Positions 1 to 64,000 of a DNA stretch of 64,000 bases are shown here, piece by piece. The position numbers and the translations under genes are program-made. Within the stretch, counting starts at the first letter, position 1. Each line of letters begins with the position of its first letter. The notes beneath the pieces were generated by a model. It made no database searches and was not told the origin of the DNA. It was given only the letters and a program-made list of their open reading frames with translations. The stretch lies in assembly GCF_030733745.1 (NCBI RefSeq), contig NZ_JASHIK010000020.1, forward strand, positions 1-64,000, read 5' to 3'. The stretch is from Stappia sp. MMSF_3263. Lineage in GTDB: Bacteria; Pseudomonadota; Alphaproteobacteria; Rhizobiales; Stappiaceae.

Positions 1-19
1 CCCCCCCGTCGGGTCCGGA

Positions 20-1024
20 TCAGTCGACGGCAAGCGCCTTGGCGATCAGCTCCTCGCCGCCGGGAACGTTCTCGGCGAAGTTCTTGTAGGAGGTCTCCTT
101 GGCGATCGCGAGCCACGCGTCATAGTTCTCCGGGGTCATCTCGACCACCTCGACGCCGGCGCCCTTGAAGGTCTCGGCCATCTTGGCGTCGAGCCCCTTG
201 GCCTCGCCCGCGAAATACTCCTCGGCCACCTTGCCGGCCGCCATCAGTGCGTCCTGCTGCTCCTTGGACAGCTTGTCCCAGCTGCGCTTCGACATCAGGA
301 TCGGCTCGTACATGAACCACAGCGCGTTGGCGCCCGGCGCCGTCAGGCAGGTGGTCTGCTCGTAGAGGCGATAGGAGACGAAGGAGCCGGACGAGGTGTT
401 GGCCGCATCGAGCACGCCGGTCTGCAGGCCGGTATAGATCTCCGAGGACGGCATCGAGGAAACCGACGCGCCGGCGCCCACAAGCATCTGCTCGAAAGCG
501 GGACCGGCGGCGCGGGTGACCTGGCCCTGCATGGTCTCCGGCGAGGTGATGCACTGCTTCTTGGAGGCAAAGCCGCCGGCGAGCCAGGCATCGGCGATGA
601 CGACCACGCCGGCATCGTTCACGATCTTCTTGATGTCGTCCATGAAGGGCGAGGTGTTGAGGCGGGCGGCGCGATCATGGTTGCGCACCAGGCCCGGCAT
701 CAGCGTTGCCGAGAACTGGGGATGGCGACCGGAGGCATAGTCGAGCGGGAAGGCGGAAATATCGAGCTGGCCCTTGGTCATGGCGCCCCACTGCTCGCGC
801 GCCTTGAACAGCGACTGGCCGGGATAGACCTTGACCTCGACGCCGACATTCGCCTTGGCGACCTCGCGGGCCAGGATCTGGACCATCTCGTCGCGCACAT
901 CGCCCTTGCCGCCCGGCCACTGGTGCGAGGCCTTGAGGACGACGTCTGCGGCATGGGCCGCCGGAACGGCGATGGCGAGTGCGGTGGTCAGGCCGAGAGC
1001 GGCCCTCGTCAGTTTCTTGAACAT
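20..1024 (-). CDS. TRAP transporter substrate-binding protein, DctP family
   Basis: Periplasmic solute receptor of a tripartite ATP-independent periplasmic (TRAP) transporter, 334 residues. The N-terminus has a Sec signal: basic MFKKLTR, then a hydrophobic stretch ending AVPAAHA before the mature ADVVLK. The body shows DctP features such as SSEIYTGLQTGVLDAAN. The start at 1024 is chosen because GGGAGGAAACAC precedes the ATG; the same frame stays open upstream to 1501 but that extension is low-complexity Arg/Pro sequence antisense to the regulator. Transcription runs leftward, so the DctQ and DctM membrane subunits probably lie beyond the left edge. The gene diverges from the GntR regulator at 1204, which probably controls it. 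The substrate cannot be told from sequence. Confidence 0.9.
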   Translation of the reverse strand: MFKKLTRAALGLTTALAIAVPAAHAADVVLKASHQWPGGKGDVRDEMVQILAREVAKANVGVEVKVYPGQSLFKAREQWGAMTKGQLDISAFPLDYASGRHPQFSATLMPGLVRNHDRAARLNTSPFMDDIKKIVNDAGVVVIADAWLAGGFASKKQCITSPETMQGQVTRAAGPAFEQMLVGAGASVSSMPSSEIYTGLQTGVLDAANTSSGSFVSYRLYEQTTCLTAPGANALWFMYEPILMSKRSWDKLSKEQQDALMAAGKVAEEYFAGEAKGLDAKMAETFKGAGVEVVEMTPENYDAWLAIAKETSYKNFAENVPGGEELIAKALAVD

Positions 1025-1164
1025 GTGTTTCCTCCCACTGCCGATCGGCGTTGATCGCGGCCGCCGGCTTGCGTGTCTTCGGGACGGCACGACAACCGGC
1101 CCCCCGCCGGTGGTTCTCCGTCTGACCACAGGCAAGCACCGGACTGCATCCAAGTCAACGGTTT

Positions 1165-1174
1165 TTGTATACAA
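1165..1174. promoter_or_regulatory. Palindromic GntR/FCD-type operator
   Basis: TTGTATACAA is a perfect 10-bp palindrome in the 179-bp divergent spacer between the TRAP receptor gene (start 1024) and the GntR gene (start 1204). FadR-subfamily regulators commonly bind palindromes of the TTGT..ACAA type, so this is probably the site of the adjacent regulator. Its first three bases could also serve as a TTG start in frame with the regulator, but the ATG at 1204 is the better start. Confidence 0.6.
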
Positions 1175-1203
1175 GAGAGGCGCGCTTGCATAAGCTGAGT
1201 TCC

Positions 1204-1908
1204 ATGGACGCTTCGACACCTTCGCACAAACCCGCGGCACGCGCCGCCCAGGCCCTGCGTGAAACGCTGGAATACGACATTGCCGTCGGCCTCTATCCGC
1301 CCGGCACGCGGCTCGACGAGGTCTCGCTCGCCACGCGGTTCCAGGTGTCGCGCACGCCGATCCGCGAGGCCTTGATCGAGCTCTCGGCCTCCGGCCTCGT
1401 CGAGATCCGCCCCCGGCGCGGCGCCTTCGTGCGCGAGATCGGCATCCCGCGGTTGATCGAGATGTTCGAGGTGATGGCGGAACTGGAAGCGATGTGCGCA
1501 AGGCTCGCCTGCCGGCGCATGACCGCGTCGGAGCACGAGGCCCTGCAGGCCGCCCACGAGGCCTGCGAGGCAGCCGCGGCGGCCGGCGAACCGGACGCCT
1601 ATTTCCACGCCAACGAGAAATTTCACGACGCCATCTACCGGGGCAGCGGCAACGGCTATCTGGCGGAGCAGGCCCGCTCGCTGCAGAACCGGCTGAAGCC
1701 CTATCGGCGCCTGCAGCTTAGGGTGCGCAACCGGATGGGCAATTCGCTCGCCGAACACCAGCAGATCGTCGACGCGATCCTGGCCGGCGACGACCGCAAG
1801 GCGGAAGGCGCCCTGCGCTCGCATATCCTCATCCAGGGCGAGCGGTTCAACGATTTCGTCGCAACGCTCAGCACGGTCGGCGAACCGGCGCGCAGCCGCG
1901 CCGGCTAG
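1204..1908 (+). CDS. GntR family (FCD/FadR subfamily) transcriptional regulator
   Basis: DNA-binding regulator of 234 residues. The N-terminal winged helix-turn-helix (about residues 12-80) includes the typical GntR sequence QVSRTPIREALIEL and the wing RPRRGAFVREI. The C-terminal all-helical FCD ligand domain carries the expected His/Asp spacing (FHANEKFHDAIYRG, EHQQIVDAI). FCD regulators usually sense small carboxylates through a bound metal. It lies head to head with the TRAP receptor gene and a TTGTATACAA palindrome sits between them, so it probably regulates that transporter and itself. The ATG at 1204 is preferred over an in-frame TTG at 1165 because the latter would place the operator inside the coding region. 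Confidence 0.9.
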   Translation: MDASTPSHKPAARAAQALRETLEYDIAVGLYPPGTRLDEVSLATRFQVSRTPIREALIELSASGLVEIRPRRGAFVREIGIPRLIEMFEVMAELEAMCARLACRRMTASEHEALQAAHEACEAAAAAGEPDAYFHANEKFHDAIYRGSGNGYLAEQARSLQNRLKPYRRLQLRVRNRMGNSLAEHQQIVDAILAGDDRKAEGALRSHILIQGERFNDFVATLSTVGEPARSRAG

Positions 1909-2257
1909 GACGTGGACTCATAATTGTGCCGGAAACGGCGTCCGGTCCGGCAATGATCCGCCAGAAAGGCCGCGATGGCCGGGGCGAGGCCCCGGTCAAG
2001 CGGTATGACGCCGCGGATCGAAGCCGGACGGGCGCCCTCCGGGTATGAGAGAACGGGCTGGCAATGGCGTCGCACCCCCTTGAATCTGAAGTTCGCTTGG
2101 AGCACGCCGGCAAGTGTGACGAACTTCAGTTTCCGGTGACTAGGGTCCGCTGACAAAGAGGATCCAGGATAGGCAGCTGCCGATCGTTCGTGGCTGCCTT
2201 TTGGTGGAAGCGAATCCCGCGAGTGAAGCGCCAGAATGCTTGACGCCCGGCATTCGG
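1909..2257. other. Intergenic stretch without a recognisable gene
   Basis: About 350 bp between the GntR gene and the PadR operator. It begins with one copy of a 49-bp dispersed repeat (1917-1965). The remainder shows no open frame with protein-like composition, no tRNA-like fold and no clear terminator. The opposite strand is open for about 80 codons through the repeat, but the translation looks like shadow sequence. Confidence 0.5.
1917..1965. repeat. Dispersed 49-bp repeat, copy 1
   Basis: This stretch matches 16391-16439 at 44 of 49 positions in the same orientation. It contains an inner stem GCCGGA / TCCGGT around a 7-base loop; the last base of this arm differs from copy 2, but a G-U pair would keep the stem in RNA. 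It lies 8 bp after the stop of the GntR gene. The minus strand of both copies reads WRIIAGPDAVSG in one frame, which can create false ORFs. Confidence 0.7.
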
Positions 2258-2277
2258 ATATTCTAGCACTAGAATAT
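2258..2277. promoter_or_regulatory. Perfect inverted repeat over the padR start codon
   Basis: ATATTCTAG, two bases, then CTAGAATAT: 9-bp perfect arms. The last two bases are the first two of the ATG at 2276. PadR-family repressors usually bind short AT-rich inverted repeats near their own promoter, so this is probably the autoregulatory operator. No Shine-Dalgarno sequence precedes the ATG, which would fit a leaderless transcript. Confidence 0.6.
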
Positions 2278-2812
2278 GCAGGCGAACCTTACAGATGCTG
2301 AACTCCTGTTGCTCGGGCTCGTCGCTGAGATGCCGCGCCATGGATATGAGCTCGAACAGGTTATAGAAGCGCGCGGGATGCGCGAGTGGACGCAGGTTGG
2401 CTTCTCGTCGATTTACTTTGTGCTCGGCAAGCTGGAGAAGGCGGGACTTGTGGCGGCCGAGGTACCCGCGGGTGCGAAGGCGCGAAAGACGTTTTGCATC
2501 ACCTCATCGGGCCGTGAGGTTCTGTGCGAACAGACCATTGCTGCCCTTGGAGCATATCGCCCAACATTCTCATCACTCCTGCTCGGAATGGTGCACTGGC
2601 CTGTGCTGTCACGCGATGCGGCGCTGGATGCCTTGGAGGCACGCCTGCCGTCGGTCGTCGCGGAACTGGAGCGGCTCGAGCGCGTGCGCCGACAAAGGCA
2701 GCCCATCCCTGATCATGTCGAGGTTCTCTTTGACTTTTCGGCCGGCCAACTGAACGCCGAGCGCAACTGGATCAGCATCACTCTGGACTATATGAGAAGC
2801 AAGCCATGGTAG
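2276..2812 (+). CDS. PadR family transcriptional regulator
   Basis: 178-residue regulator. The N-terminal PadR winged helix spans about residues 5-85 and shows the family pattern: LLLLGLVAEMPRHGYELEQV, then SSIYFVLGKLEKAGLV, then a wing ending KTFCITSSGREVL. The C-terminal half is helical and probably dimerises. The stop overlaps the start of the GyrI-like gene by 7 bp (ATGGTAG), so the two are translationally coupled. A perfect inverted repeat covers the start codon. PadR plus GyrI-like pairs often respond to small hydrophobic or drug-like ligands; the ligand here is unknown. Confidence 0.88.
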   Translation: MQANLTDAELLLLGLVAEMPRHGYELEQVIEARGMREWTQVGFSSIYFVLGKLEKAGLVAAEVPAGAKARKTFCITSSGREVLCEQTIAALGAYRPTFSSLLLGMVHWPVLSRDAALDALEARLPSVVAELERLERVRRQRQPIPDHVEVLFDFSAGQLNAERNWISITLDYMRSKPW

Positions 2813-3435
2813 ACGAGGCACTGATCGATCTAACGCAGGACCGGACCACATTGCGCACGCTGTACGCGCCACCGGCAGGTGTCTTCAGCGTGGTTGATAT
2901 GCCCAGACTTCCCTTCGCGGTCCTGGATGGGGAAGGCCCGCCCGAGCAGACCTCCATCGAAGCTGCCGTGAAGGCACTCTACACCGCAATCTACGCTATC
3001 CGGCGCGACGCGCGCGAGCGGATGGGCAAGTCCTTTGTCGAGGCGCCGGTGGAAATGGTCTACTGGGCAGACGACATGCGCGACCTGGCAGCGGGCAATC
3101 GCGAGAAGTGGCATTGGCGCGTGCAGATTACCTTGCCGGTTTGGACCGACGCACGGCGACTGGAGGCCTCCGCTGCCGAGGCGAGGCGCGAATTGGGCGA
3201 CAAGCCTGCTGCTCGATGGGAGGTTCTGGCTGAAGGCAAGTGCGTGCAATTCCTGCATGTTGGCCAAACGAAGAACCTTCCTGATATCCTGGAAGGGCTT
3301 TACGGCGACTACCTGCCACAGCAGGGGCTCGAGCCGGATGGCCCCTATCACGAGATCTATCTCGATGATTGGAGCCGCGTTGCGCCGCGGCAGCGCAGGG
3401 TCATCCTGCGGCAGCCGGTGCGCCCGACGAAGTAG
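2806..3435 (+). CDS. GyrI-like small-molecule binding domain protein
   Basis: 209-residue soluble protein of the GyrI-like (SOUL/BacR C-terminal-type) small-molecule-binding family. Supporting features are the opening LPFAVLDGEGPPEQ, the central YWADDMRDLAAG and the closing QFLHVGQTKNLPDILEGLY and HEIYLDDWSRV, which match the long GyrI-like proteins found beside PadR regulators. It has no HTH of its own. It overlaps padR by 7 bp, so the two probably act as a ligand-binding and DNA-binding pair. Stand-alone GyrI-like proteins may bind or hydrolyse toxic hydrophobic compounds; no catalytic role can be assigned here. Confidence 0.8.
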   Translation: MVDEALIDLTQDRTTLRTLYAPPAGVFSVVDMPRLPFAVLDGEGPPEQTSIEAAVKALYTAIYAIRRDARERMGKSFVEAPVEMVYWADDMRDLAAGNREKWHWRVQITLPVWTDARRLEASAAEARRELGDKPAARWEVLAEGKCVQFLHVGQTKNLPDILEGLYGDYLPQQGLEPDGPYHEIYLDDWSRVAPRQRRVILRQPVRPTK

Positions 3436-3531
3436 ATGAAAGTCCGGCACTGGCTGGCCCTCCTTGCGAAGACCGGCATCCATAGCCTTGCGGCGGCACG
3501 TGCGGGGAAGCCCAGGCAGGAAGCCTTGAAT

Positions 3532-4290
3532 TCAGTCACGCCGCGATCCGGGAATCCCTTTGTCAACAGAACCTGGGGCTCCGAGCCTGTCGGCAAGGTC
3601 GAGCAGGTCCTTGCAGCTGTAGTCCCACCCCTCGCCCGCTTCCGGGAGGCCGGCCTTGGCGGGGTCGGCAGCGTTGGAGCGATGAATATGGGCGGTCTTC
3701 AGCCCGCAATTCCGCGCCGCCTCCAGGTCGTATCCGTGCGCCGCCACCAGCATGGCATTTTCCGGCTTCACCCCAAGCAGCTCGCAGGCGCCCAGATAGG
3801 CCCGCGGCATCGGCTTGTAGGTCCGGGAAATGTCGGCGCCGACGACCGCGTCCCACGACAGGCCGTTGTGCCTTGAGACATCCACCAGAAGCCGGGTGTG
3901 CCCGTCGGACAGCGGCGCGACGATGAAGCGCGACCTCAGGCGGGGAAGCCCTTCAGCCAGATCCGGCCAGGCCTTCAGCCGGTGCCAGGCCTCGTTGAGC
4001 CGTTCGAGTTCCCCGGGAGGAAATGCCCCAGGAGCAAGTCCGAACTGCCCAAGGGTCGTGTCGAGGTTCTCCCGGTTCACCTGATCGAGCGAGACGAACG
4101 GCCGCTCTCCGCGACGCACCGGCTCCACCGAATCGTCGTAGCGGCCGACCCAGGCATCGGCGAAGGCGGCGGGATCGATGTCGCCGCGCCCGTGGCGTTC
4201 CAGAAACGCGCGGGTTTCGGCCGCGATGCTGCCGCGCCAATCGACCATCGTCCCCAGGACGTCAAAGAAAAGCACTTCGATGGTGTGCAT
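3532..4290 (-). CDS. HAD-superfamily hydrolase, haloacid dehalogenase type II-like
   Basis: 252-residue cytoplasmic HAD hydrolase. Motif I is FFDVLGTMVDWR with the expected nucleophilic Asp. Further motifs resemble L-2-haloacid dehalogenases: PLSDGHTRLLVDVSRHNGL (motif II region), KPMPRAYLGACELLG (motif III Lys) and LVAAHGYDLEAARNCGL (motif IV). Type II dehalogenases usually have FDVFGT and LSNGN, so the F-to-L and N-to-D changes suggest a different substrate. The start at 4290 has GGAGGCAGAC just upstream; in-frame upstream starts (4302 and beyond) lack a site. It diverges from the LysR gene with a 158-bp spacer, so LysR control is likely. Confidence 0.82.
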   Translation of the reverse strand: MHTIEVLFFDVLGTMVDWRGSIAAETRAFLERHGRGDIDPAAFADAWVGRYDDSVEPVRRGERPFVSLDQVNRENLDTTLGQFGLAPGAFPPGELERLNEAWHRLKAWPDLAEGLPRLRSRFIVAPLSDGHTRLLVDVSRHNGLSWDAVVGADISRTYKPMPRAYLGACELLGVKPENAMLVAAHGYDLEAARNCGLKTAHIHRSNAADPAKAGLPEAGEGWDYSCKDLLDLADRLGAPGSVDKGIPGSRRD

Positions 4291-4448
4291 GTCTGCCTCC
4301 ATTGGCTCCGGGCGGTTTTCAAGCCCCGGCGCGTCACGGCCATGCTTATGTTGCACGACGCGGAAGCGCCGGTTTCCCCTGGCAGGAACTAGCCCATATA
4401 ATCGGGCCTGTAAGACCTGAAATCCTGATAGAGCATAAGACACACGTT

Positions 4449-5360
4449 ATGATACTGCGCCGCCACCTCCCTCCGCTCCGCCTCCTGACAGCCTTTGAAG
4501 CCGTCGTGCGGACGGGCGGCATGCAGAGCGCGGCAACGCAGTTGAACGTCACCCAGCCCGCGATCAGCCAGGCCCTCAGGAGCCTTGAGGAGCATGTCGG
4601 AACGAGGCTGCTCGACCGCCGCACGCGTCCGGCCTCGCTGACGGATGCCGGCCGCATCCTGCTGCGCGCGGTCTCGGAAGGGCTGGACCGGATCGAGGGG
4701 GCGGTCGGGGAGATCAGGGCGCTGGAGGAGGCCGGGCAAAGCGTCGTGACGATCGCCTGCACCGTGTGCACCGGCATGTACTGGCTGATGCCGCGCCTGG
4801 CGGTGTTCTACGCCCGCCATCCCGACATTGTCGTCAGGGTCGTGCCGACTTCCGGCATGCCGCGGTTCATGGCCGAAACCGACCTTCTGATCCGTTACGG
4901 CGCGGGCGACTGGGCGGACGGACGGTGCGAGCGGCTTTTCGAGGAGCGTCTGGTTCCCGTCTGCAATCCCGCGACCCTTGAGCGGATCGGCGCGGGAAAC
5001 TTCGCGGACGCCACCCTTCTTCACGTTGAGACCGGCGACGACCTGTCGCCGGGCTGGGACGCGTATCTCGAGGCGACCGGCCTGCCGCGCGCGCGGCGGG
5101 GAGACCTTTCCTTCGGCGACCATGTGCAGGCGACCCAGGCCGCGCTGGCGGGCCTGGGCGTGATGCTGGGATGGATCGCCAGCACCGCCGACCTCGTCAG
5201 GGAGGAACGGCTGGTGGTCTTCCACGACCGTCCCCTCATCCCCGGCGGGGCCTATTACCTGGTGAGCCCGCCGCAGGGCCCGGGCAAGCAGGGCCCGGGC
5301 AAGTCCGGGGAGGGCAAGCCGGCAGCGGCGCTGCTGGCCGCTCACCTGCAGGCGGGCTGA
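4449..5360 (+). CDS. LysR family transcriptional regulator
   Basis: 303-residue LysR-type regulator. The N-terminal HTH (LRLLTAFEAVVRTGGMQSAA, then LNVTQPAISQALRSLEE, GTRLLDR) is followed by a GcvA-like substrate-binding domain (RYGAGDWADGRCERLFEE). The ATG at 4449 is used because the HTH starts a few residues later; the longer frame upstream is Arg-rich shadow sequence. The C-terminus ends in a repetitive GPGKQGPGKSGEGK segment not typical of the family. It is divergent from the HAD hydrolase and convergent with the L,D-transpeptidase, with only 4 bp between the two stop codons. Confidence 0.9.
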   Translation: MILRRHLPPLRLLTAFEAVVRTGGMQSAATQLNVTQPAISQALRSLEEHVGTRLLDRRTRPASLTDAGRILLRAVSEGLDRIEGAVGEIRALEEAGQSVVTIACTVCTGMYWLMPRLAVFYARHPDIVVRVVPTSGMPRFMAETDLLIRYGAGDWADGRCERLFEERLVPVCNPATLERIGAGNFADATLLHVETGDDLSPGWDAYLEATGLPRARRGDLSFGDHVQATQAALAGLGVMLGWIASTADLVREERLVVFHDRPLIPGGAYYLVSPPQGPGKQGPGKSGEGKPAAALLAAHLQAG

Positions 5361-5364
5361 GACC

Positions 5365-6093
5365 TCAGGAGGTCGACGACGCCTTCGACAGGACGACCAC
5401 CTTGGTGTGGGTCGGCACCCGCTGGAACAGGTCCATGATGTCCTGGTTCCACATGCGGATGCAGCCCGACGACACGCTGCGGCCGATGCTCGTCGGCTCC
5501 TTGGTGCCGTGGATGCGGTAGAGCGTGTCGACGCTGCCCTGCCACAGGTCGAGGGCGCGCGCGCCGAGCGGGTTCTTCGGGCCGCGCGGATAGCCGTCCT
5601 TCCAGTATTTCTCCAGCCCCGGGTTGCGGGCGATCATCTCCCGCGGAGGGCGCCAGAGCGGCCACACCCGCTTGACCCGCACCTTGGCATCGCCCGACCA
5701 GGCAAAGCCCGCCTTGCCGACACCGATGCCGTAGCGCAGCGCCTTGCCGCCCGGCAGCGTCCAGTAGAGGAACTTGGTGTAGGGGTCGACGATGATCGTG
5801 CCGGCCGCGTGGCGGCTGTCGTAGTCGACGACCTGGCGCCAGTACTTGCGGTCGAAATTCTTGTAGGGAATCGCCGGGATCTTGAAATCGTAGTCGGTCA
5901 GCGCCGCATAGGCCGAGGCGTAGTCGAAATCCTCGCCCGGCAGCGGCGGCGTGTTCGGCGCGGCCCCGGTCAGCGCCGCGCCGGTGGTGCCGACGCCCGA
6001 ACTCTGGCAGGCGGCGAGAAGCAGCGGCGCGCCGACGAGGAGGGCGCGGCGGCTCAGCAAGAAGGATCCTGAGGCGGAACGTGTCGGTTCCAT
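5365..6093 (-). CDS. L,D-transpeptidase (YkuD domain) lipoprotein
   Basis: 242-residue envelope enzyme expected to form L,D cross-links in peptidoglycan or attach proteins to it. A signal with SRRALLVGAPLLLAAC ends in a lipobox with Cys29 and has a twin Arg just before the hydrophobic core. The YkuD domain is about residues 95-237. Its catalytic signature is complete: His195 in YRIHGTKEP and SVSSGCIRMWN with Cys211 and Arg213. Proteobacteria often encode several such paralogues. It stands alone, convergent with the LysR gene and divergent from the FCD regulator. The stop codons at 5360 and 5365 leave no room for a separate terminator. Confidence 0.9.
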   Translation of the reverse strand: MEPTRSASGSFLLSRRALLVGAPLLLAACQSSGVGTTGAALTGAAPNTPPLPGEDFDYASAYAALTDYDFKIPAIPYKNFDRKYWRQVVDYDSRHAAGTIIVDPYTKFLYWTLPGGKALRYGIGVGKAGFAWSGDAKVRVKRVWPLWRPPREMIARNPGLEKYWKDGYPRGPKNPLGARALDLWQGSVDTLYRIHGTKEPTSIGRSVSSGCIRMWNQDIMDLFQRVPTHTKVVVLSKASSTS

Positions 6094-6398
6094 GTATGAA
6101 ATGCTCCCGGTCGACCGGTGGAAAACCCGTCCCTCTTACCCGATCGGGGGCGCCAGCGCGAGTGCAGGCGCGCAACGCCGGCCGGGGATTTTTTCCCGGC
6201 CCGCTCAAATGCGCGTGAGGTCGCGGGACCGGGGCCGCTCCCCGCCACATGCGAAAACGCTCGCGCACCCACCGGAAAGCCGCCGCAGCGCTCCTTTCCG
6301 GCATGATTTTCCCTGTTTTTCTTGATTTGCCGGCCACAATCGCGGAAGGCATAGGCCACGCGCGGCGGTCCGCACGCACGGGACGGGGCGCAACCACG

Positions 6399-7136
6399 AT
6401 GCAAGAGACGAAACCGATGTCATCCGCCCCGCCGCAGCTGCGCGGCAATCTCAAGTCCGCCGTCGCGGAAATCATCGCGCTGCGCATTCTCGGCGGCACC
6501 TATCCGCCGGGAACGACGCTGCCGACCGAGGCGGAACTGCTCGGCGATCTGGGCGTCAGCCGCACCTGCCTGCGCGAGGCGCTGCAGATGCTGGTGGGCA
6601 AGGGGCTGATCACCTCGCGGCCGAAACACGGCACCAGCGTGCGCCCGGCGGTCGACTGGAACTATCTCGACGACCAGATGCTATCCTGGCGGCGCAAGGT
6701 CGTGCCGCAGACCCAGTTGCTGGCCGAGCTGGTCGGCATCCGCGAACTGGTCGAGCCGGAGGCCGCCGCCCTTGCCGCGCTGAACGCCACGGAGGCGGAG
6801 ATCGCCGCCATGCGCGAGGCGCTTCAGGCGATGGGCATCGCCGACGGCAACCGCACGCCGGCGACCCTTGATGCCGATGTGCGTTTCCACCGGCTGCTCT
6901 TGGCGGCCAGCGGCAACGCGCTGATGTCCGGGCTCGGGGCCTGTATCGAGAGCGCGTTGCGCGCCTCGATCGGGATCACCTCCGCCCCCGGCGTCAGCGA
7001 TCCGATCGCGCTCGGCCAGCATGCCGGCGTGCTCGACGCGGTCGCCGCCCGCGATCCGGAGCGGGCGCGCGAGGAAATGCGCAAGCTGATGTCGATGACG
7101 CGCGCGCTGCTCGTCAATGCCGGCGCACTCGACTGA
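6399..7136 (+). CDS. FCD-domain GntR family transcriptional regulator
   Basis: 245-residue FadR-subfamily regulator. The HTH is GTYPPGTTLPTEAELLGDLG plus VSRTCLREALQML, and the wing RPKHGTSVRPAVDWN runs into the sugar-acid-type linker DDQMLSWR. The FCD domain has DVRFHRLLLAASGNALM and QHAGVLDAV, where Asp/His residues normally bind metal. The DWN..D..LSWR signature resembles regulators of aldonate or uronate catabolism, but no such genes adjoin it, so the target is unknown. Start: ATG at 6399 after GGGGCGCAACCACG; an ATG at 6417 is a possible alternative. The 150 nt in frame upstream are not FCD-like. Confidence 0.87.
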   Translation: MQETKPMSSAPPQLRGNLKSAVAEIIALRILGGTYPPGTTLPTEAELLGDLGVSRTCLREALQMLVGKGLITSRPKHGTSVRPAVDWNYLDDQMLSWRRKVVPQTQLLAELVGIRELVEPEAAALAALNATEAEIAAMREALQAMGIADGNRTPATLDADVRFHRLLLAASGNALMSGLGACIESALRASIGITSAPGVSDPIALGQHAGVLDAVAARDPERAREEMRKLMSMTRALLVNAGALD

Positions 7137-7258
7137 CACCACGGCGACCTGATACCAACACCCGGCGCGGCGGGCACGGGCTCCTCCAGCCCCCTTGCCG
7201 CGCACCCTGCCGCGCTCACCCCGCGGCTTTCGAACACGAGCCCCCGACGCGAGACTTC

Positions 7259-9118
7259 ATGGCCCCTCCCCTTCTGCACCTTCGCGACATCGCCCTCACC
7301 TTCGGCGGCACGCCGTTGCTCACCTCGGCCGAATTGCAGGTCGGCGAGGGCGAGCGCATCGGCCTTGTCGGGCGCAACGGCTCGGGCAAGTCGACGCTTC
7401 TGAAGATCGCCGCCGGCCTTGTCGAGGCCGATGCCGGCGAGCGCTTCGTCCAGCCGGGTCGCACCATCCGCTACCTGCCGCAGGAGCCGGACCTTGCCGG
7501 CCATGCCACCGTGCTCGACTATGCCAGCGGCGGCCTTGCGCCGGGCGACGATGCCTACCGCGCCCAGTACCTGCTCGACGTGCTCGGCCTGCGCGGCGAC
7601 GAGGATCCGGCGACGCTGTCGGGCGGCGAGAAGCGGCGCGCCGCGCTTGCCCGCACGCTGGCGCCCGAGCCCGACATCCTGCTCCTCGACGAGCCGACCA
7701 ACCATCTCGACCTGCCGGCCATCGAATGGCTGGAGAGCGAGCTCGCCTCGATGAAGTCGGCCCTCGTCCTGATCAGCCACGACCGCCGTTTCCTCGCCGA
7801 CCTCACCCGCGCCACCGTGTGGATCGACCGGGGCGTCGGCCGCCGCCACGACCGGGGCTTTGCCCATTTCGAGGCCTGGCGCGACGAGGTGTTCGAGCAG
7901 GAGGAACGCGACCAGCAGAAACTCGCGCAGAAGATCAAGCGCGAGGAGCACTGGATGACCTACGGCGTCACCGCCAGGCGCAAGCGCAACATGCGCCGCG
8001 TGCGCGAGCTTGCCGACCTGCGCGCCCAGAAGAAGGCGCATCGCGGGCCGCAGGGCAATGTGCGCATGACCGTCGGCGAAACGGAGGTCTCCGGCAAGCG
8101 GGTGATCGAGGCGCAAGCCATCTCCAAGGATTTCGGCCCCGGCCCGGTGGTCGACGGTTTCTCCACCCGCATCCTGCGCGGCGACCGGGTCGCCCTTGTC
8201 GGCGCCAATGGCGCGGGCAAGACGACGCTTTTGAAGATGCTGACCGGCGCGCTCGAACCCGACAGCGGCACGGTCATCCTCGGCTCCGGCCTCACCATGG
8301 TGACCATGGATCAGTCGCGCGAGGCACTGAAGAAGGACGAGACCGTTTCGGAAATCCTCACCGGCGGCGGCGGCGACCAGGTGATGCTGAGCGACGGGCC
8401 CCGCCACGTCGTCTCCTACATGAAGGACTTCCTCTTCTCCCCCGAACAGGCGCGCACGCCCGTTTCCGCCCTTTCAGGCGGCGAGCGCGGCCGACTGCTG
8501 CTCGCCCGGGCCCTCGCCCGCGCCTCGAACCTTCTGGTTCTCGACGAGCCGACCAACGATCTCGACCTTGAAACCCTCGATCTCCTGCAGGAAATGCTCG
8601 CCGACTATCCCGGCACCGTTCTCCTCGTCAGCCACGACCGCGACTTCCTCGACCGGGTGGCGACCTCCGTCGTCTTCGCCGAAGGCAAGGGCGTGTGGCG
8701 CGAATATGCGGGCGGCTATTCCGACATGATCGCCCAGCGGGGCGCCGGCGTTGCGGCGCGCAAGTCCGTCACCGAGAGTGGCAAGGGAAAGACCAACGAC
8801 GAGAAAACCGGCGGGAACGCTTCCGGGGGCAACTCCGGCGGCAATGCCAGCGGAGACAAGGCGACCAGTGAGAAGGCGAAGAAGAAGTCAAAACTCACCT
8901 TCTCGCAGCAGCACCAGCTGAAGACCCTGCCGAAGGAGATCGACAAGCTCGGCGCGGAGATCGGCAAGCTGCAGGGCGAGCTGGAGGACCAGACCCTTTA
9001 TGCCCGCGACCCGAAACGCTTCGACACGCTGATGGCCAAACTCTCCGACCTGCAGTCGAAACTCGCAACGGCCGAGGAAACCTGGCTGGAACTGGAGATG
9101 CTGGCGGAAGAGGGGTGA
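7259..9118 (+). CDS. uup: ABC-F family ATP-binding protein, Uup-like
   Basis: 619-residue cytoplasmic ABC-F ATPase with two nucleotide-binding domains and no membrane segments. First domain: Walker A GRNGSGKST (about 38), LSGGE (120) and LLLDEPTNHLD (141). Second domain: GANGAGKTT (315), LSGGERGRL (405) and LLVLDEPTNDLD (425). The C-terminal tail (about 543-615) is a charged coiled coil typical of Uup, which acts in ribosome and replication-related functions. A Gly/Asn/Ser-rich linker (GGNASGGNSGGNASGD) joins the second domain to the coiled coil. Monocistronic in appearance; the AT-rich island begins just after its stop. Confidence 0.92.
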   Translation: MAPPLLHLRDIALTFGGTPLLTSAELQVGEGERIGLVGRNGSGKSTLLKIAAGLVEADAGERFVQPGRTIRYLPQEPDLAGHATVLDYASGGLAPGDDAYRAQYLLDVLGLRGDEDPATLSGGEKRRAALARTLAPEPDILLLDEPTNHLDLPAIEWLESELASMKSALVLISHDRRFLADLTRATVWIDRGVGRRHDRGFAHFEAWRDEVFEQEERDQQKLAQKIKREEHWMTYGVTARRKRNMRRVRELADLRAQKKAHRGPQGNVRMTVGETEVSGKRVIEAQAISKDFGPGPVVDGFSTRILRGDRVALVGANGAGKTTLLKMLTGALEPDSGTVILGSGLTMVTMDQSREALKKDETVSEILTGGGGDQVMLSDGPRHVVSYMKDFLFSPEQARTPVSALSGGERGRLLLARALARASNLLVLDEPTNDLDLETLDLLQEMLADYPGTVLLVSHDRDFLDRVATSVVFAEGKGVWREYAGGYSDMIAQRGAGVAARKSVTESGKGKTNDEKTGGNASGGNSGGNASGDKATSEKAKKKSKLTFSQQHQLKTLPKEIDKLGAEIGKLQGELEDQTLYARDPKRFDTLMAKLSDLQSKLATAEETWLELEMLAEEG

Positions 9119-9174
9119 GGGGGAAGTGGACAGGCTGCGAGGACTTCCAACTTAACGCATAGAGTGAACCCTAG

Positions 9175-9585
9175 CTAACGTCCAGCCGCTGCAAACCTCA
9201 GAAATCGTTCAAATGCAGCCAGAGCGCCCATCAAGTGAAAAGTCAAGCGACCTTGCATCGTGATCATATCTATCCCTTCGCTCAGGCTTTGAAAGTGAGT
9301 ACCTTTGGTTTCCAGATCGTGCACGATTTCGATCAGACGGGGCAGGTAGCGTCCAAGGCGATCCAACCGCGGGACCATGAGCACATCACGCGCTTTCAAA
9401 CGCGCCAACGGCTTATCGAGTTCTGGGCGCTTGACCGACGCTCCAGACACTTGGTCAGTGACATTTTTTCGCGTCCCGCAACTTAGTGAATCTCGTTGCG
9501 AGTTGGCATCTGGATGGGCGGTTGAGACGCGGCCATATCCGATTTTCGATCGAAAAACTTGCGGCAAGCAACTGAATGTTTTCAT
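9175..9585 (-). pseudogene. Truncated serine recombinase / resolvase
   Basis: 136-residue remnant of a resolvase/invertase-type serine recombinase. The catalytic N-terminal part is visible: IGYGRVSTA with the nucleophilic Ser, LDKPLARLKARDVLMVPRLD, then RLGR, and LTFHLMGALAAFERFL. Intact relatives continue with an E-helix and a C-terminal HTH to about 185-200 residues; here the frame stops right after AFERFLRFAAAGR, so the DNA-binding domain is gone. The usual FER-S-L-I-R motif is also altered. The N-terminus carries an unusual 14-residue lead. It is the last gene of four co-directional genes in the AT-rich island. A functional recombinase is unlikely. Confidence 0.75.
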
Positions 9586-9621
9586 TAGTCGACAATAAAA
9601 CAACAACAAAAAGGATGTAAA

Positions 9622-9909
9622 TTAGTTTTCCGGTCCTTCAGGGTTGTTGATATCATCTACAACCTCGCTACAGGAGCAAGAAAGAAAGGACTTTGCGGTT
9701 TTATTATACTTATGCAACCCTAACTTAAAAACGGAATTCTTAATATTATTAATACTATCCGATGATGCTATAAGATTTACGTCTCCAACTAAACCAATGA
9801 TGGCATCAACAGCATTTTCATTGCCATTTAGAGAATGGATCAAATCAATCAACTGTCGCACAGACAAGTATGCATACTTTCCGTCATCAACAAATTTTAT
9901 GTCGCTCAT
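9622..9909 (-). CDS. Hypothetical protein in AT-rich island
   Basis: 95 residues, not recognised. It begins MSDIKFVDDGKYAYLSVRQL, is acidic and Asn-rich and has no signal peptide or membrane segment. The C-terminal part has two close cysteines (LSCSCSEVVDD). Codon use is far more AT-rich than in neighbouring genes, pointing to recent acquisition. The ATG at 9909 follows GGGTGGTGGA; a TTG 12 bp upstream is possible. It lies 42 bp after the 106-residue ORF and 36 bp before the recombinase remnant, all on the same strand. The overall character resembles small immunity or antitoxin proteins, but that is only a guess. Confidence 0.6.
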   Translation of the reverse strand: MSDIKFVDDGKYAYLSVRQLIDLIHSLNGNENAVDAIIGLVGDVNLIASSDSINNIKNSVFKLGLHKYNKTAKSFLSCSCSEVVDDINNPEGPEN

Positions 9910-9951
9910 TCCACCACCCAATTGGTACGTTCATATCCTAACCTGCTGCAT

Positions 9952-10272
9952 TCACTCAACACCAACAATCTTCCAAACCGGAGTTGGATCACAGCCGGCA
10001 TTGCAGCATTGACACGAGGCTGATCCTCGATCTCCCACGGAGCCGTTCCAGCTTGTTCCCTCCAATATCACAACTGTCTCTGGTTGCCCGTTACGAACCC
10101 CAAGGAGTTCTAGATTACCGTTGCGATCATCTACACTTCCCTCGTGAACACATAAAAAGCTTGAAAAGCTGGTTAGATCTTCCCAACTCTGGGATCCTAT
10201 AATTGGTTTATTCAGTGAAATTCTTGTGACAAGATTGCTCTTGTCAACCAAATCATAAATTACTGTAACCAT
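9952..10272 (-). CDS. Hypothetical protein with C-terminal Cys cluster
   Basis: 106 residues, not recognised. The N-terminal part (MVTVIYDLVDKSNLVTRISL) looks like beta-strands. The C-terminal end has a cysteine cluster, SASCQCCNAGCDPTPVW, with four Cys in seven residues that could bind a metal. There is no signal peptide. AGAGGATTTGATAG precedes the ATG, a reasonable ribosome site. It is 30 bp downstream of the 128-residue ORF and 42 bp upstream of the 95-residue ORF, so the three probably form an operon. Base composition is clearly lower in GC than the surrounding chromosome. Confidence 0.6.
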   Translation of the reverse strand: MVTVIYDLVDKSNLVTRISLNKPIIGSQSWEDLTSFSSFLCVHEGSVDDRNGNLELLGVRNGQPETVVILEGTSWNGSVGDRGSASCQCCNAGCDPTPVWKIVGVE

Positions 10273-10302
10273 CTATCAAATCCTCTTCCTATAATAGATA
10301 TT

Positions 10303-10689
10303 CTATTCGCAAAAAGTGTGCGCCCACTTTAGATCAGGGTAGGGGTACATCAATCTGAAGCGACCAGTTTCGCCAGTCTCTGGATGTTCAAGAGTAAAAT
10401 CACCCACCGCGTACTCTTCCACATCCTTGAGCGTTAGGAACTCCGCCATTGCAGTTCTTGTGTGCGATTCCGGCATTACGCTCATGGAGTTCTTCAGGAA
10501 ATCAAACAACGTAGGATTCCAAGAATTATCCCCGATTACTCGGTAAATAGGGAGACGAGTTATTAACCTTGAGTCTATTTTAACTAACTCTGAAATTTCG
10601 GAAATTTCTATATCTGTTAAAGGCAACAGACCACCATTTTTTACAACGTATTCACGGTCGACAATTTCCGGCTGCATAAACGTCGGCAT
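10303..10689 (-). CDS. Hypothetical protein in AT-rich island
   Basis: 128 residues, not recognised. Visible features are MPTFMQPEIVDREYVVKNGG, an acidic helix LTDIEISEISELVKIDSRL, and a C-terminal part with TLEHPETGETGRFRLMYPYP ending in HTFCE. No signal or membrane segment. The start at 10689 is chosen because TTGGAGAACATCAAT precedes that ATG; the frame is open to a TTG at 10755, which lacks a ribosome site. First gene of the probable three-gene operon; the AT-rich 200 bp upstream may hold its promoter. The AT-rich coding sequence is unlike the flanks. Confidence 0.55.
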   Translation of the reverse strand: MPTFMQPEIVDREYVVKNGGLLPLTDIEISEISELVKIDSRLITRLPIYRVIGDNSWNPTLFDFLKNSMSVMPESHTRTAMAEFLTLKDVEEYAVGDFTLEHPETGETGRFRLMYPYPDLKWAHTFCE

Positions 10690-10949
10690 ATTGATGTTCT
10701 CCAAATTTGCGCGTTTAAAACGCATATTTTGTCGCCACAACTCTTGAGTTGTCAATACGGCAGATCATGCAATGCAAAGCTAAATACCTTTGTAGAACAC
10801 ACTTCCCTCTGTATTTTGAAGCATTTACCTCTTTGATTTTAAACGCTATATTCCAGAGGCTTCGTCAAAAAATTTGATGAACTCTCTAGATCTATTTCGT
10901 CAAGTATTGACCGAGAGAAGCTGAAATTCTCCCATGACTCGGCTCCGTG

Positions 10950-11250
10950 ACCAGTGCTAGTGGCGACTGCGATGCAGACAGCGGCAAGGAAGTTTGCGGC
11001 GTTGCGGTCGTCACGTGCTGCGATGCGTCGCCAGTTCTTGAGCTTGCAGAATACTCGCTCATTGGCATTGCAGTCTCGGTAGAGAGGCGGCGAGAAGCGG
11101 CTATTCCAGTGTCGGCCGGCCTCGATTTGGCGACGGATCGGACCGCTCCAGATACCTTTGTCGGCTCAGCGGACAAACCGGTTGTAAAGGGTCTTACGCG
11201 GGCCATAGACCTCCAGCGTATCGACCCAACGCACCGTACTTCAGCACGTG
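10950..11250 (-). pseudogene. IS5-family (IS427-like) transposase remnant
   Basis: Reading the minus strand gives two IS5-type transposase fragments. The N-terminal one contains YGPRKTLYNRFVR, which then hits an in-frame TGA where the family has Trp and continues ADKGIWSGPI. The C-terminal one reads NERVFCKLKNWRRIAARDD followed by NAANFLAAVCIAVA, the conserved end of this family. A +1 shift precedes the first fragment, and most of the catalytic middle is missing, so this is an internally deleted, inactive copy. Between it and the first island gene (10690-10949) is AT-rich DNA with no convincing gene. The remnant marks the right border of the island. Confidence 0.75.
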
Positions 11251-11270
11251 GATAGTCCCGCTGATCACCC

Positions 11271-11588
11271 CTACACCATCATCCCCACCACAACCCAGAT
11301 ATAGAGCGGCATGGGGGCGGCGCCCCAGAGCAGCGCCCAGGGCCAGATCCGGCCCCAGCGGTTGCGCTGCGGTGTTGCCTGCGTCGCCCCGTCCGGGCGG
11401 GCGGGCGCGGCAAGTTCCAAGTCGCCATTGATGCCGGCGCCCGCCGGAATGCCCGCCCACATCCCTCCGGCGGCCTGCACGCCCCTGCCCGCCTCCGGCT
11501 GCGTCCCCTCACCTCTCTGCATGACCCTCTCCGCCTTCACGCCGCCGCCCGCTGCCGCGTTTGCCTGTCCGTTTGCCTGTCCGGTCAT
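11271..11588 (-). CDS. Small membrane-anchored protein of the nsrR operon
   Basis: 105 residues, not recognised. The first 75 residues are Gly/Ala/Gln-rich and probably disordered (MTGQANGQANAAAGGGVKAE). The C-terminal 28 residues form one hydrophobic segment (RIWPWALLWGAAPMPLYIWV), suggesting a C-terminal membrane anchor. Its start overlaps the stop of the preceding gene in ATGA, so it belongs to the nsrR - haemoglobin operon. The conserved part is probably the C-terminal 35 residues; the low-complexity N-terminus could be untranslated if a later start is used. Function unknown; a link to nitric oxide or oxygen handling is inferred from context. Confidence 0.6.
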   Translation of the reverse strand: MTGQANGQANAAAGGGVKAERVMQRGEGTQPEAGRGVQAAGGMWAGIPAGAGINGDLELAAPARPDGATQATPQRNRWGRIWPWALLWGAAPMPLYIWVVVGMMV

Positions 11589-11815
11589 GTCACGCTCCCC
11601 GTGATGTTCAGGAGGGTCAGGACGACGACAGCGAATATGCCGGCGCCGAAACCGTATTTGGCGGCCGAGAACAGCGCCCGGCCCGTCGCATCGAGAACCG
11701 GCACGCGGCCCTCGTCGCGGTCCTCGCGCAGGCCCAGCGTCAGCGCGCCGAGATAAATGGCGAAGAAGAGGCCCGTCCCGATCTCGGCGAGGATGACGAC
11801 AGCGGCAATGCTCAT
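11585..11815 (-). CDS. Small two-helix membrane protein of the nsrR operon
   Basis: 76 residues, not recognised. Two hydrophobic segments (about 3-27, AAVVILAEIGTGLFFAIYLG, and 52-72, GFGAGIFAVVVLTLL) flank a charged loop REDRDEGRVPVLD. It overlaps both neighbours by 4 bp (ATGA), giving tight translational coupling with the truncated haemoglobin upstream and the 105-residue protein downstream. The context suggests a membrane partner in nitrosative or respiratory stress response. No cofactor-binding residues such as paired His are obvious. Confidence 0.7.
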   Translation of the reverse strand: MSIAAVVILAEIGTGLFFAIYLGALTLGLREDRDEGRVPVLDATGRALFSAAKYGFGAGIFAVVVLTLLNITGSVT

Positions 11816-12264
11816 GGCCTGTCTCCGGTGTTGAGGGGCGGCAGGCCGGAAATGGCGAATTCCAGGCTCTGGGCGATGCGCCGTGCCCGCTCCATGAAAT
11901 AGGGGACCGCCTCCGGGTGCGGCGCGGTGTCCTTCAGCACCTGTTCGAAAAGGCCGAGCCAGACGCCGAAATGCCAGGGTTGCAGGTCCGTGAGCTTGGT
12001 GTGCGCCGGCACGGGCTTGCCCGAATAGCGGCCGGCATTCATCGCCACCGAAGCCCAGAAATCCTTCATCTTGGCCAGATGTGGCCCCCAGTTGTCGCCG
12101 ATCTCATGCTCGAAGATCGGCCCGAGCAGGGCATGGGCGCGGATCCGCTCATAAAAAGTCTCGACCAGCCGCGAGATATAGGCATCGTCAATGCCGAGCC
12201 GCGCCGCTTCCGCCTGGATTTCCGCGCGGCGCTCGGCCGCGCTCCTGACCCTGATCGTCGTCAT
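11812..12264 (-). CDS. Group III truncated haemoglobin
   Basis: 150-residue haem protein of the truncated haemoglobin group III family, which binds O2 and NO; relatives are linked to NO detoxification or microaerobic metabolism. Visible family features are LVETFYERIRAHALLGPIF (B helix with Tyr B10), then DNWGPHLAKMKDFWASV, and WHFGVWLGLFEQVL containing the proximal His. Length is normal for the group. It is the second gene in a four-gene string with 4-bp ATGA overlaps and lies directly after nsrR, so NO-responsive expression is likely. Confidence 0.9.
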   Translation of the reverse strand: MTTIRVRSAAERRAEIQAEAARLGIDDAYISRLVETFYERIRAHALLGPIFEHEIGDNWGPHLAKMKDFWASVAMNAGRYSGKPVPAHTKLTDLQPWHFGVWLGLFEQVLKDTAPHPEAVPYFMERARRIAQSLEFAISGLPPLNTGDRP

Positions 12265-12704
12265 GCCGCGTCTCCGGTAAGAATGTGCCTGAGGCCGCTG
12301 TTGCCGGCCACCAGGTCGTCGATGCTGTAGCCGTCGAGCACCGCGAAGAAGGCCTCGCGCGCCGCGTGCAGGGCGTGTTTCAGCTGGCAGGACGGGGTGA
12401 TCCGGCAGGTGCCGTTGCCGCCCGGAAAGCAGTCAACCAGCGCGGTGCCCTCCTCCAGCCGGCGCACCACCTGGCCGACGCTGATCCGTTTCGCCGGAAG
12501 GGCCAGCCGCAAGCCGCCGCCGCGCCCGCGCACCGCCTCCACCAGCCCGGCATGGACCAGCGCCTGGGCCACCTTCATCAGGTGGTTCTTCGAGATCCGG
12601 TAGCTCTCCGCCACATCGGCGATGGTGGCGAGGTCCCTGTCGCCGGCAAGCGCCAGATGCATCAGCATGCGCAGGGCATAGTCGGTCTGGAGTGTCAGCC
12701 GCAT
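12261..12704 (-). CDS. nsrR: Rrf2 family regulator, NsrR-like
   Basis: 147-residue Rrf2-family repressor. N-terminal winged HTH: MRLTLQTDYALRMLMHLAL and YRISKNHLMKVAQALVHAGL, with wing VRGRGGGLRL. Three cysteines at 92, 100 and 106 (DCFPGGNGTCRITPSCQLK) can ligate an Fe-S cluster. The CRITPSC segment and LDGYSIDDLV end resemble NsrR more than IscR or RirA, although the first two Cys are spaced by seven residues rather than four as in E. coli. Start 12704 is chosen because GGAGAGACCC lies just before this ATG; an ATG 12 bp upstream has no such site. It heads the operon with the truncated haemoglobin, which fits an NO-sensing role. Confidence 0.85.
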   Translation of the reverse strand: MRLTLQTDYALRMLMHLALAGDRDLATIADVAESYRISKNHLMKVAQALVHAGLVEAVRGRGGGLRLALPAKRISVGQVVRRLEEGTALVDCFPGGNGTCRITPSCQLKHALHAAREAFFAVLDGYSIDDLVAGNSGLRHILTGDAA

Positions 12705-12718
12705 GGGTCTCTCCATAA

Positions 12719-12741
12719 AAGATGCGTATCAGATACCTCTT
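12719..12741. promoter_or_regulatory. Possible NsrR operator upstream of nsrR
   Basis: AAGATGCGTAT followed by AGATACCTCTT forms an imperfect inverted repeat 15-37 bp before the nsrR start. The left half resembles the 11-bp NsrR half-site known from enterobacteria (AAGATGC...). Autoregulation of the operon is inferred; the match is partial. Confidence 0.4.
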
Positions 12742-12856
12742 TCATGGCGGGCCGCGCAAGGCAAAACATGCATCCAATATGCTTCTTTCATGCGACGCGC
12801 CGTCGCAGGGTGTTTTGGCGGCCCGGCAGCCTGAACGACAGACGGGAAGAGACGGC

Positions 12857-13417
12857 CTAAAAGGCGCTGTCGCGAAGCAGCACCTTGCCGTCGGCCATCA
12901 GCCGCAGCGGGGCGGAGGCGCCGCCCTTGCTGACCGCGACGACGAGGCGGATCCGGTCGCGTGGCAGCCGCTCGATGTCGAGCCCCTGCCCCTCCGGCAC
13001 GAAGAAGGCGTCGAGCCCGTAGTCGACGGCAAGCCTTTGCTCCGAGCGGTGGCCGCGCACATGGCCACGGATCACCAGCCGGCCGTCCTCGGGAGCCTTG
13101 TCCAGCAGCTCCACGGCGCGGTGGATGCCCTCGTTGTCCGCCTCCAGCACGGCCCAGACCGGATCGCCCTGATAGACGCTGTCGGCGAGGCTGCCTGCCT
13201 CGACCACGTTGATCTGCGGGTTGAGGATGACGTAGTCGCCGCGCAGCAGGTCGCGCGGATCGATCGGGGTCAGCGCCAGCGTCACCTCGGTGCCGCTCGC
13301 GTGCACACGCAGCCGCTCGGCAAGCGGCAGGGCGACCAGCGCCAGCTGGATCAGCGCGACGAGACCCCATTTCAGCCAGGGGGAGCGCAGGACGGGGGAG
13401 CGGAGCGCGGCGTTCAT
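12857..13417 (-). CDS. GDYXXLXY domain protein
   Basis: 186-residue membrane-anchored protein named for its motif, seen here as GDYVILNPQ preceded by PIDPRDLLR. An N-terminal hydrophobic segment (WLKWGLVALIQLALVALPLA, about 14-33) is probably a membrane anchor or uncleaved signal; the remainder is likely periplasmic. The start overlaps the stop of the DUF2157 gene (ATGA), and these two families commonly occur as a pair, suggesting one complex. The biochemical function is not known. Confidence 0.85.
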   Translation of the reverse strand: MNAALRSPVLRSPWLKWGLVALIQLALVALPLAERLRVHASGTEVTLALTPIDPRDLLRGDYVILNPQINVVEAGSLADSVYQGDPVWAVLEADNEGIHRAVELLDKAPEDGRLVIRGHVRGHRSEQRLAVDYGLDAFFVPEGQGLDIERLPRDRIRLVVAVSKGGASAPLRLMADGKVLLRDSAF

Positions 13418-14772
13418 GACGGTTCTCCCGTGACTGTCTCCGCCCGCTGGCGGCGCATCCGGCGCGCGGCGACGATGGCGACCGCGACCAGCACGATGCC
13501 GGCAACGAGGAAGAACACCGACTGGCCGAGCAGCGAGCCGACCGTGACATAGAGCAAGAAGAGCAGCGCCAGCGCGATGCCCAGGTTGCCGGTGGCGCTC
13601 CAGCCCCTGTTGTCGCCGAGCGAGCCGGCCGCGCTCGTCGCCACCATGGCGCCGAGCACCAGGGCCGCCAGCACCACCCGTGCCTCCGGCGCCGTGATCA
13701 GCGCCAGCGGACAGGCGAGCATCAGCAGCACCGCCGCCACCAGCGCCTGCGCGGCCTGGTCGCCGCTTGCGCGCGCGAACATGATCGCAAGACCCGCAAC
13801 CGCAAGGACAAGGGTCAGCCAGAGCGGCCAGACGGAGAGCAATTCGCGCGCCGCGACGCCCTTGTCCAGCGCGTCGAAGAAGCCGAGCACCAGCGAGAGC
13901 AGCGCCGTGCCGGCCAGCAGCAGCAGCCCGTATGTGTCGGCGGAGCCGGCAAGGCGCGCGGCGCCCTCGCCCGTGTCGCCGGCAAGGGGTTCGGCGCGCG
14001 CGGCCAGCACCCGGGCCCAGGCGACCAGCACCGCGCCGAGCCCGGCAAAGGCCGGCAGCACGGCGAATTCCATGTCGGAGGAGGAGAGCGTGTAGCGCGC
14101 CTCGAGCAGGGCGGCGAAGAGCCAGCCATAAACGCTCGTTGCCTGCAGCAGCACGATCCAGCGCCCGGCCAGCGAGGTGCGGCGCAGCACGTGGCCGGCG
14201 GTCAGGGCCAGCAGGACCAGCGCGATTGTCGTCTCCGCCAGCGTCGGGCGAGGCGGATCGCCGATCCAGGCCAACCAGGTGATCGCGGCGATGGCGCCGG
14301 CGACCAGCGAGGCGCGCGAGCCGCAGATCCAGGCCGCCGCCAGCGCGCCGGCGGCGACCAGCAACGCGCCCCCGGCCCAGTCGACCGGCAGGTGGTACAT
14401 CTGGCCGACCAGCGACATGCCGCTGACGAAGACGAGGGTCGCGAACATGGTCGCCAGGTCGGCGATGCCGGTCCGCCCGCGCGCGGCCATCGCGGCGGCG
14501 AAGCCGTGCGCGCCGAGAAGCAGCACGGCGATGCCGGCGAGCTTCGCGGGGCGCGGGATCGCCTCCCAGTTGGCGGCGACGAAGGCGGCGACCGCCAGCG
14601 CCAGGCAGATCGTGCCGATGCCGGCGAACAGTGCCGGCAGCCGGCTCGCGGCCCGGGGCGCGGCCGCCAGCTCGGCCCGGATGTGGCCCGCGCCCTCCGT
14701 GCCGATCCAGCCCTTTTCGAGCCAGCGGGCAAGGTCCGCTTCCAGCAGTTTCCGGTAGTGCGACCGATCCAT
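13414..14772 (-). CDS. DUF2157 multi-pass membrane protein
   Basis: 452-residue integral membrane protein. The N-terminal cytoplasmic part (MDRSHYRKLLEADLARWLEK and GWIGTEGAGHIRAEL) is the DUF2157 signature. It is followed by about twelve hydrophobic segments rich in Ala, Leu and Gly. It ends in a basic tail (ARRMRRQRAE). It is coupled by an ATGA overlap to the downstream GDYXXLXY protein. Two ATG codons are adjacent (14775, 14772); the second has better spacing from GGTGAGGA. Function unknown; envelope-associated by topology. Confidence 0.85.
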   Translation of the reverse strand: MDRSHYRKLLEADLARWLEKGWIGTEGAGHIRAELAAAPRAASRLPALFAGIGTICLALAVAAFVAANWEAIPRPAKLAGIAVLLLGAHGFAAAMAARGRTGIADLATMFATLVFVSGMSLVGQMYHLPVDWAGGALLVAAGALAAAWICGSRASLVAGAIAAITWLAWIGDPPRPTLAETTIALVLLALTAGHVLRRTSLAGRWIVLLQATSVYGWLFAALLEARYTLSSSDMEFAVLPAFAGLGAVLVAWARVLAARAEPLAGDTGEGAARLAGSADTYGLLLLAGTALLSLVLGFFDALDKGVAARELLSVWPLWLTLVLAVAGLAIMFARASGDQAAQALVAAVLLMLACPLALITAPEARVVLAALVLGAMVATSAAGSLGDNRGWSATGNLGIALALLFLLYVTVGSLLGQSVFFLVAGIVLVAVAIVAARRMRRQRAETVTGEPS

Positions 14773-14866
14773 CATTCCTCACCCTGCATGCATGCCCCGC
14801 GCGCGTTGCGACAAGGCCGTGCGCGCGCGTTGAAAGTCAATCCCCTTGCACGCGCGCGCCCTGCCC

Positions 14867-16375
14867 TCAATGCACCAGCGAGAACCCGGCCCAGACGATG
14901 GCGGCCAAAAGCGCGGCCGCCGGCACCGTCACCACCCAGGCGCTGATGATGGTCAGCACATGGGCGCGGCGCACCAGCTTGCGGCGGCGCAGGTCGGCCG
15001 GCTCGGACTGGCGCCAGTTTCCCGCGATGGTCACCGCGACATCGTCGATCCGCTCCAGCACGCGCCGGGAGCGGATGCGGTTCATGAACCATTCGCGGTA
15101 GAAGCCGACGCCGAACACGGCCCCGACGGCGATGTGGGTGGAGGAGACGGGCAGCCCCAGCGCGCTGGCGAGCAGGACCGTCGCGGCCGTCGCCAGCAGC
15201 ACGCAGAAGGCGCGGATCGGGTTCAGCCGGGTGATCCGCTCGCCGACCATGCGGATCAGCCTTGGCCCGAACAGCAGCAGGCCGAGCGAGATGCCGAGCG
15301 CCCCGACCACCAACACCGGCAGCAGAAAGTCCTGGCCCGTGTAGCTCCAGTTTTCCTGGTCGACGGCGGAGAAGATGGCCGCGACCGGGCCGACCGCGTT
15401 GGCGACGTCGTTGGCGCCATGGGCGAAGGAGAGAATCGCGGCGGCGGCGATCAGAGGCACGCGAAAGAGCTGGCGCAGCGAGGCGTTGCGGTTGTCGAGC
15501 CCCTGCGCGGCCCGAGCCACGGCCGGCGCGGCGAGCGCCCAGGCGGCGAGCGCGGCCGCCGCGCCGATGGCGGCGATGCCGAGCGGGCCGGCGGCGCGCG
15601 CCACCGGCAGGCCTATCAGCACCAGATAGAGGGTGAAGGTGCCGGCCAGCAGCGCGAACAGCACCGGCAGCCAGCATCTGGCGGCGGCGATCTTGTCCTC
15701 GCGATACATGATCCGGTTCTTGATCAGGGCAAGGCAGGCGGCCGCGAGGACCGCGCCGAGCAGCGGCGAGACCACCCAGCTGGCGGCAATGGCGGCGATG
15801 GTGCCCCCGTCCAGCGCGGCGGCGCCGGCCGAGGCGAACCCGGCGCCGAGCACGCCGCCGACCACCGCATGGGTGGTCGAGACCGGCGCGCCGATGACGG
15901 TGGCAAGGTTGATCCACAAGGCGGCCGCGACCAGGGCGGCCAGCATGGCGAGCGGGAAGTCGGCCGGGCGGGCGAAACTGTCGAGGTCGACGATGCGCGA
16001 GGAGATCGTCGTCACCACTTCCGAGCCGGCAAGCAGCGCCCCGGCGCTTTCGCACAGGGCGGCCAGCACCAGCGCGCTGCCCATGGTGAGCACGCGGCCG
16101 CCGACCGCCGGGCCCATGTTGTTGGCGACATCGTTGGCACCGATATTGAGCGCCATGTAGCCGCCGAGCACGAGCGCGGCCGTCAGCAGCAGCCAGTGGG
16201 AGCTGTCGGAAAAGAACAGGGCGGCAAGACAGGCCGTGACAATGAGGAACAGGAGCCCGAAGCCGAGCGTCACATAGGAACGCGACAGATAGCTCGTCGC
16301 CTCCTCCACATAGGTGAACTTGTCGAGATCCTTGTCGATCGTCGATCTGGATTTCCGGGAATTCCGCTCGCTCAT
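14867..16375 (-). CDS. pit: Inorganic phosphate transporter, PiT family
   Basis: 502-residue secondary phosphate transporter of the inner membrane. The two inverted-topology signature motifs are clear: GANDVANNMGPAVGG in the first half and HGANDVANAVGPVAAIF in the second. PSxTHA-type loops, VSTTHAVVGGVLG and VSSTHIAVGAVFG, follow each half. About eleven to twelve membrane segments; a cytoplasmic N-terminus of about 30 polar residues precedes the first. It is not accompanied by a PhoU-like DUF47 gene here. The second copy of the 49-bp repeat lies directly upstream (16391-16439), between its start and the NUDIX gene. Confidence 0.92.
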   Translation of the reverse strand: MSERNSRKSRSTIDKDLDKFTYVEEATSYLSRSYVTLGFGLLFLIVTACLAALFFSDSSHWLLLTAALVLGGYMALNIGANDVANNMGPAVGGRVLTMGSALVLAALCESAGALLAGSEVVTTISSRIVDLDSFARPADFPLAMLAALVAAALWINLATVIGAPVSTTHAVVGGVLGAGFASAGAAALDGGTIAAIAASWVVSPLLGAVLAAACLALIKNRIMYREDKIAAARCWLPVLFALLAGTFTLYLVLIGLPVARAAGPLGIAAIGAAAALAAWALAAPAVARAAQGLDNRNASLRQLFRVPLIAAAAILSFAHGANDVANAVGPVAAIFSAVDQENWSYTGQDFLLPVLVVGALGISLGLLLFGPRLIRMVGERITRLNPIRAFCVLLATAATVLLASALGLPVSSTHIAVGAVFGVGFYREWFMNRIRSRRVLERIDDVAVTIAGNWRQSEPADLRRRKLVRRAHVLTIISAWVVTVPAAALLAAIVWAGFSLVH

Positions 16376-16390
16376 GGCCAGGAACGCGGG

Positions 16391-16439
16391 CTCATGATCG
16401 GGCCGGAAACGGCATCCGGCCCGGCAATGATCCGCCAGA
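16391..16439. repeat. Dispersed 49-bp repeat, copy 2
   Basis: Matches 1917-1965 at 44 of 49 positions. It contains a perfect 6-bp stem (GCCGGA / TCCGGC) with a 7-base loop. It starts 16 bp upstream of the pit start codon, whereas copy 1 follows a gene end, so the element is not tied to one position relative to genes. Confidence 0.7.
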
Positions 16440-16570
16440 CCGGATGATTTCCTGCAGGCTTGCTCCTGGTATCCAGTCCCGTTCCCTCATGCCGTTTCTC
16501 GCCAGAATTTATGAGTTCGCGTCCTATGCTGCGCCAGGCGCGTAACGGTTTGGCGACACCGGCGCCGCGA

Positions 16571-17017
16571 TCACCGCAGGCGGTCCAGCAGCCGCGCATT
16601 GAGCAGCAGGCCCGAAAGCTCCGGCTCATGCACGTTGCGCGCCGCTTCCTGCGGGGCGAACCAGCCAAAGCGGCGCTGGCCCTTTTCCGGCCAGTCCTCG
16701 TCGATGGAGACAACGGCAAGCGGAAACACCTGCACCCGCACCCGGCGGCGCAGCCCGTTGTCGAGCACCTTGCGGTAGAAGAAGCTGCCCAGCGGATCGG
16801 CGCCGATATCTCCGACGAGCCCCGCCTCCTCCCAGGCCTCGCGCGCCGCCGTCTCGCTCAGCGAGCGGCCCTTTTGCGGCCAGCCCTTGGGCAGCACCCA
16901 GCGGCCCGTGTCGCGGCTCGTCGCCAGCAGGATCTCAAGCGCATCCGCGCCGTCGCGGCGCCAGGGCAGGGCCGCGACCTGAACGGCGGCCGGCTTGCCG
17001 CCGAGCCACAGGCGCAT
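16571..17017 (-). CDS. NUDIX hydrolase, diphosphoinositol polyphosphate-type
   Basis: 148-residue NUDIX hydrolase. The Nudix box is GWPQKGRSLSETAAREAWEE followed by AGL: the catalytic REAWEEAG helix is intact, but the first Glu of the consensus (Gx5E) is replaced by Arg. PKGWP just before the box is typical of the small DIPP/Aps1-like group that cleaves diadenosine or inositol polyphosphates. The start at 17017 (MRLWLGGKPAAVQVAALPW) is chosen because the Nudix fold begins there; the frame extends upstream to 17155 with unrelated basic sequence. No operon partner; prfC is upstream on the same strand, 277 bp away. Confidence 0.82.
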   Translation of the reverse strand: MRLWLGGKPAAVQVAALPWRRDGADALEILLATSRDTGRWVLPKGWPQKGRSLSETAAREAWEEAGLVGDIGADPLGSFFYRKVLDNGLRRRVRVQVFPLAVVSIDEDWPEKGQRRFGWFAPQEAARNVHEPELSGLLLNARLLDRLR

Positions 17018-17227
17018 GGTCTCGATCGCATCCCCGATGCGCGAGTTCCCCCTGGGTTCGGTTGGCACGGCTAGGGCCACGGCTGGAAAGCCCCTCTTGT
17101 TGCGGCTCGACTGCTGCGTTTCGCTGTTCGATCGCTTTAGTCGTTGTCGAATCAAACGGAATCAATGAAGCCGTCATACTAACGGCTGATATGTCAGAGA
17201 TAGGACGCGTCGCGCCGATTTGCAACA

Positions 17228-17250
17228 AAAAGCGTAATATGTGCGCTTTT
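17228..17250 (-). terminator. Probable intrinsic terminator of prfC
   Basis: AAAAGCG and CGCTTTT form 7-bp perfect arms around a 9-base loop. Read on the minus strand the stem ends in CGCTTTTTG, a short T-run, 45 bp after the prfC stop. The rest of the 277-bp spacer to the NUDIX gene holds no gene; it is relatively AT-rich and may carry the NUDIX promoter. Confidence 0.5.
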
Positions 17251-17294
17251 CGCTTCAAGCCGGACGTCCGGCGCGCATCCTTTCCAGACCCTGC

Positions 17295-18938
17295 TCAACC
17301 CTCCGGGGTGTGAACGATCTCGCGGGTCTCGCGGAAGCGGATATCCGGGTTCTTCTCTCCGACATAGTTTACCTCCCAGGCATTCTTGAAAAGGTAAACG
17401 GGCCGGTCGTCCCGGTCCTGGGCAACGCTCATCCGGCTGGTTTCCAGGAACTTGCGCAAGGTCGTGTCGTCGTCGCACTCGACCCAGCGCGCCGTGTTGT
17501 AGGGCACCGGATCGAAGCCGATCTCGGTCGCGTATTCGTTGCGCAGCCGGTCGACGACCACGTCGAGCTGCAGCACGCCGACAACGCCGACGATCCAGTT
17601 GGAGCCGATCTGCGGCTTGAAGATCTGCACCAGCCCCTCCTCGGCCAGATCCATCAAGCCCTGGCGCATCTGCTTGACGCGCATCGTGTCGGAAAGCCGC
17701 ACGCGCCGCAGCACTTCCGGGGCGAAGGCCGGCAGGCCGGTGACGTGGATTTCCTCGCCCTCGCTCAAGGTATCGCCGACGCGCAGCTGGCCATGGTTGG
17801 GCACGCCGATCACGTCGCCGGGATAGGCGGTCTCGGCCAGTTCGCGCTCCTCGGCGAAGAAGAAGATCGGCGCCGTAACGGCGATGGTCTTGCCGGCGCG
17901 CACGTGCTTCAGCTTCATGCCGCGCTTGAAGACGCCCGAGCACAGGCGCACGAAGGCGATGCGGTCGCGGTGCTTGGGGTCCATGTTGGCCTGCACCTTG
18001 AAGACGAAGCCGGTGACCTTCGGCTCCTCCGGCCGGATCACCCGCGTCGTCGCCGGCTGGGCGTGGGGCGCGGGGCCGGAGCTGGCGATGAACCGGATGA
18101 TCTCCTCGACCCCGTAGTCACGCAGCGCCGAGCCGAAGAAGACCGGCGTCATGTGTCCTTCCAGGAAGGCCTCGCGATCGAAGGCCGGATAGGCCTCGGC
18201 GCCCAGCTCGACATTCTCCTGGAGCTCGGCCAGGACGTTGGGAAACAGCGTCTCGGCCAGATAGGGATCGTCGACGCCGCTCACCTGGCGCTCGGTGTCG
18301 AGGCGCTGGCCGCGCCCTTCCGCCGAGGTCATGAACATCTTCGCCTGCCAGTCGTAGACGCCGAAGAAATCCGAGCCCATGCCGACGGGCCAGGTCATCG
18401 GCGTGACGTCGAGCGCCAGCGCCTCCTGGATCTCGTCCAGCGCCTCCAGCGGATGACGGCCTTCCCGGTCGATCTTGTTGATGAAGGTGATGATCGGGAT
18501 GTCGCGCAGGCGGCAGACCTCGAACAGCTTGCGCGTCTGGGTCTCGATGCCCTTGGCCGCGTCGATGACCATGATCGCCGCGTCCACCGCAGTCAGGGTG
18601 CGGTAGGTGTCCTCGGAAAAGTCCTCGTGGCCCGGCGTATCGAGCAGGTTGAAGGTGATCCCGTCGCGCTCGAAGGTCATCACCGAGGACGAGACCGAGA
18701 TGCCGCGTTCCTGTTCGATCTTCATCCAGTCCGAGCGGGCGCGGCGGCGCTCGCCGCGGGCGCGCACCTGGCCGGCGGCGCGGATGGCGCCACCGGACAA
18801 GAGCAGCTTTTCCGTCAGCGTCGTCTTGCCCGCATCCGGATGCGAGATGATGGCGAAGGTGCGCCGGGTCAGATGCGACGGCGCGGACCCGGCGGCATTG
18901 GCTGCCCCTGCATCGGCGCGGGTTTCGGTGAGGCTCAT
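17295..18938 (-). CDS. prfC: Peptide chain release factor 3
   Basis: 547-residue translational GTPase that recycles release factors RF1/RF2 from the ribosome after termination. G1 is [15 protein letters not shown], switch II is [15 protein letters not shown], and G4 is NKIDRE. The RF3 signature [14 protein letters not shown] follows the switch I region. Domain II and the C-terminal domain ([19 protein letters not shown]) are complete and the length is normal. Start 18938 has GGGAGCGGCC upstream; the longer frame to 19319 is not conserved-looking. The gene is divergent from the DUF2585 gene. Confidence 0.95.
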
Positions 18939-19125
18939 GGCCGCTCCCTGGAGTTCGGTCTGGAATTCACTGGCGCCGGCCGGTTCCGCCCGCGCGAAGG
19001 TTGGCGCAAGGTCTAGTCGTTTGCACCGGCAAATTCCAGTGCGCCTTGCGCATGGCCGCATTCCCGACCATAGCTGGACCTTCCGACCGCCCTTCCCGCC
19101 AATGAGCAGGACGAGACTCCGCCGC

Positions 19126-19701
19126 ATGACCGTTTCCCGCTCCGCCCTCGCGCCGCTCCTCACAGGGCTCGCGCTGGTCGCCCTCACCGCCGTCATCCTG
19201 CTTGCCATGGGCCGCGTGCCGATCTGCACCTGCGGCGAGATCAAACTGTGGACCGGCGACGTCGTTTCCGCCGACAACTCGCAGCACCTCGCCGACTGGT
19301 ACGTGCCCTCGCACATCATTCACGGCATGCTTTTCTACGGGCTGTTCCATCTGGTAACGCCGCAGCTCTCGCTCGGCTGGCGCGCGGTCGGCGCCATCAT
19401 CATCGAGGCGGCCTGGGAGCTGGTCGAAAACAGCCCCTTGATCATCGACCGCTACCGCGAGGCGACCATCGCCGTCGGCTATACCGGCGACAGTGTCATC
19501 AACTCCGTCGCCGATATCGGCTGGATGCTGTTCGGCTTCTGGCTGGCGCTGCGGCTGCCGGTGGCCGTCACCGTCGCGCTTGCGCTCGTCATGGAGATCG
19601 GCACGGCCATCGTCATCCGCGACAACCTCACCCTCAACGTGATCATGCTGGTCTGGCCGATCGACGCCATCCGCGACTGGCAGCAGGGGCTGGGCGGGTA
19701 G
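19126..19701 (+). CDS. DUF2585 (UPF0314) membrane protein
   Basis: 191-residue integral membrane protein of the alphaproteobacterial DUF2585/UPF0314 family. Characteristic segments are [19 protein letters not shown], then [20 protein letters not shown] and [20 protein letters not shown]. About four to five membrane helices. The conserved Cys and His residues suggest a metal or redox site, but no function is established for the family. Start at 19126; an ATG at 19102 in frame would add eight residues, and neither has a strong ribosome site. Confidence 0.88.
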
Positions 19702-19780
19702 GCTCCCGCGCTTGACAGCGCGCGGCCGGGCGGCAATCTCCCAGTCCCGACCGGCTTCACCCGCCCAACGAAAGGCCGCC

Positions 19781-20770
19781 ATGTCCCTCGTCCACCCGCT
19801 CGCCCTTGCCGCGCTCGGCGGCTGCGCCGCGACCGCGGTTGCCGTGCATGACTTCTTCGAGGGCGAGACGCTGGTTGCCGATCTCATTCGCACCCGCCGT
19901 CTGGCGCGGCGCGACATTGCCGAGCTTGACGCCCGCGCGGCGGCCGCCCCCGAGCGCGGCCCCGTCGTCACCCTGACGACGATCCCGAGCCGCATCGGCC
20001 ATATCGCCATGACGATCAAGAGCCTGCTCGACCAGTCGCTGCCACCGGCGGAAATCCGCCTCAACGTGCCGGAACATTCGCGCCGGGAAAATTGCGGCTA
20101 CGAGATCCCCGGCTGGCTCACGGGGCTTGCCACCGTCACCATCGTGCGGTGCCAGGATTTCGGCCCGGCGACGAAACTCTTCCCGACGCTGACGCGCGTG
20201 CCCGAAGACACGGCCATCGTCGTCGTCGACGACGACCGGATCTATCCGCCGGACTTTCTGGAAAACCTCGCGGCCCACGCGACGGCGGAGCCGGACGCCG
20301 CCTTCGGCCTGTCGGGCTGGGTGGTTCCGGACGACTTCATCGACCGGCCGACGACGCTGCGCAGCAATCTCTTCATGCTGCCGCCGGCACCGATCCGGGC
20401 CCGGCGCCTCCGCAGGCCCGTCCCTATCGACATCCTGCAAGGGTTTTCCGGCTATCTCGTGCGGCCGCGCTTCTTCCCGGAAATGGAGGCGATGCTTGCC
20501 CATCGCGATGCGCCGGAGGCGGCCTTCTTCGTCGACGACGTGTGGATCTCCGGCTTCTGCGCCGCGCCCAAATACGTCGCCCCGGCAAGGCGCGCCGGTT
20601 TCCAGATGATCAGCCGCATGTCCTTCTACAAGGCGTCGAGCCTTGCCCGCGTCAATCGCGGCGAGGGCACGCCGGAAACGCGCAACAACACCATCGTCAT
20701 CCGCCATCTCGCCGATCGCTGGACGGTCGGCGGCCATCGACCGGCCGGGTCTCGCGCACCAGCCGGCTGA
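19781..20770 (+). CDS. Glycosyltransferase, GT-A fold (GT2-like)
   Basis: 329-residue probable glycosyltransferase. A short hydrophobic N-terminus (about 5-24) may anchor it to the membrane. The nucleotide-sugar region starts TLTTIPSRIGHIAMTIKSLL; the metal-binding motif is VVVDDDRIYPPDFLENL, and FFVDDVWISGF probably supplies the catalytic base. AAAGGCCGCC precedes the ATG. Acceptor and donor are unknown. Its last 74 bp overlap the 3' end of the convergent glycosyltransferase-like gene, so both C-termini are encoded on opposite strands of the same DNA. Probably acts in capsule, exopolysaccharide or lipopolysaccharide assembly. Confidence 0.75.
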   Translation: MSLVHPLALAALGGCAATAVAVHDFFEGETLVADLIRTRRLARRDIAELDARAAAAPERGPVVTLTTIPSRIGHIAMTIKSLLDQSLPPAEIRLNVPEHSRRENCGYEIPGWLTGLATVTIVRCQDFGPATKLFPTLTRVPEDTAIVVVDDDRIYPPDFLENLAAHATAEPDAAFGLSGWVVPDDFIDRPTTLRSNLFMLPPAPIRARRLRRPVPIDILQGFSGYLVRPRFFPEMEAMLAHRDAPEAAFFVDDVWISGFCAAPKYVAPARRAGFQMISRMSFYKASSLARVNRGEGTPETRNNTIVIRHLADRWTVGGHRPAGSRAPAG

Positions 20771-22529
20771 CCGCCTCCGCGACCCCGGCAAGCACCTTCG
20801 GGTCGCCGGCGAGAAAGCGTTTGGCGGCCGGGTCGAGCCGGTTGAGCCGGCGGCCGATCCAGGGCAGGCCGGAGACGAAGCCGAGCCGGGTGCGCACATC
20901 GAAGGCGACCGTGTCGCCCGCCATCGAGACATGGTGCGGCGAGGCAAGGCGCGCGAGGTCGGCGAGCGGATGCCCGGCGCCCACCGGCGTCTCGCGGTAG
21001 TCCCCCGCCTCCAGCCCGCTCATGCGCCGGACCTCCGCTCCCTGGCCGTAATAGTCCGTGTTCTTCTGCATCATCCGCAGCAGGCCCTCGCCATCGGCAA
21101 AGACGCTGCCCGCCCCCCGGCCGAGGCCGTTTCTCGCATCGGCGAAGATCTTCTCGTCATTGACCGGCAGCGGCTGGAAACGGCCCGACAGGAGGTCGCG
21201 GGCCCGGCAGGCGGTCAGCCAGCGGGGCCCGTCCGCGCCGGCCGGCTTCTCGCAGGTGACGAGCCACCACCAGTCCTCGTGTCGGAAAAGCAGGCTGTCG
21301 ACCGCGTCGCGCCCCTCGAAGATGCGCCGCACCCGCCGCCAGCGGTCGGGAAAGCGCTCGCATTCATAAAGATCGAGCGCGCCCATCGCGCAGGTCTCCG
21401 GCAGCATGTAGAGCCGGCCTTCCGCCTCGAAGAGAAACGGAAAGCTTACATGCTCGCGGATCGGCAGGACCGGGATCGCGGGTCCGGGCGTCAGGTCGTC
21501 ACCGAGCTCCATCGCCACCAGCCGGCCGCGCTGCTCGAGATATTCGAACTCCTCGACGAAGAGCCAGGTCCGCCCGTCCCGTTCCCACAGGAAAGGGTCG
21601 GCATAGTAGCTCAGCGGCGGGGTGGCGACCTTGATCGGCAGGCTGTCGCCGGCACGCATCACATAGGTGCGGAAATGCTCCTTGGGAAACCGGTGCAGGC
21701 CCAGGACCCGGCGGCGGTAGAAGTCCTGCCAGCGCAGGTTGAGCCGGTCGCCCGCCTTGTAGGCGCGGTGCCAGAACCGCTGCAGCGGGTCGGTCCAGGC
21801 CGGGCGGCCCGCGTCGATCTTGTTGCGCGACGACATCCAGCGCACCGGCCGGGGCGAGCTGATGTCGATGTCGCCCTCGTTGAGGGCGAGATCGCCGCGC
21901 CGTTCGGCCCGAAACAGCAGGATGGAGAGGATCGCCTGGTCCGCATTGTGGCTGTGGTCGGACCGCGCCGGAATGAACACCTTCGGATCGAACGCCAGCT
22001 CCGCCCAGTCGATCAGCAATTCCCGGGCCGCGGGCCGGGCAAGGTCGAGACCGAGCACTCCGCCGACGCGGATCCGCCGGTCGAGGAACTGCGGCTCCAC
22101 CTCGAGCCTTTCGCGGATTTCGGCGGCGCAACGCTGCGCCAGGTTCGACTGGCCCGACAGCGTGTAGGCGCCGAGGCGGCCGAGTTCGGCGAGCGGTTCA
22201 TCGAGGGGCGCGTGAAACAGCGTCGCGCTGTCGAACCAGAAGAGCCGGCCGCCGAAGCGCTCGGCCGCATCGGCGATGACCAGCGGTTTCCAGGCATAGG
22301 TACCGGTGGCGGGCGCCACATGCGCGGGATAGGGCACCAGGCTGAAGGGCAGGAACTGCGCGAAGGCGAAGCGGGCGGCAAGCGCCGCGCGCTCAGCCGG
22401 ACCGAGCCCGAGGTCGTAGACGGCGATCCGCGCGGTCTTCTCGATGCCGTGCCGCCGGATGCTTTTCAGGAACTGCGCCAGCGTGCGGGCGAAGGCGGTA
22501 TCGGCGGCGGTGACGATGGTCAGCGACAT
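20697..22529 (-). CDS. Two-domain glycosyltransferase with GIPC-transferase-like propeller
   Basis: 610-residue protein. The N-terminal half (about 1-230) resembles a nucleotide-sugar transferase fold: MSLTIVTAADTAFARTLAQF, then TYAWKPLVIADAAERFGGRL and LFWFDSATLFHAP. The C-terminal half (about 300-560) resembles the N-terminal region of glucosamine inositolphosphorylceramide transferases, a GH43-like propeller: PPLSYYADPFLWERDGRTWL, then VSFPFLFEAEGRLYMLPET and WWWLVTCEKPAG. The combination suggests building or trimming of a surface glycan. There is no signal peptide, so it is probably cytoplasmic. Its 3' end overlaps the convergent gene by 74 bp; the last 40 residues are basic and may be a dispensable tail. 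Confidence 0.75.
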   Translation of the reverse strand: MSLTIVTAADTAFARTLAQFLKSIRRHGIEKTARIAVYDLGLGPAERAALAARFAFAQFLPFSLVPYPAHVAPATGTYAWKPLVIADAAERFGGRLFWFDSATLFHAPLDEPLAELGRLGAYTLSGQSNLAQRCAAEIRERLEVEPQFLDRRIRVGGVLGLDLARPAARELLIDWAELAFDPKVFIPARSDHSHNADQAILSILLFRAERRGDLALNEGDIDISSPRPVRWMSSRNKIDAGRPAWTDPLQRFWHRAYKAGDRLNLRWQDFYRRRVLGLHRFPKEHFRTYVMRAGDSLPIKVATPPLSYYADPFLWERDGRTWLFVEEFEYLEQRGRLVAMELGDDLTPGPAIPVLPIREHVSFPFLFEAEGRLYMLPETCAMGALDLYECERFPDRWRRVRRIFEGRDAVDSLLFRHEDWWWLVTCEKPAGADGPRWLTACRARDLLSGRFQPLPVNDEKIFADARNGLGRGAGSVFADGEGLLRMMQKNTDYYGQGAEVRRMSGLEAGDYRETPVGAGHPLADLARLASPHHVSMAGDTVAFDVRTRLGFVSGLPWIGRRLNRLDPAAKRFLAGDPKVLAGVAEAVSRLVRETRPVDGRRPSSDRRDGG

Positions 22530-22636
22530 GAAGGACAGCGCCTCTTGACGGCCGCCGGCCGGACCGGACGGAAAAGGGTTCTGCTCCGTTCATGTCCGAC
22601 CGCGCGCCGCGATGCAAGCGCCGGCCGCCGCGCTCC

Positions 22637-23251
22637 TCACGAGGCCGGGCGGGCACCCTCCTCCGGCAGCAGCCGGGCGAGCGAGGCGGCGTATTCGGCG
22701 ACGCTGTCGCGCTGCGGGTCGAACCATTCGAGTGACCAGTTGAGCGCGCCGATCAGGGCGTGGCGCAGGTAGCGGATGCGGTTGGCGTCGGCGTCCGGCC
22801 CGAGATAGGCGGAGATGATGCCGTTCCAGACCTTGTCGTAGTCGCGGCGCACGCCTCTCAGTTCGGCCTGCACGGCCGGCGGAACGAAGGGATAGCAGCG
22901 GATATGGGCCGAGGCGAAGTCGCTGGCCGATTGCAGGGTCTCCAGGTGGACCCGGAGCGCCACGACCAGCCGCTCCCGCGGCGAGGTGTTTGCGTCCTCC
23001 TCCAGCGCTTGCGTGACCGCGTCGGAGACGATCTCGACGCCGGCCCGCATCACCTCGCAGGCCAGTTCCTCCTTCGAGGAGAAGTGGTAATAGAGACTGC
23101 CGGCCTTCATGCCGACCTCCGCCGCCAGATCGCGCAGCGACGTCTCGGCATAACCGCGCTCGCGCATCATCCGGGCGGCAACGGTCAGGATCTCGTGGCG
23201 CGCCATCCGCGCCTTCCGCGTCGGCTTCCGGAGCGCCGTCGTTTCGATCAA
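22637..23251 (-). CDS. TetR/AcrR family transcriptional regulator
   Basis: 204-residue TetR repressor. The HTH reads ILTVAARMMRERGYAETSLR, then DLAAEVGMKAGSLYYHFSSK, a standard TetR domain near residues 17-66. The C-terminal domain is helical with Trp/Phe-rich segments typical of acyl-CoA-sensing members. No ATG suits the start; the TTG at 23251 has CGGAGAG five bases upstream and leaves a normal lead before the HTH. The frame extends to a TTG at 23305. It lies just downstream of the acyl-CoA dehydrogenase gene on the same strand, so it may be co-transcribed and control the dehydrogenase and the divergent carboxylase. Confidence 0.87.
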   Translation of the reverse strand: MIETTALRKPTRKARMARHEILTVAARMMRERGYAETSLRDLAAEVGMKAGSLYYHFSSKEELACEVMRAGVEIVSDAVTQALEEDANTSPRERLVVALRVHLETLQSASDFASAHIRCYPFVPPAVQAELRGVRRDYDKVWNGIISAYLGPDADANRIRYLRHALIGALNWSLEWFDPQRDSVAEYAASLARLLPEEGARPAS

Positions 23252-23336
23252 TATGACTCTCCGTTTCGACAATTTTTCGAAAATCTGACGCAAAAATTGA
23301 GTCAAACCCGCCGCTTTGCGACAAACTCCGCCCGTC

Positions 23337-24512
23337 TCACATGCGCTTGGCGACCTCTTCCAGCATCACCTCGGTGGCGCCGCCGCCGATCGATTGGACC
23401 CGGGCATCGCGTGCCATCCGCTCGATCGTGCTTTCGCTCATGAAGCCCATGCCGCCATGGAACTGGACGCAGGCATACATGACCTCGTTGACCAGTTCCC
23501 CGCAATAGGACTTGATCATCGACACCTCGCGCACGAGATCCTCGCCGGCGGCGGCGCGGGCCGCCGTTGCGTAGATCATCTGCCGCCCGGCTTCAACCCA
23601 GGTCGCGAGTTCGGCAAGCCGCTGGCGAACCACCTGTTTTTCCCACAAAGGTGCGCCGAACGCCTTGCGTTCGCGGACATAGTCCACGGTCAGCTCGATC
23701 GCCGCCTGTGCCTCGCCCATCGACATGGCGCCGAGGACGAGCCGCTCGTTCTGGAAGTTCTTCATGATGGCGTAGAAACCGCGCCCCTGCTCGCCGAGGA
23801 CGTTCTCCACCGGCACGCGCGCATCGGCAAAGGAGAGCTCGGCCGTGTCGGAACTGCGCCAGCCATGCTTGTCGAGCGCCCGCGAAACGCTGAAGCCGGG
23901 CGTGCCCTTCTCCACCAGGAACATCGTCACCGACTGGCTGGCCGGGCCGCCCGCCTCGGTCTTGGCCGCCACGCAATAAAGGTCTGCATGGACCCCGTTG
24001 GTGATGAACATCTTGGACCCGTTGAGCAAATAGTGGTCGCCCTCGCGCCGCGCCGTGGTCCGGATGCCCTTCACGTCGGAGCCGGCATCCGGCTCGGTCA
24101 CGGCGACGGCGGTGATCGTCTCGCCGGCGATGACACCGGGCAGATAGCGCGCCTTCTGCGCCGCGCTGCCGGCGTTGAAGACATGGACCGAAGCCATGTC
24201 GGTATGGACCAGCGCGGTGATCGCAACGCCGGCATAGGTCGAGCGGCCAAGTTCCTCGGCAAGCACCACGGTCGCCCGTTCGTCCATGCCGGATCCGCCA
24301 TATTCGGCCGGATAGCGGATGCCGAAGAAGCCGAGTTCGCCCATCTTGCGCAGCACGGCGCGCGGGGTGAGCCCGTCCGCCTCCCACTGGTCGGCGTGGG
24401 GCTTGACCTCCTGCTCGACGAAGCGGCGTACCTGCGCGCGCAGCATGTGATGCTCCTCCTCGAAGAAGAAGCTGCTGGCCGTTGTCGCGTCGAAACCGAG
24501 TGTCGCCTTCAT
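23337..24512 (-). CDS. Acyl-CoA dehydrogenase
   Basis: 391-residue flavoenzyme that introduces a double bond at C2-C3 of an acyl-CoA. Family motifs are TAVAVTEPDAGSDVKGI, then NGSKMFITNG in the FAD/substrate domain, and QFHGGMGFMSESTIERMARD, with IGGGATEVMLEEVAKRM at the end. The length is normal. The substrate is unclear; SMIKSYCGELVNEVMYACVQ lies at the position of the catalytic loop and should be compared with isovaleryl- and citronellyl-CoA dehydrogenases. It is divergent from acyl-CoA carboxylase genes, so dehydrogenation followed by carboxylation of a branched 2-enoyl-CoA is plausible. Confidence 0.9.
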   Translation of the reverse strand: MKATLGFDATTASSFFFEEEHHMLRAQVRRFVEQEVKPHADQWEADGLTPRAVLRKMGELGFFGIRYPAEYGGSGMDERATVVLAEELGRSTYAGVAITALVHTDMASVHVFNAGSAAQKARYLPGVIAGETITAVAVTEPDAGSDVKGIRTTARREGDHYLLNGSKMFITNGVHADLYCVAAKTEAGGPASQSVTMFLVEKGTPGFSVSRALDKHGWRSSDTAELSFADARVPVENVLGEQGRGFYAIMKNFQNERLVLGAMSMGEAQAAIELTVDYVRERKAFGAPLWEKQVVRQRLAELATWVEAGRQMIYATAARAAAGEDLVREVSMIKSYCGELVNEVMYACVQFHGGMGFMSESTIERMARDARVQSIGGGATEVMLEEVAKRM

Positions 24513-24631
24513 GTGCCCTGCCTTGTTGCCTTGCCGGTTCCCGGCCCTGTTCCCCGTTTGCCGCGACAGTCCCGCCCGGGGCCTGGCTGCATCCGGCAGC
24601 CCCCCGTCAGCACCTGTCGTTGACTTAATTT

Positions 24632-24645
24632 CTAACGAACGTTAG
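24632..24645. promoter_or_regulatory. Palindromic operator in the acyl-CoA gene divergent promoter
   Basis: CTAACG, AA, CGTTAG: perfect 6-bp arms, 12 bp after TTGACT (24620-24625), a possible -35 element for the carboxylase operon. It lies in the 172-bp spacer between the dehydrogenase and the carboxyltransferase. TetR repressors bind such short palindromes, so the adjacent TetR protein is the likely ligand-responsive binder. Confidence 0.6.
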
Positions 24646-24684
24646 GTAGAACGTCAAACCGGATAATGGCAAGGGAGGCGCGCC

Positions 24685-26274
<1,590 letters not shown>

Positions 26275-26282
26275 GGCCGCAC

Positions 26283-28280
26283 ATGTTCGACAGCCTGCTT
26301 ATCGCCAATCGCGGCGAGATCGCCTGCCGCATCATCCGCACCGCACGCCGGCTCGGCCTGCGCACCATCGCTGTCTATTCGGATGCCGACCGCGACGCGC
26401 TGCATGTGAAGATGGCGGACGAGGCCGTGCATATCGGCGCCGCGCCCGCATCCCAGAGCTATCTCAAGGTCGAACGCATCGTCGAAGCCGCAAGGGCGAC
26501 GGGCGCCGCTGCGGTCCATCCAGGCTACGGCTTTCTCTCCGAACGGCCGGAGCTCGCCCTTGCCTGCGCCGAAAACGACCTCGTCTGGGTCGGTCCGGCC
26601 CCTCACGCCATCGCCGCCATGGGATCGAAGATCGAGGCGAAACGGATCGCCGGAGAGGCGGGCGTGCCCTGCATTCCCGGCTATGCGGGCGAGGACCAGT
26701 CGGATGCCGCGCTCGTCGCCGCCGCCCTGCGCATCGGCCTGCCGGTGATGGTCAAGGCCAGTGCCGGCGGGGGCGGCAAGGGCATGCGTGCCGTTCTCGC
26801 CGAGGCCGACCTTGCCGCAGCGATCGCCTCCGCCAGGACCGAGGCCGAGCGCGCCTTCGGCAACGGCCGGCTGCTCGTTGAAAAGCTCGTGCAGAACCCG
26901 CGCCACATCGAGGTCCAGCTGCTTGGCGACCGTCATGGCAACCTCCTCCATCTCTTCGAGCGTGACTGCTCGGTCCAGCGCAACCACCAGAAGCTGCTGG
27001 AGGAAGCGCCTGCCCCGAACCTCGATCCCGGCACCCGCGAGCGGCTTTTCTCGGCCGCGCTGACGCTCGGCCGGGCCATCGACTACGACAATGCCGGAAC
27101 GGTCGAGTTCATCATGGATGGAGCCACCGGGGATTTCTTTTTCCTGGAGATGAACACACGCCTGCAGGTCGAGCATACCGTCACCGAGGCAATCACCGGG
27201 ATCGACCTGGTCGAAATGCAGTTGCGCATCGCCGCCGGCGAAGCCCTGCCCTTCGCCCAGCACGAGATCCGCGCCACCGGACACGCCATCGAGGCCCGGC
27301 TTGCGGCCGAGGACGCGGCCAGCGGTTTCCGCCCGTCCACCGGCACGCTGCTGCACTGGAACCCGGCCCCGGAGCTGCGCTGCGACAGCGGTGTCGCGAC
27401 CGGGTCCACGGTCGGCGCCTCCTACGATTCGATGATCGCCAAGCTCGTCGCCCACGGCCGCGACAGGACGGAAGCCTGCCGCAGGCTCGCCGCCGGACTG
27501 GAGCGGACGGAGGTCGCCGGCGTGACCACCAACCGGCTGTTCCTGCGCGACGCGATCCGCCGGCCGGCCTTCGCCGAGGGGCGCGCGACCACCGAATTCC
27601 TCGCGCAGGAATGGCCGGAGGGCTGGCAGGCGGCGGGCACCTCCGACAGTCTTGTCCTCGCGGCCCTTGCCCGGCATCTGCGGAACCGGCAGCCCTGCTC
27701 CCCGGCACGGCCCCCGTCTCCTTGGCACACGCTCGGCGGCTTTCGCCTGCTCGGCGAAGCCGGCAGCCCGGCCCGTGCCACCTATCTCGATGCCGAGCGA
27801 CCGGAAACGCGGGTGGCGATCTCCGGGCAGGAAAGCCCTTTCGCGGTCACGGTCGGAGGCGAGACACGCGAGATCGATGTCGATTGGCGGGACAACACAC
27901 GGCTGGCGATCTCGATCGACGGCCGGGCAGAGACGGTCGGGGCGCTTGTCGCGGGCGACGCCGTCCACCTTTGGAGCGCGCGTTGCGATGCCGTCCACCG
28001 GGTCGTGCCCGCAGCCGACTTCGATGCCGCCCAGGCCGGCGAAGGCGCCGGCGCGGCGGACCGCGTCACGGCACCGATGCCGGGCCTGCTGGTTTCGCTC
28101 AACGTCCGCCCCGGCGAGAAGGTGGCAAAGGGCGACACGCTGGCGGTGATGGAATCGATGAAACTGCTCATGGACCTCAAGGCGGCCGCATCCGGCATCG
28201 TCACCGCGGTGGGAGCTGCGGCCGGGGATACGCTCGATGCCGGCGCAGTCATCGTCACTCTCGACCCGGACGAAAGCTGA
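26283..28280 (+). CDS. Acyl-CoA carboxylase, biotin carboxylase/BCCP (alpha) subunit
   Basis: 665-residue alpha subunit. The biotin carboxylase domain (about 1-445) starts MFDSLLIANRGEIACRIIRT and has the ATP-grasp sequence MVKASAGGGGKGMRAV, then RDCSVQRNHQKLLEEAP and FLEMNTRLQVEHTVTE. A middle region links to a C-terminal biotinyl domain with the attachment motif AVMESMKLLMDL, in which Lys carries biotin; ESMKL is a mild variant of the usual AMKM. It works with the carboxyltransferase encoded just upstream. Its stop lies 2 bp from the stop of the convergent DsbA-like gene. The substrate is not determined by sequence alone. Confidence 0.9.
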   Translation: MFDSLLIANRGEIACRIIRTARRLGLRTIAVYSDADRDALHVKMADEAVHIGAAPASQSYLKVERIVEAARATGAAAVHPGYGFLSERPELALACAENDLVWVGPAPHAIAAMGSKIEAKRIAGEAGVPCIPGYAGEDQSDAALVAAALRIGLPVMVKASAGGGGKGMRAVLAEADLAAAIASARTEAERAFGNGRLLVEKLVQNPRHIEVQLLGDRHGNLLHLFERDCSVQRNHQKLLEEAPAPNLDPGTRERLFSAALTLGRAIDYDNAGTVEFIMDGATGDFFFLEMNTRLQVEHTVTEAITGIDLVEMQLRIAAGEALPFAQHEIRATGHAIEARLAAEDAASGFRPSTGTLLHWNPAPELRCDSGVATGSTVGASYDSMIAKLVAHGRDRTEACRRLAAGLERTEVAGVTTNRLFLRDAIRRPAFAEGRATTEFLAQEWPEGWQAAGTSDSLVLAALARHLRNRQPCSPARPPSPWHTLGGFRLLGEAGSPARATYLDAERPETRVAISGQESPFAVTVGGETREIDVDWRDNTRLAISIDGRAETVGALVAGDAVHLWSARCDAVHRVVPAADFDAAQAGEGAGAADRVTAPMPGLLVSLNVRPGEKVAKGDTLAVMESMKLLMDLKAAASGIVTAVGAAAGDTLDAGAVIVTLDPDES

Positions 28281-28282
28281 TC

Positions 28283-28933
28283 TCAGACGCCCCGAAGCCG
28301 GGCGAGAAGCGTTTCGAGGCCGCCATAAAGCGCGTCCGTGCCGATCAGGCGGCGGGCCTCCCCCCGGCCCGCGACAAGAGCGGGAACGCCGCGCACCCCG
28401 AACCGTGCCATCTCGGTTCGTCCGGCCTCGATGCGTGCCGCGTTGGCCTGGACGAGAGCCTCGTCCGGAGCGGCAAAGCGGCGCGCCGCCTCGTCCAGCC
28501 CCATCTCCTGAAGCACATCGGAGAGGATGGCCGGATCGGCATTGTCCCGGCCCGCCACGTAGCGGACGCGCTGGATGGCGGAAAGCGCCTCCAGCTCGCG
28601 CTCAGGAGCGGTGAGACGCACCGCCGTCAGGGCCAGCGTCGCCGGGCCGGAATCGACACGTGTTCCGCGCGCGCCCAACACATTGGCGCGATAGGCTTCG
28701 CTGAAGGGCTGGCCGCTCAGGCGGGCAATACGCTGGTCCGCCTCCCAGGCATGGGCGGCAAACCCGTCGTTCATCGGGAAGGCGCCGCCGCCTGCAAACA
28801 AGCCGGAGGGGACCAGCTCAACCGCGATCTCCGGGTGCCGGCCGGCCTGTTCCATGGCCGGCAATGCGCCATAGCACCAGCCGCACAGGGGGTCGAAGAT
28901 ATAATCCAGATGCATCGTCGAACCGGTTTCCAT
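28283..28933 (-). CDS. DsbA family (FrnE-like) thioredoxin-fold protein
   Basis: 216-residue thioredoxin-fold protein without a signal peptide. The active site is FDPLCGWCYGALPAME, a CxxC with Gly-Trp between the cysteines, and the cis-Pro loop is FGVRGVPALV. It matches the cytoplasmic FrnE/2-hydroxychromene-2-carboxylate isomerase-like branch rather than periplasmic DsbA. The ATG at 28933 follows GAGGTGGGGACC; an ATG six codons later is less supported. It lies 22 bp after the NAD(P)-binding gene and is probably co-transcribed with it under the divergent HxlR regulator, so electrophile or redox stress is a likely context. Confidence 0.82.
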   Translation of the reverse strand: METGSTMHLDYIFDPLCGWCYGALPAMEQAGRHPEIAVELVPSGLFAGGGAFPMNDGFAAHAWEADQRIARLSGQPFSEAYRANVLGARGTRVDSGPATLALTAVRLTAPERELEALSAIQRVRYVAGRDNADPAILSDVLQEMGLDEAARRFAAPDEALVQANAARIEAGRTEMARFGVRGVPALVAGRGEARRLIGTDALYGGLETLLARLRGV

Positions 28934-28955
28934 GGTCCCCACCTCGCCTCTTACG

Positions 28956-29567
28956 TCAGTAGCCGACGGTGAAGCGCTGGCGCGAGTGCTTCGGTGTCTC
29001 GATCTCGTCGACCATGGCGATGGCATAGTCCTCGAAGGAGATGCTGCTGCCGTTCTCGTTCGCCAGAAGGGCGTCCTTGCCAAGCCGGAACCGGCCGGTG
29101 CGCTCACCCGGCACGAACATCGCGGACGGGGACAGGAAGGTCCAGTCGAGATCGTCGACATCCTTCAGAAGATCAAGGAAACGCGCGCCGCCAAGGGCTT
29201 CCTCCTTGTACTCCGCCGGAAAGTCCGGCTGGTCGACCAGCCTCTGGCCCGGCGCCACCTCAAGGCTGCCGGCGCCGCCGACAACCAGGTAACGCTTCAC
29301 GCCGGAGGCACGCACGGCCTTGATCAGGATGGCCGGATCGCTGGCGCTGAAATGCACCGAGCTGATCACCACGTCATGCCCCTTCAACAAGCTTGCGAGC
29401 CCTTCGCCGTCGAAGACATCGCCCTTTGCGGCGGTCACGCCCGGCAGGGCCGCGATCCTGTCCGGATTGCGGGCAATCGCCGTCACCTGGTGACCCCGGT
29501 TGGAGAGTTCCGTGAGGATGCGCGACCCGGCGTTGCCGGATGCGCCGATCAGCGCGACATGTGTCAT
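28956..29567 (-). CDS. NAD(P)H-binding oxidoreductase (atypical SDR)
   Basis: 203-residue NAD(P)-dependent protein with a Rossmann N-terminus: MTHVALIGASGNAGSRIL. It belongs to the NAD(P)H-binding / NmrA-like atypical SDRs, which lack the Tyr-x3-Lys pair and often respond to quinone or redox stress. Further family features are HDVVISSVHFSASDP, then SGVKRYLVVGGAGSLEV and WTFLSPSAMFVPGERTGRF. It is divergent from the HxlR regulator; such HxlR-oxidoreductase pairs are common, and an inverted repeat in the spacer is a likely operator. Confidence 0.88.
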   Translation of the reverse strand: MTHVALIGASGNAGSRILTELSNRGHQVTAIARNPDRIAALPGVTAAKGDVFDGEGLASLLKGHDVVISSVHFSASDPAILIKAVRASGVKRYLVVGGAGSLEVAPGQRLVDQPDFPAEYKEEALGGARFLDLLKDVDDLDWTFLSPSAMFVPGERTGRFRLGKDALLANENGSSISFEDYAIAMVDEIETPKHSRQRFTVGY

Positions 29568-29594
29568 GTTTCGTCCTTTGGTTTCAAAATCGGA

Positions 29595-29612
29595 TCTGGT
29601 CTATTATCCAGA
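29595..29612. promoter_or_regulatory. Inverted repeat in HxlR divergent promoter
   Basis: TCTGG, eight bases, CCAGA within the 148-bp spacer between the oxidoreductase gene (start 29567) and hxlR (start 29716). It begins 27 bp upstream of the oxidoreductase start, a suitable place for repression. Assignment to HxlR is by context. Confidence 0.4.
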
Positions 29613-29715
29613 CTGAAACCCAGTTAGGACGGACGCGCGAAACCCGCAAGAAGTCATCTTTTCGCGACATGGTCATCGCGGCGTGACCCTTGTCGGTGGC
29701 AGGAAAGGATCCCGT

Positions 29716-30099
29716 ATGAGCGAAGAAACCGCATTCCCCAAATCCTGTTCCTTCGAGCAACCCTGCCCGATACGCGACGTGCTGGACAGGATCGGCGATC
29801 AGTGGAGCCTGCTCGTTCTGGACGTTCTGAGCGGGGGAACACTGCGGTTCAACGCCATCTCCCGGCAGATCGGCGACATCTCCAAGCAGATGCTGTCCAA
29901 GACCCTGCGACGGCTGGAACATGACGGCTTCGTCCACCGCACGATCTACGCGGAAGTTCCCCCGCGGGTGGAATACGAACTGACCGAGTTGGGGCGCTCC
30001 TTCCTGGAGCCGATGAAGGGCCTGATCGCCTGGGCGGATACCCACCATGCGGCGATCCGCGAGGCACGTGCCGATTACTCGGCCAGGGAGCCGGCCTGA
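29716..30099 (+). CDS. HxlR family transcriptional regulator
   Basis: 127-residue winged-helix regulator. The HxlR core begins EQPCPIRDVLDRIGDQWSLL, has the Cys near the N-terminus used by many redox- or aldehyde-sensing members, then RFNAISRQIGDISKQMLSKT and a wing VPPRVEYELTELGRSF. A second Cys (SCSFEQ) lies seven residues before the conserved one. AGGAAAGGATCCCGT precedes the start. It is divergent from the oxidoreductase/DsbA-like pair, which it probably controls. Confidence 0.9.
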   Translation: MSEETAFPKSCSFEQPCPIRDVLDRIGDQWSLLVLDVLSGGTLRFNAISRQIGDISKQMLSKTLRRLEHDGFVHRTIYAEVPPRVEYELTELGRSFLEPMKGLIAWADTHHAAIREARADYSAREPA

Positions 30100-30128
30100 C
30101 GCTCGATCCGGCTGGTTGACGGGTTTCG

Positions 30129-30149
30129 GCTTCCCGGGCGTCCGGAAGC
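30129..30149. terminator. Possible shared hairpin between hxlR and the MocR gene
   Basis: GCTTCC and GGAAGC form 6-bp arms with a 9-base loop in the 51-bp gap between two convergent stops (30099 and 30151). There is no T-run, so this is only a candidate bidirectional terminator. Confidence 0.25.
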
Positions 30150-30150
30150 T

Positions 30151-31521
30151 TCAGCGCATCTGTTCGCCCAGGAAATCGATGAAGGCCGGGTTCGTTCCAT
30201 AGGCGACATTGACGCGGATCGCCGCCCGCCCCCCCGATGCGCGGTCCGGCCGGAACAGGCTGCCCGGCGCAAGGAAGATGCTGCGCTCGGCCGCCTTGCG
30301 GCAAAGCTCGAGCTCGTCGATCTCGCCGGGAAACTCCGTCCACAGGTAGAAGCCCGGCGTGACGCTTTGCCGGACTTTCAGCCCGACCGCCTCGAGCCGG
30401 GCGCAGGAGGCCTTGTGCGCCTCCTCGACCCGCGCCTTCAGCCGTCGCAGGTGCCGCAGATACTGGCCTCCCTGGATGAGGTTGAAGACGAAACGCTCGA
30501 CATAGTCGGAGGTCGCCACGGTGGTCAGCATCTTGAGATTGGCGAGCGCGCCGACCAGCGAGGGATGACCGGCGACGAAGCCGCAGCGCAGGCTCGCCGA
30601 AAGGGTCTTGGAAAACGTGCCGACATAGAGAACCCGGTTGAGCTGGTCGAGGGCGGCAAGGCGCGGCAGCGTGGTCGGGACGATGTCGGCGAGCGCGTCG
30701 TTCTCGACGATCAGGAAGCCCCAGCGCTCTGCAAGCTGCATCAGCCCGAAGGCGACGGCCGGCGACAGGGTGCTGCCGGTCGGATTGTGGGCGAGCGACT
30801 GGGTGAAGAAGACCTTCGGCCGGTGCACGGCAAGGCGCGCGGCAAGATCCTCAAGGTCCGGACCGTCGGGACCACGGCGGATGCCGATCATCCGCGCCTT
30901 GGCAAGGGTCAGCTTGCCGAACAGCGGATAATAGCCAGGATCGTCGACGAAGACGGTGTCGCCCGGTTCGATCAGATGACGAATGATCAGGTCGAGGCCG
31001 TGATTGACGCCGTGCGTCAGCAGCAATCCGTCCGGCTGCACGGAGATGGAGCGTTCCAGCAGCAGCATGCGCAGCCGCTCGCGCAAGGGCGCATAACCCC
31101 AGGAACTGCCGTAGCCGAAATCGACGGCCTCCGGCTCGGCCGTCTTGAAGCCGGAGAAGTAGCGCTTGAGCTCGGAGCCTTCCGTCCAGAACGCCGGGGG
31201 GCGGCCATCGCCGGGGCGGACCTCGTAGTGCTGGTCGAGCTGCTCGCGCAACAGCGAAACGACATCGACGGCGGCCGCGACATGCGGCGCCGGCGGCACG
31301 GCACGCGGCAGTTGGAACTGGGCGACGTAGTAGCCGGAACCCGCGCGCGCCTCGAGCAGTCCTTGCGCCACGAGCTGGTCATAGGCATCGGCCATCGTGT
31401 TCTTGGAGACGCCGTGCTCGCGCGCCGCCTGGCGAACAGACGGCAGCCGTTCGCCCGGTTTGTAGGCTCCAGCTGACAAAAGACCGCTTACATGCTGGAC
31501 AATCCGTCCGGCGCGAGTCAC
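30151..31521 (-). CDS. MocR/GabR family regulator (GntR HTH fused to aminotransferase domain)
   Basis: 456-residue regulator. The N-terminal GntR-type winged HTH (about 1-70) reads GAYKPGERLPSVRQAAREHG and VSKNTMADAYDQLVAQGLLE. A fold-type I aminotransferase-like domain follows; the PLP-binding Lys is in LYVGTFSKTLSASLRCGFV, with DDPGYYPLFGKL and HNPTGSTLSP upstream. Such proteins (GabR, EnuR, PdxR) use PLP to sense an amine or amino acid. GTG start at 31521; an ATG 8 bp upstream is out of frame. It is divergent from the TRAP/mva operon across a repeat-rich spacer and probably controls it. Because EnuR regulates ectoine catabolism in other alphaproteobacteria, control of the nearby eut genes is an alternative. 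Confidence 0.85.
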   Translation of the reverse strand: MTRAGRIVQHVSGLLSAGAYKPGERLPSVRQAAREHGVSKNTMADAYDQLVAQGLLEARAGSGYYVAQFQLPRAVPPAPHVAAAVDVVSLLREQLDQHYEVRPGDGRPPAFWTEGSELKRYFSGFKTAEPEAVDFGYGSSWGYAPLRERLRMLLLERSISVQPDGLLLTHGVNHGLDLIIRHLIEPGDTVFVDDPGYYPLFGKLTLAKARMIGIRRGPDGPDLEDLAARLAVHRPKVFFTQSLAHNPTGSTLSPAVAFGLMQLAERWGFLIVENDALADIVPTTLPRLAALDQLNRVLYVGTFSKTLSASLRCGFVAGHPSLVGALANLKMLTTVATSDYVERFVFNLIQGGQYLRHLRRLKARVEEAHKASCARLEAVGLKVRQSVTPGFYLWTEFPGEIDELELCRKAAERSIFLAPGSLFRPDRASGGRAAIRVNVAYGTNPAFIDFLGEQMR

Positions 31522-31534
31522 CCGTGCATTGCTA

Positions 31535-31612
31535 ATTTTTGCGATGACTGTCCCACTCCGATTATTGGGACAGTCATCGCAAAAATGCCTGAGACTGTCC
31601 CTTGATTGTCCC
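31535..31612. promoter_or_regulatory. Operator array between MocR gene and TRAP operon
   Basis: 31535-31555 and 31566-31586 are 21-bp perfect inverted arms with a 10-base spacer. Within and beyond them the 9-mer GACTGTCCC occurs at 31546-31554 and 31593-31601, as its complement at 31567-31575, and as GATTGTCCC at 31604-31612. The last two are spaced 11 bp apart, one helical turn. MocR regulators typically bind direct repeats, so this is probably the control region for both divergent units. Confidence 0.65.
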
Positions 31613-31671
31613 AGTCTATTTTATGACAATTTACGTCGGTCGACAATCAAACCATCCCTGGGAGGAAACAC

Positions 31672-32706
31672 ATGACCGCATTGAACCGCCGCCGGTTCCT
31701 GACCGCATCGGCACTTGGTGGCGCAGCCACGCTTGCAATGCCCGCAATCGCCAATGCGCAGGACACCGTCCAATGGCGCATGCAGGCCCTCTGGGACGGT
31801 GGCACCACGCCGTTCGAGTTCGAGAAGAAGTTCGTGGAGCGCGTCGGCGAACTGACCGACGGCAAGTTCGAGATCAAGCTCTTCTCGGCCGGTCAGCTGG
31901 TTCCCGCAGCACAGGCCTTCGACGCGGTGCGCTCCGGCGCGTTCCAGATGATGAAGACCTTCGACGGCTACGAGGCGGGCAAGATCCCGGCCTTCGCCTT
32001 CACCTCGACCATCCCCTTCGGCTTCCCCGATCCGGACCAGTACGAGGCGTGGTTCTACGAGCTCGGCGGCCTCGACATGGCCCGCGAAGCCTACGGCAAG
32101 GCAGGCCTGACCTATATCGCGCCGACCGTCTATGGCGAGGAGCCGATCCACTCGACGGTGCGCATGGAAAGCATCGCCGACATGGCCGGCAAGAAGGGCC
32201 GCTTCGTCGGCCTCGCCTCCGCCGTGATGGGCGATCTGGGCGTTGCCGTGACGCCGATGGCGACCGCCGAAGTCTATTCCGGCCTGGAGAAGGGCCTGAT
32301 CGACTTCGCCGACCGCGGCGACCTGACCGCCAACTACGAGGCGGGCCTCGCCGAGGTGGCCAAGTTCGTCATCCTGCCGGGCGTGCACCAGCCGACGACC
32401 GCGACCAGCTATGTCGCCAATTCGGCGGCCCATGCGGCCCTGCCGGAGAGCTTCAAGGCGGCCCTTGCCGTCGCCGCCCGCGAGATCTCGGGATCGCTGC
32501 GCCAGCGCATCATCGTGCAGAACACCCAGGTGCTCGACAAGTATCGCGAGAAGGGCGTCGAGGTGCTCCATCTCGACCAGGGCGACGTGGCCGAGGCCCG
32601 GTCGAAGGCGGTCGAATCCTGGTCCAAGGCGACCAAGGGCGATCCGCTGGCGACCAAGATCGTCGAAAGCCAGACCGCCTTCATGAAGGCGCTCGGCCTG
32701 CTCTGA
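31672..32706 (+). CDS. TRAP transporter substrate-binding protein DctP, candidate mevalonate receptor
   Basis: 344-residue periplasmic receptor. The signal has a twin-arginine look: LNRRRFLTASALGGAATLAM, with cleavage after AIANA. The body is DctP: LFSAGQLVPAAQAFDAVRSG, then FGFPDPDQYEAWFYELGG and TAEVYSGLEKGLIDFADRG. GGGAGGAAACAC precedes the ATG, identical to the site of the other TRAP receptor at 1024. First gene of an operon with DctQ and DctM, followed co-directionally by HMG-CoA reductase and lyase. The substrate is therefore probably mevalonate; this is inferred from the neighbours, not from binding residues. Confidence 0.9.
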   Translation: MTALNRRRFLTASALGGAATLAMPAIANAQDTVQWRMQALWDGGTTPFEFEKKFVERVGELTDGKFEIKLFSAGQLVPAAQAFDAVRSGAFQMMKTFDGYEAGKIPAFAFTSTIPFGFPDPDQYEAWFYELGGLDMAREAYGKAGLTYIAPTVYGEEPIHSTVRMESIADMAGKKGRFVGLASAVMGDLGVAVTPMATAEVYSGLEKGLIDFADRGDLTANYEAGLAEVAKFVILPGVHQPTTATSYVANSAAHAALPESFKAALAVAAREISGSLRQRIIVQNTQVLDKYREKGVEVLHLDQGDVAEARSKAVESWSKATKGDPLATKIVESQTAFMKALGLL

Positions 32707-32792
32707 GCGAACGTCTCGCGTAACACGTCGCGGGGAGCGCATGGCGCTGCCCGCCCTTTCCCGCCGCACCGGACGCGGCCAGACGGCAGCCC

Positions 32793-33296
32793 ATGAAAAC
32801 GCTCAGCTTCCTTGTCACCGGCCTCAACCGGATCCTTTTCGTCATCGCGGCCGCCATCATCTTCGCCGTCGTGCCGATGCTCCTCTATGAGGTCGTGGCG
32901 CGCTACGCCTTCGACGCCCCGACCGTCTGGGCGATGGAGGCAAGCACGCTCGTTTTCGGACCGCATTTCATGCTGGCCGGTCCCTACCTGCTGCATCTGC
33001 GCGGCCATGTCTCCGTCGACATCCTCAGCGATCGCGCTTCCGGCGTGCCCCGGCGGGTGCTGGAGATCTTCACCTTCTCGGTGATCGCGATCTTCGCCGC
33101 CGTCTTCGCCAAGGTCAGCTGGCCGCTGGCCGTGAACGCCTATGCGCTCGGCGAAACAAGTTTCTCCGCCTGGAACCCGCCGATCTGGTGGGTCAAGTTC
33201 ATCGTGCCCTTCGCCTTTGTCATGCTGTTCGCCCAGGCGCTTGTCGAACTCTTCGCCCCCGCCTCGCGCGCGCCGGCCGGGGAGGCGCGGCCATGA
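32793..33296 (+). CDS. TRAP transporter small permease subunit DctQ
   Basis: 167-residue DctQ membrane subunit with four hydrophobic helices (LNRILFVIAAAIIFAVVPML first). Typical features are YEVVARYAFDAPTVWAMEA and AGPYLLHLRGHVSVDILSDR, where the H-V-D near the second helix is characteristic. It lies 86 bp after the receptor gene and its stop overlaps the DctM start (ATGA). It supports assembly of the transporter's membrane module. Confidence 0.92.
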   Translation: MKTLSFLVTGLNRILFVIAAAIIFAVVPMLLYEVVARYAFDAPTVWAMEASTLVFGPHFMLAGPYLLHLRGHVSVDILSDRASGVPRRVLEIFTFSVIAIFAAVFAKVSWPLAVNAYALGETSFSAWNPPIWWVKFIVPFAFVMLFAQALVELFAPASRAPAGEARP

Positions 33297-34606
33297 GTTC
33301 CGAACTCGTCCTGGCGGTCATGTTCGCAAGCCTTGTCGGCCTGCTGCTGACCGGCGTGCCGCTTGCCTTCACGCTCGGCGCCCTCGCCCTTGTCTTCACC
33401 CTCACGCTGTGGGGCGAAGCGGCCCTCGCCGTCACCGTGCTCAATCTCTACGACACGATGCATTCGGAATCGCTTCTGGCGATCCCCCTCTACGTGATGA
33501 TGGCAAGCGTGCTGCAACGCTCCGGCGTCATCGAGAGCCTCTACAAGGCGATGGAGCTGTGGTCGCGGCGCCTGCCCGGCGGGCTTGCTGTCGGCACCAT
33601 CGCCATCTGCACCATCATCGCCGCGATGACCGGCATCGTCGGTGCCGCCGTCGCGGCCATGGGCATGCTGGCGCTGCCCTCGATGCTGAAGCGCAACTAC
33701 CAGCCGGAACTCGCCATCGGCACGATCTGCGCGGGCGGCACGCTCGGCATCCTGATCCCGCCCTCGGTCATCACCATCGTCTATGCGGTGACGGCCCAGG
33801 CCTCCATCGGGCAGATGTTCATCGCAGGCGTGGTCCCCGGCCTGCTGCTGGCCTCGCTCTATATCGGCTACATCGTGCTGCGGGCCGCGCTCAACCCGGC
33901 GATCGCACCGCGCCCGGAGGAGATCGAGGACATCACCTGGGGCATCCGCATCGCGGCTCTGAAGTCGCTGGTGCTTCCCATGCTGATCATCGTCGGCGTC
34001 CTTGGCACCATCTACATGGGCATCGCCACTCCGACCGAGGCGGCCGCCGTCGGCGTGGCGCTCGCCTTCGTCTCGGCGATCATCGAACGGCGTTTCGGCT
34101 GGGAACTGATCCAGGACGTCGGGATGGATGTGGTCAAGGTGACGACGATGATCCTGTGGATCACGATCGGCGCCCGCGCCTTCGTCGCCATCTTCACCGG
34201 AACAGGGGGCGCCGACTTCCTGCTCGGCTTCATCCAGACGCTGGATGCCGACCGCTGGATCGTGCTCGCCGTGATGCTGGCCATGCTGTTCTTCCTCGGC
34301 ATGTTCCTCGACGAGATCGGCATCATCCTGCTCTGCGTGCCTGTCTTCCTGCCGGTGATCGACTTCCTCGGCTTCGACAGGCTGTGGTTCGGCATCCTGT
34401 TCCTCGTCTCGGCGCAGATGGCCTACATCTCCCCACCCTTCGGCTACACGCTCTTCTACATGAAGGGCGTGCTGCCCGCCGGCATCGGCATGGGCACCGT
34501 CTACCGCGCGATCATCCCCTTCATGCTGCTCCAGGCATTGGGGATCCTGATCTGCGCACTCTTCCCGGAGCTGGTGCTCTGGCTTCCCAACTCCATGATC
34601 AACTAA
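33293..34606 (+). CDS. TRAP transporter large permease subunit DctM
   Basis: 437-residue DctM subunit that forms the substrate-translocating Na+-coupled channel. About twelve membrane segments; family motifs are SLLAIPLYVMMASVLQRSGV, then GTLGILIPPSVITIVYAV, ATPTEAAAVGV and MFLDEIGIILLCVPVFLPV. The start at 33293 (MSSELVLAVMFASLV) has GGGGAGGCGCGGCC upstream and overlaps the dctQ stop by 4 bp; the frame extends upstream but only over dctQ. Next comes the HMG-CoA reductase gene after 11 bp, consistent with one transcript. Confidence 0.93.
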   Translation: MSSELVLAVMFASLVGLLLTGVPLAFTLGALALVFTLTLWGEAALAVTVLNLYDTMHSESLLAIPLYVMMASVLQRSGVIESLYKAMELWSRRLPGGLAVGTIAICTIIAAMTGIVGAAVAAMGMLALPSMLKRNYQPELAIGTICAGGTLGILIPPSVITIVYAVTAQASIGQMFIAGVVPGLLLASLYIGYIVLRAALNPAIAPRPEEIEDITWGIRIAALKSLVLPMLIIVGVLGTIYMGIATPTEAAAVGVALAFVSAIIERRFGWELIQDVGMDVVKVTTMILWITIGARAFVAIFTGTGGADFLLGFIQTLDADRWIVLAVMLAMLFFLGMFLDEIGIILLCVPVFLPVIDFLGFDRLWFGILFLVSAQMAYISPPFGYTLFYMKGVLPAGIGMGTVYRAIIPFMLLQALGILICALFPELVLWLPNSMIN

Positions 34607-34617
34607 CAGGACACATG

Positions 34618-35895
34618 ATGAGCGACGCCCGATCGTCCCGTATCGAAGGCCTCCACAAGATGGCGCCGGAGGCCCGCCTCCAGGCCGTGGCCCGGCAGGC
34701 AGGCCTTGGCAACGCGGCCATCGCCAGCCTTTCCGCCGCCGCGCAAGGGCAGATCGAACTGGCCGACCGGCTGGTCGAGAACGCCATTTCGGCCATGTCC
34801 ATTCCGGTCGGCATCGCCACCAACATGCTCGTCGACGGACATGAGGTCCTGGTGCCGATGGCAACGGAAGAGTCTTCCGTCATTGCCGCCGTGTGCAACG
34901 CGGCCAAACGCTGCCGGCCGACCGGGGGCTTCTTCACCTCCTCCTCCGGCCCGGTGATGGCCGCGCAGATCCAGCTGCTGGGTGCGAGCGACCCGGAAAA
35001 CGTCCGCCTCAAGGTCTATGAGCGGATGGACAAGATCCGCGCCATCTGCGACGAGACCGACCCGCTGCTGGTCAAGTTCGGCGGCGGCTTCCGCGATCTC
35101 GACATCCGCGTCATCGAGACGGACGAAGGCCCGATGACCATCGTCCACATCATCGTCGATACGCGCGATGCCATGGGCGCCAACGCCGTCAACAGCATGG
35201 CCGAGGCGTTGGCGCCAAGGCTCGTCGAGTGGACCGGCGCGCGCAGCCTGCTGCGCATCCTGACCAACCTTGCCGACCGGCGCGTGGTGCGTGCCCGGGC
35301 CGTGTGGCCGCTCGCCGAGATCGGCGGCGAACAGGTGCGCGACGACATGCTCTCGGCCTATCGCTTCGCGGATGCCGATCCCTATCGTGCCGCCACCCAC
35401 AACAAGGGCATCATGAACGGCGTCAGCGCCGTCGTGCTGGCGACCGGCAACGACACCCGCGCCATCGAGGCCGGCGCCCATGCCTTCGCGGCGAAGGATG
35501 GTCACTATCGCTCGATGTCGCGCTGGGAAGCGGATGGCGACGGCAATCTGGTGGGCATCCTCGAAATGCCGATGGCCGTCGGACTGATCGGCGGCGCGAC
35601 AAAGGTTCACCCGACCGCGCAGGCCAACCTGGAGATCCTTGGTGTCAAGACGGCCGATGCGCTCGCCCGCATCATCGTTTCCATCGGCCTTGCCCAGAAC
35701 TTCGCGGCGATGCGCGCGCTGGCGACGACCGGCATCCAGAAAGGCCACATGGCGCTTCATGCCCAGAACGTCGCACTGGCGATTGGCGCCGTCGGCGCGG
35801 AGATCGATCAGGTGGCGAACGAACTCAAGGCGCTCGGCAAGGTGCGTCAGGATCTCGCCGAGGAAATCCTCGCACGGCTTCGCGCCGGCAAGTAA
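34618..35895 (+). CDS. mvaA: Hydroxymethylglutaryl-CoA reductase, class II (degradative)
   Basis: 425-residue class II HMG-CoA reductase. In degradative members it oxidises mevalonate with CoA and NAD to HMG-CoA. Residues expected to act in catalysis are visible: Glu84/Glu85 in ATEESSVIAA, Lys263 in THNKGIMNG, Asp279 in ATGNDTRAIEAGAHAF and the His pair in GHMALHAQN (377, 381). The substrate motif DAMGANAVN is present. It is co-directional with the TRAP genes (11 bp gap) and with HMG-CoA lyase (23 bp gap), the mvaA-mvaB order known from Pseudomonas mevalonii. ATG at 34618 has better spacing from AGGA than the adjacent ATG at 34615. An anabolic mevalonate pathway is unlikely, as no other pathway genes are nearby. 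Confidence 0.92.
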   Translation: MSDARSSRIEGLHKMAPEARLQAVARQAGLGNAAIASLSAAAQGQIELADRLVENAISAMSIPVGIATNMLVDGHEVLVPMATEESSVIAAVCNAAKRCRPTGGFFTSSSGPVMAAQIQLLGASDPENVRLKVYERMDKIRAICDETDPLLVKFGGGFRDLDIRVIETDEGPMTIVHIIVDTRDAMGANAVNSMAEALAPRLVEWTGARSLLRILTNLADRRVVRARAVWPLAEIGGEQVRDDMLSAYRFADADPYRAATHNKGIMNGVSAVVLATGNDTRAIEAGAHAFAAKDGHYRSMSRWEADGDGNLVGILEMPMAVGLIGGATKVHPTAQANLEILGVKTADALARIIVSIGLAQNFAAMRALATTGIQKGHMALHAQNVALAIGAVGAEIDQVANELKALGKVRQDLAEEILARLRAGK

Positions 35896-35918
35896 GCCGG
35901 AACTGCGAGAAGACAAGG

Positions 35919-36812
35919 ATGAGCGAGCACGTCACCATCGTCGAAGTCGGCCCGCGCGACGGGCTGCAGGCCCGCAAGGATCCCGTCGCGACGGCGGCGC
36001 GCATCGGCCTCGTCGAGCATCTGCGCCGCGCCGGCGCGAGACGCATCGAGGTCGGCGCCTTCGTCGCCCCGGACCGGGTGCCGCGCATGGCCGACACGGC
36101 CGAGGTGATGGCGGCCGTCGGCTCACGCGAACGGGACGGCGACATGGTGCTTGTCGCCAACCGGCGCGGCCTCGACCAAGCCATGGAAAACGGCGCGCGC
36201 GCCATCGCGGTCTTCACCGCCGCAAGCGATGCCTTTGCCGAAAAGAACATCGGGCGCGCGGTCGCAGCCTCGCTGGAACGCTTCTCCCCCCTGGTCACGG
36301 CGGCACGGGAGGCGGGTGTCTTCGTGCGCGGATACATCTCCACGATCACCGACTGTCCCTATTCTGGCGAGGTCCCCCCCGGCGACGTCGCCCCGGTGGC
36401 GCGCGCCCTCTTCGAGATGGGATGCGATGAAATCGCGCTCGGCGAAACGCTCGGCAAGGCAACACCGCGCCGGATCGCGGCCGTTGTCGGGGCGGTCGCC
36501 CGGCACGTTCCGCTGGACGCATTGGCCGCACATTTCCACGACACCTACGGCATGGGCATCGCCAATGTCGCGGAGGCGCTGCGCCTCGGCATCCGTACGG
36601 TCGATGCGGCCGCCGGCGGGCTCGGCGGCTGCCCCTTCGCACCCGGTGCCAGCGGCAATGTCGCCACGGAAGACGTGCTCTTCATGCTCGAAGGCGAAGG
36701 CTACACGACGGACCTGTCGCTCGAACAACTGCTCGACGCGGTCGCCTTCATCGAGCACGACATGGACATCCGCCCGACCAGCCGCGTCTACAAGGCCCGT
36801 CGCGGCGGCTGA
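35919..36812 (+). CDS. mvaB: Hydroxymethylglutaryl-CoA lyase
   Basis: 297-residue TIM-barrel lyase that splits HMG-CoA into acetoacetate and acetyl-CoA. Key residues are visible: EVGPRDGLQ with Arg13/Asp14, HFHDTYG with metal-binding His205 and His207, and the signature GGLGGCPFAPGASGN with Cys238. AGACAAGG precedes the start. It follows HMG-CoA reductase by 23 bp and completes a two-step route from mevalonate to central metabolism. HMG-CoA lyases also serve leucine breakdown, but pairing with a class II reductase and a transporter favours mevalonate. Confidence 0.93.
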   Translation: MSEHVTIVEVGPRDGLQARKDPVATAARIGLVEHLRRAGARRIEVGAFVAPDRVPRMADTAEVMAAVGSRERDGDMVLVANRRGLDQAMENGARAIAVFTAASDAFAEKNIGRAVAASLERFSPLVTAAREAGVFVRGYISTITDCPYSGEVPPGDVAPVARALFEMGCDEIALGETLGKATPRRIAAVVGAVARHVPLDALAAHFHDTYGMGIANVAEALRLGIRTVDAAAGGLGGCPFAPGASGNVATEDVLFMLEGEGYTTDLSLEQLLDAVAFIEHDMDIRPTSRVYKARRGG

Positions 36813-36848
36813 GAGTATCGAGCTGCCCGGCGCACTGCCATGACGGCG

Positions 36849-37841
36849 TCAGGTCATGATGGCGGAGCCCGCCCCCACCTTGCGCGCGGCGTCCAGTGCA
36901 TGGGTGGCGATGGCGGTGTCCTGCGCGCCGGTGCCGGTCAGGTCGCAGATCGTGACCTGATCGTCGGATGTGCGTCCCGTCTGCCGGCCGGTGACGATCT
37001 CGCCAAGCTCCGGCGGCGTGCCGCCGCGCCACACACCGGCGGCAAGCGCGGCACGCAGTTCGCCCATCAGCTCGCACTGGCTGACCCGGTCGCAGACATA
37101 GAGATCGGCCGCGGCGAGTGCCGCCGCCTCGATCTCGTTCTTGCCCGACTGGTCCGAGCCCATTGCCGTGATGTGCAGACCCGGATGCAGCCATTCGGCC
37201 TTGAGCACGGGATCTTCGGCCGGCGTCGTTGTCACGACCAACTGGCTCCGCGCCAAAGCCTGGGCCGGATCCGCGACGGCCTCGGCCTCGATCTTCAACC
37301 GGTCGGCGATGTCGGCGGCGCAGGCCTGTGCCTTGGCCATGTCGCGCCCCCAGACGAGAACGCGGGAGAACGGCCGCACCAGATGGGCCGCCTCGATCTG
37401 AAGCCGCGCCTGGATGCCGGTGCCGATGACGCCGGCGGTCTCGACCGTCGACGGGGCAAGGTGGCGCGCCGCAACGGCGCCGGCGGCAGCGGTGCGCACG
37501 TCGGTCAGGTAGCCGTTGTCGAGCAGCAGGGCCTCGACCAGGCCGGTTTGGGCCGAAAACAGGATCATCAACCCGTTGAGGCTCGGCAGGCCGAGCTTCG
37601 GATTGTCGAAGAAGCCGGGGCTGACCTTGATCGCGAAGCCGTCGAAGCCGGGGATATAAGCGGTCTTCACATCGACCTCCCCGTTGGCCTGCGGGATCGC
37701 CATCGACAGGATCGGCGGCATGATGACGCTGCCGGAGGCAAGGGCGGCGAACGCGCGTTCCACCACGTCAATGGCCGGAGGGCCGAGCTTGACCAGTCCG
37801 CGCAGTTCCGTCGCGGTCAGGATGGTCACCTCATGCGCCAT
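36849..37841 (-). CDS. eutC: Ornithine cyclodeaminase/mu-crystallin family protein, EutC-like
   Basis: 330-residue NAD(P)-binding protein. The Rossmann site is VIGTGIQARLQIEAAHLV. Family motifs are DVKTAYIPGFDGFAIKVSPG, then LTDVRTAAAGAVAARHLAP, ITAMGSDQSGKNEI and ADLYVCDRVSQC. Position after an EutB-like dehydratase and an Ehu-type transporter matches EutC of ectoine/hydroxyectoine utilisation clusters. The family reduces or deaminates cyclic imino acids. Its start overlaps the eutB stop by 11 bp. No eutA, eutD or eutE gene follows; the next gene, convergent, is HMG-CoA lyase, 36 bp between the stops. Confidence 0.82.
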   Translation of the reverse strand: MAHEVTILTATELRGLVKLGPPAIDVVERAFAALASGSVIMPPILSMAIPQANGEVDVKTAYIPGFDGFAIKVSPGFFDNPKLGLPSLNGLMILFSAQTGLVEALLLDNGYLTDVRTAAAGAVAARHLAPSTVETAGVIGTGIQARLQIEAAHLVRPFSRVLVWGRDMAKAQACAADIADRLKIEAEAVADPAQALARSQLVVTTTPAEDPVLKAEWLHPGLHITAMGSDQSGKNEIEAAALAAADLYVCDRVSQCELMGELRAALAAGVWRGGTPPELGEIVTGRQTGRTSDDQVTICDLTGTGAQDTAIATHALDAARKVGAGSAIMT

Positions 37842-38838
37842 AGCTGCGTCCCTTTACCTCAACATCGCCCAATCTGACATCGCGCCCCGCGACGACGTCG
37901 GTGAAGCTGGTCATGTCGACATTGCGCCCTGTCAGGATGGTGGCCACCGGCCCCTTGAAGGCCGGCAGTTTGCCGGCCTGCATCGCTGCAATGCCGACAA
38001 CGCTGGCGCCTTCGGCCACCATGCGGTCCTCAAAGTAGAGCGTCTGCATCGCGCCGTAGATCTCGTCCTCGGTCACAAGGACATAGTCGTCGAGAAGGTC
38101 GCGGCACATGGCGAAGGTCAGCCGGTTCTCAAGCCCGATGCCGCCGCCAAGCGAGTCGGCAAGGCTTGCCACCTCCTCCACCTCGACCGGCCGGCCGGCG
38201 CGGACGGACGCGTACATGGCCGCGCCCCTGTCCATGGTAACGCCGATGACCTTGATGGACGGCTTGACAGCTTTCGCCGCCAGCGCAACGCCCGCCGCCA
38301 GCCCGCCGCCGGACAGCGGCACAAGGATCGCCGCAAGGTCGGGCCTGTCCTCCAGCATCTCCAGACCGATGGTGCCCTGCCCCGCGATCACCAGAGGGTC
38401 ATCGAAAGGCGATATCTCGGCCAGCCCCTCCTCTCGCGCCAGCCGCCGGCTCTCAGCATGCGCGTCGTCCTGGCTGCGGCCGGCAATGCGCACCTCCGCC
38501 CCCAGGGCGTGGATCCCCTCGACCTTGGCCTGCGGAACGAGCGAGGACATGCAAATGACGGCTCTCAACCCCTTCGCCCGCGCCGCATAGGCAACGCCCC
38601 GGCCATGATTGCCGGTGGAGCAACAGGTGACGCCGGGCGCGTCAGCGGGAACCGCCGCGACCGCGTTGAGCGCGCCGCGCAGCTTGAACGCGCCGATCGG
38701 CTGCGTCGTCTCCAGCTTCAGCAGGAACTCGTTGCCCGAAATGGCGCCCACATGCAGCGAGGGCACCAAAGGCGTGCGTGCGGCCACGCCGGCGATTGTC
38801 GCCCGCGCCGCCAGGATGTCGGCAAGATCGATGGTCAA
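37831..38838 (-). CDS. eutB: PLP-dependent threonine dehydratase-like protein, EutB-like
   Basis: 335-residue fold-type II PLP enzyme. The PLP Lys is Lys52 in TTQPIGAFKLRGALNAV; the phosphate loop is LVPLSGGGLAAGVALA, and CCSTGNHGRGVAYAARAKGL is the Ser/Thr dehydratase substrate loop. It resembles hydroxyectoine utilisation dehydratase EutB. A TTG start at 38838 is inferred: GGAGGCGGG lies just upstream and TTGA overlaps the ehuA stop. The enzyme probably dehydrates or deaminates a hydroxylated amino acid delivered by the transporter. The same fold also occurs in beta-hydroxyaspartate dehydratase (BhcB), so hydroxyectoine is not certain. Confidence 0.82.
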   Translation of the reverse strand: MTIDLADILAARATIAGVAARTPLVPSLHVGAISGNEFLLKLETTQPIGAFKLRGALNAVAAVPADAPGVTCCSTGNHGRGVAYAARAKGLRAVICMSSLVPQAKVEGIHALGAEVRIAGRSQDDAHAESRRLAREEGLAEISPFDDPLVIAGQGTIGLEMLEDRPDLAAILVPLSGGGLAAGVALAAKAVKPSIKVIGVTMDRGAAMYASVRAGRPVEVEEVASLADSLGGGIGLENRLTFAMCRDLLDDYVLVTEDEIYGAMQTLYFEDRMVAEGASVVGIAAMQAGKLPAFKGPVATILTGRNVDMTSFTDVVAGRDVRLGDVEVKGRSYGA

Positions 38839-39656
38839 CCCGCCTCCTTCACCGCGCTCAGGAACTGCTGGGTGCGCTCCTTCTGCGGGTTGCCGAACAA
38901 CTCGTCCGGGGTGCCCTGCTCCTCGATGCGGCCGCCATAGAAGAAGCAGACGCGGTCGGAAATGTCCTTGGCGAAACCCATCTGGTGCGTGACCATCAGC
39001 ATGGTCAGGTTGTGCTCGGAAACGAGCTTGCGGATCACCGTGGTGACCTCGCCGATGACTTCCGGGTCGAGCGCCGAAGTCACCTCGTCGAACAGCATGA
39101 CCTTCGGGCGCATGGCGAGCGCGCGGGCGATAGCGACACGCTGCTGCTGGCCGCCGGACAGGCGCGAGGGATGCTGGTCGCGCTTTTCCGCCATGCCGAC
39201 CATCGCCAGAAGCTCCTCGGCCCGCTCCCGCGCGTCCTGCTTCGACAGGCCGAGCACGTGCACGGGACCTTCCATGCAGTTTTCCAGCGCCGTCATGTGC
39301 GGAAAGAGGTTGAAGTGCTGGAAGCACATGCCGATCTTCGAGCGCATCTGACGCATGTGCCGGTTGTTGGCGCGAACCAGCCTGCCGCCTTCCGGCATGT
39401 GGGTCAGCGGCTCGCCATCGACATAGATGACGCCGCCATTGATGGTCTCCAGCGTCATCAGCATGCGCAGGACCGTCGTCTTGCCCGATCCGGACGGGCC
39501 GATGACCGTCACCATCTCGCCCTCGGCAACATCGAGATCGAGAGAATCGAGCACCACGAGGCTGCCATAGGACTTGGTGACCTTCCTGAAGCTCACCATC
39601 GGGGTCGGGTCGCCCTCCAGCGTGAGGGGAAAGCCGGATACGTCTCTGGTGTCCAT
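38835..39656 (-). CDS. ehuA: Ectoine/amino-acid ABC transporter ATP-binding protein, EhuA-like
   Basis: 273-residue ABC ATPase of the polar amino-acid uptake class. Walker A is GPSGSGKTTVLRML, the Q-loop FQHFNLFPHMTALEN, the signature LSGGQQQRVAIARAL, Walker B VMLFDEVTSALDPE and the switch VTHQMGFA. The insertion HMPEGGRLVRANNRHMRQMR after the Walker A region is typical of EhuA. Its start shares one base with the ehuD stop (TGATG). It powers import through EhuC and EhuD with receptor EhuB. Confidence 0.9.
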   Translation of the reverse strand: MDTRDVSGFPLTLEGDPTPMVSFRKVTKSYGSLVVLDSLDLDVAEGEMVTVIGPSGSGKTTVLRMLMTLETINGGVIYVDGEPLTHMPEGGRLVRANNRHMRQMRSKIGMCFQHFNLFPHMTALENCMEGPVHVLGLSKQDARERAEELLAMVGMAEKRDQHPSRLSGGQQQRVAIARALAMRPKVMLFDEVTSALDPEVIGEVTTVIRKLVSEHNLTMLMVTHQMGFAKDISDRVCFFYGGRIEEQGTPDELFGNPQKERTQQFLSAVKEAG

Positions 39657-40324
39657 CAGCTCAATCCGAGTTTGCGGCGCACCCAGGCTTCGAAAAACCG
39701 GACCGCTGCCGCCGTTGGTAGCGAGATGCAAAGGAAGATGATGCCGACGAGCGTGAAGGGCTCGAGGAAGCGGTAGGTCTCGGAGCCGATGGCATTGGCC
39801 GTGTGCATCAGCTCCGCCACGCCGATGACCGAGAGCATCGGCGTGTCCTTGAAGATGCCGACCAGGTAGTTGCCCATGCCCGCCAGAGACGGTGGCAGCG
39901 CTTGCGGAAGGATGACGCGGAAATAGGTGCGCGGCATCGACAGGTTGAGCGATTTCGCCGCCTCCCACTGTCCCTTCGGTACGCATTCCAGGCCGCCGCG
40001 ATAGACCTCGGACAGGTACGCGGCATAGTGCAGCCCGATGGCGATCATTCCGGCTGTCCAGGGCGACAGGCGGATGCCGAATTGCGGCCCGACATAGAAG
40101 ACGAAGAAGATCTGCAGCACCAGGGGCGTCGAGCGTACGAACTCGACCGCCTCGCGCACGGCCATGGTCAGCGGCCTGAACGGAGTGCGTTGCGCCAGTG
40201 CGAGCACAAGGCCGAGCACGACGGCGATGGCATAGCCGAGGCCGGCCGCCAGCAGCGTGTTGCCGGTGGCAACGATCAGCCGGGGCAGGATCTCGAAGGT
40301 GAAGTCCCAGCGCCAGTCGAACAT
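39656..40324 (-). CDS. ehuD: Ectoine/amino-acid ABC transporter permease, EhuD-like
   Basis: 222-residue inner-membrane permease of the HisM/GlnP family with about five helices. The EAA loop is ECVPKGQWEAAKSLNLSMPR followed by VILPQALPP, which docks the ATPase. The end TYRFLEPFTLVGIIFLC resembles EhuD proteins. Start at 40324, three bases after the ehuC stop; its own stop overlaps ehuA by one base. Confidence 0.88.
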   Translation of the reverse strand: MFDWRWDFTFEILPRLIVATGNTLLAAGLGYAIAVVLGLVLALAQRTPFRPLTMAVREAVEFVRSTPLVLQIFFVFYVGPQFGIRLSPWTAGMIAIGLHYAAYLSEVYRGGLECVPKGQWEAAKSLNLSMPRTYFRVILPQALPPSLAGMGNYLVGIFKDTPMLSVIGVAELMHTANAIGSETYRFLEPFTLVGIIFLCISLPTAAAVRFFEAWVRRKLGLS

Positions 40325-40327
40325 GGC

Positions 40328-40993
40328 TCAGGCCCTCCCCATCTTGCGCATCATGAACCGTTCGAGCCAGCGCATGAACGGCGTGATCATGAAACGCGCC
40401 AGCACGTAGTAGATGATGAGCGCGGTGCCGAAGGCCTCCGCCGACATGAAGGTCGTGCCGTTGATCTGCTTCACCTGGAACATCAGGTCGGCGACGGAGA
40501 TCAGTGCGACAAGCGCGGTACCCTTGAGAAGCTCGATCAGAAGATTGCCCCAGGACGGCAGCATGATGAGCACCGCCTGCGGCAGGATCACCCGGCGCAT
40601 GCGCTTGGCCGGCGACATGTTGAGCGCCAGCGCCGCCTCCCACTGCCCCTTCGGCACCGACAGGATCGCACCGCGCACGAGCTCCGCGCCATAGGCGCCG
40701 AGATTCATGCCGACGGCAACGAAACCGGCCGTGAACTTCTCCAGCGTGATGCCGAAGAGCGGCAGGACGAAGAAGATCCAGTAGAGCTGCACGAGCAGCG
40801 AGGTGCCGCGGAAGATCTCGATATAGACCATCGCAACGCCGCGGACCGCGAAATTGGGCGCCATCCGTATGAGACCGGCGGCAACGGCAATCGCCACGGC
40901 CAGCAGCGCGGCAAGGACCGTCAGCGCCATGGTGATGAACGTGCCGCTGACGATCCGGTCGCTATACTGACTGAGAAACTCGAAATAGGACAT
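40328..40993 (-). CDS. ehuC: Ectoine/amino-acid ABC transporter permease, EhuC-like
   Basis: 221-residue inner-membrane permease paired with EhuD. N-terminal helix TFITMALTVLAALLAVAIAV; EAA loop SVPKGQWEAALALNMSPAKR followed by VILPQAVLIMLPSWGN. The C-terminal MRWLERFMMRKMG is typical of EhuC. It is separated from ehuB by 105 bp and from ehuD by 3 bp. Confidence 0.88.
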   Translation of the reverse strand: MSYFEFLSQYSDRIVSGTFITMALTVLAALLAVAIAVAAGLIRMAPNFAVRGVAMVYIEIFRGTSLLVQLYWIFFVLPLFGITLEKFTAGFVAVGMNLGAYGAELVRGAILSVPKGQWEAALALNMSPAKRMRRVILPQAVLIMLPSWGNLLIELLKGTALVALISVADLMFQVKQINGTTFMSAEAFGTALIIYYVLARFMITPFMRWLERFMMRKMGRA

Positions 40994-41098
40994 GCCGCTC
41001 AGACCTTGCTCAAGGCCACGAAGGCGAGGCAGGCATCGCCCGCTCAGGCATCGGGGAAGGAAGGCGGGCCGGACGAGCCGGTCCGCCCTTCGTCATTG

Positions 41099-41950
41099 TC
41101 AGCGGTTGGCGCAGACCCATTCGGTGGTCTTGTCACCGGGAAGCGAGCCCTTGCCGTAGCCATACTCCGCGACCGCGGCGAGCATTTCCTCGGACCCGAT
41201 ATACTCGGCCTGCGCCGCGTTGAACTTGGCGAGGAAAGCCTCGTCAGCCTTGCGGAAACCGATGCCGGCCCAGTTGAAGGAGTCCTCCGGCATGGCGTCG
41301 GGATCGGAGGCCTCGACGGCACCGTTCGAGCTGTCGGCCAGTTGCGTCATGGTGAAGTAGGTGCCGGCGCCGGCATCGGCACGGCCCGCGCGCACGGCGG
41401 CCAGGATCTCGGTCGGTCCAGGCACTTGCATGATGTTGGCCTCGGGTACGCCGGCGGCCTTGGCGGCCTCGATGTTGGAATAGCCGGCACCGGTGACCAT
41501 CACCGCATTGCTCTCGACGAGGCTTGCGTAGTCGCTGATGTTCTTGGGGTTGCCGGGCGCCAAGATGAAGCCGTCCCCGACCTTCGCCATCGGCTCGGAA
41601 AAGGCGATGTTCTCGCAGCGGCTCGCCAGGATGTTCATGCCGCCGGTGACGATGTCGAAGCGGTTGGCGTTGAGGCCGGGAATGAGCCCGCCCCACTCCG
41701 TCTGGACCGGCTCGATCTTCTCGAAGCCCATCTTCTTCAGAACGCCGATCGTAAAGGCGTTGACGAAGCCCTTGGGGCTGCCGTCGTCGCCCGGATAGGC
41801 GAACGGAATCTCGTTTGCAAAACCGATGCGGATCGGCTCGCCTTTCTCGGCACGTTCCAGCAGGGACTGCGCGCTGGCGGCACCTGCAAAACCGTACGCG
41901 AACATGGCCACGCCGAGCGTGGCAAGACCCTTGAAGATTGCGCTTTTCAT
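41099..41950 (-). CDS. ehuB: Ectoine/amino-acid ABC transporter substrate-binding protein, EhuB-like
   Basis: 283-residue periplasmic receptor. The signal peptide ends AGAASAQ after a hydrophobic core. The mature part reads IRIGFANEIPFAYPGDDG, then VQTEWGGLIPGLNANRFDIV and GGMNILASRCENIAFSEP, close in pattern to EhuB of Sinorhizobium. GGAGCAGCCTC precedes the ATG at 41950. It is the promoter-proximal gene of ehuB-C-D-A-eutB-eutC. The 314-bp spacer to the divergent GntR gene holds two palindromes that are probable operators and no other gene. Confidence 0.88.
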   Translation of the reverse strand: MKSAIFKGLATLGVAMFAYGFAGAASAQSLLERAEKGEPIRIGFANEIPFAYPGDDGSPKGFVNAFTIGVLKKMGFEKIEPVQTEWGGLIPGLNANRFDIVTGGMNILASRCENIAFSEPMAKVGDGFILAPGNPKNISDYASLVESNAVMVTGAGYSNIEAAKAAGVPEANIMQVPGPTEILAAVRAGRADAGAGTYFTMTQLADSSNGAVEASDPDAMPEDSFNWAGIGFRKADEAFLAKFNAAQAEYIGSEEMLAAVAEYGYGKGSLPGDKTTEWVCANR

Positions 41951-41987
41951 GAGGCTGCTCCTGTGTTCCACCAGTTCCTGTATTCTT

Positions 41988-42003
41988 ATGTTGTGCACAA
42001 CAT
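41988..42003. promoter_or_regulatory. 16-bp perfect palindrome, probable GntR operator
   Basis: ATGTTGTGCACAACAT is self-complementary over all 16 bases, 38 bp upstream of ehuB. The core TTGTGCACAA fits the TTGT..ACAA pattern of FCD-type GntR regulators; the divergent gntR at 42265 is the obvious partner. Confidence 0.65.
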
Positions 42004-42084
42004 CACGCTGCCTCAGACTGTGTCAATGGAATTTAGCGGAAATCCGGAGAGCATTCGTCATCCACCCTGCAGAACGCAGCAAAG

Positions 42085-42094
42085 ATGTATACAT
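42085..42094. promoter_or_regulatory. Second palindrome in the ehu divergent promoter
   Basis: ATGTATACAT is a perfect 10-bp palindrome in the same spacer, 82 bp from the 16-bp one. Its core TGTATACA matches that of the site at 1165-1174. It may be a second operator serving the gntR side, or a site for another FCD regulator. Confidence 0.45.
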
Positions 42095-42264
42095 TGAAGG
42101 ATGACACGCCCCCGTCGTCGGCGCGCAAGGAGGCCGTCTCGCTGTCGCGGGGGCCGACGTGGCTTCCAGTGCCGGGATCTTGCCGTTCGCCTGATAATGC
42201 CGGACAAGCTGCGGCGCCGACACAGCGCGGGAGAGACGCCATTGAACCGGGATGGAGATAGCCG

Positions 42265-42996
42265 ATGACGGAAAAACGCGCGGCCGCGGGACCCGCCGAC
42301 GAAGGCGCGAGGGGCCGATTCGAACGCATCTACCAGACCCTGCGGACGCGCATCTGCCTGCTTGACTACGCGCCGGGCAGTCGCCTGCGCGAGGAAGACC
42401 TGGCGGACGAGTTCAACGTGTCACGGACACCGATACGGCGCGTTCTCGTCAAGCTGGAGGCGGAGGGCCTGTTGCGGTCCATGCATGGCGTCGGCACGAT
42501 CGTCACCGACATCGACGTCAACGAACTGGCGCAAGTCTACGAGTTGCGCGTCGAACTGGCAGAACTCATCGGCAAGCTGTCGCCGGCCGTTGTCGACGAA
42601 GCGCTGGTGGCGCGGTTCCGCGACATCCGGGCGCGTTGCGACCGGATGGTCGCCGACGGCGATCCGCGTTCGTTCTCACGGATCAACATGGAGTTCTTCC
42701 ATCTCTTCACCACTTTGACGACCAACGAACCCCTGCGCGAAATCAGCGAACGGCTCTACTATCAGACGGCCCGGATCTGGCTGAAGACGGCTTCGCGCCT
42801 CAGGAACTTCGACGAACTGATCAACAACGAATTCGTGACCTTCCAGCGCGAGGTTGCCGACATAACCGAAGCGGTCGGCCACGGCGACCTGATCGCCGCC
42901 GGCCATGTCAGACGCGCGCATATCGCCATGAGCTTCAGCAGGATCCGCAAGGCAACCCTGTCCGCCGATCATGCCGCCGCCGCGGACAGCGAATAG
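42265..42996 (+). CDS. GntR family transcriptional regulator (FCD-like)
   Basis: 243-residue regulator. Winged HTH: YAPGSRLREEDLADEFN, VSRTPIRRVLVKLEAEGLL and wing SMHGVGTIVTDID. The helical C-terminal domain has INMEFFHLFTTLTTNEPLRE, where the usual FCD metal His pattern is only partly kept. GGAGATAGCC precedes the ATG. It is divergent from ehuBCDA-eutBC and probably represses or activates that operon through the palindromes in the spacer. Its stop lies 64 bp from the convergent YaiI-family gene. Confidence 0.87.
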   Translation: MTEKRAAAGPADEGARGRFERIYQTLRTRICLLDYAPGSRLREEDLADEFNVSRTPIRRVLVKLEAEGLLRSMHGVGTIVTDIDVNELAQVYELRVELAELIGKLSPAVVDEALVARFRDIRARCDRMVADGDPRSFSRINMEFFHLFTTLTTNEPLREISERLYYQTARIWLKTASRLRNFDELINNEFVTFQREVADITEAVGHGDLIAAGHVRRAHIAMSFSRIRKATLSADHAAAADSE

Positions 42997-43060
42997 CAAG
43001 ACGCCGACCAGGGTTGGTCCGGCCGGCCGGGACCGCCAGCAAGACGGGTGGGCCTCTCCC

Positions 43061-43516
43061 CTACCCGTGTTTCAGCGCCAGCCTTGCCAGCCTGTCCAGC
43101 GACTGCAGGAAGCGGGACCGGTCGGCCTGGGAAAAGGCCCGACCACCGCCCTGGTGAAACGGGTCCGCGGCGCGGATGTCCTGCATCAGGTCGCGGGTCG
43201 CCAGGCGCCCGCCGATATTGGAGAGGGTCAGGATCTGCCCGTCGTGCTGCAACACATGCGAGCCGGCCTTCAGGCATCGGTCCGCAAGCGGAATGTCCGC
43301 GGTGACCACGACGTCCCCCGGACCGCAATGATCGGCGATCCACTTGTCGGCCACGTCCGGCCCCTCGGCAACGACCCTGAGCGAGACAAGCGGGTTTCTC
43401 GAGGGCCGTATCCCGCCGTTGCAGACCAGCACCACGGGGATTTCCAATCTCGTCGCCACGCGCTCCACCTCGGACTTGACCGGGCATGCATCGGCATCGA
43501 CATAGAGCGTGGTCAC
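43061..43516 (-). CDS. YaiI/YqxD family protein (DUF188)
   Basis: 151-residue protein of the UPF0178/YaiI family, with a PIN-like nuclease fold suggested for the group. Motifs: [38 protein letters not shown] followed by IPLADRCL, and [20 protein letters not shown] at the end. The conserved acidic residues (DADACP and VVTADIPLA) could bind metal. The GTG at 43516 is preferred over in-frame upstream starts because GAGGA lies 9 bases before it and the conserved domain begins there. No functional partner adjoins it. Confidence 0.87.
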
Positions 43517-43768
43517 TTCGCGAGATCCTCGTATTGGCTGGCGCAGGTCAGGTTCTGCGAACCTCCTCCATCGGGCTGAATTCTTCAACCCGGCCCGGAA
43601 GCGTCATATGCCGACGCCGGGCCTGCCTCGGCCTTGGTCCGACCGGACCGCCTCGCCACCACCCAGAACGCGCCAACCAGGCCGAACGGCGTATCCCCGT
43701 TGCAGCACGGGAAGACGGCGGCACAGCGGGCCAATGCGGAGAAAGGGTTACAATTTCAGCAGAAGCAG

Positions 43769-43844
43769 TGGTGCCCAGGGCCGGAATCGAACCAGCGACA
43801 CGCGGATTTTCAATCCGCTGCTCTACCAACTGAGCTACCTGGGC
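43769..43844 (-). tRNA. tRNA-Phe (anticodon GAA)
   Basis: The minus strand folds into a 76-nt cloverleaf. The acceptor GCCCAGG pairs with CCTGGGC, the D-arm is AGCTCAGTTGGTAGAGC, the anticodon stem GCGGA/TCCGC encloses the loop TTGAAAA with GAA, and the T-arm has GGTTCGATTCC. CCA is encoded. The flanks (43517-43768 and 43845-44022) show no protein gene; there is no sign of an integrated element at this tRNA. Confidence 0.96.
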
Positions 43845-43953
43845 CCGGGCGGTTCGCGATCATGCGCGACGCCTCGAAGTGCCGGTCTTATAGAGGCTCG
43901 TTCCCGGCCTGTCCAGCGACAGCTTGCAAGTTTTGCACAAGCCCTGTTTGAAA

Positions 43954-43972
43954 GCCGGCGCAGGCTGCCGGC
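43954..43972 (-). terminator. Possible terminator after the FecR/TbpB-like gene
   Basis: GCCGGC arms with a 7-base loop, 50 bp past the stop at 44023; on the minus strand the stem is followed by only three T residues. A weak intrinsic terminator at best. Confidence 0.3.
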
Positions 43973-44022
43973 CATGCTGCACCACCTTGGAAAGGAACGG
44001 GTTTCGGTGCGCGGCCGGTCTT

Positions 44023-46827
44023 CTACTGCTGGCCGACGACGACGCCGGTCGCCGTGTAGGTGCCGGTCGGATTGCTCAGCCCGAAGCTGCCGACCACGCC
44101 CTGCGCCGGGCCCGCGGGACCGCGCACGAAAGCGCCGGTCAACGTGCCGGAAATATCGCCCTCCACCTCGGCGATGGCACCGCCGAAGTGATTGAGCGAA
44201 GTGGCAAGCCCGGCCGGCCCGGCGATCGTCCCGCCGACATTCACGCCGTCGAAACCGGTGATGCTGGCCGAGCCGACCCGCGAGCCGAAATTGTAGGTCA
44301 TGTTGAAATTGCCGGCCGCCAGATACTGGGCCTGGCCGCCCTCGGTGCTGCGCGCGACATTGCCGACCGCATGTCCCGAGTAGGAGGCAGAGCCGGTCAT
44401 TGGCAACTCGCCGAAGGTGGAAACGTCCCCGGCCGCCCAGGTGCCCAGATGCACGATGTCGTTGCGCTGAGCGCCCGGCCCCGTCGCCGTGGTGTCCTCG
44501 CCGGCGAACCGGGTGCCCCAATACCCCCATTCGAGAAAGGCGCAGGTACAGCGCGCAACGTCGGTGAACAGGGCGTCGTCGGCGCCGCCGACCAGTGTCG
44601 AGGGCACCATGAAGCTGCGCGGATTGCTGTCCGGCACCAGCACCTCCTCCGCATCGGTGATGGCGAAGGTTTCGCCGAAATTGTGGGTCAGGGCGTAGGT
44701 CCCGTCATCGATCAACGCCGACTGGCCGCTGGGGCCAGTGGTGAACAGGCTGTCGCCGAAGCCGAGCACAAGGCCGGCGAGATGCGGATCCCGTCCCAAT
44801 ACGTCGGCAACCGACATGCCGGCGCCGATCGAATTCGAGGTCGCGTCGAATACCATGACGAGCGCGTCGGGCGTCACCGACCAGAACGGAGTGGCCGCCC
44901 CGCCATGGGAGCCCGCCTCCACCATGCCCGAGGCAAAGCCGTTCAGGACACGGGAGGTGCGCGAATATTCGGAGATCGGCGTCGCCGACTGGAGCTGCGC
45001 CACGTGCAGATAACCGGCCACCTGCTCGCCCGGGCTGTCATAGGGCGAGGGAGGAACGGCCGAGACATCGTGGCCCACATCCCGCGTATCGAGCCCGTAG
45101 CCAAGGACGAAGGTCTCCGCGTCGGGGCCGAAGACATGGCTGCCGTCCGCGGCCGCAACGGAGCTGACGGGGCCGGCGAATGAGACCGAAGGACCATCCG
45201 CCGACGCCCGGTATCCACCACGGCGCGGGCCGCCGACAACAAAGCCGCTGGTCTCGTCTTCGTGGATCCGTCCCACTGACAGGGAGATGGCCGAGGACTG
45301 GGACATGCCGCTGCCCTCGATGTTCATCGAGGCAACAAGGAAGCGCGGGTCATCGGCAATCAGGTCGTCACCCGCCACCAGCAGCAGGTCACTGGTGCGA
45401 ACATTTGCCAGAAAAGCCGACCCGAGCGCGTCCGCCGCAAGCGGATTGAGGAAGTAAAGGTCATGGCCAGCGCCAAGCCGAGCGGTGTGGACCGGGTCGG
45501 CGGACAGCCTGTAGCGACGCACCTGGGCATCGTTGTTGGCCCGCACCGCGGCCGGGTCGGTGCGGGTGCCCCAAAAGCCGAAGACCGGCTGGCCGGTCGC
45601 CAGAACCGGCGTCGATCCGCCCTCGAACGCGCTTAGAAGCGAAGCCGAAATCTCCTCGAAATAGGTGAAGGCGACGAAATGGTCGCCGCTCCTGTGAACG
45701 GTCCCCACCACGACGCGATCGCCGCTCGTCACCACCCGGAAAGCCGCCTCGTCACCGCTTGGCAAGGGTATGGCGAGCGTCTCTCCGTCGATCGTTCCGG
45801 TGATCTGCGTCCCCTCCTCCCCGACGGTGAAGACAACCTCACGGTCCGCGACGGTGCTGCCGCCAAGCAGGCCCTGGGCACCGGGATCGGTCACGGAAAA
45901 CGTCTCGGAGGCGGGAGTGTAGGATGTGCCGGCCGAGAGCACGCGAACGCGCACGGTCGACCCGTCGACCGGCGTGTCGGTCCGCCGCACGATGTCGTTG
46001 TTGGCGCCCCGGTTGATCACATTGGTGACATGCCCGCTTTCGTTGATGTTGGTCGAGCGCACCACCTGCGGCTTCGGCCGCGGCGCGACATTGGTCGTCC
46101 GTCGCCCGGAATTCGCCCTGCCCACCGGAGAGCGGGAGACCTTCTGGTCGGTCGGCGGGGTCGGGGCTCCGCCCGACTGCCCCGGCGAACCGGACAGCCC
46201 GCGTTGCACGCCGCCGATATCCGCCTGCGTGGTGCGACGGACGACAGGACGCTCCAGGCCGCCCGACAACGCCGCGGCAACCGAGAGCGTATAACCGCGC
46301 TCGTAGATGCGGCTCTGCTTGCCGTTCTTGCCGATGAAACTCAGTTCGTCACCGAAAAGCAGCGAGAACCGGCTTTCCTCTCCCTGCACGTTGAGATTGG
46401 CGATGCCGCCGCGGATGCCAATCGTGCCGACGGGGGTCTTGACGGTGACGCCGCCCGGGTTCTTGCTCAGTTTGCCGCCGACAAAGCGGGCGACGCCCTT
46501 GCCGAACGAGGCGACGAGACGACCGGTTCCCGCATCCGGATCGTAGACGAATTCATCGATCACCAGATCGGAATTGGCGCCCACCGTAAAGGTCGATCCG
46601 TCGACCAGCAGGATTTGCACGAGCCCGTCGCCGCGGGTCTCGATGCGCTCGCGAAAGATCAGGTTGTCGCCAAGGATGACCGTGCGCGCCGATGCGCCTG
46701 GCGGGGTTCGCGAGGCGTCCTGGTTGACCGCGGCGGCAACGCCCACCCGCTCGCCGGCACCGAAAGCGGGCGGGACGAGCAGCAATGCCATGCCGGCGAT
46801 GCCGGCAGCGCCGAGTTGCTTGTGCAT
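44023..46827 (-). CDS. Exported FecR-domain protein with C-terminal TbpB/hemophilin-like barrel
   Basis: 934 residues. A Sec signal (MHKQLGAAGIAGMALLLVPP then AFGAG) has no lipobox Cys. Residues about 25-190 are a FecR domain: GDGLVQILLVDGSTFTVGAN, SFGKGVARFVGGKLSKNPGG and TPVGTIGIRGGIANL. A Pro/Arg-rich linker (about 195-260) and a long middle region follow. The last 130 residues look like the TbpB/HphA eight-stranded barrel: NFNMTYNFGSRVGSASITGF, then GGTIAGPAG and LTGAFVRGPAGPAQGVVGSF. Barrels of this type are recognised by Slam translocons, and a Slam-like gene lies 35 bp upstream. It may therefore be a secreted or surface protein; its ligand is unknown. AGGAGCCTGAC precedes the start. 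Confidence 0.75.
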   Translation of the reverse strand: MHKQLGAAGIAGMALLLVPPAFGAGERVGVAAAVNQDASRTPPGASARTVILGDNLIFRERIETRGDGLVQILLVDGSTFTVGANSDLVIDEFVYDPDAGTGRLVASFGKGVARFVGGKLSKNPGGVTVKTPVGTIGIRGGIANLNVQGEESRFSLLFGDELSFIGKNGKQSRIYERGYTLSVAAALSGGLERPVVRRTTQADIGGVQRGLSGSPGQSGGAPTPPTDQKVSRSPVGRANSGRRTTNVAPRPKPQVVRSTNINESGHVTNVINRGANNDIVRRTDTPVDGSTVRVRVLSAGTSYTPASETFSVTDPGAQGLLGGSTVADREVVFTVGEEGTQITGTIDGETLAIPLPSGDEAAFRVVTSGDRVVVGTVHRSGDHFVAFTYFEEISASLLSAFEGGSTPVLATGQPVFGFWGTRTDPAAVRANNDAQVRRYRLSADPVHTARLGAGHDLYFLNPLAADALGSAFLANVRTSDLLLVAGDDLIADDPRFLVASMNIEGSGMSQSSAISLSVGRIHEDETSGFVVGGPRRGGYRASADGPSVSFAGPVSSVAAADGSHVFGPDAETFVLGYGLDTRDVGHDVSAVPPSPYDSPGEQVAGYLHVAQLQSATPISEYSRTSRVLNGFASGMVEAGSHGGAATPFWSVTPDALVMVFDATSNSIGAGMSVADVLGRDPHLAGLVLGFGDSLFTTGPSGQSALIDDGTYALTHNFGETFAITDAEEVLVPDSNPRSFMVPSTLVGGADDALFTDVARCTCAFLEWGYWGTRFAGEDTTATGPGAQRNDIVHLGTWAAGDVSTFGELPMTGSASYSGHAVGNVARSTEGGQAQYLAAGNFNMTYNFGSRVGSASITGFDGVNVGGTIAGPAGLATSLNHFGGAIAEVEGDISGTLTGAFVRGPAGPAQGVVGSFGLSNPTGTYTATGVVVGQQ

Positions 46828-46862
46828 GTCAGGCTCCTCGCTCCGACAGCCGATAACAGGTC

Positions 46863-48272
46863 TTAAAACGCCTTGACGACGCTCAGCGTCACGGACGCGT
46901 TGGAATAGTCACGCGTCTGGTAATTGGATTGCATCCGCCGGAACTCGGCCGACAGGGCAAGCGCGAAATCCGCGCGCAACGGCACCGTCAGCCCGCTTCG
47001 GAGCCAGAACTCGTTGTCCCGCTGGCTTTCGGTGAAGCTGACGGCCGGGTCGGGCCGGTCGTACTGCCGGCGAATATAGCCCGCATCCCAGTCCAGCGAC
47101 CAGGGCGCCTCGATCATCTCGACCGGCGAGGCAAAACGATAGGTGGCGCCGATACCGGCTCCTAGCTCCCAGCTCTGCTCGAAGCGGGCTGCCGCGTTCT
47201 CGTAATCACCGAGCACGGTGAGACGCGCCGACCAGTTGTTCGTCAACTGATAGCTGTGGGCCGCCTCCGCCAGGATCTGATACCCGTTGCGGTTGCTCAC
47301 TGTCGGGTAGACCGCGCTGTCGCGGAACCAGCGGTAGCGGTATTCGAGCTTTGCGGTCAGCGCGGAGCGCAGGCTCGGCTGGACGGCGACGCGAGCGCCA
47401 AGGCCGGTGGCGCCGGAATAGTTCGTGTCATCGAGGCGCACGCCGGAGAGAATGCCGTAGACGCCGAACCGTGCATTGTCGATGTCGAACCGCGCAAGGT
47501 TGAAGGAAGGACCAAAGGTCAGCTCCGCCAGTTCGCTGTTCAGCCGGGCACTGTCGAAATAGCGGCCGCCATAGAAAAGCAGGTCCGCTTCCAGCAGATC
47601 GCCCTGGGTGCCAAGGTCATAGGCGGCATGGATATTGCCGGCGATGAACACGTTCCAGTCGGCACGGCCGACAGCCGTATCATCCAGCAGGAAATTCACA
47701 CCGTTGAGCGTCACCTGCCGTCCACCGGGGCCGGCATTGGCATTGGACTGCCAGCGCAGGCCCGAAACCACCGTGGCCGAGAACTTCGTCGGCTCCTCGG
47801 CATTGTCGATCGCCGCCAGGAAGGTCTGCACCCGCTGTTCGACTTCGGCGGGAACGTCGGGCGCTTGCAGGGCCGCCTCGAAATAGGAGCGCGCTGCGTC
47901 GAAGGACCCCAGCCGGTAATAGAGAACGCCGAGTTCGAGCTGGATACGCGGCAGGCCCGGGGCGTAGATGAGCATGCGCTCGAAGGTCCCGATGGCCGCC
48001 TCGTAGTCGCCGATGCGGGCGGAGACGGTCGCGTACTCGAAGGCAATGTCGAGATTGGCCGGATCGCGCAGCATGGCCGCCAGAAGCTCGGTCTGGCGGG
48101 CTTTCAGCTGGTCGTCCGACACCGATGCCGCGGAAGCGGCTCCGTTCGCGGAAAACTCCGCCGATGTCGGAGCGGGCGCCTGGGCAAGCGCGTGACCAGC
48201 GAAAACGGCAACCGCCAACGCCGCACCAGCGATACGCATCACACCGCGCCGGGCAATCTGGGCCAAGCTCAC
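46863..48272 (-). CDS. Slam-like outer-membrane protein (TPR plus beta-barrel)
   Basis: 469 residues. A signal peptide ends GHALAQ. Residues about 50-160 are TPR-like helices (ARIGDYEAAIGTFERMLIYA, LGVLYYRLGSFDAARSYFEA). From about 165 to the end the sequence is alternating beta-strand typical of an outer-membrane barrel, starting FSATVVSGLRWQSNANAGPG and ending in Phe (SVVKAF), the usual barrel C-terminus. Size and order match Slam (DUF560), the translocon of the type XI secretion system. It is directly upstream of the FecR/TbpB-like protein, its likely cargo. GGAGGGGCTC precedes the GTG start at 48272. Confidence 0.72.
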   Translation of the reverse strand: MSLAQIARRGVMRIAGAALAVAVFAGHALAQAPAPTSAEFSANGAASAASVSDDQLKARQTELLAAMLRDPANLDIAFEYATVSARIGDYEAAIGTFERMLIYAPGLPRIQLELGVLYYRLGSFDAARSYFEAALQAPDVPAEVEQRVQTFLAAIDNAEEPTKFSATVVSGLRWQSNANAGPGGRQVTLNGVNFLLDDTAVGRADWNVFIAGNIHAAYDLGTQGDLLEADLLFYGGRYFDSARLNSELAELTFGPSFNLARFDIDNARFGVYGILSGVRLDDTNYSGATGLGARVAVQPSLRSALTAKLEYRYRWFRDSAVYPTVSNRNGYQILAEAAHSYQLTNNWSARLTVLGDYENAAARFEQSWELGAGIGATYRFASPVEMIEAPWSLDWDAGYIRRQYDRPDPAVSFTESQRDNEFWLRSGLTVPLRADFALALSAEFRRMQSNYQTRDYSNASVTLSVVKAF

Positions 48273-48477
48273 GAGCCCCTCCGAGCCGAATTCATGTACA
48301 AGAACGCGGCGAGCTTACGTTAGGCGAGTTGCGAGAGTCCCGACCCTTGGTCAAACCTGCAGGAATTTCCACGGGGATGTTGCATTCATGGCACAAAAGG
48401 CGCGCGGCCAGACCGGCCGCACGCGCCAAGTGACCAAAATCCGGTCAACATCGCAAGGATGGAGCAGGCAGCGGCGC

Positions 48478-50115
48478 CTACTTGACCTCGCGCGACCGCT
48501 CTTCCGTGAACGGCGTGTAGCCATCCTGAAGCGCGCCGATATAGTCGGCCACCACCACTTCGAGCCCGGGTCCGAAGTCATAGGCGTTCATTCCCGCCTC
48601 GGCGAACACCTTGTAGCCGTCACCACCGCGGCGCATGTAGTCGTTGGTGGCGACACCATAGGTCTTGTCCGGATCGAGCGGCTCCCAGCCGTTCTCGCCG
48701 TTGACCTCGACCTGGATGATCCGGCCGTCACCGGGCTTGCGGGCACGGGTCCAGGAATAACGGATCCCGGCGACCTGCGGGAACCGTCCGGCCCCCTCCT
48801 CAACCTGGGAGACCCCGTTCTCCAGGGCGGCGATCACGTCCTTGCCCTTGAGCTGGAACGTTGCCAGCGCGTTCTGGAAGGGCAGCACGGTCAGCACCTC
48901 GCCCATCGTGATCTCGCCGCCCTCGATCGAGGCGCGAAGCCCGCCGCCATTCTGGATCGCGATCTGAACGCCTTGCGCCTTGGTGCGCTCGAGCATGGCG
49001 TCGGCAACGAGGTTGCCCATCGGGCATTCCCCGGCACGGCAGGTGTCACGCGAACCGTCGATCGTTCCGGTGGCACTGCCGATCACCCGGGCACGGACCT
49101 CATCAAGCGGTGCGGCAAGTTCCGCGAGCCGCGCGGCCACCGCCTTGTCGGCCGGAACCGAGGCATCGAGAAGGATCGGGTTGCCGCTGGCCGAGGTCAC
49201 GTTTCCGGCATCGTCGAAAACAACCTCGATCTCGCCGAGGAACTTGCCATAGGCATAGGCTTGGACGATGGGAACCTGTTTTCCGGACGGGTTCTGGACC
49301 AGCACTGGATAAGGCCCGGCCGCTCCCTCGAACGTATTCGACAGGAGAGTGTGCGAATGGCCACCGACGATGATGTCGATCCCCGGCACGCGAGACGCAA
49401 TCTCCATGTCCCGCGGCAGCCCCATATGGGTGATCGCGACGATCTTGGTGATGCCGGCGGCTTCCAGCCCCTCGACCGCGCCCTTGAGGTAGTCCTCGGC
49501 CCGCGAGAACAGGACATTGGGGCCCGGCGACGAGGTTTCCACGGTGTCCTCGGCAAGGGCGGACACGATGCCGATCCGTTCGCCGCCGACCTCCAGCACC
49601 AGCGTGCCAGGCACCTTGCCCTTCAAGGTGGGTTCGTTCTCCACGTTGATGTTGCCGGACAGAACGGGAGCGTCGACCTTGTCGATGAAGTCGGACAGCC
49701 CCTTGGGTCCGTCGTCGAACTCGTGATTGCCGACAGCCATCGCATCAAAGCCGATCATGTTCATGAACTCGGCCGCGGCGGCTCCCTTGTAGGTGGTGTA
49801 GAAGAGCGAGCCCTGAAACTGGTCGCCGGCATCCAGCGTCAGCACGTTGCGGCCGGCGGCGGACAGCGCGGCGCGGCGGTCGTCGATCTTCGCCTTGATG
49901 CGCGCGACGCCGCCGAAGCACTTCCCGTCGGCCTCGTCCTTGCTGCCGCAGGTCGAGTCGTACTTGTTGATGGCTTCCAGGCGGGAATGCAGATCATTGA
50001 TATGCAGGATCGTCAGGGCATAGTCGGCCCGCGCCGTCGCCACTCCCAGAACCGCAGTACCGCCAAACCCGCAAGTCAGCGCCAAGGCGCAGGCACCCAA
50101 CATTCCCAGCCGCAT
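48478..50115 (-). CDS. Bifunctional metallophosphatase/5'-nucleotidase (UshA-like)
   Basis: 545-residue periplasmic nucleotidase. The signal peptide ends GVATARA. The metallophosphatase domain has LTILHINDLHSRLEAI, VLTLDAGDQFQGSLFYT, AVGNHEFDDG and IIVGGHSHTLLS, which hold the two-metal site. The C-terminal 5'-nucleotidase domain has QIAIQNGGGLRASIEGGEIT and VATNDYMRRGGDGYKVF. It would hydrolyse extracellular nucleotides or related phosphoesters for uptake. Start 50115; an ATG seven codons upstream is possible. Flanked on the same strand by a FecR protein gene upstream (269 bp) and the Slam-like gene downstream (205 bp). Confidence 0.92.
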   Translation of the reverse strand: MRLGMLGACALALTCGFGGTAVLGVATARADYALTILHINDLHSRLEAINKYDSTCGSKDEADGKCFGGVARIKAKIDDRRAALSAAGRNVLTLDAGDQFQGSLFYTTYKGAAAAEFMNMIGFDAMAVGNHEFDDGPKGLSDFIDKVDAPVLSGNINVENEPTLKGKVPGTLVLEVGGERIGIVSALAEDTVETSSPGPNVLFSRAEDYLKGAVEGLEAAGITKIVAITHMGLPRDMEIASRVPGIDIIVGGHSHTLLSNTFEGAAGPYPVLVQNPSGKQVPIVQAYAYGKFLGEIEVVFDDAGNVTSASGNPILLDASVPADKAVAARLAELAAPLDEVRARVIGSATGTIDGSRDTCRAGECPMGNLVADAMLERTKAQGVQIAIQNGGGLRASIEGGEITMGEVLTVLPFQNALATFQLKGKDVIAALENGVSQVEEGAGRFPQVAGIRYSWTRARKPGDGRIIQVEVNGENGWEPLDPDKTYGVATNDYMRRGGDGYKVFAEAGMNAYDFGPGLEVVVADYIGALQDGYTPFTEERSREVK

Positions 50116-50384
50116 GTCCGTCGTCTCCCAGATCATCCCTGCCCGACCCCGCCGGGACCGTCCAGGCTACGCAAACGAGCGGACACCGGAGCCGTCGAGC
50201 CCAGCCCGCCGGCGCCAGATTGCGCGCCATGTCGCCAGGCGCAGGATATCGCCCTTGCCTGCCGAGACTGCCAGCTTGCCGGAGGGATATCAACAACTCA
50301 GGGGACCTCGGCGGTCCTGCCTGCCCGACATTCACACGCGCGAATGCGCCTGTCGTCGGATCATGACGGGCAACCCGGCCCGGT

Positions 50385-51218
50385 TCAGCAGTAATAGCCG
50401 CAATATTGCTTGGTTTCCTGCAGGATCACGGAATTCGCGTGATTGAGATCGAGCAAGCCGCGCGGCACGTTGCGCTGGCCCAGAACCGGTGCGGGAAACC
50501 GCGGCAGAGGCGCAGAGTCCAGGGCGGAGTTGACCTGCGAGAATTTCCGCAGCTGGCCGTTTCCGGCGCGATTGCCGGAGGGCCGATTCCCGGACAAGAG
50601 AGAGTTGACCAGCGCCAGGATCGACTTGGGCGTCCGCTGCGACGTGCCCCCGGCGCCCGAGGGCACGATGGAGAAGCCCGGCCGGTAAACCCGGGTCACC
50701 TTGCCATTGCGTCCGGTGAAGGTGAGATCCTTGCCGAAAAGGAAGGAGAAGATCGTCTGGCCGTCGCGGTCGACAAGATTGGCCATGCCGCCACGCACGC
50801 CGATCGTCCCCTGGCGGGTGTTGATGGTGACGCCGCCGCGGTTCTTGGAGATCTTGCCGCCGACATAACGCGCCACCCCGCGCCCGAAGGTCGCGACAAG
50901 CTTGCCCTGCCCCTCGGCCGGCCGGTAGACGAACTCGTCGATCACCAGGCTGGAATTCGGCCCGACCACGAAATTCGATCCGTCCGCGAGAAGCACCTGA
51001 ACGAGACCCGAGGGTCCGGTCGCGATCCGCTCACGGCTGAACATCTCCTTGCCGATCCGCACGGTCTTCATCGCGCCGCCGCCAACCTGGCTTCTGGCAC
51101 TCTGGTTCACGGCGCTGGCGACCCCGACACGGTCCGCCGCCGCGACACGATCGGCCTGCGCGGAAACAAGCGATCCCGCGACGAGCGCGGTGGCGAGGAG
51201 ACGGGCGGAGAAGGTCAT
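50385..51218 (-). CDS. Exported FecR-domain protein (short paralogue)
   Basis: 277 residues. The signal peptide ends in ADRVAAA. The FecR domain (about 27-185) closely parallels that of the 934-residue protein: SGLVQVLLADGSNFVVGPNS, LVATFGRGVARYVGGKIS and TRQGTIGVRGGMANL are shared almost word for word. The C-terminal 90 residues are low in complexity and end QYCGYYC, with no TbpB-like barrel. Classical FecR partners (FecI sigma factor, TonB receptor) are absent. It may be a periplasmic scaffold or regulator; the two paralogues flanking a nucleotidase and a Slam-like gene suggest a shared process. Confidence 0.82.
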   Translation of the reverse strand: MTFSARLLATALVAGSLVSAQADRVAAADRVGVASAVNQSARSQVGGGAMKTVRIGKEMFSRERIATGPSGLVQVLLADGSNFVVGPNSSLVIDEFVYRPAEGQGKLVATFGRGVARYVGGKISKNRGGVTINTRQGTIGVRGGMANLVDRDGQTIFSFLFGKDLTFTGRNGKVTRVYRPGFSIVPSGAGGTSQRTPKSILALVNSLLSGNRPSGNRAGNGQLRKFSQVNSALDSAPLPRFPAPVLGQRNVPRGLLDLNHANSVILQETKQYCGYYC

Positions 51219-51341
51219 TTCAAGGCTCCTGTCGGGCGAAGTTGCCGGAACGAGTGGGCTGCCAGATCCTGAAAGTCAGCTTATCCCCGGCCCTGCTCCC
51301 TGTCGGTGATGCCGGTCACACAATGGCGATCCGTCCAAGCG

Positions 51342-51581
51342 TCATCGATCGGTATCCTCACGGGCATCGATCTCGGCCAGTTCCGCCAGATCTTCCGGCT
51401 CGAGCTCCACGACGGGAACGCTGTAGCCGCCGGAAAGCCAGCGATTGAGATCGACATCGGCGCAACGCGCCGAGCAGAACGGCTTGAACCGTTCGATCGA
51501 AAGCTTGTTGCAGACCGGGCACGGCCGGGCGCGAAAATCCTTTCGCGCGGACTTGCCGGACTGACCTTCCACTGGGGGCAT
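51342..51581 (-). CDS. yacG: DNA gyrase inhibitor YacG
   Basis: 79-residue zinc protein of the YacG family, reported in E. coli to inhibit DNA gyrase. The Cys4 zinc site is visible: [20 protein letters not shown] and [19 protein letters not shown]. The tail is acidic ([18 protein letters not shown]). The ATG at 51581 has AGGAATTGCAG upstream. In related genomes yacG usually follows maf; here the two are separated by 2.5 kb carrying an SDR and an acyl-CoA ligase. Confidence 0.93.
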
Positions 51582-51634
51582 CTGCAATTCCTGATCGTCG
51601 ACAACGAGGCTGCCGGACGGCAGCCGACCTGTTC

Positions 51635-52441
51635 TCAGCTATACTTTAGCGTGATGCCGCCGTCGACCACCAGCGAATGACCCGTGATGTACCGCGCATC
51701 GTCGCTTGCGAGAAACAGCGCCGCGTTCGCCACGTCCCATGCATCTCCCATGTGGCCCATCGGCACCTGGCCGTCGCGCTTGCGCCACATCGCCTCGACG
51801 TCTCCATCGCCATAGACGCTGGCAAGGCCCGCGGCATGTTCGACCATCGGGGTCTTCATCAGGCCGGGCAGCACCGCGTTGACCCGGATGCCACGCGCGG
51901 CATATTCGACGGCCGTGGTGGCGGTGAGATGATTGACCGCCGCCTTGGAGGAATAATAGGTCGAATAGGCAACCCCGGTATAGCGAAGCGAGGCAATCGA
52001 CGAGATGTTGACGATCGCACCGCCGCCGCCGCGCTCCATTACCGGGATGGCGTGCTTCATGGCGAGGAAGACGCTCTTCAGGTTGACCGCATGGACCCGG
52101 TCCCATTCGGCCTCGTCGAGCTCGACGACACCGCCGACCTCGGCAATGCCGACATTGTTGTCGAGCACCTGCAGCCCTCCGAAACGGTCGACGGCAAGCT
52201 GGACGGCGGCCGCGACCTGCGCGCTCTTGGTGGCATCGCAGGCGATGGCGACCGCCTCTCCGCCCTCGCTCTCGATCAGGGCCCGCGTTTCCTCGGCCGC
52301 CGCCGCACTGATATCGGCGCAGACCACCCGGGCGCCTTCGCGGGCAAAGAGCACGGCCGTCGCCTTGCCGTTACCCCAGCCGGGTCCGACGGACCCCGCC
52401 CCGATGACGAGCGCCACCTTGCCTGCCAAACGTCCGCTCAT
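51635..52441 (-). CDS. SDR family oxidoreductase
   Basis: 268-residue classical short-chain dehydrogenase. The cofactor loop is [20 protein letters not shown], slightly longer than the usual TGxxxGIG and with GPGWGNG in its place. Asp in VVCADIS suggests NAD preference. Catalytic residues: Ser in VNISSIASL and the Tyr-x3-Lys in [14 protein letters not shown]. The end [19 protein letters not shown] is canonical. The start overlaps the acyl-CoA ligase stop (ATGA), so the pair is coupled. The substrate is likely a hydroxyacyl or hydroxy-aromatic compound activated by the ligase, but this is inference. Confidence 0.9.
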
Positions 52442-53973
52442 TCCGTTCCCCCCACTTGCGAACCGCCCCGCTCCGCCACGCGGCGCGCGTCCCTGGAGCG
52501 CAGTTCCGTCTTCAGGATCTTGCCGTAGTTGTTCTTGGGCAGCGTCTCGATCCGGACATAGTCCTTGGGGCGCTTGAACCGGGCTATTCGCTCCAGACAC
52601 AGCGTGTCTAGGTCGCGCGGCTCGGCCTCGCCCGCGTAATAGGCAACGACGCTTTCGCCCCATTCCGCATCGGGGCGCCCGATCACCGAGACCTCGCGCA
52701 CGCCCGGATGGGTCAGGAGCACTTCCTCCACCTCACGCGGATAGATGTTCGTGCCGCCGGAAATGATGACGTCCTTGGAACGGTCCTTCAGCGTCAGGTA
52801 GCCGTCTGCGTCGAACATACCGACATCGCCGGTGTGCAGCCAGCCCCCGGCAAGCGCGTCCGCGGAGGCCTCGGGATTGTTCCAGTAGCCGAGCATCACC
52901 GTGTCGCCGCGCACAAGGATCTCGCCGCTTTCCCCGTGCGGCCCATGTGCGCCGTCGATGCGCACCTCGACGGCCGAGTTGGCGATCCCGGCGGTGCCCA
53001 GCCGCTGTTCCCATTGCGGATGATCGCGATCGGCGATGTCGGCCTTCGACAGCACCGTCGTGGTCATCGGTGTTTCGCCCTGTCCGTAGATCTGGGCAAA
53101 GCGCGGACCGAAACGGTCGACCGCCCGGATCGCGTCCGCCACATGCATCGGCGCGCCGCCCCAGATGAACGTGCGGATGTTGTCCGCTTCGGCCTCCATC
53201 TGGCATTCGGTCAGCCGCTTGATCATCGTGGGCGCGGCAAACATCGACAGACGCTGCGTGCGGGCAACGATGCCCAGTACTTCGTCAGGCTCGAAACTGC
53301 CCGACGCGGCGACGGCATTCACGCCAAAGCGCATGACATGGGCCATGGCATAAAGGCCCGAGCCGTGGCTCATGGGTGCCGCGTGAAGCAGCGTGTCGCC
53401 GGGTTCGGTGGGATCGACATCAGTCAGATAGGCGTAGCTCATCGCCGCCAGGTTGCGATGGCTGAGCATCGCGCCCTTCGGCCGGCCGGTGGTTCCGGAG
53501 GTGTAGAAGAGCCATGCAAGCCCGTCCGGCGCCACATCGGCCAGCAGCAACGGATCGGACGCGACCAGCGTCCAGAAGGCGGGACTGCCGAGCACAACGA
53601 TGTCGCGCAGTGCCTCCGGGGCATGGGCGGCAATCTCCGCCTCCATGCCTTCGCTTGCGAAAACCAGACGCGCACCGCTGTTCTCGAGGATCCAACCGAT
53701 CTCGGCGCCATGCAGCTTGGCATTGACCGGCACGGCGGCAAGGCCCGCCCACCAGATCGCATACAGCGCCTCAAGGTAATGGGGACCGTTCTTGGCGACA
53801 ATCGCAACGCGATCACCAGCCTCAAGGCCGTAACGACCACGCAGGGCACCGGCGAGCCGGGCGGAACGGCCGGCGAAATCGCGATAGGTGGCGACGGGTT
53901 CAAACCCTCTCGCCAGGGCCGTCTGCTCAGGCCGGGACCGGCCGGCCCGCGCCAGCCAGGCAGCGAGATTCAT
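52438..53973 (-). CDS. AMP-dependent acyl-CoA synthetase/ligase
   Basis: 511-residue adenylate-forming ligase that activates a carboxylic acid to its CoA thioester. Motifs: WLFYTSGTTGRPKGAMLSHR (P-loop), IYGQGETPMTT, LHTGDVGMFDADGYLTLKDR, then SKDVIISGGTNIYPREVEEV, and the catalytic Lys in LPKNNYGKILKTELRSR. It fits the medium/long-chain or aryl-CoA ligase group; the substrate is not evident. GTGGGAGGACAC precedes the start. Together with the SDR it forms a two-gene insertion in an otherwise conserved housekeeping block. Confidence 0.9.
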   Translation of the reverse strand: MNLAAWLARAGRSRPEQTALARGFEPVATYRDFAGRSARLAGALRGRYGLEAGDRVAIVAKNGPHYLEALYAIWWAGLAAVPVNAKLHGAEIGWILENSGARLVFASEGMEAEIAAHAPEALRDIVVLGSPAFWTLVASDPLLLADVAPDGLAWLFYTSGTTGRPKGAMLSHRNLAAMSYAYLTDVDPTEPGDTLLHAAPMSHGSGLYAMAHVMRFGVNAVAASGSFEPDEVLGIVARTQRLSMFAAPTMIKRLTECQMEAEADNIRTFIWGGAPMHVADAIRAVDRFGPRFAQIYGQGETPMTTTVLSKADIADRDHPQWEQRLGTAGIANSAVEVRIDGAHGPHGESGEILVRGDTVMLGYWNNPEASADALAGGWLHTGDVGMFDADGYLTLKDRSKDVIISGGTNIYPREVEEVLLTHPGVREVSVIGRPDAEWGESVVAYYAGEAEPRDLDTLCLERIARFKRPKDYVRIETLPKNNYGKILKTELRSRDARRVAERGGSQVGGTE

Positions 53974-54087
53974 GTGTCCTCCCACGCATCTTGTCGTTCT
54001 TGCCAGGTCACGCGGACGCATGCCCTTGCGCATTTATCGCAGGGAAGAGACGACAAGGCCAAGCCGAAAACAACAAAAGGGAGGGCG

Positions 54088-54771
54088 TCAGGGACGGATC
54101 CGCGCCGGGTCCTGCCATCCGTCGAGAACCGGATACTTGAGACCGGACAACATGTTGACGGTTTCATGCAGTGGCAGGCCGACAACGTTGGAATAGGAGC
54201 CGACGAGCTTCGCCACGAAGGAGCCCGCAAGCCCCTGGATGGCATAGCCGCCCGCCTTGCCGCGCCATTCACCGCTTGCCAGATAGGCTGCGATCTCGGC
54301 ACGGGACAGCTTCTTGAAGCGGACACGGGTCTCGACAAGGCGCTGCCTTACGACATCCTTCGGCGCACTGACGCAAAGCGCGGTGTAGACGCGATGGCCG
54401 CGTCCCGAAAGAAGCTGCAGACAGGCCTCGGCCTGCTCACGCGTCTCCGCCTTGGGAAGAACGCGACGCCCGACCGCGACGACCGTGTCGGCGGCCAGCA
54501 CGAGCCCGTCGATATTGGCTTCCACGCGGTCGGCCGCCCGCCGGGCAACCTCCGCCTTGGTGCGGGCCAGCCGCTGGGCAAGCGCCCGCGGCGTCTCGCC
54601 CTTGCGCGGGCTCTCGTCGATATCCGCCGGCAACAGGCTGTCGGGGTCGATACCGACCTGCTGCAACAGGGCCAGGCGGCGCGGCGAGCCGGAGGCGAGC
54701 ACGAGTGTCGGGCGGCCGGTATCCTGCCGGCCCCTCGATGTGTCGTTCTGGTCGGGTGCGGAGGCGATCAT
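54088..54771 (-). CDS. maf: Maf family nucleoside triphosphate pyrophosphatase
   Basis: 227-residue Maf protein, which hydrolyses non-canonical or modified NTPs. Family motifs: [71 protein letters not shown] and [13 protein letters not shown]. The first 20 residues are a polar extension. It is encoded 54 bp after infA on the same strand, the usual alphaproteobacterial order. Confidence 0.93.
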
Positions 54772-54825
54772 CGGACCGCATTCTTTCTGCCGGACGGCGG
54801 GCGGTGACGAAAGATCACGCCGGCC

Positions 54826-55044
54826 TTACTTGAAGCGGTAGGTGATGCGACCCTTGGTCAGGTCGTAGGGCGTCATCTCGACGAGCACGCGGTCACCCGC
54901 AAGCACGCGAATGCGGTTCTTGCGCATGCGGCCGGCAGTGTGGGCAATGATTTCATGTTCGTTTTCGAGCTTGACGCGAAACGTCGCGTTGGGGAGCAGT
55001 TCCGTAACCACCCCCGGAAATTCGAGGACTTCTTCCTTGGCCAT
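54826..55044 (-). CDS. infA: Translation initiation factor IF-1
   Basis: 72-residue OB-fold protein that binds the ribosomal A site during initiation. The sequence is canonical: [40 protein letters not shown] and [15 protein letters not shown]. Length is exact for the family. It lies between the small phosphatase gene and maf. Confidence 0.98.
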
Positions 55045-55158
55045 ATGGATTCCTGATTAGCGAGCCAGATGTGGCGGGAACCTAGCGGATCGCATCAAGA
55101 AAGGGAACAGGCTGGATTCGCGGAATTTCGCGGGTCGCCGGAGCTGTCCGGACGCGGA

Positions 55159-55611
55159 TCAGCCCCCGGGCGTCGATGTCCAGCCGAAGCGCTTCTTGAT
55201 CCGTGTCATCAGCATGTCGCGGACACTGCGGTAGCTGTCCAGAATCTGGTCGCGCGAGCCCGTGGCTAGCGTCGGGTCGGGCGTCGGCCAGTACTCGACC
55301 TCGACCGCATCCGTGCGTGTCATCTCCAGCGCCTTGTGATGCGCTTCGGGTGCCAGCGTTATGACCAGGTCGAAGCCCGATTCATCGAGATCCTCGAAGG
55401 TTTTCGGGCGATGCGCCGACAGATCGCAGCCGATCTCCTCCATCACCGCGTCGACGAAGGGATCGGGCTCACCCTCCCGCACGCCGCAGGATTTCACATA
55501 GACACGTCCGGGGAACAGCTTGGCGAGGATGGCCGCCGCCATCGGCGAACGCACCGCATTCATGCCGCAAGTGAAGAGCACCGCACCGGGCGTCGTTCCC
55601 GGCCGCGTCAC
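55159..55611 (-). CDS. Low-molecular-weight phosphatase / arsenate reductase family protein
   Basis: 150-residue LMW protein tyrosine phosphatase-fold protein. The catalytic loop is LFTCGMNAVRSPMAAAILA (C-x5-R), and the general acid Asp is probably in WPTPDPTL. The family includes tyrosine phosphatases and thioredoxin-linked arsenate reductases; the loop CGMNAVRS and lack of ars neighbours favour a phosphatase-like role. GGATAGGCGGC precedes the GTG start, which lies 5 bp after the UPF0262 stop, so the two are probably co-transcribed. Confidence 0.87.
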   Translation of the reverse strand: MTRPGTTPGAVLFTCGMNAVRSPMAAAILAKLFPGRVYVKSCGVREGEPDPFVDAVMEEIGCDLSAHRPKTFEDLDESGFDLVITLAPEAHHKALEMTRTDAVEVEYWPTPDPTLATGSRDQILDSYRSVRDMLMTRIKKRFGWTSTPGG

Positions 55612-55616
55612 GCCGC

Positions 55617-56114
55617 CTATCCTTTCCAGTGCAGGGCGCAGACGAGCGTGAAGAGCCGTCGGGCGGTCTGCATATCTACGCGGATCTTGCCTTCCAGGCG
55701 CTCCATAAGGATGCGCGATCCCTCGTTGTGAACGCCGCGACGTCCCATGTCGATCGCCTCGATCTGGCTCGGCGTCGCGGTCTTGATTGCCTCGAAATAG
55801 CTCTCGCAGATGAGGAAATAATCCTTCACCACCTTGCGCAGCGGCGTCAGTGAAAGAATGTGCGTGACGACGCGCTCGCCCGCCTCGCCCGAAACGCTGA
55901 AGACGAGACGCTTTTCCACCAGGGAAAGATGCAGCTGATAGGGGCCCGAAGTGTCGCCGATCGGCTCGAACTCGTTGTCCTCGATCAGGTCGTAAATGGC
56001 GACCGCCCGCTCGTGCTCGATATCGGGCGTGGAACGGGAGATCGACCCCTCGTCCAATTGAACGGCGACGAGGCGCGCCTTCTTCGCTTCAGCGTTGTCC
56101 GGCACTGCCGTCAT
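55617..56114 (-). CDS. UPF0262 family protein
   Basis: 165-residue conserved alphaproteobacterial protein. Family features: [57 protein letters not shown] and [20 protein letters not shown]. No signal or membrane segment. The ATG at 56114 ([12 protein letters not shown]) is chosen over a start 20 codons upstream, where the sequence is Arg-rich. It lies between hisD and the small phosphatase; function unknown. Confidence 0.92.
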
Positions 56115-56223
56115 CACTCGATCCCGCCTTGCCCACGGCCGCCGGCGGGCGACCGAACCAGTTGCTTTCAACACCTAGCCCGGCATCCGCCGTCTCGACA
56201 AGGGTATCGCATCCCGCCACTTG

Positions 56224-57519
56224 TCAAAGATTGAGGCGAATGGCGACCGAACGCCCGTGGGCACCCAGGCCCTCCGCCTCCGCGAGCGCGATCGCGGCGG
56301 GCCCCAGTTCACGCAGGTTTTCCGCCGTGCAGCGCAGGATGGATGTCCGCTTGACGAAATCGAGAACGGACAGGCCGGAGGAAAAACGGGCCGAACGGGC
56401 TGTCGGCAGCACGTGGTTGGAACCGCCGATATAGTCGCCGATCGCCTCCGGGGTGTAGCGCCCGAGAAAGACCGCGCCGGCATTGCGAATGCGGTCGAAC
56501 AGCGCATCGGGATCGGCGACCGCGAGTTCAAGATGCTCCGGTGCGATGGCATCGACAAGAGCCGGAGCCTCCTCAAGGGAGCCGACGGTGATCACCGCTC
56601 CGAAATCGGCCCAGCTCGCCCCGGCCACGGCGCCGCGCGGCAAGGTCGCGAGCTGACGTTCCACCGCCGCTTCCACGGCGGAGGCAAAGCCCGCGTCATC
56701 GGTGATCAGGATCGACTGGGCGCTGACGTCGTGTTCGGCCTGTGACAGCAGGTCGGCGGCGATCCAGTCGGGATCGTTCTGGCCGTCCGCCACCACGAGG
56801 ATCTCTGAAGGTCCCGCGATCATGTCGATGCCGACCGTCCCGAAGACGCGCCGTTTGGCAGCCGCGACATAAGCGTTTCCCGGTCCGACGATCTTGGAAA
56901 CGGGTTTGACGGACGCGGTCCCGAAAGCAAGGGCCGCGATCGCCTGCGCCCCGCCAATCCGGTAGATCTCCGTCACACCCGCCAGATGCGCCGCGGCAAG
57001 CACCAGCGGGTTGAGCACCCCGTCGGGACTGGGGACGCACATCACCATGCGCGACACGCCGGCAACCCGCGCGGGCACCGCGTTCATCAGCACCGAGGAC
57101 GGATAGCTTGCCGTGCCGCCCGGAACATAGAGCCCGACCGCCTCGATCGCTGTCCAGCGCGACCCGAGCTCGACGCCGATCGGATCGGTGTAGCGATCAT
57201 CGCCGGGCATCTGCCGGGAGTGATGGGCCGCGATCCGGTCGCGCGCCAGCGTCAGGGCCTCCAGCGTGCGCGCATCGATGCGCGCAAGCGCGTCCTCGAT
57301 CTCCCGCGGCGTTACCGCAAGCTCGGCCATCGACGCTGCATCGAGCCGGTCGAAACGTTTCGTGTATTCGAGAAGCGCGGCATCGCCTCGCGCCTTCACA
57401 TCCTCGATGATGTCACGAACGACCGCGTCCACGTCGGCCGAAGCCTCGCGCTTGCCCGCCAGAAGCGTGTCGAACCTGGCGCTGAAGTCGGATGCGCTGG
57501 TGGAAAGGCGGATAGCCAA
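56224..57519 (-). CDS. hisD: Histidinol dehydrogenase
   Basis: 431-residue zinc enzyme for the last two steps of histidine synthesis (L-histidinol to L-histidine with two NAD+). Motifs: VGLYVPGGTASYPSSVLMNA, RIGGAQAIAALAFGT, then IDMIAGPSEILVVADG and AADLLSQAEHDVSAQSIL; the zinc and catalytic His/Glu are in IAPEHLEL. TTG at 57519 gives the usual MAIRL start with GGAG eight bases upstream; a GTG at 57528 is also possible. It heads the block leading to infA and maf. Confidence 0.95.
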   Translation of the reverse strand: MAIRLSTSASDFSARFDTLLAGKREASADVDAVVRDIIEDVKARGDAALLEYTKRFDRLDAASMAELAVTPREIEDALARIDARTLEALTLARDRIAAHHSRQMPGDDRYTDPIGVELGSRWTAIEAVGLYVPGGTASYPSSVLMNAVPARVAGVSRMVMCVPSPDGVLNPLVLAAAHLAGVTEIYRIGGAQAIAALAFGTASVKPVSKIVGPGNAYVAAAKRRVFGTVGIDMIAGPSEILVVADGQNDPDWIAADLLSQAEHDVSAQSILITDDAGFASAVEAAVERQLATLPRGAVAGASWADFGAVITVGSLEEAPALVDAIAPEHLELAVADPDALFDRIRNAGAVFLGRYTPEAIGDYIGGSNHVLPTARSARFSSGLSVLDFVKRTSILRCTAENLRELGPAAIALAEAEGLGAHGRSVAIRLNL

Positions 57520-57592
57520 TGATTTCACTCCGCGAAGAAACTTGTCAGGGCGGCCTCCCTCATCCCGGCCGGATGCGAAAGGCGGGGCTGCG

Positions 57593-58030
57593 TCAGTCGA
57601 GCTGGTGGCTGGGCTGATGATCCGTCGCCCAGGCGGCGCCGAGATCCGCGAGCTGCGCTTCAATGCATTCCACCGAAAAGGACAACGTGCCCCCTCCGGC
57701 GAACAGCAGGTCGATACGGCCGGCCGGCGCCGTGGTCGCGGTAAAGCTGACCGCAAGGAGCGACAGGACGGCGTCCTTGGCATCCTGGCGAATGTTCTTC
57801 GCCTTCAACTCGCCGGCCCGGGCAAACGACAAGGCGGCGCGGCGGCGCTCTTTCGTATCGCGCGGCCCCTTCTTCTCCTTGTCCCAGGCGAAACGGTTCA
57901 TCGCCACGACCAGGTGACGGTCGCGCGGATAGTACCTGATGTCGCCAACCTTCAGCACCGCGTCCTGCACCTGCGCGGAAATGACGGCGAGGTCTTCCTC
58001 GTCAAGCGCGGCGAGTTTGAGCTGCGGCAT
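57593..58030 (-). CDS. DUF2948 family protein
   Basis: 145-residue conserved alphaproteobacterial protein of unknown function. It begins MPQLKLAALDEEDLAVISAQ and has the family sequence RHLVVAMNRFAWDKEKKG and LSFARAGELKAKNIRQD. It usually lies directly upstream of hisD, as here (73 bp). ATG at 58030 preferred to a TTG two codons upstream. Confidence 0.9.
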   Translation of the reverse strand: MPQLKLAALDEEDLAVISAQVQDAVLKVGDIRYYPRDRHLVVAMNRFAWDKEKKGPRDTKERRRAALSFARAGELKAKNIRQDAKDAVLSLLAVSFTATTAPAGRIDLLFAGGGTLSFSVECIEAQLADLGAAWATDHQPSHQLD

Positions 58031-58182
58031 CGGCAAGCCACCTCATTGATCGGGTTCGTGTCCGCCCGCCCGGACCGGGCGGAGGTTCCGCCCTTACCTA
58101 ATGAATTCGCGCGGCAAAGCAACAGGTGAGTGGCCCGCGACAGCGGAGACACCGAGAGTACCGCGGAACGACAGGGGCAAAC

Positions 58183-61100
58183 TCAGGCGACGAAACGCAG
58201 CGCCTCGGCGGGCATCGGCGGCCCGAACAGGCGTCCGGTTCCCCGCACACAACCGGCGGCACGCAGCAAGGCAAGGTGTTCCTCGCTGTCGACCCCGTCG
58301 ACGCCCACATTCACCCCGAGTGTACCGGCAACTGAAACCAGTGCCCGCATGACCGTCTCACCGCGCTCCCCCGCCAGCACGTCATCCAGTCCGGCGCGGT
58401 CCATCCTCAAGGCGTCGAAACGGAAACGTCCGAGCAGGCGAAGCGAGGAAGAGTCCGATCCGAAACGGTCGAGGACGAGCCGTGCGCCGACGCTGCGCAG
58501 GTCCCGCAGCCGGCGCATCGCATCAGCCGCGTTGACGAGGAAATAGCCATCGGACACCTGCAGGTGCAGCCTTGAGGGATCGAACGACCTCTTCTTGACG
58601 GCGGCGGAGACGATGGCCGGCAAGGTTTCCAGGCCAAATTGGCGAACGCTCAGGTCGAGCGCAATCAGGTAGTCGTCCGGCCAGGCCGTGGCGTTCTCGA
58701 CAAGAGTGCCGATCACCGCCGAGGTCGAGGCCTCGAGCGCGGCGACGTCCTGATGGGCATCTGTGCCGGGTGTCTCCTCCAGTTCCGAGTTCCGCCCTCC
58801 AACGGCGTGATATCCTCTCACCTCGGACGTCCTCAGGCAGACGACGGGCTGGAACATGACTTCCGATGTCTCGACAGTTGCGGCGGGTCGACCGGCAAGG
58901 GGAGCGGCATGGCGCCGCGAACGCGCGCCCAGGGCCTGGTTGTCCGCCAGCCTGTCGGAGGCCCGATAGATCCTGAAGTTGTTGCGGCCCTCGTTCTTGA
59001 CGGCGTAAAGGGCCGCGTCGGCCTTGCGCATCAGATCGCTGATGCCCGCGCCAGGCAGCACCGGCGCGATGCCGATGCTGGCACCGATCCGCACGCCGCT
59101 GCCGTCAATGACGAATGGCGGCTCCATCGCATCGAGTATGCGCCGGGCGATGGTTTCCGCCAGATCCGACGGCCAGGACATGCCGGACGCGGAGGACAGC
59201 ACCACGGCAAATTCGTCTCCCCCAACGCGCCCGACGATGTCGCTGTCGCGCACGCATTGCCGGAGGCGTTCGGCCACTTCGCGCAGCAACTGGTCGCCGG
59301 CGTTGTGACCAAGGGCGTCGTTGACGGGCTTGAACCGGTCAAGATCGATCAGCATGAGAATACCGGCACATGTCCCGGAGGCGGCATCCTGCCCCGGCGG
59401 CTCCGGACGCGCGACAAGCTCGCCCAGTTGCTCGTTGAGATAGGTCCGGTTGGCAAGCCCGGTCAGCGTGTCGTGACGGGCGGCATAGAGCACTTGGTTG
59501 GCGGCGGCCTCGCGCTCGGTGACATCTTCATGCGTGCCAACCCAGCCGCCGTCGGGAAGCGGTGCATGGACCGTCGAGATGACCCGACCGGACCGCAAGT
59601 GGAAGAGCGATCTGACCGTTTCACCGGCCAGCAGCTTGCGCCGCAGCTCGGCGACATGTCGGTCGACATCCTCCCGCGTCTCGCCGCAGGTCCCTTCCGC
59701 CAGGACCAATTCCTCAAGCCGCACACCCTGACGGAGGTCCTTCAGATGACGTTCGAAGAGCCAGACGTAATTGTCGTTCCACAGAAGCAGCTGCCCGTTC
59801 CTGTCGAAGACGCTCACGCCCTGGTTCATGTTTGCCAGAACGGTTTCGAGCTCGTCGGACTTTTCCCGCGCGACCCGCTCCTTCTCGATCAGCCGGTGTT
59901 CGATCTGCTTTCGGTCGGTAATGTCCATAAACGTGGACAGCAGCCCGCCGCCGGGAAGGAACGTACCGCGAATGTCGACTACGGTCCCGTTCGGCCGGCT
60001 GCGCTCATAGCTGTGAATGTTGCTGCCGAGGATCGCCTCCAGCCGCTCGCGCGTCAGTCGTTCGACATCTCCGACGCCGTATTCGCCACGCTCGGCATTC
60101 ATGCGGACATAGTCTTCAAGGGACGGCCGGTTCGCCAAATATTCGGGCGTTACATCGAGAAGAACCTCGAAATTGCGGTTCCACCCGGCAACCTTGTGTT
60201 CCTCGTCGAAATAAACCACCGCGCCGGGGTAGTTCTGGAACACCCCTTCCAGGGTCATGGCCTGGCGCACCGTCTCGGTAATGTCGCCCAGCGAAATGAC
60301 AACGCCCGCTTCGGCGCCATCTGCAGGGCTGTCAAACGGCACCGCATTGAGATTGAGCCACCTGAGCCCGCGTCCGCCAGGAAGGCTGAGACCGGCCACC
60401 GTGTTCGAGAGCCGCGAAGGATCGGCGGCCCCGTCGGCGAGCAGGTTTCCCAGCGGGGCCTGATCACGCGACTTCTCGACGAAGCACAGGTCAAGGTCCG
60501 ACAGCCGTGTTCCCGCGAGTTCTCTGGTGTCGATGCCGAGCATGACCAGCGCGGCCGGATTGCAGGAAATTACCGCTCCGTCGCTGTCGACGACAATGAC
60601 ACCCTCGGACAGCGATTCCAGCGTGCTGCGGTACAGCGCCTCTGAATGCTGCAGCCGCAATTCGGCGGTCTTGCGGTCGGTAACATCGCGGATCGCACCG
60701 ATGATGCGAACGACCCTGCCGTCATGCAAGACCGGCCGGCCGGCCGTGCGAACCCAGCGTTCGCGCCCGCGGGCGGTCAGAAGCGGCAGTTCCAAACTGA
60801 AGGGAAGCGCATCCTCGCAGGCAGCGCGGGTTGCCTCGCGCAGGGCCGGCTGCACGTCGGGCGCAAAAAAACCGACGGCCTTCTCGATATCCGGCACGTA
60901 GCTGTCATCAACTTCGTGGAGTGCCCGCGTCTGCTCGCTCCAGGTGAGCGTGCCGCGCTCCAGGTCCAGCTCCCATCCGCCGACGCCCGAGACGCTGGTT
61001 GTCTGCGCGATCAACTCCGATTGCGTCTCGACCAATGCCCGCTGCCGATTCGTTTCCTCTCGCAGACGGTCCGCCTCCGCGGCATTCGCATAGGATCCGA

Positions 61101-61596
61101 TCAGCCCTTCGACGGCCGTTGCCAGCCGGCGAAGCTGATCCATCTGAGCCTGTGAGGGATTTCGTGGCTTGGTGTCGATCACGCAGAGAGAGCCAAGCAT
61201 GTGCTCGCCGTCCAGAGACAACGGGCAGCCCGCGTAGAACCGGACACCCAAGGCACCTGTCACAAGCGGGTTGTTGGCGAAGCGCTCGTCGGCCAACGCG
61301 TCCGGCACGACAAACGGCTCGGACCCGAGAATCGTGTGCCGGCAAAAGGCCACGTCGCGACTTGTGCTGTCGATGTCGAGCCCGCAGCGCGCCTTGAACC
61401 ACTGCTCGTCCTCGTCGACCAGCGCCACGAAGGCCACCGGGCAGTCAAACAGTGTCGCCGCGACCTCGACGATCGCGTCGAATTCCGGGCTCTTTCCGGA
61501 ACGCATGATCCCGAGACGATGCAGCGCCTGAAGGCGACTCTCCTCGTTTCGCGGCAGCGGATCGGTCGAGAACGAATTCATCAGCGCAGTATGCAT
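58183..61596 (-). CDS. GAF-PAS-GGDEF protein with degenerate EAL domain
   Basis: 1137 residues. Order: GAF (about 20-170; FDCPVAFVALVDEDEQWFKA), a PAS with PAC (about 190-305), further PAS domains (about 315-440, 445-565 and 580-695), GGDEF (about 700-880) and an EAL-like domain (about 910-1137). The GGDEF site RVGGDEFAVVL is intact, so c-di-GMP synthesis is plausible. In the EAL-like domain the expected EAL is HAV (GYHAVGG), DDFG is LDRFG and QGYLFG is GTGRLFG, so phosphodiesterase activity is unlikely. No membrane segment; probably a cytoplasmic light, redox or ligand sensor. Start uncertain: ATG 61596 used, alternatives ATG 61581 and TTG 61617. Confidence 0.87.
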   Translation of the reverse strand: MHTALMNSFSTDPLPRNEESRLQALHRLGIMRSGKSPEFDAIVEVAATLFDCPVAFVALVDEDEQWFKARCGLDIDSTSRDVAFCRHTILGSEPFVVPDALADERFANNPLVTGALGVRFYAGCPLSLDGEHMLGSLCVIDTKPRNPSQAQMDQLRRLATAVEGLIGSYANAAEADRLREETNRQRALVETQSELIAQTTSVSGVGGWELDLERGTLTWSEQTRALHEVDDSYVPDIEKAVGFFAPDVQPALREATRAACEDALPFSLELPLLTARGRERWVRTAGRPVLHDGRVVRIIGAIRDVTDRKTAELRLQHSEALYRSTLESLSEGVIVVDSDGAVISCNPAALVMLGIDTRELAGTRLSDLDLCFVEKSRDQAPLGNLLADGAADPSRLSNTVAGLSLPGGRGLRWLNLNAVPFDSPADGAEAGVVISLGDITETVRQAMTLEGVFQNYPGAVVYFDEEHKVAGWNRNFEVLLDVTPEYLANRPSLEDYVRMNAERGEYGVGDVERLTRERLEAILGSNIHSYERSRPNGTVVDIRGTFLPGGGLLSTFMDITDRKQIEHRLIEKERVAREKSDELETVLANMNQGVSVFDRNGQLLLWNDNYVWLFERHLKDLRQGVRLEELVLAEGTCGETREDVDRHVAELRRKLLAGETVRSLFHLRSGRVISTVHAPLPDGGWVGTHEDVTEREAAANQVLYAARHDTLTGLANRTYLNEQLGELVARPEPPGQDAASGTCAGILMLIDLDRFKPVNDALGHNAGDQLLREVAERLRQCVRDSDIVGRVGGDEFAVVLSSASGMSWPSDLAETIARRILDAMEPPFVIDGSGVRIGASIGIAPVLPGAGISDLMRKADAALYAVKNEGRNNFRIYRASDRLADNQALGARSRRHAAPLAGRPAATVETSEVMFQPVVCLRTSEVRGYHAVGGRNSELEETPGTDAHQDVAALEASTSAVIGTLVENATAWPDDYLIALDLSVRQFGLETLPAIVSAAVKKRSFDPSRLHLQVSDGYFLVNAADAMRRLRDLRSVGARLVLDRFGSDSSSLRLLGRFRFDALRMDRAGLDDVLAGERGETVMRALVSVAGTLGVNVGVDGVDSEEHLALLRAAGCVRGTGRLFGPPMPAEALRFVA

Positions 61597-61895
61597 GGAA
61601 GGAGTAAACGCTTCCAAACAATCACAAGAAAATTCTACTGATTGGGAAAAATGCCCTTAACCGTGTCCGAAGCGCTACAGGTTCAGCAAAGTAACGCAGC
61701 GACACTTCTACCAGTACACTGCCGCATGGCTGCGCTCTGCTCCCGGTCGAGCCTCCCGTCCGGGTTCCGTCCCGAGCCGCTGCGTCCGGACCGCCAGCTC
61801 CGTTGCCAAGAATGAAGTTTCCGAAGCAGCTCGCACGGAGGCAATCGGCATGTCCGACCGCACCGACCCGCCATCCTTTCCAGGGCGTCATCTTC
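61597..61895. other. Intergenic region with no gene seen
   Basis: About 300 bp between the GGDEF gene start and the monooxygenase stop. It is locally AT-rich near 61615-61660, which may hold the promoter of the GGDEF gene. No protein-like frame, tRNA or convincing terminator was found. Confidence 0.5.
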
Positions 61896-62186
61896 CTAGG
61901 GCGTCACCTTCGCGAAGGTGAGCACGGTCTTGTCCGCCACCATCTCGCCGATGGCGCCGTCGAAGGCGAGAAAATGCGCGGTCGTCATGTGCGCCTGAAA
62001 GGCCGCCTCGTCATCGTAAAGTTCATAGAGAAACACCTTGTCGGGTCTCGACGGATCGGTACAGACGTCGAACCGCCGGCACCCCTCCTCCGTCTCCACG
62101 GAAGCGCGGGCATTGGCCTCGATCAACGGCCTGAAGCTCTCCGCCGCACCGGCGTGCAACGTGAAACTCACTGTCACTGCAAACAT
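61896..62186 (-). CDS. Antibiotic biosynthesis monooxygenase (YgiN-like) domain protein
   Basis: 96-residue dimeric alpha-beta barrel protein of the ABM family, which includes quinol monooxygenases and small haem or sugar-related enzymes. Features: VTVSFTLHAGAAESFRPLIE, ETEEGCRRFDVCTDPSRP, VFLYELYDDEAAFQAHMTTA and HF. The length is standard. It stands 152 bp from the SDR gene upstream on the same strand; in sugar-acid catabolic operons such proteins are common accessory members, so it may belong with the SDR/SMP-30 pair. Confidence 0.88.
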   Translation of the reverse strand: MFAVTVSFTLHAGAAESFRPLIEANARASVETEEGCRRFDVCTDPSRPDKVFLYELYDDEAAFQAHMTTAHFLAFDGAIGEMVADKTVLTFAKVTP

Positions 62187-62337
62187 CTTCGAATCTCCTC
62201 ACCTGCCGGAACAAGCGCACCATAGCCGCCAGAACAACGGGCACACAGGCGAGGCGGACGGAAAGTCGCGACTGCAACAGCACGGAGCAGTCAGCTCAGC
62301 CGGCAGGCGATCATGCAGCAGATCCAACTTGAGCCGG

Positions 62338-63105
62338 TCAGTAACCGCCCGAAAGCACGACCGTCTCGCCGGTCATGAAGCTGCAGGCGCCGGAGGCCAG
62401 GAAGATCGCCGCGCCGACCATTTCGGAAGGATCGCCGGCCCGGCCCATCCAGTTGAGTTCACGCACATAGGCCTCCCAGCCATCCGGGTCCGCCTGTTTA
62501 CGGCCGGCGTTGCGGTCGGTATCGACCAGCCCTGGCGCCAGGGTGTTCAGCAGCACGCCGTGGCGCGCATAGTCCCGCGCCTGGCTTTGCACGATGTTGT
62601 GCTGGGCCGCCTTGGTCGCGGCATAGGCGGTGACGACAGCCTTCGGTCGCAGCTGGTTGATCGAACCGATATTGACCACCCGCCCCCAACCCCGCGCCGC
62701 CATGCGCGGCAGGCAGGCCTGCAGCATTTCTACCGTCGAGCGCAGGTTGACCGACAGTTGCAGGTCGAGATCCTCTTCGGTGAGATGCGCAAGGTCGGCA
62801 TTGACCTGGGCCGAGGCGTTGATGACAAGAATATCGAGGCGCCCGGCAAGCTCCTCCGCAGCCTCGATCAGCCGGCGTCCCGCGCCGCGCACTCCAAGGT
62901 CGCCGGAAAGCTCCAGCGCCCGCCCCCCTTCCCTCTCGATCGCCACTCTGGTTTCCAGCGTCGAAGCTTCGCTCTGGCCGTGCACGATCACGCTGGCGCC
63001 GGCGCCGGCCAACCCCCGGGCAATGGCGGCGCCAATCCCCCGGCTCGATCCGGTGACAAGCGCAACGCGGCCGGAGAGGCCGAAAACGTCCTGCAGCGAG
63101 GTCAT
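62338..63105 (-). CDS. SDR family oxidoreductase
   Basis: 255-residue classical short-chain dehydrogenase. Cofactor loop VALVTGSSRGIGAAIARGL; NASA in place of the usual NNAG (LVINASAQVN); catalytic Ser in VVNIGSINQLRP and Tyr-x3-Lys in VVTAYAATKAAQHN; C-terminal FMTGETVVLSGGY. It resembles gluconate 5-dehydrogenase or 2-keto-3-deoxy-acid dehydrogenase types. Start 63105 overlaps the SMP-30 stop (ATGA), so a sugar lactone followed by sugar-acid oxidation is plausible. No intergenic promoter is possible between them. Confidence 0.9.
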   Translation of the reverse strand: MTSLQDVFGLSGRVALVTGSSRGIGAAIARGLAGAGASVIVHGQSEASTLETRVAIEREGGRALELSGDLGVRGAGRRLIEAAEELAGRLDILVINASAQVNADLAHLTEEDLDLQLSVNLRSTVEMLQACLPRMAARGWGRVVNIGSINQLRPKAVVTAYAATKAAQHNIVQSQARDYARHGVLLNTLAPGLVDTDRNAGRKQADPDGWEAYVRELNWMGRAGDPSEMVGAAIFLASGACSFMTGETVVLSGGY

Positions 63106-64000
63106 GCGGGTAATCCGGCAGAGGGAGCGAACAGCGTCACCGGCGTCCCGCGCCAGCCCGGCCGGCAGGCGAACAGCCCGCCCGACAGCGGCGCCTCGGA
63201 CAGGGTCGAGGCCGGCAGGCGTGTGCGTGCGCTGGTGATGTAGAGTGTTGCCATGTCTTCGCCGCCAAAGGCGACGCTTGTGGGACGGGGCACGGGCAGG
63301 TCGATGCTGCGCTCCAGCCGCCCGTCCGGCAGATAGCGGTTGACCCGCCACCCATCCCAGATCGCGCACCAGATACCGCCATCGCTGTCGACCGCGATGC
63401 CGTCCGGACGGCCCTCCGCCTCCGGGATCCGGGCAAGCACCCGCCGGTTGGCAAGCACACCCTCGCCAGGGCGGAAGTCATAAGCGTAGATCAGGCCGGG
63501 GACGGTATCGACGAAATAGAAGACGCTGTTGTCCGGGCTCCATGCCATGCCGTTGCCGACCGAGATACCGCTTTCCTTGCGCGCGACCGTACCATCGGCG
63601 CCGACCCGGTAGAGCGCGCCGCTGGGCTTGCTCGCATCGAGGCGCATGGAGCCGACCCAGATTGCACCGCCGGGGCCGACCTTGGCATCGTTGAGGCGGT
63701 TTTCCTGGATGCCCGCCTCCGGATCGACAAGCGTGTCGAGGCGCCCGCTGGCGAAATCGAGAAACTCGATCCCGTCCTGCGTCGCGGCAACCAATCGTCC
63801 GTCCGCGCATGGCATCACCGCGCTAACCAGCTTGCCCGTCTCGCAGATCTCGTTGCGGCCGCTTTCCGGATCGAAACGGTAGACCGCCGGATGCAGGATA
63901 TCGACCCAGCAGAGTTTTCGCGTCACGGGGTCCCAGACCGGAGCTTCGCCAAGCTGGGCGCCCCACGGCAACACACAGGCAAGATCGTCCGGCGTCTGCG
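63102..64000 (-). CDS. SMP-30/gluconolactonase family protein (5' end beyond window)
   Basis: Six-bladed propeller lactonase; about 298 residues are visible and the frame is still open at the right edge (QTPDDLACVLPWGAQLGEAP), so the start probably lies outside the window. Metal-site residues: Glu in AQLGEAPVWDP, Asn in QENRLNDAKVGPGG, Asn in VGNGMAWSPDNSVFY and Asp in GRPDGIAVDSDGGIW, as in gluconolactonase and regucalcin. It hydrolyses a sugar lactone, probably in the cytoplasm. It is coupled by ATGA to the SDR gene. The operon likely continues to the right. Confidence 0.9.
   Translation of the reverse strand, partial: QTPDDLACVLPWGAQLGEAPVWDPVTRKLCWVDILHPAVYRFDPESGRNEICETGKLVSAVMPCADGRLVAATQDGIEFLDFASGRLDTLVDPEAGIQENRLNDAKVGPGGAIWVGSMRLDASKPSGALYRVGADGTVARKESGISVGNGMAWSPDNSVFYFVDTVPGLIYAYDFRPGEGVLANRRVLARIPEAEGRPDGIAVDSDGGIWCAIWDGWRVNRYLPDGRLERSIDLPVPRPTSVAFGGEDMATLYITSARTRLPASTLSEAPLSGGLFACRPGWRGTPVTLFAPSAGLPA

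Follow-up and report, generated by a model that had tools for sequence, protein, structure and literature searches.

Proteins of the Slam family (DUF560, PF04575), the translocons of type 11 secretion (T11SS), combine TPR repeats with an outer-membrane barrel, and the Slam barrel has 14 strands. Their genes adjoin those of cargo proteins such as TbpB, fHbp and HphA, in which a Sec signal peptide is followed by a TbpB-like body with a handle or pedestal and then by an eight-strand C-terminal barrel of the fHbp/TbpB type (TbpBBD / lipoprotein C); such cargo may be lipidated or soluble. In proteoliposomes, Slam1 has been reported to translocate TbpB in its unfolded state, Skp acting as the holdase (PMC9090332), and the C-terminal barrel of the cargo is described as the putative targeting domain of the known systems in the main text of a cargo survey (PMC12282271). 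Classical SlipAM pairs are also found in Alphaproteobacteria, as in the marine cluster 3 treated in that text (PMC12282271) and in locus L238 of our set, where a SlipAM protein (E 1.2e-32) is paired with a 338-aa TbpB_B_D protein; such pairs have strong Pfam scores and lack FecR.

The window analyzed here, a stretch of 64,000 nucleotides from Stappia sp. MMSF_3263, contains a two-gene set, carried by Stappia-related marine bacteria, that looks from its sequence like an outer-membrane channel together with its export substrate, a large protein that would be surface-located or secreted (Table 1). With a probability of roughly 0.7, we assign P0002 to the Slam (type 11 secretion) superfamily as a diverged member and regard P0001 as its non-lipidated, probably co-transcribed cargo. 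Like Slam systems, the pair consists of adjacent genes for a TPR plus 14-strand outer-membrane barrel protein and for a protein with a predicted signal peptide, a probably TbpB-like body and a C-terminal barrel. It departs from them in that P0002 lies below Pfam detection, P0001 carries an N-terminal FecR domain and seems non-lipidated, the contig of the window has no TonB receptor, and at some loci the partner of the translocon is a short FecR protein in which a barrel is undetected. With the classical alphaproteobacterial pairs it shares the class and the superfamily.

Table 1. Features of the locus, in positions of the window.
Feature	Position	Strand	Description
P0001, FecR + TbpB-like putative cargo	44023..46827	-	934 aa, ATG start
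FecR domain of P0001	46351..46647	-	residues 61-159; PF04773 E 1.3e-8; PupR fold match
Middle region of P0001	44548..45960	-	approximately residues 290-760; rich in beta strands, handle/lobe probably of the TbpB type
CxC motif of P0001	44542..44550	-	residues 760-762, CTCAFLEWGYW, just before C-terminal barrel
C-terminal fHbp/TbpB-type barrel of P0001	44026..44475	-	residues 785-934
P0002, Slam-like outer-membrane translocon	46863..48272	-	469 aa, starts at GTG, ends in Phe
Periplasmic TPR domain of P0002	47799..48116	-	residues 53-158, six helices; TPR Pfam matches, model, hhalign
Beta-barrel of P0002, 14 strands	46866..47789	-	residues 162-469; model, barrel-only hhalign
P0004, 5'-nucleotidase family protein	48478..50136	-	between P0003 and P0002
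P0003, short FecR protein	50385..51218	-	277 aa, barrel undetected, ends CGYYC

Both reading frames were recovered on the - strand at the positions that a preliminary description of this DNA had given, with the 934 residues of P0001, the terminal Phe of P0002 and the 35 bp between the genes, a gap that contains a ribosome-site-like stretch (GAGGAG). Between the 5'-nucleotidase gene and P0002 there is a terminator-like hairpin (48424-48400), of a kind that shuffled sequences yield too, and P0002 and P0001 may therefore form a two-gene unit. The nucleotidase P0004 is a neighbor of the locus in Stappiaceae and at most a candidate participant. Further upstream, the short FecR protein P0003 shares 52% identity with P0001 over residues 5-198 of the latter. 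The ten neighbors scanned have housekeeping, metabolic, regulatory or transport functions, and the TonB receptor model (PF00593) had no match on the contig of the window, the three matches of the genome being on other contigs.

In the predicted structure of P0002 (pLDDT 90.8), three TPR hairpins precede a barrel of 14 strands. As a single sequence, P0002 matched TPR models in Pfam and gave weak matches to other barrel families, with zero match to SlipAM/DUF560 (PF04575) even at E <=10, and a single-sequence search of solved structures returned TPR matches only. Its relationship to Slam emerged from profile-profile comparison (hhalign) with 11 PF04575 proteins drawn from the same order as the window genome: the full-length P0002 family (A4, 46 rows) aligned with them at E 3e-37 and a narrower family set at E 4.5e-34, the barrel alone at a probability of 99.6 (E 5e-25) and the TPR part alone at 98.5, and the controls were negative (reversed profile, 1.6; eight column shuffles, <=0.3). 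At E <=0.1, SlipAM was matched by 10 of the 46 A4 members (best 3.9e-8) and TPR_Slam (PF24575) by 16 (best 0.0035); at E <=1, eight and ten members of the A1 set (26 members) matched these two models. The P0002 homolog of genome G050, which adjoins a full P0001 homolog, reached 21.3 bits against SlipAM, and 23.5 with its neighbors in frame, for a cut-off of 22. The Slam identity proposed earlier for P0002 thus stands at the level of profiles, along both the TPR region and the barrel, but not as a direct Pfam match.

The search with the predicted fold of P0002 returned generic outer-membrane barrels, headed by the TPR-barrel polysaccharide exporters BcsC and PelB, and no Slam entry appeared among the best 50 matches listed. 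This ranking, together with the missing direct SlipAM match, would suit a different TPR-porin, that is, a BcsC/PelB-like channel for polysaccharides or small molecules, with P0001 being periplasmic or reaching the surface by another route. We regard this reading as improbable, given the match of the barrel-only profile to SlipAM with clean controls, the constant pairing with a gene for an fHbp/TbpB-type barrel, and a scan of ten neighbors in which no polysaccharide synthesis gene was found. An unrelated porin as the identity of P0002 was rejected on the profile comparison, the fold search alone being indecisive.

P0001 (model pLDDT 84.7) is organized as a hydrophobic N-terminus, the FecR domain, a conserved linker ('GQxGG...PPT...NS'), a low-confidence segment at residues 234-288, a beta-rich body, the CxC-EWGYW motif and the barrel. 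The N-terminus has an A-x-A-like end and no Cys occurs before residue 70, which agrees with the predicted signal peptide without lipobox of the preliminary description. Among 40 members of the P0001 family (A3), lipobox-like strings were seen near the N-terminus of two, preceding the hydrophobic stretch in L119 and lying inside it in L147, and in none of the remaining 38, P0001 included. The only two Cys residues of P0001 are those of the CxC motif, which is present in 26 of the 40 members and missing in 14. The length of the putative cargo, taken from the ORFs, varies across the family from about 590 to 1650 aa.

FecR was matched by all 40 members, P0001 included (E <=0.1), as the preliminary description had it for P0001. 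The C-terminal barrel proposed there is weak in the single sequence, where P0001 alone scored E 0.0095 against FHBP_C (Pfam) and E 7.3e-6 against slam_lipo (26 bits, cut-off 80), below the curated cut-offs, and where three weak matches to solved structures were obtained (best E 0.03). At the family level it is clear: at E <=0.1, FHBP_C, TbpB_B_D and slam_lipo were found in 23, 15 and 26 of the 40 members, respectively, and the family profile matched the C-terminal barrel of factor H binding protein (E 2.6e-6) and the C-terminal part of NHBA (E 0.024). The fold search with the whole model agreed, placing TbpB first (E 1.6e-9), followed by fHbp, with HphA and NHBA lower.

On the other hand, the claim that the middle of P0001 lacks a recognized fold is probably incorrect. 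The best 17 alignments of TbpB/LbpB to the model span 616-778 columns, with targets of 500-600 residues; this exceeds what the last 130 residues can accommodate, so the alignments must extend into the middle region, which the model suggests is probably TbpB-like. The TM-scores of these matches are low (0.13-0.17 by query and 0.22-0.29 by target, with rmsd above 20 A), so that the lobes of P0001 are not arranged as in TbpB and only parts superpose. At the sequence level no significant duplicate of the C-terminal barrel was found in the middle region (best alignment at 600-700, probability 1.9).

FecR-like N-terminal domains like that of the P0001 family also occur in FecR surface proteins and LapA retention modules (NCBIfam Lsa33, LipL45 and retention_LapA). 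At E <=0.1 the Lsa33 model matched 36 of the 40 members and retention_LapA 24 (best 4.6e-5), P0001 itself scoring 17.8 bits and 14.3 bits where the curated cut-offs are far higher, at 420 and 50. The FecR part also had a weak match to an antifreeze adhesin chain (E 0.0015). Lsa33, LipL45 and LapA-type proteins use other secretion routes. FecR/PupR anti-sigma regulators, for their part, have an inner-membrane helix and a sigma-factor partner. That P0001 could be an envelope-retained signaling sensor of this type is suggested by the PupR-like fold of its FecR domain, which had the PupR signaling-domain chain 6ovk among its fold matches; however, the longest helix after the signal peptide is of 12 residues in the model, no sigma-factor gene lies among the ten neighbors scanned, no TonB receptor was found on the contig, and FecR stands at the N-terminus, ahead of a TbpB-like body. 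A sensor role is thus very improbable.

Conservation of the pair was examined in several genome sets. Strong P0002 homologs (E below 1e-60) were found in 26 of 61 relatives; a long P0001 homolog adjoins the P0002 homolog in 17 of the 26 (broken in G027) and not in the other nine. Eight of these nine have the order short FecR, 5'-nucleotidase, Slam-like gene, and in the ninth (G006) the contig begins inside the nucleotidase gene. A scan of named genomes yielded 64 Slam-like loci, by title all from Alphaproteobacteria except one from a MAG called Planctomycetota, and in 46 of them a FecR + barrel gene lies directly downstream of the Slam-like gene, as expected from the conservation anticipated for the pair. 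In six further loci of the 64 the FecR ORF is under 600 aa and has no barrel (a split gene in L116, an ORF preceding a second FecR + barrel ORF in L117, and four short ORFs), in three it is cut by the contig end, and in seven FecR is upstream. The two loci without FecR are near contig ends, L112 starting inside the nucleotidase gene and L157 ending inside the Slam-like gene.

Across 385 genomes of the class, for which the best 10 and best 4 candidates per genome were scored so that absences are less sure than presences, the barrel profile matched 39 at E <=1e-3 and 26 at E <=1e-10, and the Slam-like gene was found in 87. All 26 genomes of the stricter set have a Slam-like gene (Fisher test for co-occurrence 6e-19, kinship ignored), as do 35 of the 39 in the looser set, the gene being missing in four. 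In 40 barrel-centered loci, hand-picked from the matches as were the Slam-centered and the six further loci below, FecR and barrel share one ORF in 29 (six of the other 11 are 5'-cut), and the Slam-like gene is directly upstream in 17; one locus is a classical pair, and 22 have no Slam-like gene in the stretch examined. In genome G555, six FecR + barrel genes are accompanied by a single Slam-like gene, which lies on a different contig; one translocon may therefore serve several unlinked cargoes. In a phylum-wide draw of 299 genomes, the barrel profile at E <=1e-5 matched one, that of the window, and the Slam-like profile at E <=1e-15 matched 13.

The constant element of these loci is FecR and not the barrel. 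The FecR gene is in cis with the Slam-like gene in 62 of the 64 loci. The barrel, by contrast, is at times missing or escapes detection, and the description of a barrel cargo with FecR fused on may therefore be reversed. A search with the barrel profile was negative for all of 12 genomes (nine from Stappiaceae, plus G040, G051 and, as a SlipAM genome, G058), eleven of which have the Slam-like gene and lack P0001, with control genomes positive (3/3); the Slam-like gene therefore keeps a use without the barrel. Among 40 Slam-centered loci of the class, 21 have a neighboring FecR ORF in which no barrel was detected (17 below 600 aa and four longer), FecR is cut in one and upstream in another, and 17 have none in reach. 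FecR also adjoins the Slam-like gene in six of six further loci, taken from six of the 13 genomes matched in the phylum-wide draw, two of them outside the class. In some of the barrel-less partners a barrel may be present but too diverged to be matched by the profile; the ORFs of L246, L247, L252 and L257/L258 end like barrels, those of L257 and L258 with AFAGQK-like ends.

An alternative is that this translocon subfamily serves FecR and not the barrel, with the short FecR protein as the basic cargo or plug and the TbpB-like part as a passenger repeatedly gained and lost. The linkage of FecR in cis whether or not a barrel is present, the six further adjacencies and the negative barrel profile in all nine Stappiaceae genomes with a Slam-like gene and without P0001 all point in this direction. 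So does a quick tree of 119 Slam-like proteins (root not inferred, long branches present), 97 of them labeled by partner as long (FecR + barrel, or FecR of 600 aa and more) or short (the rest), in which the label changes 10 times, at least six of them by well-supported branches. In the order, FecR lies beside the Slam gene in two of 25 PF04575-matched loci (flanks <=1.5 kb), both from the FecR-linked subfamily, and not beside the other 23. On the other hand, targeting in the known systems is ascribed, as a putative function, to the C-terminal barrel in the survey text (PMC12282271), and FecR of this kind also occurs without a Slam-like gene (G042 has four FecR matches and no P0002 match). The short FecR protein might moreover be a periplasmic accessory and not cargo, and among the 'short' partners, some with 400-511 aa may have a terminal barrel invisible to the profile (L257, L258). 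We consider this alternative a serious possibility, if a rather unlikely one.

Under the preferred reading of P0002 as a Slam-type translocon and P0001 as its cargo, the parts that match Slam systems suggest a type 11 route. P0001 would be exported by Sec and cleaved by signal peptidase I, as its sequence suggests, and captured unfolded in the periplasm, where, by analogy with known Slam systems, its C-terminal barrel would engage the TPR domain and barrel of P0002. It would then pass through the 14-strand barrel, and the TbpB-like body would fold outside. The FecR domain, N-terminal in the mature protein, would most likely retain the cargo at the translocon or dock it there, or else serve as the feature that the translocon recognizes; the weak matches to LapA retention modules and to the antifreeze adhesin suggest holding, and the presence of FecR without a barrel suggests recognition. 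Tentatively, and as an unlikely conjecture, FecR could have replaced the lipid anchor as an N-terminal plug that holds the exported chain within the channel or at the periplasmic opening of the channel, in a LapA-like manner, and would be a second, barrel-independent signal for recognition or anchoring, present also in the short FecR proteins without barrel.

Among the papers listed in a literature search that covered mostly open-access articles and their main texts, none reported a FecR cargo of Slam/T11SS. The main text of the cargo survey, the only one found for type 11 secretion, which covers clusters 1 and 3 of ten, describes ten or so cargo architectures, none of them named for FecR (PMC12282271), and the word FecR is absent from that text and from the main text of PMC8406197. 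Our best reading is a FecR-linked, divergent branch of the Slam superfamily in type 11 secretion, with FecR at the N-terminus of the cargo. A well-conserved subfamily with another cargo plan, distributed in many alphaproteobacterial families and lacking a nearby TonB receptor in the genome of the window, would widen the purpose of the pathway, and its FecR loci without detected barrel offer a way to test if export always depends on the C-terminal barrel as its signal.

The only two cysteines of P0001, the putative cargo protein with a FecR domain and a C-terminal barrel, both lie inside its CxC motif, a possible disulfide or metal site. The CxC-EWGYWG motif is found immediately ahead of the C-terminal barrel in 26 of the 40 members of the P0001 family. 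When loci with a Slam-like gene were compared, two cysteines within the last 15 residues were observed in 13 of the 24 short FecR proteins (<360 aa), with the endings CGYYC, CTYGC, CYYAC, CYPPSNC and CGNC; the pair of cysteines was absent from the other 11 (e.g. L133, L146 and L241). P0003 (50385-51218), the short FecR protein of the same locus as P0001, shares this cysteine pair.

Genome G555 carries six FecR-plus-barrel genes and a single Slam-like gene, on different contigs, and in Roseibium hamelinense two FecR ORFs (304 aa, then 1026 aa) stand in tandem behind the Slam-like gene, the second of them carrying the barrel. The barrel is terminal in other cargo, whereas the ORF at L145, whose start is likely too early, continues for about 650 residues beyond the barrel match.

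Features and loci of the putative cargo proteins and their surroundings
Feature	Position or loci	Remark
tRNA-Phe gene	43769-43844	immediately behind P0001
CxC-EWGYWG motif	44542-44550	P0001, immediately ahead of C-terminal barrel
2031-aa ORF	L145:5910-12005	barrel match internal
Tandem FecR ORFs	L117:7422-11526	Roseibium hamelinense
G555 loci	L213, L222, L225, L228, L230, L233, L263	
Short FecR proteins with C-terminal Cys pair	L104-L110, L113, L123, L124, L242, L245, L273	

Downstream of the pair formed by P0001 and the Slam-like P0002, the called genes vary between Stappia-group loci (the window, L062-L066, L074 and L078 compared). The pair is also present in a MAG titled Planctomycetota (L152; 33% identity to P0002), which probably reflects a binning error or transfer. 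In genome G027 (L013, L056) both genes are broken, the P0002 homologue being split over two frames and the P0001 homologue interrupted by stops, so the pair may be undergoing joint loss there.
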